A stretch of DNA of 64,000 nucleotides from Devosia sp. YR412 (lineage in GTDB: Bacteria; Pseudomonadota; Alphaproteobacteria; Rhizobiales; Devosiaceae): NCBI RefSeq assembly GCF_900110945.1, contig NZ_FOFL01000002.1, positions 806,001-870,000 of the forward strand, read 5' to 3'. This document shows, piece after piece, positions 1-64,000 of this stretch. The notes beneath the pieces are model-generated. The model was not told the origin of the DNA, did not search any database, and worked only from the letters and a program-made list of their open reading frames with translations. Both the position numbers and the translations under genes were made by a program. The stretch's first letter is position 1. Each line of letters starts with the position of its first letter.

Positions 1-236
1 GCGGAATTGAGCAGGTTGTCGCGGCGCGTCAGCGCGGCCTTGGCAAAGGTCGAATAGGCGAAATGCGCCACATCGGAAATACCGGTCTTGGTCTGCTCGA
101 TTTCGATCTGCTGGTCGAGTTCGGACGCCATGCGCTCGAAATCGTTGATCATCATCTCGATCTGCGCGACCTGACGGCGCTTCTCGTCCACCTGGAACTT
201 TTTGAGCCGAATGAGGCTCTCGCTGCGCGATTTCAA
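1..236 (-). CDS. fliJ: Flagellar export chaperone FliJ (N-terminal part; runs off the window)
   Basis: The frame encodes about 78 residues with no stop before the window edge, so the C-terminus is missing. It is charged and heptad-rich (LIRLKKFQVDEKRRQ near the start), as expected of FliJ, the small coiled-coil stalk and chaperone of the flagellar type III export ATPase. I chose the TTG at 236 because AAGGAG lies eight bases upstream and no ATG fits. It lies directly downstream of fliI on the same strand with a 52-base gap, the usual fliI-fliJ pairing. The identification rests on that context and on the N-terminal motif. Confidence 0.8.
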   Translation of the reverse strand, partial: MKSRSESLIRLKKFQVDEKRRQVAQIEMMINDFERMASELDQQIEIEQTKTGISDVAHFAYSTFAKAALTRRDNLLNS

Positions 237-288
237 GACCTGTACTCCTTACACACCAAGTCAGTTCCGGGATGCAAACACCACCCCA

Positions 289-1617
289 TCAGCCTGCCGC
301 GCCCACCTGATCGACGATGGCCCTGAGCATGTCATAGCCCTCGGCAATCGACGTCGTTTCTTCCCGGCTCTGCCCCAAAAAGGCCTCGAGTTCCGGGTTG
401 ATGGCAATCGCGCGGTCCACTTTCGGATCTGACCCTTTCCGGTAAGCCCCCAGCCGGATCAGTTCCTCCATGTCCGAATAGATGGACATGAGCTCGCGCG
501 CCTTTTGCAGGACCGGCCGAACATCGGCCGGAACACACCCTGGCATGGTGCGCGAGATGGACCGGAGCACGTTGACGGCGGGGTAACGTCCCCGCTCAGC
601 AATCCCGCGCTCCATCACGATGTGCCCATCAAGAATGCCGCGAACGGCATCCGCAATGGGCTCATTGTGATCATCACCTTCCACTAAAACGGTAAATAGA
701 CCGGTAATAGAACCTGTCGTGGGCGTGCCTGGACCGGCTCTTTCGAGCAATCGTGGCAATTCCGTGAAAACCGTCGGTGGATAACCCTTGGCGGTTGGCG
801 GTTCGCCGATGGCCAGACCGATCTCGCGCTGCGCCATGGCAAAGCGGGTAAGACTGTCCATCATGCAGAGCACGCGCTTGCCCTGGTCGCGGAAGAACTC
901 GCTGAGCGCCAGAGACATATAGGCCGCCTGCCGCCGCATCAGCGCCGCCTCGTCGGAGGTTGCCACAACCACCACGGCGCGGCGCAGGCCTTCCTCGCCC
1001 AGATATTCCTGGATGAACTCATGCACCTCGCGGCCGCGTTCGCCGATCAGCCCTATCACCGAGACATCGACATCGGTATTGCGCGCCAGCATCGACATCA
1101 GCACCGACTTGCCGACGCCAGAGCCGGCAAAGATGCCCATGCGCTGGCCTTCGCAGAGGGTGGTAAAGGTATTGAGGCAGCGCACGCCGAGATTGAGCGG
1201 GTCGCCCACCCGCACGCGGTCATGCGCCAGCAGCGGATCCTGCCGCAGCGCAAAGGGCTTCGCGCCCCGGGGCAGCGGCCCCTTGCCATCCATCGGCTCG
1301 CCATTGGCGGTGATCACCCGGCCGAGCCAACCTTCGGACGGAAACACCGCCCCATCATGGCGCTGGAACACCGCCTTGCAGCCCATGCGCACGCCGCCGA
1401 GCTGGCCGAAGGGCAGGCACAAAGCGTGGCCGCTCTTGAAACCAATTATCTCGGCGGCCAGTTGCTCATTATTGACGGTCTCGATCTGCACCCGTCCGCC
1501 GACGCGCAACTCGCGCACCGGTCCGACGATCTCGATAAGGAGCCCCTGCACCGATTTGACTCGGCCGAACACTTCCACATCGTCGATGGCGTCAATAGCG
1601 GAGATCAGTGCCTTCAT
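289..1617 (-). CDS. fliI: Flagellum-specific ATPase FliI
   Basis: This 442-residue protein has the F1-ATPase-beta-like layout of FliI: an N-terminal beta-barrel, a Walker A loop GSGVGKS near residues 165-171, the GERGREV signature just after it, and the Walker B segment [10 protein letters not shown] near 252. FliI energises export of flagellar axial proteins at the cytoplasmic base of the export gate. The length is normal for the family. It is followed by fliJ, and its upstream region is shared with ctrA, which in many alphaproteobacteria controls early flagellar genes. No strong ribosome site is visible before the ATG. Confidence 0.96.
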
Positions 1618-2041
1618 GGTTGTTCAGCATCCGTTCATCGGCAGGGTCGGCTTATGGTTTCCACGATGCTCGATTCGAGGACAACTTCGAATCACACCGT
1701 AACCCATTGTTAAGCAAATGGCGCTATTTGAGGGGTTGGCCCGGTCTGTCCGCTGCAATGCGTCGATACCCCGCCAAACCCCTGATACAGCCACAATTGC
1801 ACGAGTCGAAAGAGTCGCTTAGAGCGCCTACTTAAACCATTTTCTTAAGAAAAATTGATAGAATTAACCCTTAAATTTCAATGACTTAAACTTAATTCAT
1901 CCTAACGTCATTTGCGTATTGCCGAACCGAATTAAACTTTGTTAACTATTTGGGCTTAGGGTTCAGTCATATCCAGTAGGGTTGGCGTGGGCGGTCCAGA
2001 TCCCACGGTTCCAGCAGGAACGACATGACAAGGGGAATATA
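1618..2041. promoter_or_regulatory. Gene-free AT-rich region between fliI and ctrA with TTAA and GANTC motifs
   Basis: This 424-base stretch holds no credible gene and is strikingly A+T-rich for this genome, especially 1830-1960. It contains many TTAA words, including TTAA-N6-TTAA at 1932-1945 and a one-mismatch GTAA-N7-TTAA at 1699-1713, 82 bases or more before fliI. Four GANTC sites lie at 1672, 1689, 1803 and 1812. In Caulobacter, TTAA-N7-TTAA is the CtrA box and GANTC is the CcrM methylation site used at the ctrA promoter. A divergent, autoregulated fliI/ctrA control region is therefore likely, but this is inference. Confidence 0.6.
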
Positions 2042-2749
2042 ATGCGGGTACTCCTTATTGAGGACGACAGCGCGACAGCGCAGAGCATCGAACTGATGCT
2101 GAAGTCCGAAAGCTTCAACGTCTATACCACCGACCTCGGTGAAGAAGGCGTCGATCTCGGCAAGCTGTATGATTACGACATCATCCTGCTCGATCTGAAT
2201 TTGCCTGACATGAGCGGCTATGAGGTGCTTCGCACCCTGCGCGTCGCCAAGGTGCAGACGCCAATCCTGATCCTCTCCGGCCTGGCCGGCATCGAGGACA
2301 AGGTCCGGGGTCTCGGCTTTGGTGCCGACGACTACATGACCAAGCCGTTCCACAAGGACGAGCTCGTGGCCCGCATCCACGCCATCGTCCGCCGTTCCAA
2401 GGGCCATGCCCAGTCGGTCATCTCGACCGGCGAGCTGACCGTCAACCTGGACACCAAGACCGTCGAAGTGCAGACCCAGCGGGTGCACCTCACCGGCAAG
2501 GAATACCAGATGCTCGAGCTGCTCTCCCTCCGCAAGGGGACCACGCTCACCAAGGAAATGTTCCTCAACCACCTCTATGGCGGCATGGACGAACCCGAAC
2601 TCAAGATCATCGACGTGTTCATCTGCAAGCTGCGCAAGAAGCTTTCGGTTGCGACCGGCGGCAAGAACTACATCGAAACCGTCTGGGGCCGCGGCTATGT
2701 GCTGCGCGAGCCCGATGCCGACGAAGGCTACAACGAGAACGTTGCCTAA
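2042..2749 (+). CDS. ctrA: Cell-cycle master response regulator CtrA
   Basis: The 235-residue protein is an OmpR-type regulator: a receiver (MRVLLIEDD start, phospho-acceptor D51 in [12 protein letters not shown] in MTKPFHKDE) and a C-terminal winged helix ending in [13 protein letters not shown]. The [14 protein letters not shown] stretch and [12 protein letters not shown] are typical of CtrA. CtrA is phosphorylated through CckA-ChpT and controls replication, division and flagellar genes. The ATG at 2042 begins at the conserved MRVLLIEDD; a longer in-frame reading from 1982 has no support. chpT lies 3 kb downstream on the other strand. Confidence 0.97.
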
Positions 2750-2773
2750 GTTCTGACCTCCCTTGTCAAACTT

Positions 2774-2806
2774 CACCCCGCGTGACGCAAGTCGCGCGGG
2801 GTTTTC
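2774..2806 (+). terminator. Rho-independent terminator after ctrA
   Basis: CCCCGCG (2776-2782) pairs with CGCGGGG (2795-2801) and is followed by TTTTCGTTT. It sits 25 bases after the ctrA stop codon, in the right orientation to end that transcript. Confidence 0.85.
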
Positions 2807-2907
2807 GTTTGCGCGGGCAAAATCGGTCCATACGCTGTCGAACCGGGCCGGCCCCATTCGTGGTCAGGTCAGAAGCGCAGTCGGGAACCGCGCATTGGGA
2901 GAACACC

Positions 2908-3774
2908 ATGATCCGAACAGCCATCGTCGCGAGCGTCCTGCTGCTGACCACCACAGCCTTTGCCCAGTCCGAGCCGGTGGGCGACACTGTCGCGGTTAAT
3001 GGCATGGACATGTATTACGAGGTGTCCGGCACCGGCGATCCGCTCGTCGTGCTGCACGGCGCCTATATGAACATCCCCGCCATGGGCGAGATCATTCCCC
3101 GCCTGGCGGAGGAGCACACGGTCTATGCCCTCGAATTCCAGGGCCACGGCCGCACCGGGGATATCGACCGGCCCATAACCTATCCCAATCTTGCCGATGA
3201 CGTCGCCAAGTTCATGGATGCCGTCGGCATCGAGAAGGCCGACGTGCTGGGCTATTCCATGGGCGCCGCCACCGGGCTGAAACTGGCCATCGATCATCCC
3301 GACAAGGTCGACCAACTGGTCGCCATATCGGTCGCCTATGACATGGCCGGCTCCCAGCCCGAATTCCTCGCGATGATCCCCACCATGACGCCCGAAATGT
3401 TCGTCGGCACGCCCATGGAGGACGCCTGGAAGGAACTGGCGCCCGATCCGGACGGTTTCCGGCCGTTTGTCGAACGCATGATCGCCCTCGAACACGAGCC
3501 CCTCGCCTGGGAGGAGGACGTCAAGCAGCTCAAGACCCCGATGCTGATCATTGCCGGCGACGCCGACATGATGACGCTCGAGCATGTCACCAGCCTGTTC
3601 CGCCTGATGGGCGGCGGTGCGCCCGGCGACATGGGCAAGCCTTTGGCCGCGTCGCGCCTTGCCATCCTGCCGGCGACCTCCCATACCGCCGTCATCGATC
3701 AGGTCGATCTGCTGCTCGGTTTCATCGAGCCCTTCTTCAAGGGCGAGACGCCCAAGGGCATGTTCGAGCAATGA
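2908..3774 (+). CDS. Secreted alpha/beta-hydrolase
   Basis: This 288-residue protein starts with a cleavable signal peptide (hydrophobic run ending AFAQ near residue 20), so it probably acts in the periplasm. The alpha/beta-hydrolase features are visible: an oxyanion HG in VVLHGAY, the nucleophile elbow GYSMG with Ser117, an acid in IAGDADMM and a late His in ATSHTAV. The substrate cannot be told from sequence. The start at 2908 follows a GGGAG-like site and gives the signal peptide. The ECF sigma gene begins 42 bases downstream on the same strand, so the two may be co-transcribed. Confidence 0.88.
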   Translation: MIRTAIVASVLLLTTTAFAQSEPVGDTVAVNGMDMYYEVSGTGDPLVVLHGAYMNIPAMGEIIPRLAEEHTVYALEFQGHGRTGDIDRPITYPNLADDVAKFMDAVGIEKADVLGYSMGAATGLKLAIDHPDKVDQLVAISVAYDMAGSQPEFLAMIPTMTPEMFVGTPMEDAWKELAPDPDGFRPFVERMIALEHEPLAWEEDVKQLKTPMLIIAGDADMMTLEHVTSLFRLMGGGAPGDMGKPLAASRLAILPATSHTAVIDQVDLLLGFIEPFFKGETPKGMFEQ

Positions 3775-3787
3775 AGCGATTGCCCGC

Positions 3788-3816
3788 GGCGGCGGATGCT
3801 GGTTTCATCCGCCGCC
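3788..3816 (+). promoter_or_regulatory. Perfect hairpin abutting the ECF sigma start codon
   Basis: GGCGGCGGATG (3788-3798) is perfectly complementary to CATCCGCCGCC (3806-3816), with a 7-base loop. The proposed ATG of the sigma-factor gene follows at 3817 with no base between. There is no T tract, so this is not an ordinary terminator. It could limit ribosome access or mark the end of the hydrolase message. Confidence 0.6.
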
Positions 3817-5079
3817 ATGAGCACAGAGTCCGAAACCCATCGCGTCATTGCCACGGTCTGGAAGGTCGAGCAGCCACGGCTGATCGCCAGCCTGACCCGC
3901 ATGATGCGCGACATTTCGCTGGCCGAGGAGCTGGCGCAGGATGCGCTGCTGGTGGCGCTGAGGAAGTGGCCGGAAACCGGCATTCCCAGCAATCCCGGCG
4001 CCTGGCTGATGCAGACGGCCAAGCGCCGCGCCATCGACTATTTCCGCCACCGCAAGATGGCCTCGAGCAAGCTCGAAGAGGTCGGCCGCATCATCGAGGA
4101 TGATGCGCCGGATCATGAAGCGGCAATTATAGAAAGCCTGGACGACGAGGTCGGTGACGATCTGCTGCGGCTGATCTTCACCTCCTGCCATCCCATCCTG
4201 CCGGCGGAATCCCGGGTTGCGCTGACCCTGCGGCTATTGGGTGGTCTCACCACCGAGGAAATCGCCCGCGCCTTCCTCGCCGCCGAGCCGACCATCGGCC
4301 AACGTATTGTCCGCGCCAAGAAAACCATCGCCGAGGCCGGCATTCCCTTCGAAGTGCCGCGCGGCGCCGAGCGAACCGAGCGCCTGAGTTCGGTGCTGGG
4401 CGTGCTCTATCTGATCTTCAACGAAGGCTATTCCGCCACCGCCGGCGACGACCTGATACGGCCCCAGCTCTGCGATGAAGCCATAAGGCTCGGCCGCGTG
4501 CTGGCGCGGATATCGCCCGAGGATTCCGAGGTGCATGCCCTGTTGGCGCTGATGGAAATCCAGGCCTCGCGCACTATCGCCCGGACCGATACCAAGGGGC
4601 AGCCGGTGCTGCTGCTCGACCAGGATCGCACGCGCTGGGATGCGCAACTGATCCGCACTGGTCTGGCATCGCTACAGCAAGCCATTGATCTAGGTGGCGA
4701 AAATGCGCCCTACGCGCTGCAGGCGGCGATTGCCGCCTGCCATGCCCGGGCCAGCAAGGCGGTTGACACCGACTGGGCCCGCATCGCTGCGCTTTATGCC
4801 GCGCTGGCGCAACTGACGCCATCGCCGGTGATCGAGCTCAACCGCGCCGTGGCCATCTCCATGGCCGAAGGTCCGGCGGCCGCGCTGGTTTTGATCGACA
4901 GCATCAAGGACAGCCCGGCCCTCAAGAGCTATCACCTGCTCTATGGGGTGCGGGGCGATATGCTGAGCAAGCTGGGCCGGCATACCGAGGCCATGCTGGA
5001 GTTCCGCCGGGCAGCCGAGCTGACCCGCAATGAGCGCGAGAAGGCCTATCTGCTGGGCCGGGCTGACGAAACCGCCTGA
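3817..5079 (+). CDS. ECF RNA polymerase sigma factor with C-terminal TPR-like extension (ECF42 type)
   Basis: The 420-residue protein has sigma region 2 at the N-terminus (AEELAQDALLVAL, then NPGAWLMQTAKRRAIDYFR) and region 4 near residues 120-180 (LTLRLLGGLTTEEIARAFL). About 200 helical residues follow (VLGVLYLIFNEGY onwards), matching the ECF42 group whose tail replaces an anti-sigma factor as the control element. ECF42 genes usually neighbour DGPF/YCII-type proteins; none is seen here, and the upstream partner is a secreted hydrolase. The start is uncertain: ATG 3817 gives the family-like N-terminus, ATG 3796 would add seven residues, and neither has a clear ribosome site. Confidence 0.9.
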   Translation: MSTESETHRVIATVWKVEQPRLIASLTRMMRDISLAEELAQDALLVALRKWPETGIPSNPGAWLMQTAKRRAIDYFRHRKMASSKLEEVGRIIEDDAPDHEAAIIESLDDEVGDDLLRLIFTSCHPILPAESRVALTLRLLGGLTTEEIARAFLAAEPTIGQRIVRAKKTIAEAGIPFEVPRGAERTERLSSVLGVLYLIFNEGYSATAGDDLIRPQLCDEAIRLGRVLARISPEDSEVHALLALMEIQASRTIARTDTKGQPVLLLDQDRTRWDAQLIRTGLASLQQAIDLGGENAPYALQAAIAACHARASKAVDTDWARIAALYAALAQLTPSPVIELNRAVAISMAEGPAAALVLIDSIKDSPALKSYHLLYGVRGDMLSKLGRHTEAMLEFRRAAELTRNEREKAYLLGRADETA

Positions 5080-5082
5080 GCC

Positions 5083-5226
5083 TTACGGCTTTTCCTTGGC
5101 CGTGCGGCGGCAGCGGTCGGAGCAATATTTGATTTCGTCCCAGACCCTTGCCCACTTCTTGCGCCAGTCGAAGGGTCGGCCGCAGGTGACGCAGATCTTG
5201 TGGGGCAGCGTGGCTTTCTTGTGCAT
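5083..5226 (-). CDS. Small zinc-binding DUF2256 protein
   Basis: This 47-residue protein reads MHKKATLPHKICVTCGRPF at the start and later DEIKYCSDRCRR, giving a CxxC plus CxxxC set typical of the DUF2256 family of tiny zinc-ribbon-like proteins. Its function is unknown. It lies 9 bases downstream of the receiver gene on the same strand, so it is probably in the chpT transcript. Its 3' end converges on the sigma-factor gene, with only three bases between the two stop codons. Confidence 0.85.
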   Translation of the reverse strand: MHKKATLPHKICVTCGRPFDWRKKWARVWDEIKYCSDRCRRTAKEKP

Positions 5227-5235
5227 GTCGACCGG

Positions 5236-5604
5236 CTAGGCCGCTTCGTCGCGGATCTCGAATTTGGCTTCGAGGATGTGGCGATCGAAAGGCTTCATCA
5301 TATAGTCGCTGGCGCCGGCCTTGAGCGCCATGGCGATGGCGCCGATGTCGTTTTCGACCGTGCAATAGACGATATGCGGACGGTCGCCGCCAACGTAAGC
5401 CCTGAGCAGCTTAAGAAATTCCAGCCCGCTCATGATCGGCATGTTCCAGTCGAGCAGGATGGCGTCGGGCATTTCCTGACGGCATTTGTCGAAGGCATCC
5501 TGGCCGTCTTCGGCCTCTTCGACGATGTAATCCATGTCTTCGAGAATGCGGCGCGCCACTTTGCGCACCACGCTCGAGTCATCGACGATGAGACAGGATT
5601 TCAT
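5236..5604 (-). CDS. Stand-alone CheY-like response regulator next to chpT
   Basis: This 122-residue single receiver domain has the acidic pair in LIVDDSS, the phospho-acceptor D52 in LLDWNMPIMSG, and the conserved Lys in MMKPFDRH. There is no output domain. It lies about 100 bases downstream of chpT on the same strand. A single-domain receiver beside chpT could exchange phosphate with ChpT or act as a sink, as DivK or CpdR do, but the sequence is not obviously either of these. Its role is inference from context. Confidence 0.9.
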   Translation of the reverse strand: MKSCLIVDDSSVVRKVARRILEDMDYIVEEAEDGQDAFDKCRQEMPDAILLDWNMPIMSGLEFLKLLRAYVGGDRPHIVYCTVENDIGAIAMALKAGASDYMMKPFDRHILEAKFEIRDEAA

Positions 5605-5702
5605 GCCGAAAAGGCTCCGCAGAGGCTGACGCGTGCCGCTATTATGGGCAGCACATCCTAGGAATTGGTTAGCACACTGCTATCATTGATCGACTGAACT
5701 GG

Positions 5703-6395
5703 TTAAGCGGTCGGCTGTTCCAGCGCGCCCTCGACCTTGGCCTTGGGGATAGCGGTCAGGAAGAACATGTCGTTTTCGATGCCGATATTGACCTCCATGT
5801 CGGTCATCCGGGCGAGCAGGCCCGTATAGAACGGCTGGATGCCCCGCGCATCGACAAAGCCTTCATCGGGCGTACCGGCCAAGAGGCCAGCGGCGCCGGA
5901 CGGCACCAGGGTCTTCTGGCGCTTTTCCGGATCGCTCTTCGAGGTAAACTCGAAGCGCTCATTGCCAGCATCGCCGAGAATGGCGGCGGTGACTTGGCCA
6001 CCGCGCGGCACCGACATGGCGGCGATCAGCAGCAGGTTCATAAACAGCTTGGCCTTGTGCTTGGGCAGAAGGATCAGCGGCACATTCCATTCGAGGTCGG
6101 CTTTTTCGATCTCGAACTGGATACGGGCGACGCGTTCGCATTCGCGGGTGTCGATATCGGTGCCCGAGGTCGAGGAGGCGCCATAGGCGAGCCGGGCGAA
6201 CTCGAGCTTGGCGCGGCTCTGCTTGGCAGCGCTGGCGATCAGGTCGCGCGCGCCTTCCGCCATTTCGCCCTGGTTCGGATCGGCCAGCACTTCGAGCCCA
6301 TTGCCGATCGCACCGATCGGGTTGATCAGGTCATGGCAAACCCGGGAGCACAGCATGGCCGCGAGGTCGGTTGCCTTGAGCTCGATGATGTCCAT
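5703..6395 (-). CDS. chpT: Histidine phosphotransferase ChpT
   Basis: The 230-residue protein carries a dimerisation/phosphotransfer helix with the phospho-His in SRVCHDLINPIGAIGNG, followed by a degenerate GHKL-like domain, as in ChpT. ChpT passes phosphate from the hybrid kinase CckA to CtrA and CpdR. The start at 6395 (MDIIELKATDLAAML) has GGAG nine bases upstream and gives the family length; a longer open frame upstream has no support. Proximity to ctrA strengthens the call. Confidence 0.93.
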   Translation of the reverse strand: MDIIELKATDLAAMLCSRVCHDLINPIGAIGNGLEVLADPNQGEMAEGARDLIASAAKQSRAKLEFARLAYGASSTSGTDIDTRECERVARIQFEIEKADLEWNVPLILLPKHKAKLFMNLLLIAAMSVPRGGQVTAAILGDAGNERFEFTSKSDPEKRQKTLVPSGAAGLLAGTPDEGFVDARGIQPFYTGLLARMTDMEVNIGIENDMFFLTAIPKAKVEGALEQPTA

Positions 6396-6495
6396 GCCTG
6401 CACGCTCCGTAAGAATCAGTTGGGCTGACTTTAGAGGCTGCATGGTAAATTGGACATGAAGGTGGGCGGATTTCTCGCTGAAACCGGCGGGAAAT

Positions 6496-6996
6496 CTACT
6501 TGATCGAGAGGGCTTTCGAGAGATCGACCCAGCGCTTTTCCGCCTCGATCGCCATCTCGTCGGGTGCCAAAAGAAACGCCTCGCGGCTGGCGGCGGAATA
6601 GAACAGATAAAGCCGCTGCTTGAACACGGCATACATGGCCGGATCGCTGTCCGAGACATAACCGCGGGCAATGCCCGTCGCGCTATGACCGCCAAATTGC
6701 GGGGCATAGATTTCCGGCGCCGATTTGAAGATGTCGCGATTGGCGGCGGTGGCGAAATGCCAGGGCACATTCTGCCAGACATATTCGTAATCACCCCGGC
6801 CCTGCAGCGGTTTCGGCTCGGTGAAATAGCTCACCGCATCCCAGCCATAGATGCCGACGCCGGTCAGCGGATCGGTGACGTAATAGGTCACCATGGACTG
6901 CGCGCGCGCCGGCATGGCGCAGGCAAAAACCATGCCCAATAGCGGCAAAACAAAGGCAAGCATGGTTAAGATTTGTTTAGAGGTTTGCTTCATCAT
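6496..6996 (-). CDS. Periplasmic YHS-domain protein
   Basis: The 166-residue protein begins with a signal peptide (ILTMLAFVLPLLGMVFACAM then ARA). The mature part has the YHS-like pattern: GYYGWDAVSYFTE-type start (here GIYGWDAVSYFTEPKP), YEYVWQNVPWHFATAANRDIF, and APQFGGHSATGIARG. Such proteins are often linked to metal handling, but no metal-binding cysteines are present here, so the role is open. I chose the ATG at 6996; a further ATG lies 30 bases upstream with a less signal-like N-terminus. Confidence 0.78.
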   Translation of the reverse strand: MMKQTSKQILTMLAFVLPLLGMVFACAMPARAQSMVTYYVTDPLTGVGIYGWDAVSYFTEPKPLQGRGDYEYVWQNVPWHFATAANRDIFKSAPEIYAPQFGGHSATGIARGYVSDSDPAMYAVFKQRLYLFYSAASREAFLLAPDEMAIEAEKRWVDLSKALSIK

Positions 6997-7100
6997 CGAC
7001 CTAACGATCGGCACGCCAGCGACCAATGTTCGCCACGAAGGTACGGTTCAAGCCTTAACGACGTCGTAACCGCCGGCCCGCCAATCTCTGGGAGATCTAG

Positions 7101-7670
7101 ATGTTCAAGCGCCTCGCCCTTCTCTTCGCCCTTTTGGCGGCTTTCGCCGCCCCCATGCCGGCCGCCTTTGCGCAGGGCTCGCTCAGCGACACCTATTCGG
7201 GCGAAGACCTGCTCGACAATGGCCGCGCCTTCTTCGGCTCGACATCGCAGGGCCTCGCCTCGCTGGTCGAACGCGCCGTCAGCCAGTTCGGCCTGCCCAA
7301 TGGCTATATCCTCGGCGAAGACGCCGGTGGCGCGCTGTTTGCCGGCGCCCGCTATGGCGAAGGGATCCTGCACACCCGCAATGCCGGTGAGTTCAACGTC
7401 TATTGGCAGGGCCCGTCCATTGGCTTCGACATCGGCGGCGACGGCTCCAAGGTGATGATGCTCGTCTATAACCTCACCCAGATCCAGGACGTGCTCGGTC
7501 GCTTTGCCGGCGTCGACGGCTCGGCCTATGTGCTGGGCGGCTTCGGCATGACGGCGATCAAGCGTGGCGACGTGGTGATGGTGCCGATCCGCTCGGGCGT
7601 TGGCGCCCGGCTGGGGATCAATATCGGGTATCTGAACTTCACCAATGCGCCGACTTGGAACCCGTTCTGA
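7101..7670 (+). CDS. EipA-like periplasmic protein (DUF1134)
   Basis: The 189-residue protein has a signal peptide (LALLFALLAAFAAPMPAAFA) and a mature domain with repeated small-residue beta segments (RYGEGILHTRNAG, YWQGPSIGFDIGGDGSK, VLGGFGMTAIKRGDVVMVPIRSGVGARLG is cut here in two parts). This matches DUF1134, the family of Brucella EipA, which supports cell-envelope integrity under stress. It is transcribed away from the YHS gene. The start has a GGGAG site about ten bases upstream. Confidence 0.85.
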   Translation: MFKRLALLFALLAAFAAPMPAAFAQGSLSDTYSGEDLLDNGRAFFGSTSQGLASLVERAVSQFGLPNGYILGEDAGGALFAGARYGEGILHTRNAGEFNVYWQGPSIGFDIGGDGSKVMMLVYNLTQIQDVLGRFAGVDGSAYVLGGFGMTAIKRGDVVMVPIRSGVGARLGINIGYLNFTNAPTWNPF

Positions 7671-7708
7671 TCGATACTTTCTGATCTCCAGACGCCCCAC
7701 AGATACGA

Positions 7709-7845
7709 TGTCATCCCGGCCTTGAGCCGGGATCCATCTCGAGATCGCGCCACAGCCGCAAGGTCGTTCGTTCGACTATCGCATACGCCCAACCATCTCA
7801 GGATGGACCCCGGCTCAAGGCCGGGGTGACACCGTGGGTGGGGGG
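7709..7845. repeat. Intergenic palindromic repeat, family R1, copy 1
   Basis: The arms TCATCCCGGCCTTGAGCCGG (7711 on) and its near-complement ending at 7829 flank a core that contains CCACAGCCGCAAGGT at 7750-7764. The same core, inverted, occurs in the copy at 18421-18536. No coding potential is present. It fills most of the 266-base gap between the EipA-like gene and the next small gene. Confidence 0.85.
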
Positions 7846-7936
7846 AGTTGCGTGGTCACGTTGACAACCCCTACAATTTTACCCAACCCACGCATCTCGC
7901 CACCTCCTCCCGCGTTACCCGCTGCGGAGGTGCGCC

Positions 7937-8149
7937 ATGTCGAGCCATCATTTTGTTGTCGCGGCCAAGGACACTGCTTGGCACTATAGTTTCAAGGGCG
8001 CCATGACCGGCCCCTTTGCCTCGCGCCAGGAGGCCGTCCAGGCCGCCATCGAACAGGCTGGCGAAGAGGCCGAGCCGGGTGTGGAAGTGGTCGTGCTGAA
8101 CACCGACCTCAAGCCCGAAACCGTCTGGCCGCAGCCGGAAGCCAGCTGA
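7937..8149 (+). CDS. Small DUF2188-like protein
   Basis: The 70-residue soluble protein reads HHFVVAAKDTAWHYSFKG at the start, then GPFASRQEAVQAAIEQA. A short strand, a GPF turn and a helix make a pattern seen in DUF2188-type proteins of unknown function. GGAGG lies seven bases before the ATG, which supports expression. It is convergent with the helicase gene, with one base between the two ends. The function is unknown. Confidence 0.65.
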   Translation: MSSHHFVVAAKDTAWHYSFKGAMTGPFASRQEAVQAAIEQAGEEAEPGVEVVVLNTDLKPETVWPQPEAS

Positions 8150-8150
8150 G

Positions 8151-10307
8151 CTATTTGCTCCACATGCCGCGCATCTGGGCGGTGATATCCATGCGCACAG
8201 GGGCCGGCGACAGGCCCTCGATATAGGCCGGGGTCACCGGCGGCCAGAGAATGTCTTCGAACAGCGGCACCATGGCGCGCGGAATGAACCTACTGCGCTG
8301 GGCATAGAGGTGCCGGTCGCCATGCTTGTGCTGCTGGGTAACGAAAAAGCGCTGCGGCGTGATGACATTGAGCTCATCCCTGGCCCGCGTCATCGCCACA
8401 TAGAGCAGCCGCCGCTCCTCCTCCAACTCATGCGTCGAACCGGTGCCGAGGTCAGACGGAATGCAGCCATCCACGACGTTCAGCACATGCACCGCCTTCC
8501 ACTCCTGCCCTTTGGCCGAATGGATGGTGGAGAGGATCAGATAATCCTCGTCGAGCAGCGGCACGCCGGACTGGTCGGAGGTGGCATCGGGCGGATCGAG
8601 CGTCAGCTCAGTCAGGAATTTTTCGCGGGAGGGATAGCCAGCGGCGATCCGCTCCAGTTGCAGGATATCCGCCTGGCGGATCAGCGCATCCTCATAGACT
8701 GCTTCCATCAGCGGCTCATACCAGAGCCGCGCATAGCCCAGCTCCAGCGGCCAGCCGGCTTCCCTGCGCGACAGCCGGGTGAACATTTCCACCAGCCCGG
8801 CCCAGCCTTCGGCCGCACGGGACGGCGCGGGGATTTCGCCCAGCGCCCAGACTGGATCAGGACCGGTTGCCATGGCGTCGAGCACCTTGCCGGCCGAGGC
8901 GGGGCCGACGCCGGGCAGCAATTGCAGCACGCGGAAGCCGGCCACCCGGTCACGCGGATTTTCGACCCAGCGCAGGATTGCCAAGAGGTCCTTGATATGG
9001 GCGGCGTCGAGGAATTTCAGTCCGCCAAATTTAACGAAGGGAATATTGCGCCGCGTCAGCTCGATTTCCAGCGGCCCGGAATGCGAAGAGGTGCGGAACA
9101 GCACGGCCTGGTTCTTGAGCCTCATGCCGCCCTCGCGGGCTTCCAGCACCTTATGCACGACGTAACGAGCCTGGTCGGCCTCATCGCGCACGGTGACGAG
9201 ATAGGGCTTGGCGTCGGACAGCCGCTCGGTCCATAGGTTCTTGGTGAAGCGCTCGCTGGCCAGATCGATCACCGCATTGGCGGCAGCGAGGATCGGCTGG
9301 GTCGAGCGATAGTTGCGATCCAGCGTCACGATATCGGCCGGTGGCGAAAAGCTCTGCGGGAAGTCGAGGATGTTGCGCACCGTGGCGGCGCGGAAGGAAT
9401 AGATCGACTGGGCATCGTCGCCCACCACGGTCAGCCCCTGCCCGCCCGGACGCAGCGCCAGCAACACGGACGATTGGAGCTTGTTGGTATCCTGATATTC
9501 ATCGACCAGCACATGATCGAAGCGCGCCGAGACTTCGGCGGCAATCGCCGGCTCAGCCATCATGCCGGCCCAGTAGAGCAGCAGGTCGTCGTAATCGAGC
9601 ACATTCTGGTTCTGCTTGGCCGCCACATAGGCGCCGAACAGGGTGCGCAATTGCTCGGGCCACATGGCGCACCAGGGGAAGTGATCCTTCAGCACCGCTT
9701 CGAGATCGCCCTGCGCATTGACCACACGCGAATAGATGGCGAGGCAGGTCCCCTTGGTCGGAAAGCGGCTCTTGGCATCCGACAAGCCCAGCTCGTGCCG
9801 CACGAGATTCATCAGGTCGGCGGAATCCTCGCGGTCGTGGATGGTGAAGGCCGGATCGAGCCCGATCTGGGTGGCATGCTCGCGCAGCAGCCGGGCTCCG
9901 ATACCGTGGAAAGTGCCGGCCCAGCTCAGGGCATCGGTGACAGCGCCCGACGAGGTGCCCATCACCCGGGCCGCGATACGCTCGACGCGGCGGCTCATCT
10001 CGCTGGCGGCGCGGCGCGAAAAGGTCATCAGCAGGATGCGGCGGGGATCGGCCCCCTTGACGATGAGATGGGCGACGCGATGCGCCAGCGTATTGGTCTT
10101 GCCCGAGCCGGCCCCTGCAATGACCAGCAAAGGTCCGGGCGTTGCAGAGCCGGCGCCATGCTCGACGGCACGGCGCTGCTCGGGATTGAGGATGTCGAGA
10201 TAGTCGCTGGCAGTCTGCACGAATCGATCCGGTCGGAGGCCCGCGCAGCGGAACACGTTTCCTGTTTTGTTCGCAACTGTCTCACCGATCACAGATTCCC
10301 GCGGCAT
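8151..10307 (-). CDS. UvrD/PcrA-like superfamily 1 DNA helicase
   Basis: This protein of up to 718 residues shows the SF1A motifs in order: Walker A GAGSGKT, Walker B DEYQDTN, motif III QSIYSFRAA, motif IV LDRNYRSTQPIL, motif V STIHSAKGQEWKAVHVL and motif VI LLYVAMTRARDEL. It should unwind DNA 3'-to-5' in repair or replication restart. It is a second UvrD-type helicase rather than a clear UvrD orthologue. The start is uncertain: ATG 10307 gives 718 residues, while GTG 10220 would begin at VQTASDYLDILNPEQ, closer to typical family N-termini. Confidence 0.92.
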   Translation of the reverse strand: MPRESVIGETVANKTGNVFRCAGLRPDRFVQTASDYLDILNPEQRRAVEHGAGSATPGPLLVIAGAGSGKTNTLAHRVAHLIVKGADPRRILLMTFSRRAASEMSRRVERIAARVMGTSSGAVTDALSWAGTFHGIGARLLREHATQIGLDPAFTIHDREDSADLMNLVRHELGLSDAKSRFPTKGTCLAIYSRVVNAQGDLEAVLKDHFPWCAMWPEQLRTLFGAYVAAKQNQNVLDYDDLLLYWAGMMAEPAIAAEVSARFDHVLVDEYQDTNKLQSSVLLALRPGGQGLTVVGDDAQSIYSFRAATVRNILDFPQSFSPPADIVTLDRNYRSTQPILAAANAVIDLASERFTKNLWTERLSDAKPYLVTVRDEADQARYVVHKVLEAREGGMRLKNQAVLFRTSSHSGPLEIELTRRNIPFVKFGGLKFLDAAHIKDLLAILRWVENPRDRVAGFRVLQLLPGVGPASAGKVLDAMATGPDPVWALGEIPAPSRAAEGWAGLVEMFTRLSRREAGWPLELGYARLWYEPLMEAVYEDALIRQADILQLERIAAGYPSREKFLTELTLDPPDATSDQSGVPLLDEDYLILSTIHSAKGQEWKAVHVLNVVDGCIPSDLGTGSTHELEEERRLLYVAMTRARDELNVITPQRFFVTQQHKHGDRHLYAQRSRFIPRAMVPLFEDILWPPVTPAYIEGLSPAPVRMDITAQMRGMWSK

Positions 10308-10429
10308 CGTGACGGCGCCCGGACAAAGCGTTAGGGTTAACCACTGGCAAATCTGGCGAGGCTATCGTCCGGCTGTCAGAAGAGAATTCACCCGCATTGC
10401 GTATTGATGCGGGCGCCGGAGTTGGACCG

Positions 10430-11521
10430 ATGGTCATCGAAAACATCATGTATTTTGCGCTCGGCCTTTTGGTCGCGGGGCTGGTGTCGCTGATCATCCT
10501 GCCGGCGGTGTGGAAACGCGCCGTACGGCTGACCAAGCGCCGCATCGAAGCCGCCACGCCGATCACCATGGCCGAATTCCGCGCCGACAAGGACCAGCTG
10601 CGCGCCGAATTCGCGCTGTCGACCCGCCGGCTGGAAATGAATGTCGAGACACTGCGCAAGCGGCTCGCCGAACAGCTGGGCGACGTCAACCAGAAGCGCA
10701 GTGATCTCGGGGCGCTCAAGGCCGAGCGCGATCAGCATCTGTCGATCGTCAAGGAGCTGGAAGAGCGCGAGGCCGAGCTGCGCGCCCGCACCACCGAGCT
10801 CGAGCGCGAAAGCACCGACCTGGCCCAGCGGCTGCGCATGCGCGACCGCGAACTCGACAGCCGCAATGACGAGGACGCCAGCCGGCTGACCGCAGCGCTG
10901 GCCGTCGAGCAGAAGCGCGCCACCTTCCTCGAAGATCAGGCCCGCAGCCTGATCGCCCGGTTGGAAAGCTCGGATCGCCGCAGCGCCGAAGCCACCGCCA
11001 TCATCGGCCAATTGCGCAACGCGCTGGCCAATCAGAGCGACGACCGGGCCGCCACGGCTGACGATCTGACCGCCGCCGAAGCCCGCATCGCCAGCGCCGA
11101 AAGCCGGCTCAATGCCCTGCTGGCCGAAACCACCGAGACGGTGGAAAAGGCCAGCAGCCGTAACGAACAATTGCTGGCCGACAAGCTGGGCCTCGAAGCC
11201 GAGGTCGAACAACTGCGCAAGAAGGTGGCGGGCGTGGAATCCTCGATCCTGGAGGATTGGGACACCGAACGGCTGGAAGAAGCCCATCTGCGCGAGCGGC
11301 TCAACGATATCGCCGCCAGCGTCAGCCGGCTGGTCTATGCCGTGGATACCGAGAACCCGCCAGCCCGCCCGGAAGAGGAAAGCCTGTTCGACCGCGTGCA
11401 GCGCTTTGCCGATGACGGGGTGAGCAGTGATGTGCTGCCGGTGAAACCAGCCAAGGGCGAGCGCAAGGGTGGCTCGGTCAGCGACCGCATGGCGGCGCTG
11501 CGGGAGATTCAGGGACGGTAG
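10430..11521 (+). CDS. Membrane-anchored coiled-coil protein of unknown function
   Basis: This 363-residue protein has one N-terminal transmembrane helix (MYFALGLLVAGLVSLIIL) followed by about 270 residues of almost unbroken coiled coil rich in Glu, Arg, Ala and Leu (KELEEREAELRARTTELE). A short, more polar tail ends in SDRMAALREIQGR. I do not recognise a named family. The start at 10430 has GGAG about nine bases upstream and places the helix at residue 6. It is convergent with the DUF6476-like gene. It may be an envelope or cytoskeletal scaffold, but that is only a guess. Confidence 0.82.
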   Translation: MVIENIMYFALGLLVAGLVSLIILPAVWKRAVRLTKRRIEAATPITMAEFRADKDQLRAEFALSTRRLEMNVETLRKRLAEQLGDVNQKRSDLGALKAERDQHLSIVKELEEREAELRARTTELERESTDLAQRLRMRDRELDSRNDEDASRLTAALAVEQKRATFLEDQARSLIARLESSDRRSAEATAIIGQLRNALANQSDDRAATADDLTAAEARIASAESRLNALLAETTETVEKASSRNEQLLADKLGLEAEVEQLRKKVAGVESSILEDWDTERLEEAHLRERLNDIAASVSRLVYAVDTENPPARPEEESLFDRVQRFADDGVSSDVLPVKPAKGERKGGSVSDRMAALREIQGR

Positions 11522-11527
11522 GCTTGC

Positions 11528-11869
11528 CTACTCCCCCAGCACCAATTCCCGCGTCTTCTCTCCACTGCCTTGATCGAACAGCGCCAGCCTGGTCACGCCA
11601 TCCACCACATAGGTCACATTGATCTGCCCATCGCTCAGCAGCGCCGAAATCACCTCGGCGCCGGCCGGCAGGCTGACCTCGGCGGCAATGGTGGGCGCCG
11701 GGCGGTCGCGCAACACGCGATAGACAAGGGCGAAGGCAATCGCCATAAAGCCCAGCAACAGGATGCCGATCGAGAAAGCGAACGACCGGCGCGCCTTTGC
11801 CAATGCGGCAAGAGCCTCCGCCGATAGAGGCGCATCGGGCTTTTGCTCAGTCTCATTAGGATCAATCAT
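11528..11869 (-). CDS. Small single-pass membrane protein (DUF6476-like)
   Basis: The 113-residue protein has a polar N-terminus, one transmembrane helix (FAFSIGILLLGFMAIAFAL) and a beta-rich C-terminal part (GAEVISALLSDGQINVTYVV). Small membrane proteins of this kind occur beside RluA/RluD-type genes in alphaproteobacteria and have been grouped as DUF6476; I assign that family tentatively. Its ATG (11869-11867) overlaps the divergent rluD ATG (11868-11870) within CATG, so both leaders must run through the neighbour's coding sequence. Confidence 0.7.
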   Translation of the reverse strand: MIDPNETEQKPDAPLSAEALAALAKARRSFAFSIGILLLGFMAIAFALVYRVLRDRPAPTIAAEVSLPAGAEVISALLSDGQINVTYVVDGVTRLALFDQGSGEKTRELVLGE

Positions 11870-12896
11870 GGCCGAAAATACCGTTGGAGATTTCGAGGGC
11901 GACGAAGTCGAGGTCGTGGTCGAAGCCGAGATGGCTGGCGGGCGGCTCGACGCCACCCTTGCCAAGGTCCATACCGTATTGAGCCGCAACCGCATCAAGG
12001 ACCTCATCCTCGAAGGCGCCGTGACCATCAATGGCAAACCCGTCAGCGAGCCCAAATACCGGCTAACGTCGGGCGAGACAATCGTCCTTCTCGCCCCGCC
12101 CCCCGAAGATGCCGATCCGCAGCCGCAGGATATCCCGCTCGACATCCTGTTCGAGGACGACCAGCTCATCGTCATCAACAAGCCGGTCGGCATGGTAGTT
12201 CACCCTGCCCCGGGCTCGCCCGATGGCACGCTGGTCAATGCGCTGCTGTTCCATTGCGGCGACAGCCTGCAGGGCATTGGCGGCGTCAAGCGCCCGGGCA
12301 TTGTGCATCGGCTCGATCGCGATACGTCCGGCGTCATGGTCGCGGCCAAGACCGAGACGGCGCACAAGCATCTGTCGGCCCAGTTTGCCGACCACGGCCG
12401 CACCGGCCCGCTGCACCGCGCCTATATCGCCTATGTCTGGGGCGTGACCGAGACCGGCAAGGGTACGGTGGAAGCCCCGCTCGGCCGCGACCAGAACAAT
12501 CGCCTGAAGCAAACCGTGCGCAAGGATGGCCGCGAGGCGATCACCCATTATTTCGTTGAAGCGCGTTTCGGCGACGAGGGCTGGGACATTACCCGCGTGC
12601 AATGCCATCTCGAGACCGGCCGCACCCACCAGATCCGCGTCCACATGGCCCATATCGGCCATCCGCTGGTGTCCGACCTGGTCTATGCCTCGGGCTATAT
12701 CACCAAGATCAACAAGCTGCCGCCCGACGTTGCCGGCCCGATCCAGGCCCTCGGCCGGCAGGCGCTGCATGCCGCCGAACTCGGCTTCGAGCACCCGACG
12801 ACCGGCGAGGAACTATTTTTCGAAGCCGACCTGCCGCCCGATCTGCAGGCGCTGGATGACGCGCTGCAGGACTATGACAAGGCGTTCGCGCGCTAA
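11868..12896 (+). CDS. rluD: 23S rRNA pseudouridine synthase, RluD/RluA family
   Basis: The 342-residue protein has an N-terminal S4 RNA-binding domain (AGGRLDATLAKV, then LILEGAVTINGKPV) and the RluA catalytic core with the active-site Asp in GIVHRLDRDTSG. The signature GRTHQIRVHMAHIGHPLV follows. RluD makes the pseudouridines in helix 69 of 23S rRNA. The S4 domain and length favour RluD over RluA, though the exact target is inferred. A TAGGA site stands before the ATG. It lies 0.3 kb upstream of rpoH on the same strand. Confidence 0.9.
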   Translation: MAENTVGDFEGDEVEVVVEAEMAGGRLDATLAKVHTVLSRNRIKDLILEGAVTINGKPVSEPKYRLTSGETIVLLAPPPEDADPQPQDIPLDILFEDDQLIVINKPVGMVVHPAPGSPDGTLVNALLFHCGDSLQGIGGVKRPGIVHRLDRDTSGVMVAAKTETAHKHLSAQFADHGRTGPLHRAYIAYVWGVTETGKGTVEAPLGRDQNNRLKQTVRKDGREAITHYFVEARFGDEGWDITRVQCHLETGRTHQIRVHMAHIGHPLVSDLVYASGYITKINKLPPDVAGPIQALGRQALHAAELGFEHPTTGEELFFEADLPPDLQALDDALQDYDKAFAR

Positions 12897-13194
12897 ATCC
12901 CTGCCGCATCCGCAAAAGAGTCACGCCGAGGTGAATGAACCTTCGGCATGGCTCGCGCGTAATAGCTGTGCCTGCCGATGCAAGGGATGGAACCCTTTCG
13001 CATTTGTAACGTTTTCGCGCGTTCTCGCCCTTACATTCGCCAGAATGCCGCTTATATATCCATCGTAGTTTGGCGATGGGCCGTTCACGGACATCGCGCC
13101 AAACCATTTTCCGCCCTTAAAGGGCGCGCCGGATCGGGCAATCTTGCCGCAATCTGGCGCTGCTACTGAGGGGGAACCAGAAAGGGGTGCGTTC
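12897..13194 (+). promoter_or_regulatory. Gene-free leader region of rpoH
   Basis: These 298 bases carry no convincing gene. A short perfect palindrome, CGCCCTT-A-AAGGGCG, lies at 13112-13126, about 70 bases before the rpoH start. AAAGGGG at about 13180 serves as the ribosome site. I could not place a heat-shock or housekeeping promoter with confidence. Confidence 0.45.
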
Positions 13195-14064
13195 ATGGCC
13201 CAGACTAATTTGCCGGTGCTTTCAGCCGAAGGTGGCTTGAGCCGTTATCTTCAGGAAATCCGCAAGTTCCCTATGCTGGAACCGGATGAAGAATACATGC
13301 TGGCCAAGCGTTACAAGGAACACGCCGATCCCGGCGCCGCCCAGAAGCTGATCACCAGCCATCTGCGTCTGGTCGCCAAGATCGCCATGGGCTATCGCGG
13401 CTACGGTCTGCCGATTTCCGAAGTGATTTCGGAAGGCAATGTCGGCCTGATGCATGCGGTCAAGCGCTTCGAGCCTGAAAAGGGCTTCCGCCTGGCGACT
13501 TACGCCATGTGGTGGATCCGTGCCGCCATCCAGGAATATGTCCTGCGCAGCTGGAGCCTGGTCAAGATCGGCACCACCGCCGCGCAGAAGCGTCTGTTCT
13601 TCAACCTGCGAAAGGTGAAGGGACAGATCGCAGCTTTGGACGATGGTTCGCTGCATCCCGACCAGATCGCCCAGATCGCCACCACGCTCAAGGTCACCGA
13701 GGCGGACGTCGTGTCGATGAACGCGCGCCTCTCCGGCGACGCCTCGCTCAACTCGCCGATGCGGGCTGACGAAGGCACGTCGGAATGGCAGGACTGGCTG
13801 GTCGACGACACCCCGAGTGCCGAAACCACCCTGGGCGAGAGCGAGGAATATTCCGAGCGCATGGGCCTGCTCAACAATGCGATGAGCGTGCTCAACGAGC
13901 GCGAAAAGGCCATTTTCCACGCCCGCCGCCTGCAGGAAAACCCGTCGACGCTCGAAGAGCTGGCCCAGCAGTATGACGTCAGCCGCGAGCGTATCCGCCA
14001 GATCGAAGTGCGGGCGTTTGAAAAGGTGCAGGACGCGGTCAAGGTTGCGGCTGCGGCGCACTAG
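13195..14064 (+). CDS. rpoH: Heat-shock sigma factor RpoH (sigma-32)
   Basis: The 289-residue protein has region 2 (AYAMWWIRAAIQEYVLRSW-like, here ATYAMWWIRAAIQEYVL), the diagnostic RpoH box QKRLFFNLRKVKG, and region 4 (TLEELAQQYDVSRERIRQIE). It directs polymerase to chaperone and protease genes such as ftsH, also present in this window. The ATG at 13195 starts MAQTNLPVLSAEGGL, as in other alphaproteobacterial RpoH proteins. A strong terminator follows. Whether it corresponds to RpoH1 or RpoH2 of rhizobia cannot be settled by eye. Confidence 0.97.
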   Translation: MAQTNLPVLSAEGGLSRYLQEIRKFPMLEPDEEYMLAKRYKEHADPGAAQKLITSHLRLVAKIAMGYRGYGLPISEVISEGNVGLMHAVKRFEPEKGFRLATYAMWWIRAAIQEYVLRSWSLVKIGTTAAQKRLFFNLRKVKGQIAALDDGSLHPDQIAQIATTLKVTEADVVSMNARLSGDASLNSPMRADEGTSEWQDWLVDDTPSAETTLGESEEYSERMGLLNNAMSVLNEREKAIFHARRLQENPSTLEELAQQYDVSRERIRQIEVRAFEKVQDAVKVAAAAH

Positions 14065-14085
14065 GTTGGTTTGAATGGAATGCGG

Positions 14086-14113
14086 AAGGCGGGCTTGGGC
14101 CCGCCTTTTTTGT
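14086..14113 (+). terminator. Rho-independent terminator after rpoH
   Basis: AAGGCGGGC (14086-14094) pairs with GCCCGCCTT (14099-14107), followed by TTTTTGTTT. It lies 22 bases after the rpoH stop codon. Confidence 0.92.
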
Positions 14114-14119
14114 TTGGTA

Positions 14120-14809
14120 CTAAAGCGCCATCAAATCCCACAGCCGCTCCTTGCCCAGGATCAGCAGCCATGGCGTGTCATCTGCCGGGATGATCTCGAC
14201 CACGCCACCGGTGCCTTCATTGCTCGTCCCGATCAGCCCGCCCGGCTCCAGCGTCAGCCCGTCCATCGGATAGAACAGGCCGGTCGATTGTTCGAAACGG
14301 ATCGGCAGCAGCGGGTGGATCGAGACGCGCTCGCGCGGGCCGGCGGTAAAGCGGATCGGCCCGACCACGGCCAGCGCCACATCGACCTCGTCGACCAGCA
14401 GCAGCTTTCGCGACGGTGCAAATTGTAGCACGGCGCTGAGGGCGGCCAGCGTGTGGTCCAGCCGCTTGCCGGTCATGCCCAGCGCCAGCGTCACCGGTGC
14501 CTGCGTGGAATAGAGCGCCTTCTGGAAATCGGTGGTGACCTGCTCGGGGATATGGATCACCCGCGTGCGCTGCGCCCAGCCAGCCCGATCCTGCAGCGAA
14601 TCGAGGTCGCCGATGATCGCGGCAGGCGTGAGGCCGGCATCCCCGATCGCATCGCCACCGCCATCGGCGCCAACCAAGGTGACGCCACGCTCGGCCAGTT
14701 CGACGAGGAGCGCCGCATCGACGGCGCCGCCGCCGACAATGGCCAGCGGGCCTTGGGATACGACTATTGGCGCATCCGCCGCGGGTACGGAAGTGTCTTG
14801 CACTGTCAC
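14120..14809 (-). CDS. Thiamine diphosphokinase
   Basis: This 229-residue protein has the thiamine pyrophosphokinase core: GADGGGDAIGDAGLTPAAIIG then GDLDS, the TTDFQKAL motif, and a GMTGKRLDHTLAAL segment that binds thiamine and nucleotide. It makes TPP from thiamine and ATP. The start is probably GTG 14809, with GAGAG upstream; an ATG at 14881 in the same frame would lie inside the TPP riboswitch on the other strand and is unlikely. It is divergent from thiBPQ, so uptake and activation of thiamine sit side by side. Confidence 0.9.
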   Translation of the reverse strand: MTVQDTSVPAADAPIVVSQGPLAIVGGGAVDAALLVELAERGVTLVGADGGGDAIGDAGLTPAAIIGDLDSLQDRAGWAQRTRVIHIPEQVTTDFQKALYSTQAPVTLALGMTGKRLDHTLAALSAVLQFAPSRKLLLVDEVDVALAVVGPIRFTAGPRERVSIHPLLPIRFEQSTGLFYPMDGLTLEPGGLIGTSNEGTGGVVEIIPADDTPWLLILGKERLWDLMAL

Positions 14810-14829
14810 AAAGCTCTCATTAAGTGTGG

Positions 14830-14995
14830 GGTGTCTCGCTGGGGTGTTCCGGAAGAAATTCCGGAGCTGAGAGTTACCCATTGAACCTGAACCAGGTCAT
14901 GCTGGCGGAGGAAGTTCGAGATGGCAAGGGCCTCTCGACGGCCGTGCCATTGACACCATCCCTTCACACATGGCCGCAAACCAACTGAAGGGATG
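14830..14995 (+). ncRNA. TPP riboswitch (THI element) with Shine-Dalgarno-masking stem
   Basis: The aptamer contains GGGGTG, a short stem-loop, CTGAGAGTTACCC, and GAACCTGAACCAGGTCATGC followed by TGGCGGAGGAA, the standard TPP-binding pattern. P1 can form from TCTCG 14834-14838 with CGAGA 14917-14921. A second TCTCGA at 14933-14938 can compete for the same strand. Downstream, CATCCCTTCA (14957-14966) is exactly complementary to TGAAGGGATG (14986-14995), which contains the thiB ribosome site. Control is therefore probably at translation initiation. Confidence 0.95.
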
Positions 14996-15000
14996 ACCCC

Positions 15001-16002
15001 ATGGTCAAATCTGCTCTTGCGCTTGCGGTCCTAACCGGACTGTTCGCCTCACCTGCCCTCGCGCAGGATCTGCCCAAGCTCACCATCTACACCTATGACG
15101 GCTTTGCCGCCGAATGGGGCCCCGGCCCCGGCCTCAAGGCCGGCTTCGAAGCCACCTGCGGCTGTGAGGTCAGCTGGGTCGCGGCCGATAGCTCCATCGG
15201 CACATTACGCCGCGTTCAGCTCGAGGGCGATGCCACCGAAGCCGATATCATCGTCGGTCTCGACACCGCCATTGCCGGCGAAGCCCGCGCCACTGGCCTA
15301 TTTGCCGATCACGGCCTGACGCTGACCGATCTGGCACTACCCGGCGAATGGACCGACACGCAATTCGTGCCCTTCGATTATGCGCATTTCGCCATGATGT
15401 ACGATACCGACACCATGACGACACCGCCGACCTCGTTCGAAGAGCTGATCGCGCTGCCGGAGGACATCAAGATCACCATCCAGGACCCGCGCTCATCGAC
15501 GCCGGGCTTTGGCCTGGTGCTGTGGATCAAGGCCGCCTATGGCGACCGCGCCAAGGACATCTGGGCCGGACTCAAGCCTCATATCCTCACCGTCACGCGC
15601 GACTGGAGCGAGAGCTATGACCTCTTCCTCTCGGGCGAAGCCGACATGACGCTGAGCTACACCACCTCGCCCTCCTATCACATCATCGAAGACGGCGATG
15701 ACACCATCAAGGCGGCGCTGTTCACCGAAGGCCATTACCCGCAGATCGAAGTCGCCGGCGTGCTGAAATCCTCGGACCAGCAGGAACTGGCCAAGCAGTT
15801 TCTGGCCTATCTGGTGTCGGCCGATGGCCAGCAGATCATCCCGCATACCAATTGGATGTTCCCGGTAACCGATCTCGGCGACAAGCTGGACCCAGCCTTT
15901 GCCGCGCTGCCGCAGCCGGAGAAGACGTTGGGGTTTAGCGATGACGAGATCGCAGCGCATGGGCGGGAGTGGATCGACGAGATGCTGGCGGCGATTCAGT
16001 AG
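15001..16002 (+). CDS. thiB: Thiamine ABC transporter, periplasmic binding protein ThiB
   Basis: The 333-residue protein has a signal peptide (ALAVLTGLFASPALAQ) and a type 2 periplasmic binding fold. The motifs YTYDGFAAEWGPGPG and FVPFDYAHFAMMYDT are typical of ThiB, which binds thiamine and its phosphates. The TPP riboswitch directly upstream, plus ThiP and ThiQ downstream, leave little doubt about the substrate. The ribosome site GAAGGGATG belongs to the masking stem of the riboswitch. Confidence 0.96.
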   Translation: MVKSALALAVLTGLFASPALAQDLPKLTIYTYDGFAAEWGPGPGLKAGFEATCGCEVSWVAADSSIGTLRRVQLEGDATEADIIVGLDTAIAGEARATGLFADHGLTLTDLALPGEWTDTQFVPFDYAHFAMMYDTDTMTTPPTSFEELIALPEDIKITIQDPRSSTPGFGLVLWIKAAYGDRAKDIWAGLKPHILTVTRDWSESYDLFLSGEADMTLSYTTSPSYHIIEDGDDTIKAALFTEGHYPQIEVAGVLKSSDQQELAKQFLAYLVSADGQQIIPHTNWMFPVTDLGDKLDPAFAALPQPEKTLGFSDDEIAAHGREWIDEMLAAIQ

Positions 16003-16028
16003 AGGCTGAACGAGAGATAGCGTTCGTG

Positions 16029-16158
16029 AACACCCCCACCCCCACTCCCTCCGCACAAGGGGGAGGGAAGCTTGTCCTGTGGTCGTTCGAAGTGCGTGCC
16101 TCGATGGCTCGTCTGGCGTCTCCCTCCCCCTTGTGGGGAGGGATCAAGGGTGGGGGTA
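16029..16158. repeat. Intergenic palindromic repeat, family R2, copy 1, between thiB and thiP
   Basis: The element opens with ACACCCCCACCCCC and CCGCACAAGGGGGAGGG and closes with CCCTCCCCCTTGTGGGG and AAGGGTGGGGGTAAG, so the two ends are near-complements. It occupies most of the 187-base thiB-thiP gap. A related element lies at 55318-55455, and a shorter one at 23700-23732. No gene is present. Confidence 0.8.
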
Positions 16159-16189
16159 AGCCACACGCAGAAACCTTGGGATCGGCCCC

Positions 16190-17779
16190 ATGTTGACCCT
16201 GCCCAACCGCCGCATCCGCATCGCCGCGGCCATCACCTTGGCCGCGGCCATCGCAATCCTCATCGCCCTCGTCTTCTGGGCCATCCTCGCCGCCGCCACG
16301 GAGGGCAGCGTGGGTTCGCGCGTGGATATCCCGCATCTGCTGCGCATGACGTCCATCCAGGCGGGCCTGACCACAATCCTCTCCCTGCTCGTCGGTGCGG
16401 CCCTGGCTTGGGCGATGAACCGGCTGCGTTTCCCAGGCCGCGACCTTGTCGTCGGCCTGTTCGCCTCGGCCATCGTCACACCCGGCATGGTGGTGGCCTT
16501 TGGGCTGCTGTCGATCTGGGGCCGCAATGGCTGGATCAACCGGGCCAGCGAGGCGCTGTTCGGCTTTCCCTTGGGCAATCCGGCCTTTGGCCTCTCCGGC
16601 ATCTTGCTTGCCCACGTCGTGCTCGATGGCGCCTTTGCCGCCCGCATCATGCTGGCGCGGCTCGACGCCATCCCCAGCGCCCGGCTCAAGACCGGGCAGT
16701 CGCTCGGCCTCTCGCCCTGGCAGCGCTTTACCCTGCTTGACTGGCCGGCCCTGCGCGGCACGGTGCCGGGCCTTGCGGCGATCATCTTTCTCCTCGCCTT
16801 CACCAGCTTCCCGATCGTTTTGATGCTCGGCGGCGGCCCGGCCAACCAGACACTGGAAGTGGCCATCTATGCCGCCGTGCTGCAAGACTTCGACCTTGTC
16901 GGCGCAGTCTATCTGGCGGCCACGCAGATCACGGTCTGCTCGCTGGTCATCCTTGCGGCCTCGGCGCTGGCACCCATTCCCACCAGCTTCGGCGCCTCTG
17001 TGGCGCCCCGCTGGCGCGATGCAGGTCTCGCCAGAGCGCTGCAGATCGTGGTGCTGGGCCTGGGTCTGATCGGCTTCGTGCTGCCGCTACTATCGGTGCT
17101 GCTGGACGGCTTCAGCTCGGGCATGGACCGTATCATTGCGCGACCCGAATTCTGGTGGGCAGCAGCCAGCAGCCTGCTGATCGGATCGGCCAGTGCCCTG
17201 CTCACCCTGGCTCTCGCCCTGACGCTGGCGCTGGGTCGTGGTGCCACCGGCAGCGGCCCACTGCGCACATTGCTCGGCATGCCGGCCTTTGCCTATCTCG
17301 CCGTGCCAGCGGTCGTCTTGTCTCTCGGATTTTTCCTGCTGGTTCGGCAAGTGGGGCTGGCACCATCCGCAGCCGCGCCCTTCGTCGTCGTCATCGCCAA
17401 TAGCCTCCTCGCCCTGCCCTTCGCCATGGCGACGTTGGGTCCCCCGCTTGAGGCGATTGCCCGCACCCGCGGCAAGCTGATCCGCTCGCTCGGCCTCTCT
17501 GGCTGGCGGCAGTTTATCTCGGTGGAATATCCCCTGCTCGGCCGCGACGTGGGCGTCATGCTGGCGCTGGCCTTCTGCTTTTCGCTCGGCGACCTCGGCG
17601 TCATTGCGCTGTTCGGCACGCAGGATTTCCAGACCCTGCCGCTGATGATGTTCCGGGCGCTCGGCTCCTATCGCGGCAATGACGCGGCGGCCATAGCCGC
17701 CATCCTGCTGCTCGGGACGATCGTCGCCTTTCTGGCACTGCCGAAACTGTTTGAAAGACTTGCCCATGCTGCGCGTTGA
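16190..17779 (+). CDS. thiP: Thiamine ABC transporter permease ThiP
   Basis: The 529-residue protein has about 12 transmembrane helices arranged as two fused permease halves. Each half contains an EAA-like loop (ARLKTGQSLGLSPWQRFTLL in the first, and GKLIRSLGLSGWRQFISVEY in the second) for contact with the ATPase. This duplicated form is typical of ThiP. It overlaps thiQ by 14 bases and is separated from thiB by a palindromic repeat. Confidence 0.94.
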   Translation: MLTLPNRRIRIAAAITLAAAIAILIALVFWAILAAATEGSVGSRVDIPHLLRMTSIQAGLTTILSLLVGAALAWAMNRLRFPGRDLVVGLFASAIVTPGMVVAFGLLSIWGRNGWINRASEALFGFPLGNPAFGLSGILLAHVVLDGAFAARIMLARLDAIPSARLKTGQSLGLSPWQRFTLLDWPALRGTVPGLAAIIFLLAFTSFPIVLMLGGGPANQTLEVAIYAAVLQDFDLVGAVYLAATQITVCSLVILAASALAPIPTSFGASVAPRWRDAGLARALQIVVLGLGLIGFVLPLLSVLLDGFSSGMDRIIARPEFWWAAASSLLIGSASALLTLALALTLALGRGATGSGPLRTLLGMPAFAYLAVPAVVLSLGFFLLVRQVGLAPSAAAPFVVVIANSLLALPFAMATLGPPLEAIARTRGKLIRSLGLSGWRQFISVEYPLLGRDVGVMLALAFCFSLGDLGVIALFGTQDFQTLPLMMFRALGSYRGNDAAAIAAILLLGTIVAFLALPKLFERLAHAAR

Positions 17780-18404
17780 AGACCTGCGCTTCGCCCATCC
17801 CGGCCAGGCCGTGCCCTACCAGTTTTCGCTATTGGCCCATGCCGGCGAGGTAACGTCCGTGTCGGGCGCCAGTGGCTCGGGCAAGTCGACATTGCTCGAC
17901 CTGTTGGGCGGCTTTCTCCTGCCGATCTCGGGCGAAATCACCCTCGACCACGAAAACCTGGTGCCGCTGCCGCCCGAGCAGCGTCCGCTGTCGCTGCTGC
18001 TGCAGTCGGACAGCCTGTTCGACCACCTGAGCGCGGCCAGCAATATCGCGCTCGGCCTGCCGCGTCAGACGTCCAAGGCCCAGGCGCGGGAGCAGATTGC
18101 TGCGGCGCTGGCGGAAGTAGGGCTGGATGGACTGAGTGGCCAGCAGGCGGCAACGCTGTCCGGCGGGCAAAAACAGCGAGTGGCGCTGGCCCGGACGCTG
18201 CTGCGGGCGCGGCCGATCCTTTTGCTTGATGAGCCCTTCTCGGCGCTGGATGACGAGACCCGCGGGGTGATCCGCGATCTGGTGCGGACGCTGACCATCC
18301 GCCATCGCTGGCACACGGTGCTGGTCAGTCATCATGCCGATGATGTCGAGGCCTTGGCGAGCCGGAGATATGTGCTGCGGGATGGGGTGTTGATGGCGGG
18401 GTAG
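17766..18404 (+). CDS. thiQ: Thiamine ABC transporter ATP-binding protein ThiQ
   Basis: The 212-residue protein has Walker A GASGSGKST, a Q-loop (LLLQSDSLFDHL), the signature LSGGQKQRVALARTLL, Walker B ILLLDEPFSALD and an H-loop in VLVSHHADD. It powers ThiBP. The ATG at 17766 lies inside the thiP end, so translation is probably coupled. The short length and lack of a C-terminal regulatory domain agree with ThiQ. The operon ends in a palindromic R1 repeat. Confidence 0.95.
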   Translation: MLRVEDLRFAHPGQAVPYQFSLLAHAGEVTSVSGASGSGKSTLLDLLGGFLLPISGEITLDHENLVPLPPEQRPLSLLLQSDSLFDHLSAASNIALGLPRQTSKAQAREQIAAALAEVGLDGLSGQQAATLSGGQKQRVALARTLLRARPILLLDEPFSALDDETRGVIRDLVRTLTIRHRWHTVLVSHHADDVEALASRRYVLRDGVLMAG

Positions 18405-18420
18405 GACGCACGCGCCCGGT

Positions 18421-18536
18421 GTCATCCCGGCGAAGGCCGGGATCCATCCTGAGATGGGTCAACGAACCACCTTGCGGCTGTGGTGAAATCTCGAGATGGG
18501 CCCCGGCCTTCGCCGGGGTGACATCGTGGGTGGGGG
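18421..18536. repeat. Intergenic palindromic repeat, family R1, copy 2 (inverted relative to copy 1)
   Basis: The ends GTCATCCCGGCGAAGGCCGG and CCCCGGCCTTCGCCGGGGTG form a long hairpin. Read on the minus strand, the centre contains CCACAGCCGCAAGGT (18483-18469) followed by GGTTCGTT, matching copy 1 at 7750-7771 with one difference. It lies between the convergent thiQ and the purA-linked membrane-protein gene. Confidence 0.85.
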
Positions 18537-18575
18537 CAGATTACTGCCACGAGAACAGAGAAAACCAGTCCTGCG

Positions 18576-20549
18576 CTACTGCGCCCAGGTCGCGAAAACC
18601 TTGTCGAACAGGGCCTGCGCCGTATCATCCTTTTCGAGGGTGATGATGGCATTGCGACCGGTGCCATAGACCACGGCCAGATCCATCCAGCGGCGGTTTT
18701 CCAAGAGGTTTGTATTGGCCGTCGCATCGGCTGGCGTGGCGCTGAGCGCGAAGAGGAACGAATTCCCGACGACGCGAGCCGAAGCGCCGACCAGGGCAGT
18801 GCCCGGCACCAGCTCTTCGTCCTTAAGCAGGATGCCGGGCAGGTTGGCGATGGTGCCGCCGATGAAGGTGTCGCTGACGTCGAAATCGACTTCCATCAGA
18901 TGGCTGGCCGGCAGGCTGGGGTCGGAATTTTTGCGAATGGTAATGTCAACGCCCAGGTTACGCGCCGGGATGCTGGCCGCGCCCTTGAGTGTCGGCAGGC
19001 CAAGCTCGTCGACACCCTCGGTCCATTCGACAGTTCCCGAGAAGGGAACGGCGCCGGTGGTGCCATCCTGGCTGGCTTCGAGCAGCAGCGACTGGCTGCC
19101 GGCCAGAACCGCGGGATCCACCGAAGCGGCCGGATCATTGGCCGCTGTCGTCGTGCTTTCCGTGCCCGGCAGGCGATCTTCGCTCTTGATTTCGCCCGTG
19201 CCGATATCGGGCAATACGGTCTCGCTGCCGGTCGGCTGCACGGCCTGCGGCGTGGGCTCGAGGCGCTCGTCAGCTTCAAGACCGCTAAGTTCGGAATCGA
19301 CCGTCTCGGTGCTCGCGGTGCCCGAGGTATTGCCCGGACCTTCCGTTGGCTGCACCGGGTCCAGCGTCGGCGTGGTGATGGGCGTGGTTTCGGCCGTCTC
19401 GGTCACCGGCGCCTGCGCCTGGCCGAACATCTGGTCGAGATCGACATAGCCTTCGCGCCAGGCCCAGAAGCCCGCACCGCCGACACCGGCCAGGAGGATG
19501 GCAAAAACCACGAGGAAAATGGTGAGGCCCGCGCCACCGCGCTGCGGCTGGGCGGTGTCGGCAAAACCGGCATCGTCTGGCGCCTTGGCAACGTTGAACG
19601 CGGCATAATTGTCGAGCGAACGCTCGGGCAAGGGCTCGGTCTTTTCGCCGCGCGCTTCGCGGTCCAGTGTCTCGATGGCGCGTTCGATGGCGCCTTCGGC
19701 TTCGCTCGGATCGGGTTCGAGCTCGACTTCGCGCACGGTGGAGAGAGCCTTCTCGACCGGCTGCGGTTCGAGCACGGCGATGGGGGCGATCACCTGCTGG
19801 CGCGCCACGGCCTGGTTGCCCAGAGCGGGCTCGAGACGGGCAGTGGAGCGCACCGGCTCGACCAGCGTATTGGCGGCCAGGGGGGCAGCATCACGACGGG
19901 GTTCGAAATTCGGCGCCTTCAGCGCCGTTTCCATCACCCGCACATTGGACGGCGGGATCAATGGCGAGGTCGGACCGGTCTTGGCGGCTTCGGCCCGGGC
20001 TACAATGGATGGGATCGAGCGCTGTTCGGGCTCGTCCAAGGGTTTGGGTGATTCGTCCTTGACCAGCTTGACCGGCGCACCAACCGTGTCGGCGGCCTGG
20101 GAGATGATGTCCTCGATCGACATCGCATCGCGGGCTGCCGCCGGTGTTTCAACCGGCTTGGGCGCCTCGACGGGCTTTGGCGTTTCCACCGCGCGCGGCA
20201 CGTCCACCGGCTTCGGCGGTTCGACAGGCCGGGGCGGCTCTGCCGGCTGCACGGCTTCAGGTCCGGGACGCGGGGCGGGTGGGGGCGGCGAAGAAGGCCG
20301 CGCTGACAGCACGTTATCGCGCCCCAGCGTGATCACCGCCTCGCTGGCTTCCTGCTCGACCTGGCGAATGCAATCTTCGAGCTGCAGGCGATGCTGGGTG
20401 ATTTCGCGGGCCGGCAGGGGCGGCGTGATCGCGCGCAGCTGTCCGACAAGGGCCGAACGCGCCTTCTCGTACACAGCCCGGCGGGCCGACCCATTATTCT
20501 CCGGAAGCGCCGAGACGGCCCGGCGCAACAGCTCCTTGTAGTCCGCCAT
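18576..20549 (-). CDS. Proline-rich single-pass membrane protein of unknown function, downstream of purA
   Basis: The 657-residue protein has a helical N-terminal region (MADYKELLRRAVSALPE, about 85 residues), a low-complexity linker with repeated PKPVE-like units (residues about 90-140), an acidic disordered stretch, one transmembrane helix (LTIFLVVFAILLAGVGGAGF, near residue 345), and a Thr/Glu-rich spacer. A folded C-terminal domain begins about residue 500 (FSGTVEWTEGVDELGLPTLK). The last domain is probably periplasmic. I recognise no named family with certainty. It starts 48 bases after purA on the same strand, so the two may be co-transcribed. Confidence 0.8.
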   Translation of the reverse strand: MADYKELLRRAVSALPENNGSARRAVYEKARSALVGQLRAITPPLPAREITQHRLQLEDCIRQVEQEASEAVITLGRDNVLSARPSSPPPPAPRPGPEAVQPAEPPRPVEPPKPVDVPRAVETPKPVEAPKPVETPAAARDAMSIEDIISQAADTVGAPVKLVKDESPKPLDEPEQRSIPSIVARAEAAKTGPTSPLIPPSNVRVMETALKAPNFEPRRDAAPLAANTLVEPVRSTARLEPALGNQAVARQQVIAPIAVLEPQPVEKALSTVREVELEPDPSEAEGAIERAIETLDREARGEKTEPLPERSLDNYAAFNVAKAPDDAGFADTAQPQRGGAGLTIFLVVFAILLAGVGGAGFWAWREGYVDLDQMFGQAQAPVTETAETTPITTPTLDPVQPTEGPGNTSGTASTETVDSELSGLEADERLEPTPQAVQPTGSETVLPDIGTGEIKSEDRLPGTESTTTAANDPAASVDPAVLAGSQSLLLEASQDGTTGAVPFSGTVEWTEGVDELGLPTLKGAASIPARNLGVDITIRKNSDPSLPASHLMEVDFDVSDTFIGGTIANLPGILLKDEELVPGTALVGASARVVGNSFLFALSATPADATANTNLLENRRWMDLAVVYGTGRNAIITLEKDDTAQALFDKVFATWAQ

Positions 20550-20597
20550 TGGTTAGTTGGTACTCACAATTGCAGCGACACGTTGTAACAAAAATTA

Positions 20598-21887
20598 TCA
20601 GTCTTGGAATGGGTCTACGACAAGGATCGTATCGAGCCGTTCCGGGCTTGTGGACAGCATCGCCACCGGAGCGCCGATCTGCTCTTCGATATAGCGGACA
20701 TATTTGATCGCCTGTGCCGGCAGATCCGCCCAGCTGCGCGCGCCAGCCGTGGTCTCGGACCAGCCTTCGAGGGTCTCGTAGATCGGCTTAACGCGGGCCT
20801 GTGCCCCCATTGAGGCAGGCAAGTAATCAATGCGTGATCCGTCCAGCTCATAGCCGACGCAGACCTTGATCTCCTTGAGACCATCGAGCACGTCGAGCTT
20901 GGTCAGCGCGATGCCGGTAATGCCCGAGGTCTTGACGGTCTGGCGGACCAGCACGGCATCGAACCAGCCGCAGCGGCGCGGACGGCCGGTGTTGACGCCC
21001 ACTTCCTTGCCAACGGTCGCCAGATGCTTGCCGATCTCGTCATCCAGCTCGCAGGGGAACGGGCCTTCGCCGACGCGGGTCGTATAGGCCTTGGTGATAC
21101 CCAGCACATAGTGGATCGCCGTCGGGCCAAGGCCCGAACCGGCGGCAGCCTGGCCGGCCACCGTGTTGGACGAGGTGACGAAGGGATAGGTGCCATGGTC
21201 ATTGTCGAGCAATGCGCCCTGTGCGCCCTCGAACAGGATGCGGGCGCCAGCCTTGCGCTTGTCGTCCAGCACCTGCCAGACCTGGTCCATGAAGGGCAGG
21301 ATTTCCGCAGCGACCGAGGTCAGCTCGTCATAGATCTTCTGCGCTTCGATCTCGACCAGGCCCATACCGCGGCGCAGCGCATTGTGGTGGCCGAGCAGGC
21401 GCTCGATCTTGACCATCAGCGTCTCGGGCTCGGCCAGGTCGATCAGGCGGATGGCGCGGCGGCCGACCTTGTCTTCATAGGCCGGGCCGATGCCGCGCTT
21501 GGTGGTGCCGATCTTGAGGCCCGAATTGGAATCTTCGCGGATCGCATCAAGCTCGCGATGCAGCGACAGGATCAGCGGAGCATTGTCAGCAATACGCAGG
21601 ATTTCCGGCGTGATCTCGACACCCTGGCCGCGCAGCTTGGCCATTTCCTGCACAAAGTGATGCGGATCAACGACCACGCCATTGCCGATGACCGAGAGCT
21701 TGCCCTGCACGAGACCGGAGGGCAGCAAAGCCAGCTTGTAGCTGACGCCATCGATGACCAGAGTGTGGCCGGCATTGTGGCCGCCATGGTAGCGCACCAC
21801 CACATCGGCGCGCTCCGAGAGCCAGTCAACGATCTTGCCCTTGCCCTCGTCACCCCATTGCGAGCCGACGACAACCACATTAGCCAT
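20598..21887 (-). CDS. purA: Adenylosuccinate synthetase
   Basis: The 429-residue enzyme condenses IMP and aspartate with GTP in the first step from IMP to AMP. Visible motifs are [19 protein letters not shown] with the GTP-binding GDEGKGK, the catalytic His in GGHNAGHT, and the C-terminal [17 protein letters not shown] guanine-binding segment. The ATG at 21887 has GGAGAAGG upstream, and the length is normal. It is divergent from the DMT transporter gene. Confidence 0.98.
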
Positions 21888-22046
21888 GAAACTACCTTCT
21901 CCGGATAGGCGCAACACAAAGGGCCCGGCCGACATGGCCGCACCCTTCTCACTTTGGACGTCTGTATCCCCAGCCACCTTGGGTATAAGTTTGAAGGCGG
22001 CCGAATAACTGCTAAGTCCGACTGTCCATACATCACCCGGGCGACG

Positions 22047-22991
22047 ATGACAAAGCCGCTAGAGAACGAAAATCGCGGCATATCGGCCCGAATGCTCGAC
22101 CAGCCCTATCTGCTGCTGATCCTTGCGCCGCTGTTCTGGGGCGGCAATGTCGTCGCGGCCAAGCTGGTGGTGGGCGAAATCGACCCGTTTCTGCTGCTTT
22201 CCGCCCGCTGCGTCGGGGCGACGCTGTTCATCCTGCCCTTCTCCTGGCGCTTCCTTGCTGCCGACTGGCCGGTGATCCGCCGCACCTGGCCGCTGCTGAT
22301 GGGCTTCGGCGCACTGGGCTATGCGCTATACAATGTGCTGCTCTATGTCGGCCTGACCACCACCACGGCGGTCAATTCCTCGATCGAAACCGGCGCCCTG
22401 CCGATGATGATTCTCGCCGCCAATTTCATCGTGTTTCGTGTGCGGGCCCGGGCGCTGCAGATCCTCGGCGTGCTGATCGCCATCACCGGCGTCATGCTGA
22501 CCGCGACGCATGGCGATCTCAGCCGCATCCTGACTCTCGATATCAATATCGGCGACGGCTTCGTGCTGCTGGCCTGCCTGACCTATACCGCGTATACGCT
22601 TGCGCTGAAATTTCGCCCGCCAGTTCATATGATGAGCTTCATGGCCGTGGCCTTCACGGGCGCCGCCATCACCGGGCTGGTCATGCTGCAAGTGTTCGGG
22701 CCCGGCATTGGCAGCTATGCCGAAATCCCGGCCATGTCGCCGACCGTCTGGCTGGTGCTGGCCTATGTGATGGTCTTTCCATCCATGTTCAGCCAGATCG
22801 CCTATGCCCGCGGCGTCGACCTCGTCGGCCCCAACCGCGCCGCGCCCAGCCACAATCTGATCCCGGTGTTCGGCACCCTGGGCTCGGTGCTGATCCTCGG
22901 CGAACGGCTCGAGCCCTACCACTATCTCGCCGCCGCCATCATTATCGGTGGCATCGTGCTGGCCGAATGGTCGGCACGGCGGCAACGCTAA
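22047..22991 (+). CDS. DMT-superfamily (EamA) transporter
   Basis: The 314-residue protein has about ten transmembrane helices in two EamA repeats ([20 protein letters not shown] opens the first and [18 protein letters not shown] the second). It is an inner-membrane exporter of unknown substrate; many relatives export amino acids or metabolites. The ATG at 22047 gives the usual cytoplasmic N-terminus. The NUDIX gene follows after 14 bases and is probably in the same transcript. Confidence 0.88.
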
Positions 22992-23005
22992 CGAGACGAA
23001 CCACC

Positions 23006-23584
23006 ATGCCGAAAGAGCAGCATTTCCCCGCCGATCTCGCCGCCGTGGTGCAGGATTACCTGCAGCACACCGCCGGCCCGCGCGAAATGCTGTCGCTGCT
23101 GCAATGGCAGATCAGTGAGGGCCACAGTCTCAACCTGCGCACCACCATGCCTGGCCACCTGACCACCAGCGCCATCGTGCTGTCGCCCGATCACGCGCAG
23201 GTGCTGTTGATCGACCATGTCACCATTGGCCGCTGGCTGCAGCCGGGCGGACATTACGAGCTGGCGGAGTATTTCTGGCAGTCCGCCGAACGCGAAGCGG
23301 TGGAGGAGACGGCGGTTACGGGCCTGACGCTACACGCTTGGCACGACGGCAAGGATCGGCCTTTCGTCATCGACAGCCATGACGTGCCCGGCAAGCCATC
23401 GCGCAACGAGGTGCCGCATGTGCATCACGACCTGCAATATCTCTTCGTCGCCGATCCCGCGACGCCGCTGCTGCATCAGGCCGAAGAAGTGCACGCGGCC
23501 AAATGGGCGCCAGTGACGGAGCTGGCCGGGATTGCTCCCAAGGCATGGGCGCGGTTGGGGACGATCGATCGTGACGAAAATTAA
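23006..23584 (+). CDS. NUDIX hydrolase
   Basis: The 192-residue protein has a NUDIX box-like segment: GGHYELAEYFWQSAEREAVE followed by ET, giving the REAVEET core that binds Mg2+. The residue before EYF departs slightly from the G-x5-E consensus. Substrates of such enzymes are nucleoside diphosphates linked to another group; the exact one cannot be told. It is close downstream of the DMT transporter. The ATG at 23006 follows a weak purine-rich site (ACGAGACGAA). Confidence 0.85.
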   Translation: MPKEQHFPADLAAVVQDYLQHTAGPREMLSLLQWQISEGHSLNLRTTMPGHLTTSAIVLSPDHAQVLLIDHVTIGRWLQPGGHYELAEYFWQSAEREAVEETAVTGLTLHAWHDGKDRPFVIDSHDVPGKPSRNEVPHVHHDLQYLFVADPATPLLHQAEEVHAAKWAPVTELAGIAPKAWARLGTIDRDEN

Positions 23585-23599
23585 GTCCTAGTCACGATA

Positions 23600-23732
23600 G
23601 CCTCCCTGGACTTGATCCGAGGGTCATTCGCCGCTTGTGCCGAATTGAAAGTGACCCGCGGATCAAGTCCGCGGGAGGCGCCGGTGGACTGGAAGTAATC
23701 CTACCCTCTCCCTCAAGGGGAGAGGGGTAAGT
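23600..23732. repeat. Two intergenic inverted repeats between the NUDIX gene and serA
   Basis: The first spans 23600-23679: GCCTCCCTGGACTTGATCCG at one end and CGGATCAAGTCCGCGGGAGG at the other are near-complements and carry GGGTCA/TGACCC inside. The second, 23700-23732, is a short stem CCCTCTCCCTCAAGGGGAGAGGG split by a small loop (written here as CCCTCTCC with GGAGAGGG). They may end convergent transcription from the NUDIX gene and serA. Confidence 0.7.
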
Positions 23733-23738
23733 CAGTAA

Positions 23739-25322
23739 CTAGAACCGCAGGGCTTTCGCCTGCTTGACGCCTTCCAGCTTGGCGATTTCGCCGAGCTGGG
23801 CTTCGGTCAGCGTGCCGTCGATGGAGACCAGCGCAATGGCACCGCCGCCGACGTCTTCACGGCCGAGGTTGAAGTTGGCGATGTTGATGCCGAGTGTCCC
23901 GAGCAGCGTGCCCAGGCGGCCGATATGGCCCGGCTTGTCCTCATTGGTCACATAGAGCATGGACGGCGACAGCTCGGCTTCCATGTTGATATCCTTGACC
24001 TGGATGATGCGCGGCTTGCCATTGGCAAACAGCGTACCGGCCACGCTGCGCTCCTGCGCATCGGTGGTGATGGTGAGGCGGATATAGCCTTCATAGGCGC
24101 CCTGGCGGTCGCGATTGGTGGTTTCCACCACGATGCCACGATCCTTGGCGATCTGCGGCGCCGAAACCATGTTGATGTCGCCCAGCGAGGGCTTCAGCAC
24201 GCCATTGATGGCGGCCGCGATCATTGGCTTGGTGTTGAGTTCGGCGACATTGCCTTCGAACTCGATCTTGATGCCGGTGATGGCCGTTTCGGTCAGCTGG
24301 CCGCCGAAGGAGCCCAGCGTTTCCGCCAGCTTGACCCAGGGGGTTAGCAGCGGGGCTTCTTCGGCCGAGATCGACGGGAAGTTGAGCGCATTGGTGATTT
24401 CGCCGCTCATCAGATAGGCCGAAATCTGCTCGGCAACCTGCAGCGCCACGTTCTCCTGCGCTTCAGTGGTCGAGGCGCCAAGGTGCGGGGTGCAGATGAC
24501 ATTGGGCAGCTCGAACAGCGGGTTCTGTTCGGCGGGCTCCACCAGGAACACGTCGAGCGCCGCGCCAGCCACCTGGCCGGACTTCAGCGCGTCATAGAGC
24601 GCGGCTTCATCGATCAGACCACCGCGGGCGCAGTTGATGATGCGGACGCCCTTCTTGGTCTTGGCCAGGGCCTCGGCATTGAGGATGTTGCGGGTTGCGT
24701 CGATCAGCGGCGTATGCAGCGTGATGAAATCGGCACGAGCCAGCAGCTCGTCCAGCTCGACCTTTTCGACGCCCATGGTCTGGGCGCGCTCGGGGGTCAG
24801 GAACGGGTCGAAAGCCACGACCTTCATCTTGAGGCCAATGGCGCGGTCGGCGACGATGGAGCCGATATTGCCGGCGCCGATCAGGCCCAGCGTCTTGTGG
24901 GTGACTTCGACACCCATGAAGCGGTTCTTTTCCCACTTGCTGGCACGCGTCGAGGCGTCGGCCTCGGGCAGCTGGCGGGCCAGGGCGAACATCATGGCAA
25001 TGGCATGCTCGGCCGTGGTGATGGAATTGCCGAAGGGCGTGTTCATCACGATGATGCCCTTCTTGGTCGCGGCCGGAATGTCGACATTGTCGACGCCGAT
25101 GCCGGCGCGGCCGATCACCTTGAGATTGGTCGCGGCAGCAATAATCTTTTCGGTCACCTTCGAGGCCGAACGGATGGCCAGGCCATCATACTGGCCGATG
25201 GCTTCAAGGAACTTGTCCTTGTCCTTGCCGAGATCGGGGAGGTAGTCGACCTCGACGCCATTGTCCTTGAAGATCTGGACGGCGGTCGGGCTGAGCTTGT
25301 CGGAAACGAGAACCTTGGGCAT
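23739..25322 (-). CDS. serA: D-3-phosphoglycerate dehydrogenase
   Basis: The 527-residue enzyme oxidises 3-phosphoglycerate in the first step of serine synthesis. The NAD-binding motif is GLIGAGNIGSIVADRAIGL; catalytic residues lie in INCARGGLIDE and the TPHLGAST His. Substrate-intervening domain and a C-terminal ACT domain (MLYVTNEDKPGHIGRLGTLL) make it the long, bacterial type 1 form. It follows serC on the same strand with an 80-base gap containing two hairpins. ATG 25322 starts MPKVLVSDKLS, as in relatives. Confidence 0.97.
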   Translation of the reverse strand: MPKVLVSDKLSPTAVQIFKDNGVEVDYLPDLGKDKDKFLEAIGQYDGLAIRSASKVTEKIIAAATNLKVIGRAGIGVDNVDIPAATKKGIIVMNTPFGNSITTAEHAIAMMFALARQLPEADASTRASKWEKNRFMGVEVTHKTLGLIGAGNIGSIVADRAIGLKMKVVAFDPFLTPERAQTMGVEKVELDELLARADFITLHTPLIDATRNILNAEALAKTKKGVRIINCARGGLIDEAALYDALKSGQVAGAALDVFLVEPAEQNPLFELPNVICTPHLGASTTEAQENVALQVAEQISAYLMSGEITNALNFPSISAEEAPLLTPWVKLAETLGSFGGQLTETAITGIKIEFEGNVAELNTKPMIAAAINGVLKPSLGDINMVSAPQIAKDRGIVVETTNRDRQGAYEGYIRLTITTDAQERSVAGTLFANGKPRIIQVKDINMEAELSPSMLYVTNEDKPGHIGRLGTLLGTLGINIANFNLGREDVGGGAIALVSIDGTLTEAQLGEIAKLEGVKQAKALRF

Positions 25323-25344
25323 GAAAGCCCTCCTGCATTTTGAC

Positions 25345-25393
25345 TGCGGCAGAGCCGCATGAATGGGGAAAGGGCCTCGCCCGTGGCGAGGCC
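25345..25393 (-). promoter_or_regulatory. Two hairpins in the serC-serA gap
   Basis: GGCCTCGCC (25373-25381) pairs with GGCGAGGCC (25385-25393) across a three-base loop, and TGCGGC/GCCGCA forms a second stem near 25345-25360. The following T-run is weak. They may act as a partial terminator or an RNA-processing site between serC and serA; no function is proven. Confidence 0.5.
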
Positions 25394-25401
25394 GAAAAAG
25401 C

Positions 25402-26586
25402 TTAGGCAGCAGCCTTGGCGAGCGCAGCCTTTTCTTCGGCGAAGGCGAAGTCCAGCCATGGCACGAGGGCGGCCAGGTCGGAGGCTTCCACGGTCGAGCC
25501 GGCCCAGATGCGCAGGCCCGAGGGGGCGTCCTTGTAGGCGCCGATGTCATAGGCCACGCCGGCCTTGTCGAGGCGCGACACGATCGCCTTGGCGAAAGCT
25601 GCCTGCTTGTCGGCATCGAGCTCGGTAACGGCGGGATCGACGATTGAGAAGCAGACCGAAGTGTTCGAGCGGTTGGCCGGGGTCTTGGCCAGGAAATCGA
25701 CCCAGTCGGTCCTCGCGACCCAGTCGGCCAGCACCTTGAAATTGGCATCGGCACGCGCCTGCAGCGCGGTCAGGCCGCCGAGGCCGAGGCCCCACTGCAT
25801 GGCGTCGATCGCGTCTTCGATGCAGATCATCGAGGGCGTGTTGATGGTCGCGGCCTCGAACACTTCCTGCAGCAGCTTGCCGCCCTTGGTCAGGCGGAAA
25901 ATCTTGGGCAGCGGGCGATCCGGCTTGAAGGTTTCCAGACGCTCGACGGCGCGCGGCGACAGGATCAGCACGCCATGGGCAGCTTCGCCACCCAAAGCCT
26001 TCTGCCAGGAGAAGGTCACCACATCGAGCTTGGCGAAATCGAGGTTCTGCGCGAAGGCAGCCGAGGTGGCATCGCAGATGGTCAGGCCCTGGCGATCGGC
26101 AGCGATCCAGTCGGCATTCTCGACGCGGACACCCGAGGTCGTGCCGTTCCAGGTGAACACCACGTCGCGGTTGAAGTCGACTTCGGCAAGGTTCGGCAGG
26201 TCGCCGTAGCCTGCCTTGAGGATGCGGACATCATCGAGCTTGAGCTGCTTCGAAACGTCGGTGACCCAGCCCTCGCCGAAGCTTTCCCAGGCCAGCATGT
26301 CAACGCCGCGAGCGCCGAGCATGGACCACAGCGCCATTTCGACGGCGCCGGTGTCGGAAGCGGGGACGATGCCGATGCGATAGTCGGCGGGAACCTTAAG
26401 AAGCTCGCGCGTCAGGTCGATGGCCTGCTGGATGCGCGCCTTGCCGGGCTTGGAGCGGTGCGAACGACCGACCAGCGCATTGGCAAGCGCTTCAACCGTC
26501 CAGCCAGGACGCTTGGCACAGGGGCCCGACGAAAAATTGGGGTTTGCCGGTTTAACCGTCGGCGCGGTGTGGGGCGTATCAGCCAT
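25402..26586 (-). CDS. serC: Phosphoserine aminotransferase
   Basis: The 394-residue PLP enzyme converts 3-phosphohydroxypyruvate to phosphoserine, the step after SerA. The opening [17 protein letters not shown] matches the alphaproteobacterial SerC form, and the PLP Lys lies in [17 protein letters not shown]. The ATG at 26586 has GGAGGG about ten bases upstream. It is first in the serC-serA pair, while serB is not in the window. Confidence 0.97.
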
Positions 26587-26702
26587 CTTCAGCGACCCTC
26601 CCAGGTCTATGCGTCTCGCGTTAGGGCGAGATGTCCTGAGGCGGGAGATACGCCCTCTGCCGGGCCGGCGTCAATGAGTCTTTTTGCGCAGGGCGATTGA
26701 GC

Positions 26703-28058
26703 TCAGCGTTTCGGGTAGCGCTGCTTGAGAACGCCATAGACCGCGCGGATGCCGTGGTCGGTGCCGCCGAACGGGCGGCCGGCGCGGGCTTCAGGGGCCC
26801 AGGCCATGATGTCGAGATGCACCCAGGCCCTGGCCTTCTCGACGAACCGCCGCATGAAGAGGGCAGCAGTGATCGAGCCGGCAAAGCCGCCGCTGCCGGC
26901 ATTGTTCACATCGGCAATCTTGGAGCTCATCATGGCGTCATAGGGCGACCACAGCGGCATCTGCCACAGCGGGTCATCGGCAAGCAGCCCTTCGGCCATC
27001 AGATCGCGAGCCAGCGCATCATCGGTCGAATAGAGCGCCGGCAGTTCGGGGCCCAAAGCCACGCGCGCCGCGCCTGTCAGGGTCGCCATGTCGAGCAGAA
27101 GATCTGGGCTTTCCTCGTCGGCCAGCGCCAGGGCATCGGCGAGGATCAGCCGCCCTTCCGCATCTGTATTGCCGATTTCGACGGTCAGTCCCTTACGCGA
27201 GGTCAGCACATCGCCAGGGCGGAAGCTGTCGCTGGCAATGGCATTTTCGACGACCGGAATCAGCACGCGCAGGCGCAGTGCAAGGCCAGCCGAGACAATC
27301 GCATGGGTCAGCCCCAGCACATTGGCGGCACCGCCCATGTCCTTTTTCATCAGCAGCATGCCGGCCGAGGTCTTGATGTCTAGCCCGCCAGTGTCGAAGG
27401 TCACGCCCTTGCCGACCAGCGTCACCTTGGGATCGCTTTCCTTGCCCCAGCGCAGGTCGAGCAGGCGCGGTGGCTGGTTGCCGGCCCGGCCCACCGCATG
27501 GATCATCGGGAAATTGCCGGCGAGCAATTCGTCGCCAACGATTGCGGTTACCGCCATGCTACGCTTGGTCGCGAATGCGCGGATGGCCTCATCGAAGGCA
27601 TCAGGACCCAGATCATTGGTCGGCGTATTGACCAGGTCACGCGCCAGCACGGCCGCCTCGACCAGCCGGTCGATCTCGGCGCTATCGGCGCCGTCCGGGG
27701 CCACCAGGCGCGGCGCAGGCTTGGCCTTGCGGTAGCGGTCGAACCGATAGGCGCCGAGCCGGAAGCCAACCGTCGCCAGCACCGGATCACCATAGGCGCC
27801 GGCGAGGTGGTAATCGCCCTCGGCCAGCGCCGCACCGGCCAGTCCCAGCACCAGCGCCGACCGGCCGCTTTCGGGCCCGATGCCGAACAGATGCCCATCC
27901 ACGGCCCCGTCCGCTCCCGGCAAAGCCAGCAGACGGCCACGCTGACCGGAAAAGCCGTTGGCCGTTGCCCATGCCGCATTGCTCGGCGACAGCCCGGCTT
28001 GCTCGAGCTTGCCCTCCTCAACGACGATGATCGGGAGGGTTTTCGTAGAATGTGCCAT
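26703..28058 (-). CDS. M17-family leucyl aminopeptidase
   Basis: The 451-residue cytoplasmic metallopeptidase has the M17 catalytic domain: GKGVTFDTGGLDIK with the metal-binding Lys and Asp, KKDMGGAANVLGL, and the NTDAEGRLILADAL signature. It is slightly shorter than PepA, and the N-terminal domain differs, as in the PepB-like branch. It removes N-terminal residues from peptides. It is followed by serC after 116 bases on the same strand. Confidence 0.93.
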   Translation of the reverse strand: MAHSTKTLPIIVVEEGKLEQAGLSPSNAAWATANGFSGQRGRLLALPGADGAVDGHLFGIGPESGRSALVLGLAGAALAEGDYHLAGAYGDPVLATVGFRLGAYRFDRYRKAKPAPRLVAPDGADSAEIDRLVEAAVLARDLVNTPTNDLGPDAFDEAIRAFATKRSMAVTAIVGDELLAGNFPMIHAVGRAGNQPPRLLDLRWGKESDPKVTLVGKGVTFDTGGLDIKTSAGMLLMKKDMGGAANVLGLTHAIVSAGLALRLRVLIPVVENAIASDSFRPGDVLTSRKGLTVEIGNTDAEGRLILADALALADEESPDLLLDMATLTGAARVALGPELPALYSTDDALARDLMAEGLLADDPLWQMPLWSPYDAMMSSKIADVNNAGSGGFAGSITAALFMRRFVEKARAWVHLDIMAWAPEARAGRPFGGTDHGIRAVYGVLKQRYPKR

Positions 28059-28134
28059 GGGAGCTCCGCAGATTTGGCAGCAAACTATGCGCCCTCACCG
28101 CGCCTCGCAACGCCGCAGTGCTATCGATCCGGCT

Positions 28135-29118
28135 CTAACCGATGCGGCCGCCCAACTCGTCCTCGATATGGATGCGGATGATGTCGTCGAAACTGGTTTC
28201 GCCGACAAAGCCCAGTGCCTTGGCCCGGCTAGCCTCAAAGGCCTGCGGCCAACCGGCGACGATATTGGCGGTGGTCGCGTCTGGCTGGCGACGGATCAGC
28301 GCCACGGCGTTTGGTCCGGCCACGCGCTCCAGCGCCGCGATCTGCTCGCCGACTGTCGCCGCAAGGCCCGGCATGGTGAGGTTACGCTGATTGCCCAGCA
28401 AGGCTGTATCCATCGCCGCCGCATGCAGCAGGAAACCCACCGCGGCCCGCGGGCTGGCGAACCAGTGCCGCACGGTGTCGGCCACCGGCAACAGCGCCTC
28501 CTGCCCGGCCAGCGGTTCGCGGATGATGCCGGAGAAAAACCCCGATGCCGCCTTGTTGGGTCTGCCCGGCCGCACGGCAATGGTCGGCAGGCGAATGCCG
28601 ACACCATCGACGAAACCGCGCCGGGAATAGTCGGCTAGCAGCAATTCACAGATCGCCTTCTGCGTGCCGTAGCTGGTGAGCGGGGTGTGGTCATGGCTGT
28701 CGCCGATCACCGGCGGCAGGGGCTCGCCAAACACCGCGATCGACGAGGTAAAGACCAGCCGAGGCCGATAGGGCTGAGCTATTCCGGCGAGACGGATCGC
28801 CTCCAGCAGGTGCCGGGTGCCGTCGAGATTGATGCGATAGCCCTTCTCGAAATCGGCTTCGGCTTCACCGGAGACGATAGCGGCAAGATGAAAGATCAGG
28901 TCGGGCCGATCGGCGACCAGTTTCGCCGCGACGTCGGCGTCCGAGAGATCGACCGCAGCGGTCTCGATTGGGATGGATGCTTCGGGCGCCTCTGGCGCGA
29001 TCACGTCGGCCAGCATCAGGCTTTCGATGGCCGTACCACCCACCTGCCCTGCTGCCAGCAGCTGCTTCACCAGCTTGCGCCCGACCATGCCGGCTGCGCC
29101 GATCACCAAGGCCTTCAT
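28135..29118 (-). CDS. denD: NAD-dependent short-chain epimerase/dehydrogenase, DenD-like (D-erythronate dehydrogenase)
   Basis: The 327-residue protein has the extended SDR features: GAAGMVGRKL nucleotide loop, FTSSIAVFG with the catalytic Ser, and SYGTQKAICE with the Tyr and Lys. The segment RLPTIAVRPGRPNKAASGFF is typical of DenD, which oxidises D-erythronate to 2-keto-erythronate. The usual partners (DenC-like aldolases, OtnK kinases) are absent here, so the true substrate is uncertain. It is an orphan gene upstream of the M17 peptidase. Confidence 0.82.
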   Translation of the reverse strand: MKALVIGAAGMVGRKLVKQLLAAGQVGGTAIESLMLADVIAPEAPEASIPIETAAVDLSDADVAAKLVADRPDLIFHLAAIVSGEAEADFEKGYRINLDGTRHLLEAIRLAGIAQPYRPRLVFTSSIAVFGEPLPPVIGDSHDHTPLTSYGTQKAICELLLADYSRRGFVDGVGIRLPTIAVRPGRPNKAASGFFSGIIREPLAGQEALLPVADTVRHWFASPRAAVGFLLHAAAMDTALLGNQRNLTMPGLAATVGEQIAALERVAGPNAVALIRRQPDATTANIVAGWPQAFEASRAKALGFVGETSFDDIIRIHIEDELGGRIG

Positions 29119-29169
29119 CCGTTTCCCCTCCAGGCTTTTGCAGCAGCTTAGCGCGGCTATCGTCAGGCG

Positions 29170-29208
29170 GGGAAATAGAAATCGGCGCCCCTTTGCAGGA
29201 GCGCCGAT
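29170..29208 (-). terminator. Terminator after the beta-barrel gene
   Basis: On the minus strand ATCGGCGC (29208-29201) pairs with GCGCCGAT (29188-29181), followed by TTCTATTT. It lies 22 bases beyond the outer-membrane protein stop codon. Confidence 0.75.
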
Positions 29209-29229
29209 GATTTTCGAACTGGCGATCGC

Positions 29230-30000
29230 TTAGTTGAAGCGGTAGCGCAGCGAGCCGCGCACTTCATGGATGAAGTTGCTGTCGGCATAGATCAGGTCGG
29301 GAACGGCGGCGCCGTTGCTGATCTGGTTGATGTAGATACCGCGGTAGCCGACATCGGCCACAACCGCGCCGAAATCATAGCCAACGCCGACCATGCCGGC
29401 AGCGGCAAAGCTGGTGTTGTTGCCCGAGGGGGCTGGCGACGTGCTGGCTGGTGGCGAGGTCAGGTCGACACGGTTGAAGGCCACACCGGCGCCGCCGCCG
29501 ACATAGGCGAAGGCACCGCCGGCCGCGCCATAGCCCTGGCCGCCAAACGAGAAGTCATAATAGACGTTGGCGAGCGCCAGCGTCGAACGCAGGCGCGCCG
29601 TATAGGTACCAGCGCGGGTGCCGAAGGCTGGGCCCTTGATGACGGTCACGCCGTTGTTGTCGAGGTAATCGACAGTGGCGTCGACGCGCAGGCCGGTACC
29701 GGTTTCGTAACCAAAGCCAGCGCCGACGCTATAGCCGTAGCCCAAGGTCTGAAACGGGAAGGCGACGGGAACGGTGCCTGCGCCGCCGAACGCGCAGCTG
29801 GCGCACTCATAGGCAATCGCGTCGCGGCCGGTCCAGATATTGGCGGCAGCACTGCCGCGCAGATAGAACGAGCCTTCGACGCCATAGTCGACGTCGGGAA
29901 TTTCAATCACGGGCGGGTAATAGGGGAAATCGGCGGCCAGTGCCGAACCGGCGACAAATGTGGCTCCTGCCACCATGATCGCTGCAAAAAGCTTGCGCAT
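29230..30000 (-). CDS. Outer-membrane beta-barrel protein, Omp25/Omp31-like
   Basis: The 256-residue protein has a signal peptide (FAAIMVAGATFVAGSALA, cleaved before ADFPYYPP), then alternating hydrophobic strands with many Gly and Tyr, and ends HEVRGSLRYRFN, with a C-terminal aromatic-x-Phe-like signal for BAM insertion. Eight strands are plausible. Such porin-like proteins are abundant in Hyphomicrobiales. A perfect TTAA-N7-TTAA box lies 61-75 bases before the start codon, suggesting CtrA control. Confidence 0.88.
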   Translation of the reverse strand: MRKLFAAIMVAGATFVAGSALAADFPYYPPVIEIPDVDYGVEGSFYLRGSAAANIWTGRDAIAYECASCAFGGAGTVPVAFPFQTLGYGYSVGAGFGYETGTGLRVDATVDYLDNNGVTVIKGPAFGTRAGTYTARLRSTLALANVYYDFSFGGQGYGAAGGAFAYVGGGAGVAFNRVDLTSPPASTSPAPSGNNTSFAAAGMVGVGYDFGAVVADVGYRGIYINQISNGAAVPDLIYADSNFIHEVRGSLRYRFN

Positions 30001-30060
30001 GAAAAACGTCCTTAGGGTTCCACGACACTAGTCGGTTGAGCCCAATATCGAACATTTTCC

Positions 30061-30134
30061 TTAAAACCTACTTAACCTAACAACTTAACCCTACCAATAT
30101 CCGAACGCAGTTCTATCCGTTAAGACTTGGTAAA
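30061..30134 (-). promoter_or_regulatory. CtrA-type boxes upstream of the beta-barrel gene
   Basis: TTAAAACCTACTTAA at 30061-30075 is an exact TTAA-N7-TTAA, the consensus CtrA site, and continues with CC. A second, one-mismatch copy TTAA-N7-TAAA is at 30120-30134. They lie between the beta-barrel gene start (30000) and the glmM stop (30158), on the side where the beta-barrel promoter must be. Confidence 0.72.
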
Positions 30135-30157
30135 CTGCAAGTCACCAGCACGCTGAA

Positions 30158-31501
30158 CTATGCAACGTCTCTGATCGCTGCTTCGATCTGCGAGACGACG
30201 ATGGAAACCAGGCCAGCATCGTCGGCTTCGCCCATGACGCGAATAACCGGTTCTGTGCCCGAAGCGCGCACCACGAGGCGTCCGCCATTGCCCAGCATGG
30301 CTTGGCCATCGGCAATCGCCTGAATGACCTGCTTGTGTTCCAGCGGCTTGCCCGACTTGAACTTGACGCTGCGCAGCAGCTGCGGGACCTTTTCGAAGCG
30401 GGCGCAGATTTCCGAAACGCTGCGCTCTTCACTTTTCAGCACGGCCAGCAATTGCAGCGCCGCCACAAGGCCATCGCCCGTGGTGGTGAAATCGGAGAGG
30501 ATGATGTGCCCGGATTGCTCGCCGCCGACATTGAAGCCCTTGGCCCGCATGGCTTCGAGCACATAGCGATCGCCCACCTGGGTGCGCTCCAGCGTCAGGC
30601 CCAGCGAACCAAGGTAGCGCTCGAGGCCGAGGTTGGACATGACGGTGGCGACGATGCCACCACCCTGCAGCATTTCGCGCTCGAGCCAGCTCTGGGCGAT
30701 CACCGCCATGAACTGGTCGCCATCGACCACTTCGCCCTTTTCATCGACGATGATGACGCGGTCGGCGTCGCCATCCAGCGCAATGCCGATATCGGCGCGC
30801 ACTTCCTTGACCTTGGCCGACACGGCCTCGGGCGCGGTCGAGCCGACCTTGTCATTGATATTGAAGCCATCGGGCTTGTCGCCAATGGTGAACACCTCAG
30901 CGCCAAGCTCCCAAAGGGCCAGCGGCGCAACCTTGTAAGCGGCGCCATTGGCGCAATCGAGCACCACGCGCAGGCCGGCCAGGTCGGCATTCCGCGGCAG
31001 GGTGCGCTTGGCATATTCGATGTAGCGGGTGCGCGCTTCCTCGTCGCGGTGCGCCCGGCCAATGCCGCGGCCATGCGCCAGCGAGCCCGACATGTCGCTG
31101 TCGATCAGCGCCTCGATCTCTTTTTCGACCTCGTCGCTGAGCTTGTAGCCATCGGGGCGGAACAGCTTGATGCCATTGTCTTCATAGGGATTATGCGAGG
31201 CCGAGATCATCACGCCCAGATCTGCGCGCAGCGAACGGGTCAGCATGGCCACGGCCGGGGTTGGCATCGGCCCGAGCAGATAGACATCCATGCCCACGGC
31301 GGTGAAGCCGGCGGTCAGCGCCTGCTCCAGCATATAGCCGGAGCGGCGCGTATCCTTGCCGATGACCACGCGGTTGCGGTGATCGCCACGCACGAATTTC
31401 TGCCCCGCGGCCATGCCGACCTTGAGCGCCAGTTCGGGGGTCAGCTTGTCGCCATTGGCGAGGCCACGAATGCCGTCGGTGCCGAAATACTTGCGTACCA
31501 T
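30158..31501 (-). CDS. glmM: Phosphoglucosamine mutase
   Basis: The 447-residue enzyme interconverts glucosamine 6- and 1-phosphate for UDP-GlcNAc, peptidoglycan and lipopolysaccharide. The active Ser is in [14 protein letters not shown], the Mg2+ loop is DGDADR, and the sugar-binding GGEQSGH and C-terminal [12 protein letters not shown] loops are present. The start at 31501 ([13 protein letters not shown]) has GGGGAC upstream. It follows ftsH on the same strand, a common bacterial arrangement. Confidence 0.98.
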
Positions 31502-31587
31502 TGCTGGATGTCCCCTCGTCTGCGCCTGATTTGCCGGCGCGCCGGATAATACCACTTTTGCGCGGCATAACGGAAATTGCGGATAAG

Positions 31588-31615
31588 CAAAAGGGCCGCC
31601 TCGCGGCGACCCTTC
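31588..31615 (-). terminator. Possible terminator between ftsH and glmM
   Basis: AAGGG-CCGC (31591-31599) pairs with GCGG and CCCTT (31603-31615) around a small bulge. On the minus strand it is followed by TTTTGC. It could end or attenuate ftsH transcription before glmM. Confidence 0.55.
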
Positions 31616-31630
31616 AAATCTGTGAATGCC

Positions 31631-33559
<1,929 letters not shown>

Positions 33560-33730
33560 CAATCCTGTCCCGGAGAAGGCGGCGCAAGCAGGCGCGGCGC
33601 GTGTGCCGAATGTATGTCCGGCATTGGGGCGTTACAAGGGCAAGACCTGCGGCCCTTTGGGCCCTGCGTAAAGGCACAATGTCGCGATTGGGTTAATACG
33701 CGGTGGCGAGTCGGAAGGTTCCGCCTGCCC

Positions 33731-34993
33731 TCAATCGATCAGCAATTGCACCGTGATCCGCTCATCAAACGACCAGCCGCCGAGCGACAGCACGCCGCCG
33801 GATGCATCCCGCACGATCGGCGCCGTGCGGATGGCTTCGGCCGGGGCTGTAACCTTGAAGCCGAGGAATTCTTCGAGGCGATGCCGCGGCAGGTAGTCAG
33901 CGACGCTGGCGGTGAGGCCGGGATCGTCCGACCCGTTGACGATGCGGAAGCGTTCGTCCCAGACCAGGGTGCCGTGCGGCAAGAGGATCGCATCGGGCGG
34001 CAGCGAGCGGCCCGGTTCGCGGGCAATGGCGATGGCGCCGTCCTTGAGGCGGATGACGCAGCCCAGCACCGTCGTCGCCTTGGCGAGGTCGCCGCTGGCA
34101 ATGCTCTGGCGCAAACGCTCGACCTGCCCCAGCGCGCGCGGCTTCTGCCGTCCGCCGACGATATTGAGCACGCGGCCGAGCAGGCGCGTGGAAATGGCGG
34201 GGCTCAAGCCCACAAAGGGCGCCAGCTCGATCCGCGCGGCACCAAAGCCGTCGAGCCGGACGATTTCGGCGAAACAGCCATCGGCCATCTGGGCGATGGC
34301 GGCGTCGGCATCAGCAGCGCGTTCGGCGAATTGTGCCAGTGCGGCCGCATCGAGGCCCAGCGCGGCAAGCGCCGGCATGGCCTGCCGCCAGCGGACGCGC
34401 TCGTAGTGCGGATCATTATTTGATGGATCTTCGGCGGGCACGAGACCGGCGGCGAGCACAATCTCGCGCAAGGCACTAGGATCAACGCCCAGCAGTGGCC
34501 GATGCACCGTCACGCCATGGATGTCAGACACGGCGCTCATGCCCTTGAGACCTTCGAGCCCGCTACCATGCGCCATGCGCATCAGCACGGTTTCGGCCTG
34601 ATCCTGCCGGTGATGGGCGGTGAGCAGCACCGTCGCGCCATCCTCGGCCATTGCCGACGCCATCAGCCGATAGCGCGCCAGCCGCGCCGCTTCCTGCACG
34701 CCGCTGACCGGTTTGGGGCCGGTCCACGCCAAGCCACGCGCCGACAGGCCAAGCGCCTTAGCGGCTTCGAGCACCATGGCGACTTCACCAGCCGCTTCGG
34801 GCCGCAAGCCGTGATCGACCGAATAGATATAAATCTGCGGGGGATTGGCGAGGCTTACTGCCCAGCGATGAACCAGCAGCAGCAGCGCCAGGCTATCGGC
34901 GCCACCGGAGACGGCGAGGGCGATGGCGGGTTCATCCGCCACCGCCGCGAACAGAGCCTGCAGCTCTGTTGGCGTTTCAAGACCTGGCGTCAT
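33731..34993 (-). CDS. tilS: tRNA(Ile)-lysidine synthase
   Basis: The 420-residue protein carries the PP-loop SGGADSLALLLLV, which adenylates the wobble cytidine of the AUA-reading tRNA(Ile) before lysine is added. The downstream TAHHRQDQAETVLMR segment is also typical. Its ATG overlaps the cpoB stop codon as ATGA, so translation is probably coupled. The C-terminal region is shorter and less conserved than in E. coli, as usual in alphaproteobacteria. Confidence 0.94.
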   Translation of the reverse strand: MTPGLETPTELQALFAAVADEPAIALAVSGGADSLALLLLVHRWAVSLANPPQIYIYSVDHGLRPEAAGEVAMVLEAAKALGLSARGLAWTGPKPVSGVQEAARLARYRLMASAMAEDGATVLLTAHHRQDQAETVLMRMAHGSGLEGLKGMSAVSDIHGVTVHRPLLGVDPSALREIVLAAGLVPAEDPSNNDPHYERVRWRQAMPALAALGLDAAALAQFAERAADADAAIAQMADGCFAEIVRLDGFGAARIELAPFVGLSPAISTRLLGRVLNIVGGRQKPRALGQVERLRQSIASGDLAKATTVLGCVIRLKDGAIAIAREPGRSLPPDAILLPHGTLVWDERFRIVNGSDDPGLTASVADYLPRHRLEEFLGFKVTAPAEAIRTAPIVRDASGGVLSLGGWSFDERITVQLLID

Positions 34994-35949
34994 GCCGGCG
35001 GGCACTCGGCCTTGGTCTTTTCGGCGGCGAGGCGCGCCGCGACGTCCTGCGTCAGGTTAGGATAGTTGGCCGTCACCTGATTGAAGGTGCGGCAGGCCAC
35101 TTCCCGCTCCCCGGCGCCGGAAATCGAAGCGCCGAGCTTGACCAGCAGTTCAGGCGCCCGATCGCTCTGCGGATCCTTCTGATAGGCATCCAACAAAACA
35201 TCGGCCGCCTCGTTATAGGCGCCGCGCTGCAGCAGCGCATCGCCAAGGAAATTTGCGGCGTCGGCAGTCTGCGGATTGTCGGGATAAAGCTCGATGAACT
35301 GGCTGAACTGATCCTCGGCAAAGGCATAATCGCCCGAGGCCAGAGCTTCATAACCGGCGTTGAACTGCGCATCGGCGTCGGGATTGCCGGTATTGGTCTG
35401 GGCGGGATCGTAATTGAGATTGAGCGGCTGGCCGGTCGTCAGGTCAACGCCACCGGTGGAACCAGTGCCCACCAGCGGATCGCCGGAATTGCCGACCTGG
35501 TCCATTGGCGCGGCGCTGCCATCGTCAAATGTCGGATCGAATTCCACTTCGCCGGGCAGCGGTTGCACGCCCTGCGCGGGAATATCGGTCATCGGCGGCT
35601 CGGTGCTGGTTGTCTGCGGCGCTGCGGCGGGGGCCGCTGCTGCGCCGGAAGTCTGCAGGCGATTCAGGATTTCCTGCAATTGCGTGAGCTGGAAGGTCAG
35701 CCCTTCGATCTGCCCATTCTGCACCCGCATCTGCTCTTCGAGCTGCTGGATGCGCACCATCAGCTGCGCACCGTCCTGCGCCTGGGCGACGCGAATGCGC
35801 TCGGGCTGCGTATTGGTAAAGGTCAGCCCACCCAGCTCGGCCGGCGGCAGCGGATTGGGGGCAGCCATGCCCGGAATTGTGATCCCGAGTGCCACGGCCA
35901 GGGTGCACAACGTCACCCTGCCTGCTCGTGCGATGGACGATAGCTTCAA
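34990..35949 (-). CDS. cpoB: Tol-Pal system periplasmic protein CpoB (YbgF)
   Basis: The 319-residue protein has a signal peptide, an N-terminal coiled coil that would trimerise (LMVRIQQLEEQMRVQNGQIE), a long acidic linker, and C-terminal TPR repeats from about residue 195 (AQFNAGYEALASGDYAFAED). CpoB links peptidoglycan synthesis to Tol-driven outer-membrane constriction. It overlaps tilS by four bases. A terminator after pal separates it from the tolQRAB-pal block. Confidence 0.94.
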   Translation of the reverse strand: MKLSSIARAGRVTLCTLAVALGITIPGMAAPNPLPPAELGGLTFTNTQPERIRVAQAQDGAQLMVRIQQLEEQMRVQNGQIEGLTFQLTQLQEILNRLQTSGAAAAPAAAPQTTSTEPPMTDIPAQGVQPLPGEVEFDPTFDDGSAAPMDQVGNSGDPLVGTGSTGGVDLTTGQPLNLNYDPAQTNTGNPDADAQFNAGYEALASGDYAFAEDQFSQFIELYPDNPQTADAANFLGDALLQRGAYNEAADVLLDAYQKDPQSDRAPELLVKLGASISGAGEREVACRTFNQVTANYPNLTQDVAARLAAEKTKAECPPA

Positions 35950-36021
35950 AGTGACGCCTCCGGTGCCAGACTATGTGGCCCCAACATGGTGCCGATGACG
36001 CTGCGGATAAAGGCCAATTTG

Positions 36022-36064
36022 GTCAAAAAGAAAGCGCCCGGGCCAAATAATGGCTCCGGGCGCT
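36022..36064 (-). terminator. Rho-independent terminator after pal
   Basis: On the minus strand AGCGCCCGG (36064-36056) pairs with CCGGGCGCT (36041-36033), followed by TTCTTTTTG. It lies 60 bases after the pal stop codon, so cpoB probably has its own promoter. Confidence 0.85.
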
Positions 36065-36124
36065 CTTGCCTCCAGTTTGCACTGGATCGCTTCGGTCCCG
36101 CCGCAAGGCAGGACCGGTTTTTGA

Positions 36125-36625
36125 TTACTGCACCACGGTGACGGCGCGGCGGTTCTGCGACCAGCAGGAAATGTCATTGCAGATGGCGACAGGACGTTCC
36201 TTGCCGAAGCTCTGCGACGTGATGCGCTGCTGGTTGACGCCCTTCGAGACGAGGTAGTTGACCACGATCGAGGCGCGGCGGGCGCCCAGGGCAATGTTGT
36301 ATTCGCGGGTACCGCGCTCGTCGGCATGGCCTTCGATCATGATGCGGTAGTTCTGGTACTGGTTCAGCCAGGCCGCTTGCTTGTCCAGGGTGGCCGAGGC
36401 TTCCGAGGTCAGCGAGCTGGAATCGGTTTCGAAGAACACGCGATCGCCGACCGAGACGAGGAATTCCTGCTGGCTGCCGGGGGCGCCGCCGCCGGGGCCG
36501 ACATTGCCAACGCCGGTCAGCCCGACATTGTCATTGGGATTGCGGGCACAGGCCGCAATGACCACGACGAAGAACAGCATCGCGGCCGCGCGCAGTGCAG
36601 TGTTGATTTGTGCGGTATAGACCAC
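36125..36625 (-). CDS. pal: Peptidoglycan-associated lipoprotein Pal
   Basis: The 166-residue protein starts with a lipoprotein signal (AAAMLFFVVVIAAC, lipobox I-A-A-C) and has an OmpA-like domain: VFFETDSSSL, then EGHADERGTREYNIALGARR, which holds diaminopimelate in peptidoglycan. I prefer the GTG at 36625, with AGGAG six bases upstream, over an ATG 33 bases further upstream that lacks a ribosome site. It is separated from tolB by a 212-base gap with a hairpin. Confidence 0.93.
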   Translation of the reverse strand: MVYTAQINTALRAAAMLFFVVVIAACARNPNDNVGLTGVGNVGPGGGAPGSQQEFLVSVGDRVFFETDSSSLTSEASATLDKQAAWLNQYQNYRIMIEGHADERGTREYNIALGARRASIVVNYLVSKGVNQQRITSQSFGKERPVAICNDISCWSQNRRAVTVVQ

Positions 36626-36800
36626 GGTGAGCTCCTGAAAGGCATCAATCTTAAGCACGGCATTTACCGCGCTTAGTCTTAAGACCGGGTTTGTCGGGAT
36701 GGTTAATGTTGTTCTATCGCGGCGCCAATGTGGCGGAAATCCGGGCTTTTTCGCGGTGATGCAATTGCGCCACAGCGCGGATGACGATCACGTTAAGGTT

Positions 36801-36828
36801 AAAGGGCGAGGCTGATGCCTCGCCCTTT
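36801..36828 (-). terminator. Strong hairpin after tolB
   Basis: AAAGGGCGAGGC (36801-36812) is exactly complementary to GCCTCGCCCTTT (36817-36828) with a four-base loop. On the minus strand the trailing T-run is only three bases long. It may terminate or attenuate transcription between tolB and pal. Confidence 0.68.
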
Positions 36829-36837
36829 GGGTCGCGA

Positions 36838-38148
36838 TTAGCTGCGCAGGCCGGACCACGCCGGATCGGATGCATAGCTCTCGGTCGGGATAGTGAGGAG
36901 GTTTCGGCCCCAGATATCGACGCTCATCAGTTTCGGGCCGTCATTGCCGCCCGGATCCTGGAAGAACATGATGACTCGGCCGTTCGGCGCCCAGGTCGGG
37001 CCCTCGGCATGGAAGCTGGTGTAGAGCATGCGCTCGCCGGTGCCGTCGGGGTTCATCACGCCAATATTGAACTGGCCGCCCGACGCGCGCGTGAAGGCGA
37101 TGAGATCGCCTTGCGGCGACCAGACCGGAGTGGAATAGCTGCCCTGACCGAAGCTGATGCGCTGGGCATTGCCGCCGCCGGCGCCCATCACGTAAATCTG
37201 CGGTGAGCCGCCGCGATCGCTCTCGAACGCGATGCGCGAGCCATCGGGCGAGAAGCTCGGGCCGGTGTCGATAGCCGCGCCCGACGTCAGCTGCACCGGC
37301 GAACCGCCGCCTGTGCCGACGGAATAGATATTGGTCGCGCCGCCCTGCTCCACCGAAAAGGCCACGGTGCCGCCATCAGGCGAGAAGCGCGGGGCGAAGG
37401 TCATGGCGCCGACATTGGCCAGCTTCTGCTGGCGGCCGGTCGAGAGCTGCAGCAGGTAGACCTGCGGATTGCCCTCGGCAAAGTTCATATAGACCACCAT
37501 GTCGCCATTGGGCGAGAAGCGTGGGGTCAGCGCCATGGTCGAGCCATCGGTCAGATACTGCGCGTTGGCGCCGTCCTGGTCCATGATGGCGAGACGGCGC
37601 ACGCGATTGGCCTTGGGGCCGCTTTCGGCGGTGTAGATGACGCGGGTATCGAAATAGCCCGTGCCGCCGGCCAGCGCCACATAGATGGCGTCGGAAATGA
37701 TATGGCCGACGCGGCGCGAGGAATTGGGATCGGTATTATAGCTCTGGCCGACCACCTGGGCGCCTTGGCGTGTATCCCAGACGCGGACGGAAGAGGAAAT
37801 GGTGCCGCCGCGCTCGACGGCGCCCATCACCAGCGCATCGACATTGGCGGTGCGCCAGACGTTGAAATCAGGCGTCGCATTGACGTCGCCAACCTGCAGC
37901 GGCAGCGAGGCGGGTTCGAGCGGCAGGAACAGGCCGGAGCGGCGCAGGTTGTTGCGCACGATATCGGCGATCTCGCGCCCGAAGGTCGGGTCGGACGACG
38001 CAAAGTCCGGCACCGCGATGGGCAGCGGCTGGAAATTGGCGCCTTCCACGGTGATGTTGAGCTGCGCCTGGGCCTGCGATGCGGCCACCAGAGCTGCGCC
38101 GCCGGCAAGACCGAGCTTGAGGGCATTGCGCCGGGTGAAAAGGGTCAT
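36838..38148 (-). CDS. tolB: Tol-Pal translocation protein TolB with a twin-arginine signal peptide
   Basis: The 436-residue periplasmic protein has an N-terminal alpha/beta domain followed by a six-bladed beta-propeller; propeller repeats such as ALTPRFSPNGDMVVYMN and FAPRFSPDGGTVAFS are clear. TolB binds Pal and TolA at the division site. The signal reads FTRRNALKLGLAGGAAL, with a twin-Arg motif, which suggests export in folded form through Tat rather than Sec. The ATG at 38148 has GGAG about nine bases upstream. Confidence 0.96.
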   Translation of the reverse strand: MTLFTRRNALKLGLAGGAALVAASQAQAQLNITVEGANFQPLPIAVPDFASSDPTFGREIADIVRNNLRRSGLFLPLEPASLPLQVGDVNATPDFNVWRTANVDALVMGAVERGGTISSSVRVWDTRQGAQVVGQSYNTDPNSSRRVGHIISDAIYVALAGGTGYFDTRVIYTAESGPKANRVRRLAIMDQDGANAQYLTDGSTMALTPRFSPNGDMVVYMNFAEGNPQVYLLQLSTGRQQKLANVGAMTFAPRFSPDGGTVAFSVEQGGATNIYSVGTGGGSPVQLTSGAAIDTGPSFSPDGSRIAFESDRGGSPQIYVMGAGGGNAQRISFGQGSYSTPVWSPQGDLIAFTRASGGQFNIGVMNPDGTGERMLYTSFHAEGPTWAPNGRVIMFFQDPGGNDGPKLMSVDIWGRNLLTIPTESYASDPAWSGLRS

Positions 38149-38208
38149 TTCAGTCTCCAATCCTGCCATTCGCCGGCATTCTGCCATGCAAAGGCGCTGC
38201 CAATAAGG

Positions 38209-39372
38209 TCACGGACGCAACGTGACGTTGATATTCTGCCATTGGTCATAGCTGGCCGCCGACAACATGGTGTAGGGCCCGCAACCGGCCACCGCGCTCA
38301 CCGCCTTCTGGGCAATGGCGATAGCTTCAACCTGCTGGCTGACCGAAACGATCCGCGGCACATCGGCCAAAGATCCATTCTGGTTGAGGCGCATATTGAT
38401 GACCACTTCGACGCCACTGGTCTGCTCGTTGGGCAGCAGGTTCCAGCATTGCTTGATCTTGGCCACCAGCGCGCCGATTTCCGTCGTGCTCAGCGTCGCC
38501 GAAGTACCGCCCGTATCGCCAAGGGTCGGCGAGCCGCCCTGCCCGGTGGTACCACCAGTGGTCTGGTCGCGATTGATCAGCGCCGAAATATCGTCGGCCA
38601 GCTGCGCATCGAGCTGCGGCGTCGGCTGCGGCCGCGTGGTGGGCGTTGGCGTTGGGGTCGGCGTGGGCTGCTGGGCAGCGGCGGCTTGACGCGCCTTCTC
38701 TTCTTCTTCGCGCTTTTTGCGCTCGGCTTCAGCGGCGGCGAACTGCTGACGCAGCTGCGTCAGATTGCTCGGGCGCGACGCGGGCGTCGGCGCAGCGACA
38801 GTCGGCTCTGCCGGCTCGGGCGCAGGTTCCGGGGTCGGCGTCGGGGTAGGCACCGGCGTTGGCTCGGGTGTCAGTACCGGCTCGGGCGTCGGCTCCGGTT
38901 CAGGAGCTGGTTCGGGCTCTGGTGTTGGCGCAGGCGTCGGCCGGGTCGCCGGGGTCGGTGCGACCACAGGCTCTGGCGTCGGCTCGGGGACTGGAGCGGG
39001 CTCGGGTTCCGGTTCTGGCGTTGGCTCGGGCTGCACTTCGGGCAGGGCCTGCGGCTCGGGCGCCGAATTGGTCACCGGGGCGGGCGTCGGTATATCGGCA
39101 GGCGACGGCGTCGGCTGGTCCTGCTCGGTATTGCCGGTCGGCTGTGCGATTTCGGCCGGCTGGTCATCCTCGACGATCGACGGCGTATCGGTTTCGACCA
39201 CTTCGCTGTCGAGCTGGCCGGCGCGCAGGCTGGCCACATCGCTGACCGGCACCAGGTCCACGGCAATGGCATTCTCCACCGTCACCATCGGCTCGGCAAA
39301 ACCGAGGTTGATGAGGCCGATGCAGAGGATCGCGATATGGGCCAGGACCGAGACGATGACGCCGATACGCAT
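38209..39372 (-). CDS. tolA: TolA-like envelope protein with a proline-rich linker
   Basis: The 387-residue protein has an N-terminal transmembrane helix (VIVSVLAHIAILCIGLINLG) and a very long PEP/PTP-repeat linker (about residues 95-245). A short charged helix (AAAEAERKKREEEEKARQAA) follows, and then a TolA domain III (LVAKIKQCWNLLP, VVINMRLNQNGSL). TolA bridges TolQR in the inner membrane to Pal/TolB. The proline-rich linker replaces most of the usual Ala/Lys helix. It follows tolR after nine bases. Confidence 0.93.
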   Translation of the reverse strand: MRIGVIVSVLAHIAILCIGLINLGFAEPMVTVENAIAVDLVPVSDVASLRAGQLDSEVVETDTPSIVEDDQPAEIAQPTGNTEQDQPTPSPADIPTPAPVTNSAPEPQALPEVQPEPTPEPEPEPAPVPEPTPEPVVAPTPATRPTPAPTPEPEPAPEPEPTPEPVLTPEPTPVPTPTPTPEPAPEPAEPTVAAPTPASRPSNLTQLRQQFAAAEAERKKREEEEKARQAAAAQQPTPTPTPTPTTRPQPTPQLDAQLADDISALINRDQTTGGTTGQGGSPTLGDTGGTSATLSTTEIGALVAKIKQCWNLLPNEQTSGVEVVINMRLNQNGSLADVPRIVSVSQQVEAIAIAQKAVSAVAGCGPYTMLSAASYDQWQNINVTLRP

Positions 39373-39381
39373 GGGCTTGCG

Positions 39382-39825
39382 CTACTGCTCCGGCTGCGTG
39401 ATGAGGCCGATCTTGGTGAAGCCTCCAGCCGACAACAGGCCCATGACGCGCATCACCGCGCCATAATTGGCACTGGTATCGCCGCGCAGGAAAATCCGGT
39501 CTTCGGCGCCGTTGACGCCGCGGGCGGTCAGTTCAGGAATGAGCTGGCCTTCGGCCACCGGCTCCTGGTCGATATAGACCGCGCCATCCGGCGTGACGCC
39601 GACGGTGATCGGATCGGCCTGGTTGGGCAGGGCCGCAGCAGCAGAGCTGGGTAGGTCGAGCGGCACGCCGGCCGTCATCATCGGCGCGGCCACCATGAAG
39701 ATGATCAGCAGCACCAGCATCACGTCCACCATGGGCGTGATGTTGATTTCACTCATCACCGCTTTCTTGCGGCCGCGACGACGGCGTCCGCCGCCCCCGC
39801 CACCCGATGCGACACCCATGCCCAT
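39382..39825 (-). CDS. tolR: Tol-Pal proton-channel protein TolR
   Basis: The 147-residue ExbD/TolR protein has a single transmembrane helix with the essential Asp in ITPMVDVMLVLLIIFMVAAP and a periplasmic C-terminal domain (LRGDTSANYGAVMRVMG). The N-terminus contains a Gly/Arg-rich basic run. With TolQ it forms the proton-driven motor. Its ATG starts one base after the tolQ stop codon, so translation is probably coupled. Confidence 0.97.
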   Translation of the reverse strand: MGMGVASGGGGGGRRRRGRKKAVMSEINITPMVDVMLVLLIIFMVAAPMMTAGVPLDLPSSAAAALPNQADPITVGVTPDGAVYIDQEPVAEGQLIPELTARGVNGAEDRIFLRGDTSANYGAVMRVMGLLSAGGFTKIGLITQPEQ

Positions 39826-39826
39826 A

Positions 39827-40537
<711 letters not shown>

Positions 40538-40756
40538 GTAGTGATCCTTTTCGGCCCGGTCTTTCGCAACCCGACCCCATGCTGAGCCGATGGGGTCGAA
40601 ATCTGTCAAAATTAAGAGAAATGCCCGGTTGACCGGCCCTTTGCGGACGGACTGACGGACACGTGTTCGCTTTGCCGCAATTATGGTCAAGGAGTGGTTA
40701 ACAAAGAGAGTCGGTGGAGGTGTGGCGCGATCACGCTTTGTCGAAGGCTGTAAGGC

Positions 40757-41152
40757 TCAACCGACCTTGAACCGCTCCACGATCACCTTCGGCATCCGCG
40801 CCGGGCCGCCGCTGGTCTTGATGGCGACGACTATGACCGTGGCGCGGGTCAGGACCACCTCGCCCCGCAGGATGACCTGATTCAGCGTTAGCCGTGCGCC
40901 GGTGATAGCGGCAACCTCAGTGGTGACCGTTAGCAAGTCATCGATATGCGCCGCGCCGTCGAAACTGATCTCCATCGAGCGCACGGCAAAGGCAATGCCC
41001 TGTCCGGCGAGTTCAGAATGATGGATACCCTCGTCGCGCAGAAATTCCGTGCGGCCACGCTCGAAGAACTTGAGATAGGCCGCATGATAGACATTGCCGG
41101 AAAAATCGGTGTCTTCGTAATAGATGCGGACGGGAAATTGATGCTGGGTCAT
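40757..41152 (-). CDS. ybgC: YbgC-like acyl-CoA thioesterase
   Basis: The 131-residue hot-dog-fold protein has the catalytic Asp in YYEDTDFSGNVYHAAYLKFFE, as in YbgC. It hydrolyses acyl-CoA and is almost always linked to tol genes, probably through phospholipid metabolism at the envelope. Its ATG overlaps the metallophosphoesterase stop codon as ATGA. The 219 bases to tolQ hold no gene, so tolQ may have its own promoter. Confidence 0.96.
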   Translation of the reverse strand: MTQHQFPVRIYYEDTDFSGNVYHAAYLKFFERGRTEFLRDEGIHHSELAGQGIAFAVRSMEISFDGAAHIDDLLTVTTEVAAITGARLTLNQVILRGEVVLTRATVIVVAIKTSGGPARMPKVIVERFKVG

Positions 41153-41958
41153 GCCCGGCCTCCCAGTTCGAGCAGCACGATCTCGGGCGTGGTACCGAAG
41201 CGGATCGGCCAGCCGGAATAGCCGAGCCCGGAGGTCACCAACAGGTGGCGTTCGTCCTCGACGATATGGCCATGCACATAGCGGCTGCCAAATTTGGACG
41301 GCACCACCGGCGTTCTGCCGAACAGTTTGACCTGCCCGCCATGGGTATGGCCCGACAGCGTCAGCGCCACCCGCGCCGGAACCTGCGGAAAAATATCCGG
41401 CTCATGCGCCATCAGCAGGATGGGTTCGTCGGTGCTCACCTGCGCCAAGGTGCCGGCGAGATCCTCGATGCCGAGATCATCGCGATCATAGGACATGCCT
41501 TCCCGATGGAAGGCGCGCTGGTCGCCAAGTCCGGCCAGCCAGAAGGCGTGTTCGCCATGGCTGATGCGCTGGCTGCGATTGACATAGGTCTCGACACCCG
41601 CCTCCCGCAAAGCCGCCACGGCCACGACCTGCCCGGCGAGTACCTGCTCGCGCGTGTAATGATCATAGTCATGGTTGCCGAACACCGCATGCACACCCAA
41701 CGGCGCCGACAGCGTTGCGAAGGCGCTGGTCAGTTCACTTGCACTCAGCTCGCGGCTAAAGCGCGGACCGCCGACGTAGTCGCCGAGCAGCAGAATGATA
41801 TCCGGCGCCAGCGCCTTCGCCTCTTCGCAAATGCTGCGGATTTTCGCCCCATCCATGAACGGACTGCAGGCGTGGAAATCGCTGAGCACCGCTACGCGCA
41901 GCGCGAAATCCTGCGGCCAGGCTGGCAGGCTTGGCGCATATGTCGAAACCAGCGTCAC
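41149..41958 (-). CDS. YaeI-like metallophosphoesterase
   Basis: The 269-residue protein has the calcineurin-type metal motifs in order: LSDFHACSPF, LLGDYVGGPR, FGNHDYDHY, MAHEPDIF and LSGHTHGGQVKLFG. Relatives (YaeI) often act on lipid or UDP-linked phosphates, but they carry an N-terminal transmembrane helix, which is missing here. The GTG at 41958 overlaps the NUDIX stop as GTGA. The end overlaps ybgC as ATGA. Confidence 0.88.
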   Translation of the reverse strand: MTLVSTYAPSLPAWPQDFALRVAVLSDFHACSPFMDGAKIRSICEEAKALAPDIILLLGDYVGGPRFSRELSASELTSAFATLSAPLGVHAVFGNHDYDHYTREQVLAGQVVAVAALREAGVETYVNRSQRISHGEHAFWLAGLGDQRAFHREGMSYDRDDLGIEDLAGTLAQVSTDEPILLMAHEPDIFPQVPARVALTLSGHTHGGQVKLFGRTPVVPSKFGSRYVHGHIVEDERHLLVTSGLGYSGWPIRFGTTPEIVLLELGGRA

Positions 41959-42455
41959 GGCGTGTCTTCGCGGAAGATCACATGCTCCGGCACGCCCGAC
42001 AGCTGGCGCAGCTTTTCGGGCAACCACGCCGGCAGCAGCCGCGCCGCGCTCAGCGCATCGCCCTCAAGATTCAGCCAGGAGAACTGCAGCAGATGGCCCT
42101 CATCCTCGCGCACGAGAAAAGGCTGCGGACCACCGGGGCGCACATCGTCGGGCAGCTCGATCGCATAAATGAAACCCAGCTCGTGGAAGCGCTCGCCTTC
42201 GCGGCCATAAAAGCTTTCCGAGGTGAACAGCAGCGTGTCGATCTCGGCCACCATCACCATTTCCTCGGCGATCTCGCGCACAAGCGACACATCGCTGGCC
42301 TCGCCCATTTCGACGCGCCCGCCCGGCAGCATGCAATAGTCGTCGCCATCCTCTCGGCAGACCAGCACATGGCCATCGCGAATGGCGGCGCCGGCCACGC
42401 GATAATTGAACCGCGTGCCGCCGACCGGAAAGCTTAGCATCACCCGTTCAGTCAC
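41955..42455 (-). CDS. NUDIX hydrolase between ruvB and ybgC
   Basis: The 166-residue protein has a complete NUDIX box, [20 protein letters not shown] then EM, and a beta-rich fold on both sides. The substrate is unknown. The start is uncertain: GTG 42455 has GGAG eight bases upstream and overlaps the ruvB end by eight bases; ATG 42440 is the alternative. It overlaps the metallophosphoesterase gene as GTGA, so it lies in a chain of translationally coupled genes. Confidence 0.87.
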
Positions 42456-43488
42456 TTTCCGGCTCCTCGAACAGGCTGGCTTGCAGGCCGACAAAGCCCT
42501 GCGGCACGATCCGGCCGAGATGCTGGAACGCCCCGCCGGTCAGCATGCGGCCGCGCGGCGTGCGCTGGATGAAGCCCTGCTGGATCAGATAGGGCTCGAC
42601 GATTTCCTCGATCGCATCGCGCGGCTCGGACAGCGCCGCGGCAATGGTTTCGATGCCCACCGGCCCGCCATTGTAGAAATCGGCAATCGTCGTCAGATAG
42701 CGCCGGTCGAGCTGGTCGAGCCCGCGCGCATCGACATCGAGCCGCAGCAGCGCCTTGTCGGCAATCGCCCGGGTGATTTCGCCCGAACCATCGACAAGCG
42801 CAAAATCGGTCACCCGGCGCAAAAGCCGCCCGGCAATACGCGGCGTGCCCCGCGAGCGCCGGGCAATTTCCATCGCCCCATCGGGCGCCATCGGCATGCC
42901 GAGCAATCGTGCACCGCGCTGCACGATGAGCACCAGTTCTTCAGGCGTATAGAAATTGAGCCGCACAGGAATGCCGAAGCGGTCGCGCAGAGGCGTCGTC
43001 AGCAGGCCCGCCCGCGTCGTCGCCCCGACCAGCGTAAACCGCGCCAGATCGATCCGCACCGAGCGCGCGGCAGGACCTTCGCCGATGATCAGGTCGAGTT
43101 GGAAATCCTCCATCGCCGGATAGAGCACTTCCTCGATCGCCGGATTGAGCCGGTGGATCTCGTCGATGAACAGCACGTCGCGATCTTCGAGATTGGTCAG
43201 CAGCGCCGCGAGATCACCCGCCTTGGCGATCACCGGGCCGGAGGTGGCGCGAAATCCGACACCCAGCTCCTTGGAGATGATCTGCGCCAGCGTGGTCTTG
43301 CCCAGGCCCGGCGGGCCGACGAACAGCACATGGTCCAGCGCGGCCCCACGCTGCTTGGCTGCCTGGATGAAGACCTCCAGATTGGCTCGCGCCGCGGCCT
43401 GGCCGACAAATTCGGAAAAGCCGGACGGGCGCAGCGCCACATCCAGCGGCTCATCGCGTCCGGCGGCAGGAGAAGTCAGGTCGGTCAC
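42448..43488 (-). CDS. ruvB: Holliday-junction branch-migration ATPase RuvB
   Basis: The 346-residue AAA+ motor has Walker A GPPGLGKT, Walker [11 protein letters not shown], the sensor region [13 protein letters not shown] and the C-terminal winged helix (RTPRGRMLT). With RuvA it drives branch migration of Holliday junctions. Its GTG (43488) overlaps the VapC stop (TGA) as GTGA. RuvA is not next to it; the toxin-antitoxin genes lie between. Confidence 0.97.
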
Positions 43489-43883
43489 GCGAGCAATTCC
43501 ATTCCGGGTATGCGTTTAGCGGCGTCTTTGTCAAACGTGACGGTGGTAGTGCAGCCGCTTCTTCGGTTGATTTCCGCGATCAACAGATCGGCCAGATCGA
43601 CCTTGCTATTGGCGTAATGCGGCAGCGCCTCCCTCACCACGTCATGCGCCTCGACAACGATATCCGCTGTATCCAGCATACGTTCAAGCACAAGGCTAAT
43701 GCGATCTCGACCATACTTGTAAGCCTGGCCCAGAGCCCAAACCAGTTCGACAATCACCACCAGCGAAATATGCGCAGGGTCACCTGTCGAACGATTGGCG
43801 AAGAATTCTGTGACAAGGGCGTTTTGATTCGGATCGTCTTGTATGAACAGTCGGAGCAGAACGTTGGTATCAACGCCGATCAT
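43485..43883 (-). CDS. VapC-like PIN-domain toxin
   Basis: The 132-residue protein has the PIN catalytic acids in the expected places: D5 in [13 protein letters not shown]46 in [10 protein letters not shown]99 in [11 protein letters not shown] and D118 in TVTFDKDA. Such toxins cut tRNA or rRNA when released from the antitoxin. Base composition is lower than in ruvB: in one 60-base line (43801) 27 bases are G or C, against 42 in a ruvB line (43381). Its stop overlaps the ruvB start, and its ATG overlaps the antitoxin stop. Confidence 0.9.
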
Positions 43884-44161
43884 CTTTTGAGCGACCGCAT
43901 CACACTCCGTGCCGCTGCCTCTGCTATGCCGGCGTTGATCTCTTCTATGCTGACAGGACCAACGGGAGACGGCGCCAGAATTCCGGCCAGATCAACCGCC
44001 CGCAAGGTCCGCGGTTTCACAATGGCCTTGCCGTCTTCGATGATCCACTCAACCTGCGCGCCTTCACTCAGGCCGAGAACGTCCCGCACTTCCTTGGGCA
44101 CAGTGGTCTGACCTTTACTGGTCATGGTCCCAAGCAATCTCTTCCTGATTGAAATAGACAT
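43880..44161 (-). CDS. AbrB/MazE-type antitoxin (VapB-like)
   Basis: The 93-residue protein has a swapped-hairpin AbrB domain at residues about 10-50 (TMTSKGQTTVPKEVRDVLGL, then VEWIIEDGKAIVKPR), and a helical tail that would hold the toxin (SIEEINAGIAEAAARSV). It should bind both VapC and its own promoter. The ATG at 44161 lies next to the 44169-44207 inverted repeat. The gene ends in ATGA over the toxin start. Confidence 0.88.
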   Translation of the reverse strand: MSISIRKRLLGTMTSKGQTTVPKEVRDVLGLSEGAQVEWIIEDGKAIVKPRTLRAVDLAGILAPSPVGPVSIEEINAGIAEAAARSVMRSLKR

Positions 44162-44168
44162 TACCACA

Positions 44169-44207
44169 CCTCAATTCCTTACCTTCTAGAATAGTAAGGA
44201 ATTGAGG
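44169..44207 (-). repeat. Perfect inverted repeat on the antitoxin leader
   Basis: CCTCAATTCCTTAC (44169-44182) is exactly complementary to GTAAGGAATTGAGG (44194-44207) with an 11-base loop. It ends eight bases before the antitoxin ATG, and the GAGG in the arm nearest the gene may be its ribosome site. It could be the antitoxin operator, an RNA stem that hides the ribosome site, or both. It is not a terminator, as there is no T-run. Confidence 0.88.
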
Positions 44208-44222
44208 CAATTGCAAGGAGCC

Positions 44223-44840
44223 TTACTGGCTCAGCTCCCGCAAGCCCAGCCGGATCAGCTTCTCGGTTGGCACGCTGTCACCCTCGCGCGCCACGATCCG
44301 CGACAGCGCCGCCGAAGCCTGCGCGCTGGAATAGCCGAGATTGGTGAGTGCCGAGACGGCATCGGTGATGGCCGAGGGTGCGACACCCTCACCCAGCGCC
44401 GCCTGAAGGCCGAGCGTACCCGCGTCGATCCCCGGCCCGGCCGGGACCTTGCCCTTGAGTTCGGTCACCAGACGCACGGCCAGTTTCGGCCCAACGCCAT
44501 TGGCACGGCCGATCATTGCCTTGTCCTGCAGCGCGATGGCACTGGAGAGTTCGGCCGGCGACAGCACCGAAAGAATGGCCAGCGCCACGCGGGCGCCGAC
44601 GCCCTGCACGGTCATCAACAGATTAAACCAAGCCTTTTCACCCTCGCTGGAAAAACCATAGAGGCGGATCATGTCTTCGCGCACGATGGTTTCGATGAAC
44701 ACCACGGCCGCCTCGCCAACGCGTGGCAGGGCCTGCAATGTGCGCGACGAGGCAAAGGCCTCGTAGCAGACGCCGCCGCAGTCGATCAGCACGTAGTCAT
44801 CACCAAAGCTGTCCACCAGCCCCTTGAGCTTGCCGATCAT
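44223..44840 (-). CDS. ruvA: Holliday-junction recognition protein RuvA
   Basis: The 205-residue protein has an OB-fold N-terminal domain ([20 protein letters not shown]), two helix-hairpin-helix motifs ([16 protein letters not shown] and [18 protein letters not shown]), and a flexible link to a C-terminal domain III that contacts RuvB. It binds four-way junctions as a tetramer. It overlaps ruvC by four bases (ATGA). The antitoxin gene, not ruvB, follows. Confidence 0.97.
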
Positions 44841-45343
44841 GCGAGTGCTTTCAATCTCTGGTTGGCGACGCGGTGATGCGCGTGGCAGATGGCGATGGCC
44901 AAGGCATCGGCCGCATCGGCGCCCTTGAATTCGGCCAGCGGCATCAGCGTCTTTACCATTAGCGCCACCTGCCCTTTTTCGGCGTGGCCAGAACCGACCA
45001 CCGACTTCTTGACCAGATTGGCGGCATATTCCGCGACCGGCAGGCCGCGCGCCGCCGGCGTCAGCAGCGCCACGCCGCGAGCCTGGCCCAGGATCAGCGC
45101 CGAACGCATGCCGGCATTGACGAAGGTTTCTTCCACGGCAGCCTCATGCGGGGCAAAACGATCGAGCACTTCTCCAAGCCCTGTGAACAAGATAGCCAGA
45201 CGCTCGGCCAGCGATCCATCGGTCGGCGGCGTGAGGGTGCCAGCGCCGATAAAGGTCAGCCGATTGCCCTGGGTTTCGATAATGCCCCAACCGCAGCGGC
45301 GCAGGCCCGGATCGATGCCAATGATTCGCGTTACAAGGCTCAT
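44837..45343 (-). CDS. ruvC: Holliday-junction resolvase RuvC
   Basis: The 168-residue nuclease has the four acidic residues of RuvC: D in [15 protein letters not shown] in AAVEETFV, and two Asp in the C-terminal [16 protein letters not shown]. It resolves junctions handed over by RuvAB. The ATG at 45343 has AAGGATGGG upstream; a longer open frame upstream is not supported. It is first in the local ruv operon. Confidence 0.97.
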
Positions 45344-45575
45344 GCGCCCATCCTTATTCAAGCGGATGCAGCCTACCAAGCGCCAAGTGAACAAATAGGC
45401 AACAAGCCCGATGGATAAACGAGGATGCATAAATTTGTCACCCAGCGCGCAACACCATCTTTAAGTGGTTACCCCTAGCGTCTCCGGCGGGAATGCAGGA
45501 GCGGTAAATGACTGAGCGACGCAAGGATTCGGCCGGGCAAAACCGGCACGGCATGGCTTGCGCGAGCATCACCCG

Positions 45576-46349
45576 ATGATGCCGTCCAAGACTTTGACCG
45601 CCCTGCAAAGCTGGGCCAGCATTGCGCGCTGGACCGTCTTCGGCACTCTCGCCTGCGTGCTGGTGTCGCTCGCCTTTAACACGGTGTATTTCCGCGATCT
45701 GGGCGAGCCGGCCTTGCAGCGCTCGCTGGTCAGCGCCACCGTGCTGCCGATCCTGCTCGGCGTGCCCTTCTTCCTCTATACCGGCCTGCGCGTGCGCGGC
45801 CTCACCATCACCAATCTGCGGCTCGGCCTCGTCGCCCGCACCGATAGCCTCACCGCCTGCCTCAACCGTGGCGCTTTCACCGCCAAGGTCACGACTCAAT
45901 TGGCGCGACGCTCACGCGGCGCCCTGCTGATGATCGACGCCGACAATTTCAAGGCGATCAACGACGTCTATGGCCATGATGCAGGCGACGAGGCGCTGAC
46001 CATCATCGCCCGCTCGATCCGCACCATGCTGCGGGCCGGCGATCTGGTTGGTCGCATGGGGGGCGAGGAGTTCGGCGTCTACCTGCCCGATGTCGACCAG
46101 ATGTCAGCCGAGGCGATCGCCGAGCGTATCCGCCGTGCGGTCAATCTGGCCGGTTTCGCCCCCGAGGGCCAGCAGCGCCCGCTTGCCGTCAGCATTGGCG
46201 GCGTCGCCTTCGACCGGGCGGCCAGCTTTTCCGAACTGTTCCGCATTGCCGACCAGCGGCTCTATGGCGCCAAGGAGACCGGCCGCAATCGCGTGATGGT
46301 CGTGCACCGCGACGACCATCCGGTCATCGCCCTCAAGCGCAGCGCGTGA
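45576..46349 (+). CDS. Membrane-bound diguanylate cyclase (GGDEF)
   Basis: The 257-residue protein has two N-terminal transmembrane helices (TVFGTLACVLVSLAFNTVYF and VSATVLPILLGVPFFLYTGL) and a complete GGDEF domain (MIDADNFKAINDVYGHDAGD, then GGEEF). RAGD lies five residues before GGEEF, the usual RxxD inhibitory site, so c-di-GMP feedback is likely. No sensory domain is visible. It lies on the opposite strand between ruvC and yebC. The start could be ATG 45576 or 45579, with no good ribosome site. Confidence 0.92.
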   Translation: MMPSKTLTALQSWASIARWTVFGTLACVLVSLAFNTVYFRDLGEPALQRSLVSATVLPILLGVPFFLYTGLRVRGLTITNLRLGLVARTDSLTACLNRGAFTAKVTTQLARRSRGALLMIDADNFKAINDVYGHDAGDEALTIIARSIRTMLRAGDLVGRMGGEEFGVYLPDVDQMSAEAIAERIRRAVNLAGFAPEGQQRPLAVSIGGVAFDRAASFSELFRIADQRLYGAKETGRNRVMVVHRDDHPVIALKRSA

Positions 46350-46376
46350 AAAAGGGCGGCGCCGCAGCACCGCCCT
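46347..46376 (-). terminator. Terminator after yebC
   Basis: On the minus strand AGGGCGG (46376-46370) pairs with CCGCCCT (46359-46353), followed by TTTTT. It overlaps the stop codon of the convergent GGDEF gene. Confidence 0.8.
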
Positions 46377-46399
46377 GATCACATCGTCGTCGCCTGAAA

Positions 46400-47146
46400 T
46401 CAGGCTTCGAGCTTGGCGGCGTCTTCGTCGCTCATCTCGAAGTTCGAATAGACGTTCTGCACGTCATCGTCTTCTTCGAGCGTGGCGATCAGCTTCATCA
46501 GCGAAGCGCCCTTTTCGGCATCGATCGGCGTATTGGTCTGCGGCTTCCATACGGCCTTGACCGATTCGGCCTCGCCTAGCAGCTTTTCCAGCGCGGCGGC
46601 GACATCGACCATCGCCTCGAATGAGGTGGTGAAATAGTGGCCTTCTTCGTCGCTTTCGACGTCGTCGGCACCGGCTTCCATCGCCGCTTCCATCATCTTG
46701 TCTCCGCTGCCGGCCTTTGCCGCATAGGTGATCTCGCCAACCTTGTCGAACATGAAGCCGACCGAATTGGTTTCGCCCATGGCGCCACCGCTCTTGGAGA
46801 AGTAGGAGCGGACGTTCGACGCGGTGCGATTGCGGTTGTCGGTCAGCGTCTCGACAATCAGCGCAACGCCGCCGGGGCCGTAGCCCTCGTAGCGGATTTC
46901 GTCATAGTTTTCGCCGTCATTGCCCATGGCCTTCTTGATGGCGCGCTCGATGTTATCGCGCGGCATCGACAGGGCACGCGCATTGGCCACGGCAAGCCGC
47001 AGGCGCGAATTGAACGCTGGGTCAGGCATTCCCAATTTGGCAGCGACGGTGATTTCGCGCGCGAGCTTGGAAAATACCTTGGAGCGCACCGCGTCGGACT
47101 TGCCTTTGCGGTGCATGATGTTTTTGGCGTGTGAATGGCCGGCCAT
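46400..47146 (-). CDS. yebC: YebC/PmpR-family protein
   Basis: The 248-residue protein starts [18 protein letters not shown] and has the family signatures [20 protein letters not shown] and [15 protein letters not shown]. Members regulate transcription or aid ribosomes at polyproline stretches. It is normally next to ruvC, but here an oppositely oriented GGDEF gene separates them. The length and start are normal for the family. Confidence 0.96.
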
Positions 47147-47274
47147 CGGTCACTCCCCTCATGTCAAGAATGCTGGATTGGTGGCGCGTTATAGGCAAGC
47201 CCGCGGCAATTGTGAAGCGGGACTGGTGAGGCAGACCATGTCATGCCACAACCGATGCATTATCGGAGACTGCC

Positions 47275-47583
47275 GTGCTCGAACTCAGACCCAATTGCGA
47301 ATGCTGCGACAAGGACCTGCCGCCCGCCGCGACCGAGGCCCGCATCTGTTCCTATGAATGCACCTTCTGTGCCGATTGCGTGGACAATATCCTGCACAAT
47401 GTCTGCCCCAATTGCGGTGGCGGTTTCGTGCCGCGGCCAATCCGCCCGGTGGGTGAATATCGCCAGGGCGACAGCCTCGCCATCAGCCCGGCCGGCACCA
47501 AGCGCCGCCACCTGCGCTTCACGCTGGACGAGGTTGCCGCCTTCAGCGTCACGTTGCGCGAGACGCCGCCGGAACAGCGCTAG
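47275..47583 (+). CDS. DUF1272 cysteine-rich protein
   Basis: The 102-residue protein has two paired zinc-binding clusters, LRPNCECCDKDLPP and YECTFCADCVDNILHNVCPN then CGG, in the pattern of DUF1272. The function is unknown. The start is GTG 47275, with CGGAG six bases upstream. It is on the plus strand between yebC and ymdB, and its last four bases overlap the end of ymdB. Confidence 0.88.
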   Translation: MLELRPNCECCDKDLPPAATEARICSYECTFCADCVDNILHNVCPNCGGGFVPRPIRPVGEYRQGDSLAISPAGTKRRHLRFTLDEVAAFSVTLRETPPEQR

Positions 47584-48398
47584 TCGAAGATCGGCTCGGC
47601 CTGGGCCAGCGATCCACCGATGCGCAACGGCAGCACCTTGACGGCCAAGCCGGTGCGCGGATCGGTCTGCACCGCCACGCCGCAGAGCGTCGCCTCGCCC
47701 TCGGCCGGGGTGAAGCGGCCATTGGGAACGCCGGTGAGAAAGCGATTAAGCGGCTCGTCGCTTTCAGTGCCGATGATCGAATCGAAATCGCCGCACATGC
47801 CCGCATCGGCCATCAGCGCCGTACCACCGCGCAGCACGCGATGATCGGCGGTCGGGATATGGGTGTGGGTGCCGACGACCAGGCTTACCTTGCCATCGAG
47901 AAACACGCCCATGGCCTGGATTTCGGAGGTCGCTTCGGTGTGGAAATCGACGATGATCGCATCGGCCTGCTCGCCCAGCGGGCAGGCTGCCACCGCGGTC
48001 TCGACGGCGCGGAACGGATCATCGATCGGCGGCATGAACACCCGGCCCTGCGCATTGATCACCAGCACGCGGTGACCATTGCGGCCCTCGACGAACATCG
48101 CGCCACGCCCCGGCGTACCGGGCGGCATGTTGATCGGGCGGATCAGAGTGGTCTCGCGCTCGATATAGCTCAGCGCCTCGCGCTGGTCGAAGGCATGATC
48201 GCCAAGCGTGACGATATCGGCGCCGGCGTTGCGGATGGCGTTGAAATGCGCCTCGGTCAGACCCTTGCCATGGCTGGCATTCTCGCCATTGACCACGACA
48301 AAATCAAACTTGTAGCGCTCGATAATGCCCGGCAGGCGCTCGGTTACCGCGTCACGGCCGGAGCGGCCCATGACGTCGCCCAGAAACAAAAACCTCAT
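47580..48398 (-). CDS. YmdB-family metallophosphoesterase
   Basis: The 272-residue protein has the family motifs MRFLFLGDVMGRSGRDAV, VVNGENASHGKGL, TLGDHAFDQ, IIVDFHTEATSE and VGTHTHIPTAD. Members hydrolyse 2',3'-cyclic nucleotides and can influence cell-fate choice in Bacillus; a similar activity is likely but not shown here. It overlaps the cyclo-ligase gene as ATGA, so the two are translationally coupled. Confidence 0.94.
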   Translation of the reverse strand: MRFLFLGDVMGRSGRDAVTERLPGIIERYKFDFVVVNGENASHGKGLTEAHFNAIRNAGADIVTLGDHAFDQREALSYIERETTLIRPINMPPGTPGRGAMFVEGRNGHRVLVINAQGRVFMPPIDDPFRAVETAVAACPLGEQADAIIVDFHTEATSEIQAMGVFLDGKVSLVVGTHTHIPTADHRVLRGGTALMADAGMCGDFDSIIGTESDEPLNRFLTGVPNGRFTPAEGEATLCGVAVQTDPRTGLAVKVLPLRIGGSLAQAEPIFD

Positions 48399-48982
48399 GC
48401 CGGCTGGCCGAAGTGGCGGATACCGGCCTCGGTAATCACGGCGTCGAGCGGCACGTCATGCGCCTCGCGCGGAATCCGCTTCAATTCCTGGGCGGCATAG
48501 GCAAGTCCGATCAATTTAGGTCTTTTCTTGAGTTTGGCCAGGGTGCGGTCGTAATAGCCGCCACCGTAGCCGAGACGGGTGCCGAGCTTGTCAAAACCCA
48601 GCAGCGGCATCAGCACCACATCGGGTTCGGCCTTGGGCGCCAGCTCAGACGGTGCCAGCGTGCCGAAACCGGATTCATAAAGCGAGGCACCCTGCTCCCA
48701 GACCCGCAGGTCGAGCGGCTCATCGGCACCGAGCACCACGGGCAGCACAACGGTCTGATTGTCATCCATCAACTTGACGAGAATGGGCTGGCAATCCACC
48801 TCGTCGCGGATGCGCCAATAGGCGGCCACGACGTCGGATTGTTGCAGAGCGATGCCATGGAAAAAGTGCCGGGCGACAGCTGCGGCGGCTTCGGCACGCT
48901 CGCCGAAATCGAGGGCGGCACGAGCGGCACGGGCGCGGAGGCGCAGCGCCGCCTTGGCTTCCTCGATCATCTCGTCAACCAT
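48395..48982 (-). CDS. fau: 5-formyltetrahydrofolate cyclo-ligase
   Basis: The 195-residue enzyme converts 5-formyl-THF to 5,10-methenyl-THF with ATP. The motifs LMPLLGFDKLGTRLGYGGGY and DRTLAKL, which form the substrate loop, are present. It begins only about eight bases after the proposed 6S RNA end, matching the conserved ssrS-ygfA linkage in proteobacteria. It overlaps ymdB. Confidence 0.95.
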   Translation of the reverse strand: MVDEMIEEAKAALRLRARAARAALDFGERAEAAAAVARHFFHGIALQQSDVVAAYWRIRDEVDCQPILVKLMDDNQTVVLPVVLGADEPLDLRVWEQGASLYESGFGTLAPSELAPKAEPDVVLMPLLGFDKLGTRLGYGGGYYDRTLAKLKKRPKLIGLAYAAQELKRIPREAHDVPLDAVITEAGIRHFGQPA

Positions 48983-48989
48983 GCGCGCC

Positions 48990-49157
48990 GCTGCCTGCCT
49001 GAAATTAGGGCCACCCTGGCCGTGGGATATGCGATCCCGGGAACCTACTTACGTAGGTGGGCGCCGTATGTCCAAACCCACGGGTCTGGTCAGGGACAGC
49101 TCCCTAGAGATCGATTAAGGCCCCGGGGATATTGTTATCCTCACGCGCCGGGCAGCA
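48990..49157 (-). ncRNA. ssrS: Probable 6S RNA (ssrS)
   Basis: The length is about 168 bases. The 5' GCTGCC (49156-49151) and 3' GGCAGC (48995-48990) can close the rod, and ACCTAC-GTAA-GTAGGT and AGGGA-GCTG-TCCCT are internal hairpins. A promoter fits: TTGCAG at 49190-49185 and TATATA at 49168-49163, with a 16-base spacer. It lies directly upstream of the cyclo-ligase gene, as ssrS does in E. coli and relatives. The call rests mainly on position and size; I could not run a covariance model. Confidence 0.62.
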
Positions 49158-49199
49158 CGGGATATATAGGCGCTTTGTGGGCGGCTGCAAAGTGTGGAG

Positions 49200-49487
49200 T
49201 TAGAGCAGTTCGAACCAATCCTGCAGGCCGTGTAATACGCGGAGGATGACCACATCCTCGTTCTCTTTGATGTAAATGATGTTGTGAAAACCGCAGGGCA
49301 TAAGCCGAACCTCGCTCTGCGCGGCCTGCCGAAGCGACGCCATATATGGCATGGCGGCCAGTTGATCGAACATATCCAGCAGCTTTACCGTATATTTCCG
49401 GGCGTGGTGATCGCCAAAATTGAGCAACCCGTCTTCTGCAATGTTCTGCAGGTCAATGGCGGAGTTTTCAACGACGATCCAAGCCAT
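49200..49487 (-). CDS. ParE/RelE-type toxin
   Basis: The 95-residue protein matches the ParE layout: two N-terminal helices (SAIDLQNIAEDGLLNFG, AARKYTVKLLDMFDQL-like here HHARKYTVKLLDMFDQL), then beta strands with LMPCGFHNIIYI and a final VVILRVLHGLQDW. It should poison gyrase or act as an RNase when free. It has low G+C (28 of 60 in the line at 49261). The antitoxin gene is three bases upstream. Its stop lies 10 bases from the 6S promoter. Confidence 0.85.
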   Translation of the reverse strand: MAWIVVENSAIDLQNIAEDGLLNFGDHHARKYTVKLLDMFDQLAAMPYMASLRQAAQSEVRLMPCGFHNIIYIKENEDVVILRVLHGLQDWFELL

Positions 49488-49490
49488 TGA

Positions 49491-49754
49491 CTAGGCCGAT
49501 TTTCGCGCTTCGACAGCCGCCCTCGCGCGAGACATAACGCGCTCCAGCAGTTCATCGCGAGTAATCTCCACCCGTCCGCTCGCCAGCGCCTCATCCACCA
49601 TGTCCTGCAGCTTCTGCCGCGCCTCGGCCCGTTCCTGGTCGCGCCGGACCAGGTCGCGCACATAGTCGCTGCTATTGCCATACCGCCCGGTGGCAACCTG
49701 CTCTTCCACCCATTGCTTCATCTGGTCCGGCAGGGAAATATTCATCGTGGCCAT
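49491..49754 (-). CDS. ParD-type antitoxin
   Basis: The 87-residue protein has the ribbon-helix-helix start MATMNISLPDQMKQWVEEQV and YGNSSDYVRDLVRRD, then a charged C-terminal helix that would bind the toxin. It should repress the operon as a dimer. ATG 49754 has GGAGA about eight bases upstream. It is followed closely by the toxin gene and is divergent from the antiporter gene. Confidence 0.87.
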   Translation of the reverse strand: MATMNISLPDQMKQWVEEQVATGRYGNSSDYVRDLVRRDQERAEARQKLQDMVDEALASGRVEITRDELLERVMSRARAAVEARKSA

Positions 49755-49865
49755 GGCTGATCTCCTTCCCGGCCAATTTACGCCTCTTGGCAAACTTTGC
49801 CAAGCGCAGCCGCTTGCCGTGGCCCGGGACTGACGCCACAATCGCGCGCGCCGTGGAGCCCCAGC

Positions 49866-51494
49866 ATGTTCGCCCAGATCCTCATCGTCATGATCGTCGC
49901 CATTGCCATCACGGCGCTGGCCGAGCGGCGCAATGTGCAACCGGCCCTGCTGATCGCAATCGTCGGCCTCGTCGCCTCCTTCATTCCTGGCATGCCACGG
50001 CTGGAACTGGAGCCAGAGGTGATCCTCGGCGTGGTGCTGCCGCCGATGCTGTTCTCGGCGGCCAGCGACTTTTCCTTTTCGAGCTTTGCCCAGCGCATGG
50101 GCTCCATTGTCAATCTCGGCGTCTTCATGGTCTTCGGTACCACGGCTGTAGTCGGCATTGTCGCCGGCACTGTCGTGCCCGAAATCGGCCCGGCCGCCGC
50201 CATCGTGCTCGGCGCCGTACTAGCGCCACCCGATGCCGTCACCGCCATTACCATCGGCCGCAAGGCCGGCCTGCCGGTGGCGCTGATGACCGTGCTCAAG
50301 GGCGAAAGCCTGATCAATGACGCCGCTGCGCTGACGCTCTTCACCGTCGCCGTGGCCTCGGCGGCCGGCCGGCACGCCTTCATCGACAATACGGCCCTCT
50401 ACTTCGTCTATTCCGCCGTCGTCGGTCTACTGTTGGGCCTGCTGATCGGCAATCTCGCCGCGCTGGCCCGCCGCAAGCTGGGCAATCCGTCGCTCTCCAC
50501 CGTGGTTTCGGTCATCGTACCTTTTGCCGCCTACCTCGTGGCCGAGGAACTGCATGCCTCCGGCGTCCTGGCCGTGGTCATGGCTGGCTTTACGCTGGGG
50601 CATCACTCGGCCGAGTCCGGCTACGAAGAGCGCATCCAGGAGCGCCAGTTCTGGCGCACCGTCGACACTCTGCTCGAGACTTTCGTCTTCGCCTATATCG
50701 GCCTTCAGTTGCGCTTCGTCATCACCGATGCGGTCGACGCCGGCTATGACATGCTGCAGCTGGCTTTTGGCGCCCTGGCGATTTTCCTCGCCATCGTCGC
50801 CATTCGCTTTGTCTGGGTGTTTGGTACGGCGGCCATTGCCCACCAACGCCGCAGATCGGCGGCCCGCAAGCCGCTTCGTATACGCCGTCCCGGCCGCCGC
50901 GAGCGGCCGCCCTCGCCACCGCCCCTGAGCTGGAAGGAAAATGTCGTCCTCTCCTGGACCGGCATGCGCGGCGTGGTGACACTGGCCGCCGCCTCCGGCG
51001 TACCGCTGATCACCGCCACCGGCGAGGACTTCCAGGGCCGCGAGGCCATCCTCGCGCTGGCCTTCCTCGTCACCATCGCCACGCTGCTGATCCAAGGCCT
51101 GACGCTACCCTGGCTGATTGCCCGCCTCGACCTGACCAATCCGCAGGATGCCCTGCATCTGGCCAAGCAGCACGAGCGCGCCGTCAAGATCGCCGACCAG
51201 GCCAATGTGGAAGCCCTGGCCGCCTATCGCGCCAGCCATGACTCGCCGCAATCGCGCAAGCTGGTCGACGTCATGGCCAAGCGCGTCGGCAAGATCGACG
51301 CGGCCGAAACGCCGGCCACCAAACTGGTCGACCGGAACGAGGCGATGGCATTGGGCCAGATCCTGCTCGAAGCGCGCCGCAAAAAGCTCATCGCGGCACG
51401 CGATTCCCGCGAGCTCGACGATGAAGTGCTGCGCGAGATGCTCGAGCAGATGGACGTGGAACAGGCCTTCATGGACAGCATCAGCCGGGACTAA
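49866..51494 (+). CDS. Na+/H+ antiporter, CPA1 family
   Basis: The 542-residue protein has about 12 transmembrane helices with the ion-binding Asp in LAPPDAVTAITIGRKAGLP, GESLINDAAALTLF and SWTGMRGVVTLAAA, typical of NhaP/CPA1 exchangers. A long cytoplasmic tail of about 130 residues follows. It should exchange Na+ or K+ for H+ and support salt or pH tolerance. It is divergent from the ParDE-like pair and upstream of the iron transport genes, without obvious functional links. Confidence 0.92.
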   Translation: MFAQILIVMIVAIAITALAERRNVQPALLIAIVGLVASFIPGMPRLELEPEVILGVVLPPMLFSAASDFSFSSFAQRMGSIVNLGVFMVFGTTAVVGIVAGTVVPEIGPAAAIVLGAVLAPPDAVTAITIGRKAGLPVALMTVLKGESLINDAAALTLFTVAVASAAGRHAFIDNTALYFVYSAVVGLLLGLLIGNLAALARRKLGNPSLSTVVSVIVPFAAYLVAEELHASGVLAVVMAGFTLGHHSAESGYEERIQERQFWRTVDTLLETFVFAYIGLQLRFVITDAVDAGYDMLQLAFGALAIFLAIVAIRFVWVFGTAAIAHQRRRSAARKPLRIRRPGRRERPPSPPPLSWKENVVLSWTGMRGVVTLAAASGVPLITATGEDFQGREAILALAFLVTIATLLIQGLTLPWLIARLDLTNPQDALHLAKQHERAVKIADQANVEALAAYRASHDSPQSRKLVDVMAKRVGKIDAAETPATKLVDRNEAMALGQILLEARRKKLIAARDSRELDDEVLREMLEQMDVEQAFMDSISRD

Positions 51495-51519
51495 ACGCCT
51501 GTCGCGGCCTGATCTAATA

Positions 51520-51552
51520 TGATTTGACAAGTCATCTTTGCCAGCGGTAGCA
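51520..51552 (+). promoter_or_regulatory. RirA-type IRO box and promoter of the fec-like operon
   Basis: TGATTTGACAAGTCA at 51520-51534 is an exact TGA-N9-TCA, the IRO motif bound by the iron regulator RirA in rhizobia. The -35-like TTGACA (51524-51529) lies inside it, with TAGCAC at 51548 as a possible -10 (18-base spacer). Binding there would block transcription when iron is plentiful. Confidence 0.75.
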
Positions 51553-51602
51553 CTATGGACGCCGGAAAGAGGGTTTTCGGCCCCATTTGCCTGAGGAATT
51601 CC

Positions 51603-52526
51603 ATGTCCATCAAATCGCTTGTCGCTGGTCTTGCCGGCGCGATGGTGCTTGTCGCCATGCTGCCCGCGCAGGCCGTCGAAATCACCCATGATCTCGGCAC
51701 CACAGATGTGCCCGACGCACCGCAGCGTATCGTCGTACTGGAATACAGTTTCGTCGACACCCTGGCCGCCGTCGGCGTCTCGCCGGTCGGCATTGCCGAT
51801 GACGACAAGCGCGACAGCATCATCCCGGCCTATACCGCCATCATCGGCGACGACTGGACCTCGGTCGGCACCCGCAAGTCGCCCAGCCTCGAAATCATCG
51901 CCTCGCTGCAGCCGGACCTGATCATTGCGGATACCAGCCGCCATGAAGCGGTCTACGAAGCGCTGAGCGAAATCGCCCCGACCATTTCCTTCGACAGCCT
52001 CACCGGCACCTATGAGGTTGCCCTCGAAGCCGCCAAGACCATCGCCCATGCCGTCGGCAAGGATGCCGAAATGGAAGCCCGCCTTGCCGAACACACCACC
52101 AAGATGGAGGCCTACAAGGCCGAAGTGGGTGACGTGTCGGACTGGTCGGCCCAGTTCATCATCGACAATGGCGAAGGCATCTTCCTGCATTCGCCGGTGA
52201 GCTACAATGGCTCGCTGCTGGCGTGGTTCGGCTTCAAGAGCAACATGCCCAGCCCCGATGGCCACACCTATGAAGAGGCAATCGTCAACACCTCGCTGGA
52301 ACAGCTCTCCGAGATCAACCCGCAGATCATCCTGCGCGGCAAATATACCGATCCCGGCCTGACCGACAGCTGGGTTGGCCAGCCGCTCTATGACAATATC
52401 GAAGCGGTTAAGAACCAGCATGTCTACGACGTCATCGCCCATGAATGGTCGCGTCTGCGCGGCGTGCTGGCTTCGGAAGTCAGCGCCGCCAACCTGGTCG
52501 ACATCGTCAAGCAGCTGAAGCAGTAA
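51603..52526 (+). CDS. fecB: Iron(III)-siderophore/dicitrate ABC transporter binding protein, FecB-like
   Basis: The 307-residue protein has a signal peptide (AGLAGAMVLVAMLPAQA) and the type 3 binding-protein fold. The sequence QRIVVLEYSFVDTLAAVGV and PVGIADDD is close to FecB, and LIIADTSRHEAVYEALSEIA matches the same family. The substrate is probably an iron-citrate-like chelate. GAGGA lies upstream of the ATG at 51603. No TonB receptor, FecI or FecR gene is in the window. Confidence 0.92.
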   Translation: MSIKSLVAGLAGAMVLVAMLPAQAVEITHDLGTTDVPDAPQRIVVLEYSFVDTLAAVGVSPVGIADDDKRDSIIPAYTAIIGDDWTSVGTRKSPSLEIIASLQPDLIIADTSRHEAVYEALSEIAPTISFDSLTGTYEVALEAAKTIAHAVGKDAEMEARLAEHTTKMEAYKAEVGDVSDWSAQFIIDNGEGIFLHSPVSYNGSLLAWFGFKSNMPSPDGHTYEEAIVNTSLEQLSEINPQIILRGKYTDPGLTDSWVGQPLYDNIEAVKNQHVYDVIAHEWSRLRGVLASEVSAANLVDIVKQLKQ

Positions 52527-52528
52527 TC

Positions 52529-53515
52529 TTGCCTCTAGCCTTTCGCTTTACGCTCCTTGCGGCAGCGGTGCTCTTTGCAGCACTGCTGTCGTTGACCATT
52601 GGTCAGCGCAGCGACGTTGGCATCACTAATGTGCTGCAATTGCTGTTCGTCAATGACGGCAGCCTCGCCCGGTCAGCCGTGGTCGATCTCCGCCTGCCCC
52701 GCATGCTGGTCGCCGGGCTGGTCGGCATCAACCTCGCCCTCGCCGGTCTCGCATTGCAGGCCGTGACGCGCAATCCGCTGGCCTCGGAGTCGGTGCTGGG
52801 CATCAACCAGGGCGCAGCGCTGGGCGTTGCGCTTGGCCTCGTCATACCTGGCCTCATCGGGGTCAATCTCGACGTCATGGCCATTATCGGCGCCGTGCTC
52901 GCTGGCGTGGTCACCTTTTCCATCGCCGGCGGCCTCGGCGGGCGGCTCGATTCCATGCGGCTGATCCTGGCCGGCGTAACCGTCGGCGCCTTCAGCTTCG
53001 CCTTCGTCCGATTCACCTTCACGCTCGAAGACAACCTCTCCCGCCTCGTCCTGAGCTGGACCTCCGCCGACATTTCCTCCGCCCGCTTCGATCAGGCACT
53101 ACCTTTGGTGTTCTGGGCCGCCGGCGGCTTTCTGGTCAGCATCTTCATGGCGCATAGCTTCAATATTCTGGCCCTCGGCGATGGCGCATCGCAGGGCCTC
53201 GGCGTCGATCCACGCCGCGCCCGCTTCATCGGCGCTATGCTGGCAGCCGTGCTCACAGGCGCCAGCGTCGCGGCGGCCGGCCCGGTAATGTTCGTTGGCC
53301 TCGTCATGCCGCATCTCTGCCGCCTGTGGTTCGGCCCCAATCACCGCGTGCTGGTACCTGCCGTAGCACTCGGGGGCGCAGGCTTGGTGCTGACCGCCGA
53401 CGTGGTCTCGAAACTCGTTCGTTTCCCCTATGAAACGCCACTTGGGATCATCTGTGCGCTGATCGGCGCGCCCTATTTCCTCTATGCCACGCTACGCGCA
53501 AAGAACATGGCATGA
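52529..53515 (+). CDS. fecC: FecCD-family permease, first subunit
   Basis: The protein of about 328 residues has about nine transmembrane helices and the FecCD signatures VVDLRLPRMLVAGLVGINLA and QAVTRNPLASESVLGINQG. The start is uncertain: the TTG at 52529, two bases after the fecB stop, is assumed because no ATG exists before the conserved part. A GTG at 52568 is an alternative. It overlaps the second permease gene as ATGA. Together they form the membrane channel. Confidence 0.9.
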   Translation: MPLAFRFTLLAAAVLFAALLSLTIGQRSDVGITNVLQLLFVNDGSLARSAVVDLRLPRMLVAGLVGINLALAGLALQAVTRNPLASESVLGINQGAALGVALGLVIPGLIGVNLDVMAIIGAVLAGVVTFSIAGGLGGRLDSMRLILAGVTVGAFSFAFVRFTFTLEDNLSRLVLSWTSADISSARFDQALPLVFWAAGGFLVSIFMAHSFNILALGDGASQGLGVDPRRARFIGAMLAAVLTGASVAAAGPVMFVGLVMPHLCRLWFGPNHRVLVPAVALGGAGLVLTADVVSKLVRFPYETPLGIICALIGAPYFLYATLRAKNMA

Positions 53516-54537
53516 CCGGTCTCGCTTCACCCCGCACCCGCGCCACCAACCGCGCCGTCATCCTGATCGTGGCGCTGCTTGCGCTCGTCATCTGCGTGTC
53601 CCTTTGGGGCCTCAGTGTCGGCGCCGTGGCCATCCCGGTCGATGTCATCGTCAACACGCTGTTCAACCTCGATGGCGAACAGCAGACCTATATCATCATG
53701 AAATCGCGCCTGCCCCGCATGGTGCTCGCGCTCCTGGCCGGCGGAGCCCTCGCGCTATCCGGCGCCATCATCCAGGCGGTGATCCGCAATCCGCTCGCCT
53801 CGCCAAATGTCATCGGCATCAACTCCGGCGCGGCGCTTTTCGCGCTGGGCATGGTGTTGCTCTTCCCCGCCATTCCCCAGGTCTGGATGCCGCTGGCCGC
53901 CTGCCTGGGTGGGCTATGCGCCGCCGGCTTTGTCATGCTGGTGGCCCATTATCGCAGCCTTTCGGCCGTGCATCTGGCGCTGATCGGCGTGGCTGTCGGC
54001 TTTGTCTTCGAATCTGGCGTCGACTACCTGCTCATCACCTCCAATGATAGCGAAAGCTCCGCCCCGATGATCTGGCTCACCGGTTCGCTCTGGGGCCGCA
54101 CCTGGAGCCATGTCGGCATCAGCTGGATCCCCATGATCGCGCTGAGCGGCGTTGCCCTCATCCTCTCCTACCGCCTCGATCTCATCGCGCTCGGCGAAGC
54201 CACCGCCACCGGCCTTGGCCTCAACGTGCCGCGCCAGCGGCTGATCATGCTGTTTGTCGCCACCATGCTGGCCAGCGTCGCGGTGGCAGTGGTCGGCGTC
54301 ATGGGCTTCATCGGCCTGATGGCGCCGCATATTGCCCGCCGCCTGGTCGGTGGCTCGCATCGGCTAATGTTGCCGGTCTCCATGCTGGTGGGCATGCTGC
54401 TGGTGGTGCTTGCCGATGGCATTGGTCGCGCCATTGCCCCGCCGATCGAGATTTCCGCCGGCATCCTCGCCGCTTTGATCGGCGCACCGTTTTTCATCTA
54501 CATCATGCTGACGACCGCCTCGGAGCAGGAGCCATGA
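53512..54537 (+). CDS. fecD: FecCD-family permease, second subunit
   Basis: The 341-residue protein has about nine transmembrane helices and the FecCD signatures SRLPRMVLALLAGGALALSG and QAVIRNPLASPNVIGINSG. GLMAPHIARRLVGGSHRLML near the end is the ATPase contact region. ATG 53512 overlaps the stop of the first permease, and the next gene overlaps it as ATGA, so the operon is probably fully coupled. Confidence 0.93.
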   Translation: MTGLASPRTRATNRAVILIVALLALVICVSLWGLSVGAVAIPVDVIVNTLFNLDGEQQTYIIMKSRLPRMVLALLAGGALALSGAIIQAVIRNPLASPNVIGINSGAALFALGMVLLFPAIPQVWMPLAACLGGLCAAGFVMLVAHYRSLSAVHLALIGVAVGFVFESGVDYLLITSNDSESSAPMIWLTGSLWGRTWSHVGISWIPMIALSGVALILSYRLDLIALGEATATGLGLNVPRQRLIMLFVATMLASVAVAVVGVMGFIGLMAPHIARRLVGGSHRLMLPVSMLVGMLLVVLADGIGRAIAPPIEISAGILAALIGAPFFIYIMLTTASEQEP

Positions 54538-55304
54538 GCATTATCCTTGCCGGGGTCACCGCCGGCTATGGCCGCGACCGCGCCATTGTCGAAAACATCG
54601 ACCTCGAGATCCGCACCGGCGAAGTCACCGTGCTGATCGGCCCCAATGGTTGCGGCAAGTCCACCCTGCTGAAGACCATCGGCCGCATCCTCAAACCCCG
54701 CAGCGGCTCCATCCATGTCGATGACCTCGACGTGCTGCGCAATGACCCCAAGCGCGTCGCCCGCACCATCGCCTACCTGCCGCAAAGCCCTGTGGTCCCC
54801 ACCGCCATCACGGTGGAACAGCTGGTCGGCTATGGCCGCGCCCCGCACCAATCGCTGCTCGGCCTGCGCTCGGCGAAAGATATCGAGCTGGTCGACCACG
54901 CCATCGCCACCACCGGCCTCGAAGAGCTGCGCTTCAAGCCTGTCGCCGAACTGTCCGGCGGCCAGCGCCAGCGCGCCTTCATCGCCATGGCCCTGGCGCA
55001 GGACACGCCCTATGTCATGCTCGACGAGCCGACCACCTTCCTCGACATCCGCCACCAGGTGGAAACCCTCGACTTGGTGCGCCAATTGCACGACGCCGGC
55101 CGCACCAGCGTGGTCGTGCTGCACGACATCGCCCAGGCCGCCCGCTATGGCGACCGGCTGGTGGTAATGCATGCCGGCCGGTTGGTCGCCGAAGGCAAGC
55201 CGGCCGATGTGGTGACACCGGAGCTGCTGCGCGAAGTCTATGGACTGGAGTGCGAAGTCTATCCGGACCCGGTGAGTGGGACGCCGGTGGTCACACCGAA
55301 GTAG
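54534..55304 (+). CDS. fecE: Iron-chelate ABC transporter ATPase, FecE-like
   Basis: The 256-residue ATPase has Walker A GPNGCGKST, a Q-loop in YLPQSPVVP, the signature LSGGQRQRAFIAMALAQ, Walker B VMLDEPTTFLD and the H-loop in VVVLHDIAQAARY. It matches the FecE/FhuC class. It is the last gene of the transport operon, and a palindromic repeat follows. Confidence 0.95.
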   Translation: MSIILAGVTAGYGRDRAIVENIDLEIRTGEVTVLIGPNGCGKSTLLKTIGRILKPRSGSIHVDDLDVLRNDPKRVARTIAYLPQSPVVPTAITVEQLVGYGRAPHQSLLGLRSAKDIELVDHAIATTGLEELRFKPVAELSGGQRQRAFIAMALAQDTPYVMLDEPTTFLDIRHQVETLDLVRQLHDAGRTSVVVLHDIAQAARYGDRLVVMHAGRLVAEGKPADVVTPELLREVYGLECEVYPDPVSGTPVVTPK

Positions 55305-55317
55305 GTTATCGTGCCCA

Positions 55318-55455
55318 AACCTACCCCCACCCGACCGCCTGCGGCGGCCACCCTCCCCACAAGGGAGAGGGATAAGCGGCATCGAGGCCGCTGAACTCTC
55401 ATTTCCCTCCCCTGAATGGGGAGGGTGGCCCCGGAGGGGTCGGGTGGGGTGATGG
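55318..55455. repeat. Intergenic palindromic repeat, family R2, copy 2
   Basis: CCTACCCCCACCCGACCGCC at the left and GGTCGGGTGGGGTGATGG at the right are near-complementary. An inner CCCTCCCCACAAGGGAGAGG and CCCTGAATGGGGAGGG pair in the same way. The element resembles the one at 16029-16158. It lies between the convergent ends of fecE and zapA. Confidence 0.75.
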
Positions 55456-55500
55456 TCTGGCGCAAAACTCTGCCAGAGAATGACGATCCGCTTTAGGCGG

Positions 55501-55878
55501 TCAGCCCTGCGGCACCGGCGCCGCTTCGTCCAGCACGCCGGCCACGCCTTCCAGCATCTTGGCCGCATCGAACAGCCGTGCCGCAAACTTCTCTTCCAGC
55601 GCCTCGATCTCTGCCGAGATTTCCTGCCCGGCCCGCGTCAGCACCAGCACTTCGCGTTCCAATGCGGCGATGCGGCGTTCCGCTTCCGCCAGTTCGTCGA
55701 CCACGGCAATGCCGGCCATCACCGTCAACCGGTTGTCGCCGATTTCGCCGACGGCGCCCTTGAGGCCTTCGACCTGGCGGTCGAAGCGTTCGGCCAGGCC
55801 GATCAGATGCTGCTGCTGGCCCTCTTCGCAGGCCATGCGATATTTGCGGCCATTGATCTCGACATTGACTTCAGGCAT
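55501..55878 (-). CDS. zapA: Cell-division protein ZapA
   Basis: The 125-residue protein starts MPEVNVEINGRKYRMACEEG and contains LIGLAERFDRQVEGLK, the usual ZapA globular head. A long coiled-coil tail (AVVDELAEAERRIAALEREV) follows. ZapA bundles FtsZ. The ATG at 55878 is four bases after the DUF4164 stop codon. In many proteobacteria zapA is next to ssrS, from which it is separated here by about 6.3 kb. Confidence 0.93.
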   Translation of the reverse strand: MPEVNVEINGRKYRMACEEGQQQHLIGLAERFDRQVEGLKGAVGEIGDNRLTVMAGIAVVDELAEAERRIAALEREVLVLTRAGQEISAEIEALEEKFAARLFDAAKMLEGVAGVLDEAAPVPQG

Positions 55879-55882
55879 CGCG

Positions 55883-56170
55883 CTACTCCGCCTTGGCCAG
55901 AACTTCGCGCACGGTTTCCATCGCCTCGACCAGGCGCCGCGACACATCATGCGCGCTGTCGTCGAGCCGCTTGGCGCGTGCGGCGGTCTTGTCGAGTTCG
56001 GTGGCGAGGCGAGCGCGCTCATGCACCAGGCGCTGGGTATCGACCTCGATGCGATTGTGCTGCCGGAGGCGCGTGCCGAGATTTTTGACGCTCTGGTCGA
56101 GCCGCATCAGGGCGCGGTCAAATCGCGCATGTGCAGCGTTCAGCCCGTCCTCAAGTTCCGTCTCACTCAT
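55883..56170 (-). CDS. DUF4164 coiled-coil protein
   Basis: The 95-residue, largely helical protein ([39 protein letters not shown]) corresponds to DUF4164, a small family usually placed next to zapA in Hyphomicrobiales. It probably assists ZapA or FtsZ, but this is inferred from position. It is divergent from transketolase, with a 218-base gap. Confidence 0.85.
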
Positions 56171-56388
56171 TGCTGCTACGGTCCTCTATCCCCGGCGATT
56201 CCGCCCGTTGCAGGGTGCCCCAGCACCCGCCACAATGCAACCGGAGCCGCATGGCCTGTCCAACCGCGAAGCGGGGCACCGTCATTGACACGTTAGGCGA
56301 ACCTGTTATGCCTCGAACCCGCCTTTGGGAGGAGGCTTTCGCTGCCTCTTCTCCCCAGATTTCAAGCCCTGATGAAAGCGCGAACCCG

Positions 56389-58362
56389 ATGACGAACACT
56401 GCCCAGCAGAACGACTTGGCCAATGCGATCCGCTCCCTGTCGATGGATGCGGTCGAAAAAGCCAATTCCGGCCACCCGGGCCTGCCCATGGGTTGCGCCG
56501 ATATCGCAACGGTACTGTTCACCAAGGTGATGAAGTTCGATCCCGCCGACAGCAAATGGGCTGACCGCGACCGCTTCATCCTGTCGGCCGGCCACGGCTC
56601 GATGCTGCTCTATTCCAGCCTCTACCTGCTCGGCTACGAAGACATGACCATCGACCAGGTCAAGAATTTCCGCCAGCTCGGCTCCAAGTCGGCCGGCCAC
56701 CCCGAGTATCACTTCGCCCAGGGCATCGAGACCACCACGGGCCCGCTCGGCCAGGGTCTGGCCAATTCCGTCGGCTTTGCCGTCGCCGAAGCCAAGCTGG
56801 CCGCCGAATTCGGCTCCGACATCGTCGATCACTACACCTGGGTGCTGGCCGGTGACGGTTGCCTGATGGAAGGCATTTCCCAGGAAGCCATCGCGCTGGC
56901 CGGTCACCTCAAGCTCAACAAGCTGGTGGTGATCTGGGACAACAATTCCATCACCATCGACGGCGCTGTCTCCAATTCCGACTCGACCGACCAGATTGCC
57001 CGCTTCAAGGCGGTGCAGTGGAACACCATCGAGATCGACGGCCACGACCAGGACGCCATCGAGAAGGCGCTCAACGACGCCAAGAAGTCGGATAAGCCAA
57101 CGCTGATTGCCGCCAAGACCACCATCGGTTTCGGCGCTCCCAAGAAGGCTGGCACCGAAAAGGTGCATGGCGCTCCGCTCGGCGCCGAGGAACTGGCGGG
57201 CGCCAAGGCCGCGCTCGGCATCACCTATCCGGCGTTTGAAATCCCCGCCGACACCCTCGCCACCTGGCGCGCTGCCGGCACCCGCTCGCAGAATATCCGC
57301 GGCGAATGGCAGGCCCGCCTCGACGCCCATGCCGACAAGGCTGAATTTACCCGCCGCATGAAGGGCGAGCTTCCCGCCGCCTTCGAGCCGGCAATCCAGG
57401 CCTTCAAGCAGAAGCTCGTCGAAGACAAGCCCAAGGTCGCGACCCGCAAGTCCAGCCAGATGGCGCTCGACATCATCAATGCCGTGCTGCCCGAAACCCA
57501 GGGCGGCTCGGCCGACCTGACCCATTCGAACCTGACCAACACCAAGGAAATGGTGCCGTTCCAGGCCGACAACTACAATGGCCGCTACATGATGTACGGC
57601 ATTCGCGAGCATGAAATGGCCGCGGCCATGAACGGCATTGCGCTGCATGGCGGCCTGATCCCCTACGGCGGCACCTTCATGGTCTTCACCGACTATGCAC
57701 GCCCGTCCATTCGTCTTGCCGCGCTGATGGAACTGCGCGCCATTTATGTCATGACCCATGACTCGATCGGCCTCGGCGAAGACGGCCCGACCCACCAGCC
57801 GGTGGAGCACCTGACCGCCCTCCGCGCCATTCCGAACCTTCTGGTGTTCCGCCCGGCCGATGCCGTCGAAGCGCTGGAATGCTGGCAGCTGGCGATCGAA
57901 TCCACCTCCGCGCCGTCGATCCTGGCCCTGTCGCGCCAGAACCTTCCCGCCCTGCGCACCGAATATCAGGCTGAAAACCTCTCGGCCAAGGGTGGCTATG
58001 TCATTGCTGGCGACAAGACTGCCGATGTGGTGATCTTCGCCACCGGCTCGGAAGTCGCCATCGCCGTCGAAGCGCTGAAGAGCCTCACCGAACAGGGAAT
58101 TGCCGCCAAGGTCGTCTCGGTTCCCTCGATGGAACTGCTGGCCAAGCAGTCTGACGCCTACAAGGCTGAAGTCTACGGCAATGCCAAGGTGCGCGTCGCC
58201 ATCGAAGCCGGCATCGAGATGAGCTGGAACAAGCTGCTGGGCGACAAGGGCCGCTTTGTCGGCATGAACTCCTTCGGCGCCTCCGGCCCGATCGACGCGC
58301 TCTACGAGCACTTTGGTATTACGGCCAAAGCCGTTGTTGAAGCCGTCACCGCACAGTTGTAA
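56389..58362 (+). CDS. tkt: Transketolase
   Basis: The 657-residue enzyme moves two-carbon units in the pentose phosphate pathway. The TPP motif [20 protein letters not shown] ends in DNNSI, the catalytic segment [14 protein letters not shown] and the central [18 protein letters not shown] are present. ATG 56389 starts [20 protein letters not shown]; in-frame codons further upstream lack support. It is followed by gap, pgk and fba, a sugar-phosphate cluster. Confidence 0.97.
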
Positions 58363-58410
58363 GAGGGCGCTGCCCTCCCCTTCCTAACTCCCTCCCTAGG
58401 AGCGTCTAAC

Positions 58411-59418
58411 ATGGCAATCCGCGTCGCCATCAACGGCTTTGGCCGCATCGGCCGCAACGTCCTGCGCGCCATCATCGAATCCGGCCGCACCGATATCGAA
58501 GTCGTGGCCATCAACGATCTCGGCCCGGTCGAGACCAATGCGCACCTGTTCCGCTTCGACAGCGTGCACGGCCGCTTCAACGGCACCGTGACCGTCGATG
58601 GCGACACCATCGACGTCGGCCGTGGCCCGATCAAGGTGACCGCCGTGCGCGATCCGGCCGAGCTGCCGCATGCCGCCATGGGCGTCGATATCGCGCTCGA
58701 ATGCACCGGCATCTTCACCTCCAAGGAAAAGGCCTCGGCCCATCTCAAGGCTGGTGCCAAGAAGGTTCTCATTTCGGCTCCCGGCGATGGCGCCGACCTG
58801 ACGGTCGTCTATGGCATCAACCATGCCCAGCTGACCAAGGACCACATCGTGGTCTCGAACGCGTCGTGCACCACCAACTGCCTGGCCCCGCTGGCCTATG
58901 TGCTGCACAAGGAATTCGGCATCGAAAAGGGAATGATGACCACCATCCATTCCTACACCGGTGACCAGCCGACGCTCGACACCATGCACAAGGATCTCTA
59001 TCGCGGCCGCGCTGCAGCGCTCAGCCAGATCCCGACCTCGACCGGCGCTGCCAAGGCCATCGGCCTGGTGCTGCCCGAGCTCAAGGGCAAGCTGGACGGT
59101 ATCTCGATCCGCGTCCCGACCCCCAACGTCTCCTGCGTCGACTTCAAGTTCATCTCCAAGCGCAATGTGACCGCCGACGAGATCAATGCTGTCGTTCGCA
59201 AGTATGCCGATGGCGAGCTCAAGGGCGTGCTGGGCTATACCACCCAGCCCAACGTCTCGATCGACTTCAACCACGACCCGCATTCCTCGACCATGGCACT
59301 CGACCAGACCAAGGTAATGGACGGCAACTTCGTGTCGGTCCTCTCCTGGTACGACAACGAATGGGGCTTCTCCAACCGCATGGCCGACACCGCCGTGGCG
59401 CTGGGCAAGACGCTCTAA
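58411..59418 (+). CDS. gap: Glyceraldehyde-3-phosphate dehydrogenase
   Basis: The 335-residue enzyme has the NAD loop [15 protein letters not shown], the catalytic Cys in [15 protein letters not shown] and the His in [11 protein letters not shown]. The [11 protein letters not shown] phosphate-binding segment is also standard. It begins 48 bases after tkt and ends in a terminator, so the two genes are probably co-transcribed. Confidence 0.98.
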
Positions 59419-59441
59419 ACTTCTACCATCGCACTATTTTC

Positions 59442-59470
59442 AGGGCGCTCCAGCAATGGGGCGCCCTTTG
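59442..59470 (+). terminator. Terminator after gap
   Basis: AGGGCGC (59442-59448) pairs with GCGCCCT (59461-59467), followed by TTGTCTTG. It lies 24 bases after the gap stop codon. Confidence 0.75.
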
Positions 59471-59529
59471 TCTTGCCAATGACAAGACAAACCTCATACT
59501 GGGCACATAGCGTCGCGAGTGCCGTCCTC

Positions 59530-60063
59530 ATGAGCCTTGATCGTTCCATCCGCTGGCGTGGCCTCGACCCGGTCACGCTCGAACATTGCCACATCATTTC
59601 CACCGAGCGTGACACTCGCATTCGCGGCACCATCATCACGCCGGATTATGGCCTCTGGTACCGTATCAAGCTCGACGACAGCGAGCGTGTCCGCACGGTC
59701 AAACTGGAACGCACTGATGGCGCCGTGCTGGAGCTGTTCTCCGATGGCGCCGGCTTGTGGTCGGATGACCGCGCCGAACCGCTATCCGAGCTGCGCGGCT
59801 GCATGGATATCGACATCTGGCCGACGCCCCTGACCAATTCGCTGCCACTCTGGCGCTGCCAATGGACCTTGAACGAGCCACAGCGCTTTGCCATGGCCTG
59901 GATCGATGCGGACGCGATGACCGTCAAGCGCAGCGAGCAGATCTACACCAGGCTCGACGCCACCCATGTCCGCTTCCAGTCCGCCGATTTCGAGCGCGTG
60001 CTGGAGGTCGATGCCGACAATCTGGTGGTCGACTATCCTGGCCTGTTCACCCGCGTAAACTAG
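59530..60063 (+). CDS. Putative glycolipid-binding protein
   Basis: The 177-residue beta-rich protein has the sequence IRWRGLDPVTLEHCHI, SDGAGLWSDDRAEPLSELRG and CMDIDIWPTPLTNSLPLWR, matching the PA1994-like glycolipid-binding fold (a long split barrel). The ligand and role are unknown. It sits between gap and pgk on the same strand. The ATG at 59530 has no clear ribosome site, so the start is tentative. Confidence 0.84.
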   Translation: MSLDRSIRWRGLDPVTLEHCHIISTERDTRIRGTIITPDYGLWYRIKLDDSERVRTVKLERTDGAVLELFSDGAGLWSDDRAEPLSELRGCMDIDIWPTPLTNSLPLWRCQWTLNEPQRFAMAWIDADAMTVKRSEQIYTRLDATHVRFQSADFERVLEVDADNLVVDYPGLFTRVN

Positions 60064-60127
60064 GCGTCATGGACGAGTCATCAAATCAGCTTAGCCTCCA
60101 ACGTGTTCATGTCGTCGGAAGCCAGCC

Positions 60128-60415
60128 ATGTTCCACATCATGCGCCGTATCTTTGCCGGCCTGCCCCTCGCCTCGGTGCTGATCGGCTTTGCCGGTCAAC
60201 CGGCGGTGCTCGTCCTGCCCCCCGCCCTCACCGCGCTCTATGTGCTGATGCGTGACCGCGTCATCCGCCGTCGCGTCGGCCTCGCCGCATGGCCCAGCGA
60301 TGGCTTTGCCCGCCATGTGCTGGTGGACGATCTGGCGCGCCTGCTCTGCCTGACGCTGCTCGGCCTGCCGCTGTTCTTTGCCGGCTATGCCCTGCGCTCT
60401 TTGCTGCCGGCCTGA
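60128..60415 (+). CDS. Small two-helix membrane protein
   Basis: The 95-residue protein has an N-terminal hydrophobic stretch ([20 protein letters not shown] and ALTALYVLM) and a second near the end ([18 protein letters not shown]), with basic residues between. I recognise no family. The codon use and continuous frame fit a real gene, but a good ribosome site is not obvious. It is just upstream of pgk. Confidence 0.65.
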
Positions 60416-60498
60416 CTGCAAAATCTTTCCCGCCGCGCTTCCCCCTTTCGCGTCGCTCTGCTACGCCACGGACATCTATTTTGCCCCCGGAGACCAGC

Positions 60499-61701
60499 AT
60501 GTCCGCGACCTTCAAGACCCTCGACGAGCTCGACCTCAAGAACAAGCGCGTGCTGCTGCGGGCCGATCTCAACGTGCCGGTCATCGACGGCAAGGTTTCC
60601 GACGCCACCCGCATCGAGCGCCTGGTCCCGACCATTCGCGAAATCGTCAAGCATGACGGCAAGGCGATCCTGTTGAGCCATTTCGGTCGCCCCAAGGGCA
60701 AGGTCGATCCCGAGTTTTCGCTCGAACAGGTCTGCGAGGCGGTCGCCAATGAAACCGGCCATCCGGTCGGCTTCGTCGCCACCGATTGGGTCGATGTTTC
60801 CGCCGCCCAGAAGGCCATCGATTCCGCCCCGGCCGGCTCGGTGCTGATCCTCGAAAACACCCGCTTCCATCCCGGCGAAGAAGCCAATGACCTCGAGCTG
60901 GCCCAGCGCATGGCCAGCCTCGGCGACGTCTATGTCAACGATGCCTTCTCCGCCGCCCACCGCGCCCATGCCTCCACCGAAGCCCTGGCCAAGCTGCTGC
61001 CGGCCGCCGCAGGTCTGGCCATGCAGGCCGAGCTCGAAGCCCTTGAAGCCGGCCTCGGCAAGCCCAGGAAGCCCGTCGTCGCCATCGTCGGCGGCGCCAA
61101 AGTGTCGTCCAAGATCGACCTCCTCGAAAACCTCGTCACCAAGGTCGATGGCCTGGTGATCGGCGGCGGCATGGCCAATACTTTTATCCACGCGCAGGGC
61201 TATGCCGTCGGCAAGTCGCTGGCCGAGAAGGACCTCGCCGAAACCGCTCTCCGCATCATGGAAAAGGCCGAAAAATCCGGCTGCGCCATCATCCTGCCGA
61301 TCGACGCCGTCGTCGCCTGGCACTTCAAGGCCGACACCCCCACCCGCCTCTATGGCGTCGATGCCATCGACAATGACGGCATGATCCTCGACATCGGCCC
61401 CTCCTCGATTGAACGCATCAATGCTGCGATCGACGATGCGCATACAGTGGTGTGGAACGGCCCGATGGGCGCCTTCGAAATGAACCCCTTCGATGCCGGC
61501 ACCGTCGCCATCGCAAAGCATGTCGCCAAGCGCACCCATGACGGCAAGCTGGTCTCGGTGGCCGGCGGCGGCGACACGGTTTCCGCCCTCGCCCATGCCG
61601 GCGTCAAGGACGCCTTCACCTATGTCTCCACCGCCGGCGGCGCATTCCTCGAATGGATGGAAGGCAAGCCCCTGCCCGGCGTCGAGGCCCTGAAGAAATA
61701 A
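60499..61701 (+). CDS. pgk: Phosphoglycerate kinase
   Basis: The 400-residue enzyme has the N-terminal substrate site [15 protein letters not shown], the basic patch [26 protein letters not shown] and the nucleotide segment [19 protein letters not shown] lies eight bases before the ATG at 60499. It makes ATP in glycolysis and is usually adjacent to gap, but two small genes separate the pair here. Confidence 0.98.
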
Positions 61702-61735
61702 GCATAAGGCAACTGCCTACTGACCACGCGCGTTT

Positions 61736-61754
61736 CTCCGGCTCACGCCGGAGG
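61736..61754 (+). promoter_or_regulatory. Hairpin enclosing the ribosome site of the VOC gene
   Basis: CTCCGGC (61736-61742) pairs with GCCGGAG (61747-61753) across a four-base loop. The strand nearest the gene contains the GGAGG ribosome site, eight bases before the ATG at 61762. Folding would hinder initiation. Confidence 0.6.
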
Positions 61755-61761
61755 AACCACC

Positions 61762-62226
61762 ATGGACAAGGTCTCGACCTGGCTCTGGAGCAATTTCCAG
61801 GCCGAAGAACAGGCGCAATTCTACGCTGCCACCATTCCCGATAGCCGCATCATCGAAACCGCGCCCGCCATGTCCGACTATCCTGGCGGCAAGGCCGGCG
61901 ACGTGGTCACGGTCGAGCTCGAACCCGCCGGCCGCACCTATGGCATCATCAACGGCGGCCCCGGCTTCCCACCCACCGAAGCCGCCTCCATCCAGGTGCT
62001 CTGCGACGACCAAGCCGAAATCGACCGCCTGTGGACGGCCCTCTCCACCGACCCGAAAGCCGAGCAATGCGGCTGGCTCAAGGACAGATACGGCGTCTCC
62101 TGGCAGATCGTCCCCCGCCGCCTGCTCGAACTGCTCGCTGACCCCGACAAGGCCCGCGCAAAGCGTGTCAATGAGGCTATGCTGGGCATGAAGAAGCTGG
62201 ATATCGCGGGCCTGGAAGCGGCTTGA
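61762..62226 (+). CDS. VOC-superfamily protein, PhnB-like
   Basis: The 154-residue protein has the 3-demethylubiquinone-methyltransferase-like VOC sequence: LWSNFQAEEQAQFYAATIPD, GIINGGPGFPPTEAASIQV and CGWLKDRYGVSWQIVPRRLL. Enzymatic activity is unknown. It lies between pgk and fba. The ribosome site is part of a small hairpin. Confidence 0.88.
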   Translation: MDKVSTWLWSNFQAEEQAQFYAATIPDSRIIETAPAMSDYPGGKAGDVVTVELEPAGRTYGIINGGPGFPPTEAASIQVLCDDQAEIDRLWTALSTDPKAEQCGWLKDRYGVSWQIVPRRLLELLADPDKARAKRVNEAMLGMKKLDIAGLEAA

Positions 62227-62315
62227 TCCGTCTTTCGTCTAATATCCTCAAGTCCAATCGCCGCCCCGCTAACGAAAGTCTAATCTCGCGCGAAATTCCT
62301 TTGCGAGGTTAGCCG

Positions 62316-63344
62316 ATGACGAAGTCGCTCAATGCCATTGCCCAGAAGCTGATGGAGCCCGGCAAGGGCATTCTGGCTGCTGATGAATCCGAAGGCACCA
62401 TTGCCAAGCGTTTCGCCAAGATCAACCTGCCCAATTCGCTCGACCTGCGCCGCGACTATCGCGAGATGCTGTTCCGCTCGACCAATGCGATGACCAATTA
62501 TATCTCCGGCGTCATCCTGACCGAGGAAACCCTCGAACAGTCGGCCGCCGACGGCGCTTCGTTCCGCGCCATTCTGGCCGATGCCGATGTCATTCCCGGC
62601 ATCAAGGTCGATCGCGGCGCCTTCCCCATGCCGGGCGACAATGGCGAGAAGATCACCGAAGGCCTCGATGGCCTGCGCCAGCGCCTCGAACGCTATGCCG
62701 CGCTCGGCGCCGGTTTCGCCAAGTGGCGCGCCGTCATCACCATCAATGACGTGGCCCCGACCCGCAACAATATCCGCGCCAACGCCCATGCCCTGGCCCG
62801 CTATGCCATCCTCTGCCAGGAAGCCGGCATCGTGCCGATCGTCGAGCCCGAAGTGGTCGGCGATGGCGATCCCGGCAATCATTCGCTCGAGCGCAGCGCC
62901 AGCGTGACCGGTGAAGTGCTGGAGAACGTCTTCAAGGAATTACGCCTGGCTGGCGTCGATCTCTCCGGCATGTTGCTCAAGCCCAACATGGTGCTGCCGG
63001 GCGTAAACTCGCGCGAACGTCCGACCTACGAAGACGTCGCCAAGCGCACCGTCGCCGTGCTGCGCGAACATGTCCCGGCCGCCGTTCCCGGCATCGCCTT
63101 CCTCTCGGGCGGCCAGACCGATGAAGAGGCCACCGCTCACCTCTCCGCCATGAACCAGATCGGCGGCAAGCCTTGGCCGCTGACCTTCTCCTATGGCCGC
63201 GCGCTGCAGAATGTTGCCCTGCGCACCTGGGCCGGCCGTCGCGAGAACTTCCCCCAGGCCCAGGCCGCCTTCAGCCACCGCGCTCACATGAACTCGCTGG
63301 CAGCGCTCGGCACCTGGACCGGCGAAGTCGACCGCGCCGCCTGA
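62316..63344 (+). CDS. fba: Class I fructose-bisphosphate aldolase
   Basis: The 342-residue enzyme starts with GKGILAADESEGTIAKRFA and contains the Schiff-base Lys in LSGMLLKPNMVLPG. It is of the animal-like class I, with WRAVITINDVAPTRNNIRA and LSGGQTDEEATAHLSAMN. It cleaves fructose 1,6-bisphosphate. The rest of the pathway enzymes in the cluster make its role in glycolysis clear. A strong terminator follows. Confidence 0.97.
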   Translation: MTKSLNAIAQKLMEPGKGILAADESEGTIAKRFAKINLPNSLDLRRDYREMLFRSTNAMTNYISGVILTEETLEQSAADGASFRAILADADVIPGIKVDRGAFPMPGDNGEKITEGLDGLRQRLERYAALGAGFAKWRAVITINDVAPTRNNIRANAHALARYAILCQEAGIVPIVEPEVVGDGDPGNHSLERSASVTGEVLENVFKELRLAGVDLSGMLLKPNMVLPGVNSRERPTYEDVAKRTVAVLREHVPAAVPGIAFLSGGQTDEEATAHLSAMNQIGGKPWPLTFSYGRALQNVALRTWAGRRENFPQAQAAFSHRAHMNSLAALGTWTGEVDRAA

Positions 63345-63369
63345 TCCCTCCGGCGTCCCAACGTAACCG

Positions 63370-63403
63370 ATGCGCGTCTCCCATGGAGGCGCGCATTTTC
63401 TTT
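63370..63403 (+). terminator. Strong terminator after fba
   Basis: ATGCGCGTCTCC (63370-63381) pairs over all twelve positions, with one T-G pair, with GGAGGCGCGCAT (63385-63396), followed by TTTCTTT. Confidence 0.9.
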
Positions 63404-63501
63404 GCGCCGATCCGGGCTTTTCGCCTATTGGAAGGGACTTTCCTCTTTGTCGCCAAAATGGGCAGACAGAAGGGGCATCCTGCATCGAGTATCCGGACGC
63501 C

Positions 63502-64000
63502 ATGGCCCCCCAGCTTTATCTGATCACCCCCGCCAATGCCGACCCGGAAAGCTTTCCCGCCAGCCTGATGGCCGTGCTGAGCGAAGCCGAATTTTCGGCC
63601 CTGCTGGTCACGCGCGGCGAGCTGGATGCGGCAACCTACGCCAGGCTGGCGGCCAAGCTGGTCAATATCGGCCAGGGCGCCGGTTGCGCCGTGCTGCTCG
63701 AGGACGATCTGGCACTGGTCAAAAAGCTCGGTGCCGATGGCGTCCACATCACCGGCGGCCCGAACGAGCTGGCAGATGCCGTCACAGCATTGAAACCCGC
63801 AATGATCGTCGGCGCCGGCAATATCCACTCCCGCCACGATGCCATGACGGCCGGTGAAATGGATGTCGACTATGTATTCTTCGATGAGCCCGATCTCGCC
63901 CAATGGTGGTCGGAAACCTTCGAAGTCCCCGGCGTGCTGAGCCTGCCCGATGCCGCGCCCGGCAGCGATACCCGCGGTTCCGAATTTTTCGCGCTCTCCA
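63502..64000 (+). CDS. Divergent thiamine-phosphate-synthase-like protein (partial at window end)
   Basis: The frame opens with MAPQLYLITPANADPESFPA and continues to the window edge for 166 residues. The TIM-barrel order of ThiE is visible (LLEDDLALVKKLGADGVHIT then GG, and MIVGAGNIHSRHDAMTAGEM). The usual QLREK and HLGQ active-site segments are replaced (SALLVTRGEL and VHITGGPN), so catalysis of TMP synthesis is doubtful. It is downstream of fba, past a terminator. The C-terminus is not seen. Confidence 0.78.
   Translation, partial: MAPQLYLITPANADPESFPASLMAVLSEAEFSALLVTRGELDAATYARLAAKLVNIGQGAGCAVLLEDDLALVKKLGADGVHITGGPNELADAVTALKPAMIVGAGNIHSRHDAMTAGEMDVDYVFFDEPDLAQWWSETFEVPGVLSLPDAAPGSDTRGSEFFALS

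Follow-up and report, generated by a model that had tools for sequence, protein, structure and literature searches.

A VapBC toxin-antitoxin pair recurs inside the ruvCAB operon of Devosia and probably ties RuvB output to the pair

A VapBC pair separates ruvA from ruvB

In the window, a 64,000-nt stretch of a Devosia genome of 3.83 Mb, a toxin-antitoxin pair lies inside the ruvCAB operon, the genes running ruvC-ruvA-vapB-vapC-ruvB on the minus strand (Table 1). We lean, if not strongly, toward reading this pair as a VapBC cassette that occupies a fixed ruvA-ruvB address and is physically part of ruvB expression, such that the amount of RuvB made probably depends on it. The gene order, the overlaps, the conservation of a putative ribosome site and operator, and the turnover of the pair can be read from the DNA directly. 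The coupling of ruvB to the toxin is well supported by comparison of genomes, and regulation of RuvB by the pair is plausible on the same grounds.

An earlier note on this DNA had reported the gene order together with ATGA and GTGA overlaps, and both are confirmed on the minus strand: antitoxin and toxin share ATGA, and toxin and ruvB share GTGA. The genes ruvC and ruvA share ATGA as well. The observation is correct and more general than was supposed. Its wording that the pair is translationally fused to ruvB went too far, as the toxin and ruvB genes overlap by 4 nt and no single fusion protein results. Beyond that description, the toxin gene ends in codons that resemble a ribosome site for ruvB, ahead of the pair stands a promoter-like element that overlaps an inverted repeat (CCTTAC/GTAAGG), and comparison among genomes indicates that the pair behaves as a cassette, exchanged between species and replaced by a divergent toxin.

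Table 1. Genes and candidate regulatory elements at the ruv locus of the window
Feature	Position	Strand	Evidence or remark
LexA-like GTTG-N7-GTTC, GTTGCCTATTTGTTC	45389..45403	-	~60 nt before ruvC
ruvC	44837..45343	-	PF02075, E 7.6e-46
ruvA	44223..44840	-	RuvA_N, HHH_5, RuvA_C domains
Putative -35, CTTGCA	44212..44217	-	CTTG-N19-CTA pattern
Inverted repeat CCTCAATTCCTTAC/GTAAGGAATTGAGG	44169..44207	-	Putative VapB operator overlapping -10
Putative -10, CTATTC	44189..44194	-	17 nt from -35
vapB-like antitoxin, 93 aa, AbrB/MazE type	43880..44161	-	PF04014, E 5.4e-11; TIGR01439
vapC-like PIN toxin, 132 aa	43485..43883	-	PF01850, E 3.2e-12
Putative Shine-Dalgarno of ruvB, GGAATGGAA	43497..43505	-	Codons Gly-Met-Glu in toxin 3' end
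ruvB	42448..43488	-	RuvB_N, E 3e-78; GTG start within toxin stop overlap

The assignment to VapBC made in the earlier note is borne out by domain content, a PIN toxin with an AbrB/MazE-type antitoxin, and by the small DNA-binding antitoxin gene that lies directly upstream of the toxin gene and overlaps it. In an alignment of 18 toxins resident at the junction, the acidic PIN residues D5, E46, D99 and D118 are invariant. Domain content, antitoxin-toxin order, overlap, acidic residues and an inverted repeat before the antitoxin are common to this pair and to type II VapBC systems generally; what sets the Devosia pair apart is its place inside ruvCAB, a toxin 3' end that apparently doubles as the ruvB ribosome site, and a toxin C-terminus unlike that of the 41 free relatives compared. 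The host genome holds one match to the resident toxin at E<=0.001 and four PIN-domain matches altogether, three of them above the Pfam cut-off. A sequence search of the PDB gave three matches, the best to 8wmm (1.6e-6) and the other two to engineered or de novo proteins; PHROGs and PADLOC searches yielded nothing informative.

The pair has a G+C content of 54.8%, against 66.2% for ruvB and 64.7% for ruvA (ruv genes, 63-66%). For the first 60 nt, the count of 42 G+C given earlier for ruvB is right, whereas that for the toxin is 28 rather than 27.

Distribution at the ruvA-ruvB junction

We searched 75 genomes of the genus and obtained 74 junctions, one genome (G062) being without a full RuvB match. 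A VapBC pair occupies the junction in 28 of the 75; ruvA and ruvB abut in another 28, a count that includes G053, with 28 nt and only fragmentary matches, and G004, in which the RuvB match is broken. Four were called as deletion scars, 11 have other genes, two have short gaps (97 and 109 nt) with no recognised gene, and two were left uncalled. The pairs fall into 20 of class A, with inserts of 732-741 nt where measured, and eight of class B (703-712 nt); one genome counted as bearing a pair, G055, has a contig that ends before ruvA. Two clear scars encode the last 24-29 toxin residues, one with a local score of 82 (highest shuffle, 36) and the other with 63 (highest shuffle, 45), and two borderline scars score 37 against maxima of 34 and 37.

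This comparison of junctions in relatives, proposed in the earlier note, favors acquisition of the pair but not an arrangement peculiar to this genome. That idea we reject because 28 of the 75 genomes searched in the genus, this one included, carry the pair, and a second family has it besides. Equally, an ancestral and universal feature is rejected on account of the 28 genomes in which ruvA abuts ruvB.

Among the 11 junctions with other cargo, five hold a gene for a secreted-looking protein of ~102 aa (DQNEATAVAIWFVEADG...; loci L018, L023, L032, L037 and L077), of which the L018 copy has no Pfam match, and six hold other genes. Membrane proteins and a 111-114-aa protein were seen in ruv order in L042, L057 and L079 and in L047, L052 and L054, one of each being without a Pfam match; L042 additionally contains a short ORF with an AbrB-like stretch.

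Beyond the genus, toxin profile A1 gave 55 listed matches in 297 genomes of the order, and 11 of the 50 examined lie at the junction, in two families. A second family, f23, has a toxin match at E<=1e-20 in 107 of 297 genomes, and the pair was verified at ruvA-ruvB in 102 of the 297, representing 52 genera; seven other matched loci examined lie elsewhere. We take f23 to be probably Rhizobiaceae because Hoeflea sp. BAL378 (L187) shows the same arrangement; the 102 f23 genomes together with this strain form the set of 103 loci used below (the f23 set). Extension through the whole class was rejected: among 289 genomes of the class, 19 had matches outside the order, none with a ruvA or ruvB match within up to 1.5 kb on each side. 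Separately, many Roseibium, Stappia and Labrenzia loci (among L170-L186) have 237-240 nt between ruvA and ruvB.

The toxin 3' end looks like a ribosome site for ruvB

In the window, the toxin gene ends in GGAATGGAA...GTGA. A toxin stop codon overlapping a start codon in the RuvB frame is found in all 28 Devosia residents and in 91 of the 103 residents of the f23 set, for which the ruvB start was placed by frame and position only and toxin ends were located by BLAST, for the overlap and ATGGA counts alike. The earlier proposal of a translational link between toxin and ruvB thus gains comparative support from the stop/start overlaps and from the apparent ribosome site within the toxin gene.

The core of that site, ATGGA at position -15 from the toxin stop, is present in 20/20 class A and 93/103 f23-set genes and in 0/8 class B genes and 0/41 free relatives. 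That is, 113 of 123 residents of class A and the f23 set have it, versus none of the 41 free toxins (Fisher 2e-29, uncorrected for relatedness). The 41 were drawn from 46 non-resident loci, after exclusion of five for which BLAST matched no resident toxin; one scan of toxin ends also left 45 rows without a recovered end. Free toxins have a similar terminal stretch without Met-Glu, and the motif M[ED]xL occurs in 0/41. In class B, GGA is reached through other codons or residues in seven of eight cases.

The glycine codon ahead of the conserved methionine is GGA in 19/20 Devosia and 30/53 f23-set toxins, and GGA accounts for only 6-7% of glycine codons in ruvA plus ruvB. As judged from these codon counts, the enrichment is a synonymous preference unneeded by the protein. 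Predicted pairing with the anti-Shine-Dalgarno sequence points the same way within Devosia, with mean duplex energies of -6.4 kcal/mol in class A and -6.6 in class B, compared with -2.7 for the free toxins. In the f23 set (overlap, Shine-Dalgarno, promoter and ruvC-ruvA counts leave out five duplicate loci), the mean over the 91 overlapping copies is -4.9 kcal/mol, and only 50 of these 91 reach -4 kcal/mol, a value also reached by 16 of the 41 free toxins.

Two observations temper the picture. First, 12 of the 103 f23-set loci lack an overlap between the last toxin and ruvB, and ATGGA persists in nine of these 12, so the signal may partly be a feature of the protein or inherited; the overlap losses together with this persistence lower our confidence in the explanation we prefer. 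Second, in genomes where ruvA and ruvB abut, ruvB mostly begins within the ruvA stop codon, with the usual 4-nt overlap and a good Shine-Dalgarno sequence (mean -6.4 kcal/mol). The toxin therefore replaces RuvA as upstream partner, and coupling of ruvB to the preceding gene does not begin with the insertion. The start codon of ruvB differs between the two states, being GTG in 25/28 Devosia genomes with the pair, and TTG in 23, GTG in four and CTG in one of the 28 abutting ones, a difference that may follow phylogeny.

Candidate control elements ahead of the pair and of ruvC

The interval covered by the earlier note, up to 44207, takes in a perfect inverted repeat that went unmentioned there. 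Its 14-nt arms (44169-44182 and 44194-44207) lie between the ruvA stop codon and the antitoxin gene; in other leaders the conserved arms look shorter. The core of this putative operator, TCCTTACTA-N-GTAAGGA, occurs in 26 of the 75 genomes of the genus, in a single copy each and always at the ruvA-ruvB junction, compared with one match in these genomes for a reversed control pattern. Across 397 genomes of the order, the pattern was found in 10 (nine at the junction, one at a free VapBC) and the reversed control in nine, such that a match to the pattern by itself says little beyond Devosia. Among the 103 f23-set leaders, only 48 have the full CCTTAC/GTAAGG repeat within its spacing, and 75 have a shorter form.

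Similar CCTTAC/GTAAGG repeats stand near the antitoxin of free relatives, for example in L198, L205, L207-L209, L214, L216, L218 and L236, which makes it likely that the repeat comes with the VapBC family or module. For one of these, a VapBC of another family of the order (L188/L198, genome G109), the operator is the same as in Devosia and no ruv gene adjoins; this pair is a possible free form of the cassette. We also considered, and rejected, the repeat as a LexA site, given its inverted CCTTAC/GTAAGG form and its occurrence near some free VapBC copies.

In read-through RNA, 44169..44207 is predicted to form a hairpin that covers the antitoxin ribosome site (fold z -3.9). As a general switch hiding that site, the hairpin was rejected, since in neither of the two relatives folded does that helix include the site.

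Overlapping the repeat is a promoter-like element of the form CTTG-N19-CTA, which we found in 23/27 Devosia leaders (1/540 in shuffles) and 40/103 f23-set leaders (7/2060 in shuffles), compared with 0/28 around the ruvA stop codon of the abutting genomes. The pattern agrees with CTTGAC-N17-CTATAT, quoted as the rhizobial sigma-70 consensus in PMC2873474. To this consensus the window's own element matches at 8/12 positions, which is not above background, and a 9/12 match lies inside the toxin gene at 43688; a scan for E. coli-type sigma-70 sites gave nothing useful.

Ahead of ruvC, the window has a LexA-like element (Table 1), and of the 60 loci whose RuvA is at least 72% identical, 58 have GTT[G/T]N7GTTC between -57 and -62 relative to ruvC. 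In alphaproteobacteria, the LexA box is GTTC-N7-GTTC; an exact GTTC/GAAC-N7 box is present upstream in only 2/79 loci, and at another place. Taken together, the LexA-like element and the apparently self-repressed pair would give ruvB two likely inputs, namely read-through upon damage and the VapBC pair.

The pair behaves as a cassette

For a view of turnover, we mapped the pair onto a ruvA plus ruvB tree of 71 genomes, L064, L080 and L081 being left out of the 74 junctions. Presence of the pair takes 15 changes on this tree and class B takes eight changes for its eight rows, though the tree itself may be disturbed by recombination at the locus. Replacement by a divergent allele is seen in the sisters G048 and G031, with ruvAB 92.3% identical and toxins only 39%. 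The reverse holds for G020 and G070, with ruvAB 91.2% and toxins 98% identical. Here, identity is 98% over the entire insert and 87-96% in the 100-nt bins on either side, the shift falling at the gene borders; other pairs of genomes are less sharp.

Synonymous divergence agrees. In five of five close pairs of genomes, toxin dS is lower than ruvB dS (0.05/0.22, 0.07/0.43, 0.23/0.31, 0.26/0.42 and 0.48/0.62), and antitoxin dS is likewise below that of ruvB, although low dS in the pair could partly reflect constraint. For both genes dN is well below dS, at about a tenth or less. The low dN/dS and the near-identical insert between diverged flanks suggest that the pair is kept functional and moves between species into the same slot. 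For acquisition, which the earlier note had suggested from the low G+C of the toxin gene, support now comes from three sides, the patchy distribution, the low G+C and the low dS.

On a broader scale, resident toxins group by host family, which led us to reject a separate new arrival from outside for every resident. The two rows nearest to the window's toxin come from genus g4 and from f23, which speaks against a purely Devosia history. A single resident clade, set against 22 free copies, had an AU p of 0.226, so one origin is neither supported nor rejected.

A model for ruvB expression and its competitors

Combining these observations, we propose that the pair would be transcribed from its own promoter, overlapped by the inverted repeat, at which the antitoxin, alone or in complex with the toxin, would act as repressor. 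Transcription from this promoter would run through vapB, vapC and ruvB, besides read-through from a LexA-type ruvC promoter. Ribosomes ending the toxin would re-initiate at ruvB by way of the toxin-encoded Shine-Dalgarno sequence and GTGA, as they would after ruvA elsewhere, and RuvB would rise upon antitoxin degradation. The cassette would pass between species into the same slot, be swapped for divergent alleles and be lost, with ruvB usually retaining a ribosome site.

What chromosomal VapBC pairs do has long been asked, and the Devosia junction offers a natural series at one site (pair, other pair, scar, none) in close species that makes an effect of such a pair on repair testable. It would present a toxin-antitoxin cassette that keeps to a single operon junction while passing from species to species, and a toxin gene with final codons apparently adapted to initiating a repair helicase.

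The strongest competitor, to which we would give a substantial chance if somewhat short of even, is that the pair is only a selfish hitch-hiker in a safe site within an expressed operon, its ribosome site and promoter reflecting accommodation with no useful regulation of RuvB. Patchy presence, replacement and scars all fit such a passenger, as does the equally good ribosome site where ruvA abuts ruvB, and toxin relatives less than 60% identical occur on 89 plasmid records. It fits less well with the promoter-like element and operator that are retained shortly before ruvB in Devosia classes A and B, or with the ruvB start codon that varies with the state of the junction, unless the latter follows phylogeny.

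A second VapBC lineage at ruvC-ruvA and related systems

In the f23 set, the other junction of the operon is often filled as well: among the 75 loci with both genes visible, 35 have at least 700 nt between ruvC and ruvA. By a crude motif test, 28 of these 35 gaps contain a PIN toxin and 14 an AbrB motif, and one such pair has Pfam matches to PIN and MazE_antitoxin. The toxins of this second lineage (e.g., L275, L298 and L325) end near ...PDTHP or ...PETHP, and several loci show an ATGA overlap with ruvA.

This second lineage lends itself to a bolder version of our model, which we regard as tentative and on the doubtful side. Both ruvCAB junctions in Hyphomicrobiales would be dedicated addresses of two VapBC lineages, each circulating in the form of exact cassettes; at ruvA-ruvB the toxin end would have evolved into the ruvB initiation region, a self-repressed toxin-antitoxin promoter would drive ruvB, and antitoxin turnover would set the RuvB:RuvA ratio. 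If so, the module would adjust the dosage of Holliday-junction processing in response to stress, and cells losing antitoxin would lose growth control and repair control together.

The single relevant paper we found on a VapBC beside ruvA describes vapB RL3987 and vapC RL3988 immediately upstream of ruvA in R. leguminosarum 3841, with common attachment and nodulation phenotypes for insertions in vapC, ruvA and ruvB (PMC11406972). Like the Devosia pair, this is a VapBC beside ruvA in the same operon neighborhood; by its stated place, and assigned by position alone, it is a ruvC-ruvA module with a different toxin lineage, rather than one of the ruvA-ruvB type. The passages on this module take up neither coupling nor an operator nor distribution. 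According to the same paper, the ntrPR VapBC of Sinorhizobium meliloti affects many transcripts (PMC11406972). This system, too, comes from the order to which Devosia belongs. To our knowledge, ntrPR is not located in ruvCAB. On the ruvA-ruvB pair itself, its distribution or a ruvB ribosome site within the toxin gene, our search, which covered few subscription papers, found no literature.

In E. coli, the operon dinB-yafN-yafO(-yafP) joins a type II toxin-antitoxin pair to a DNA-repair gene of the SOS response. The likeness to the Devosia locus lies in this operon context, whereas the E. coli toxin is of RelE type and the pair lies downstream of the repair gene. For dinB-yafN-yafO, we know of no cassette exchange and of no repair-gene ribosome site in the toxin.

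By analogy with yafN-yafO behind dinB, the pair might instead serve damage-timed growth arrest, the pair, from within an SOS operon, being produced upon damage and its toxin slowing growth during Holliday junction resolution. Such a role would suit the LexA-like element at a fixed distance before ruvC (58/60 loci), the second lineage at ruvC-ruvA, and the phenotypes shared by the R. leguminosarum insertions (PMC11406972), which polarity would also explain. We consider it unlikely, in view of the absence of the pair from the 28/75 genomes of the genus with abutting ruvA and ruvB, an own promoter that would make the pair partly independent of SOS, and a LexA-like element that departs from GTTC in its first half. 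Still less probable is a generic permissive junction in which any short gene may lodge and toxin-antitoxin pairs are merely common cargo: the 11/75 genomes with other genes at the site favor it, but 28/75 hold a VapBC, 26 of these with one operator pattern, the class A and f23 residents share a C-terminus not seen in the 41 free relatives, and the pair is present there in 102/297 f23 genomes.

Finally, two ruvA-ruvB junctions, L312 (G590) and L324 (G517), carry two tandem toxin matches, which in L312 correspond to two antitoxin-toxin modules.
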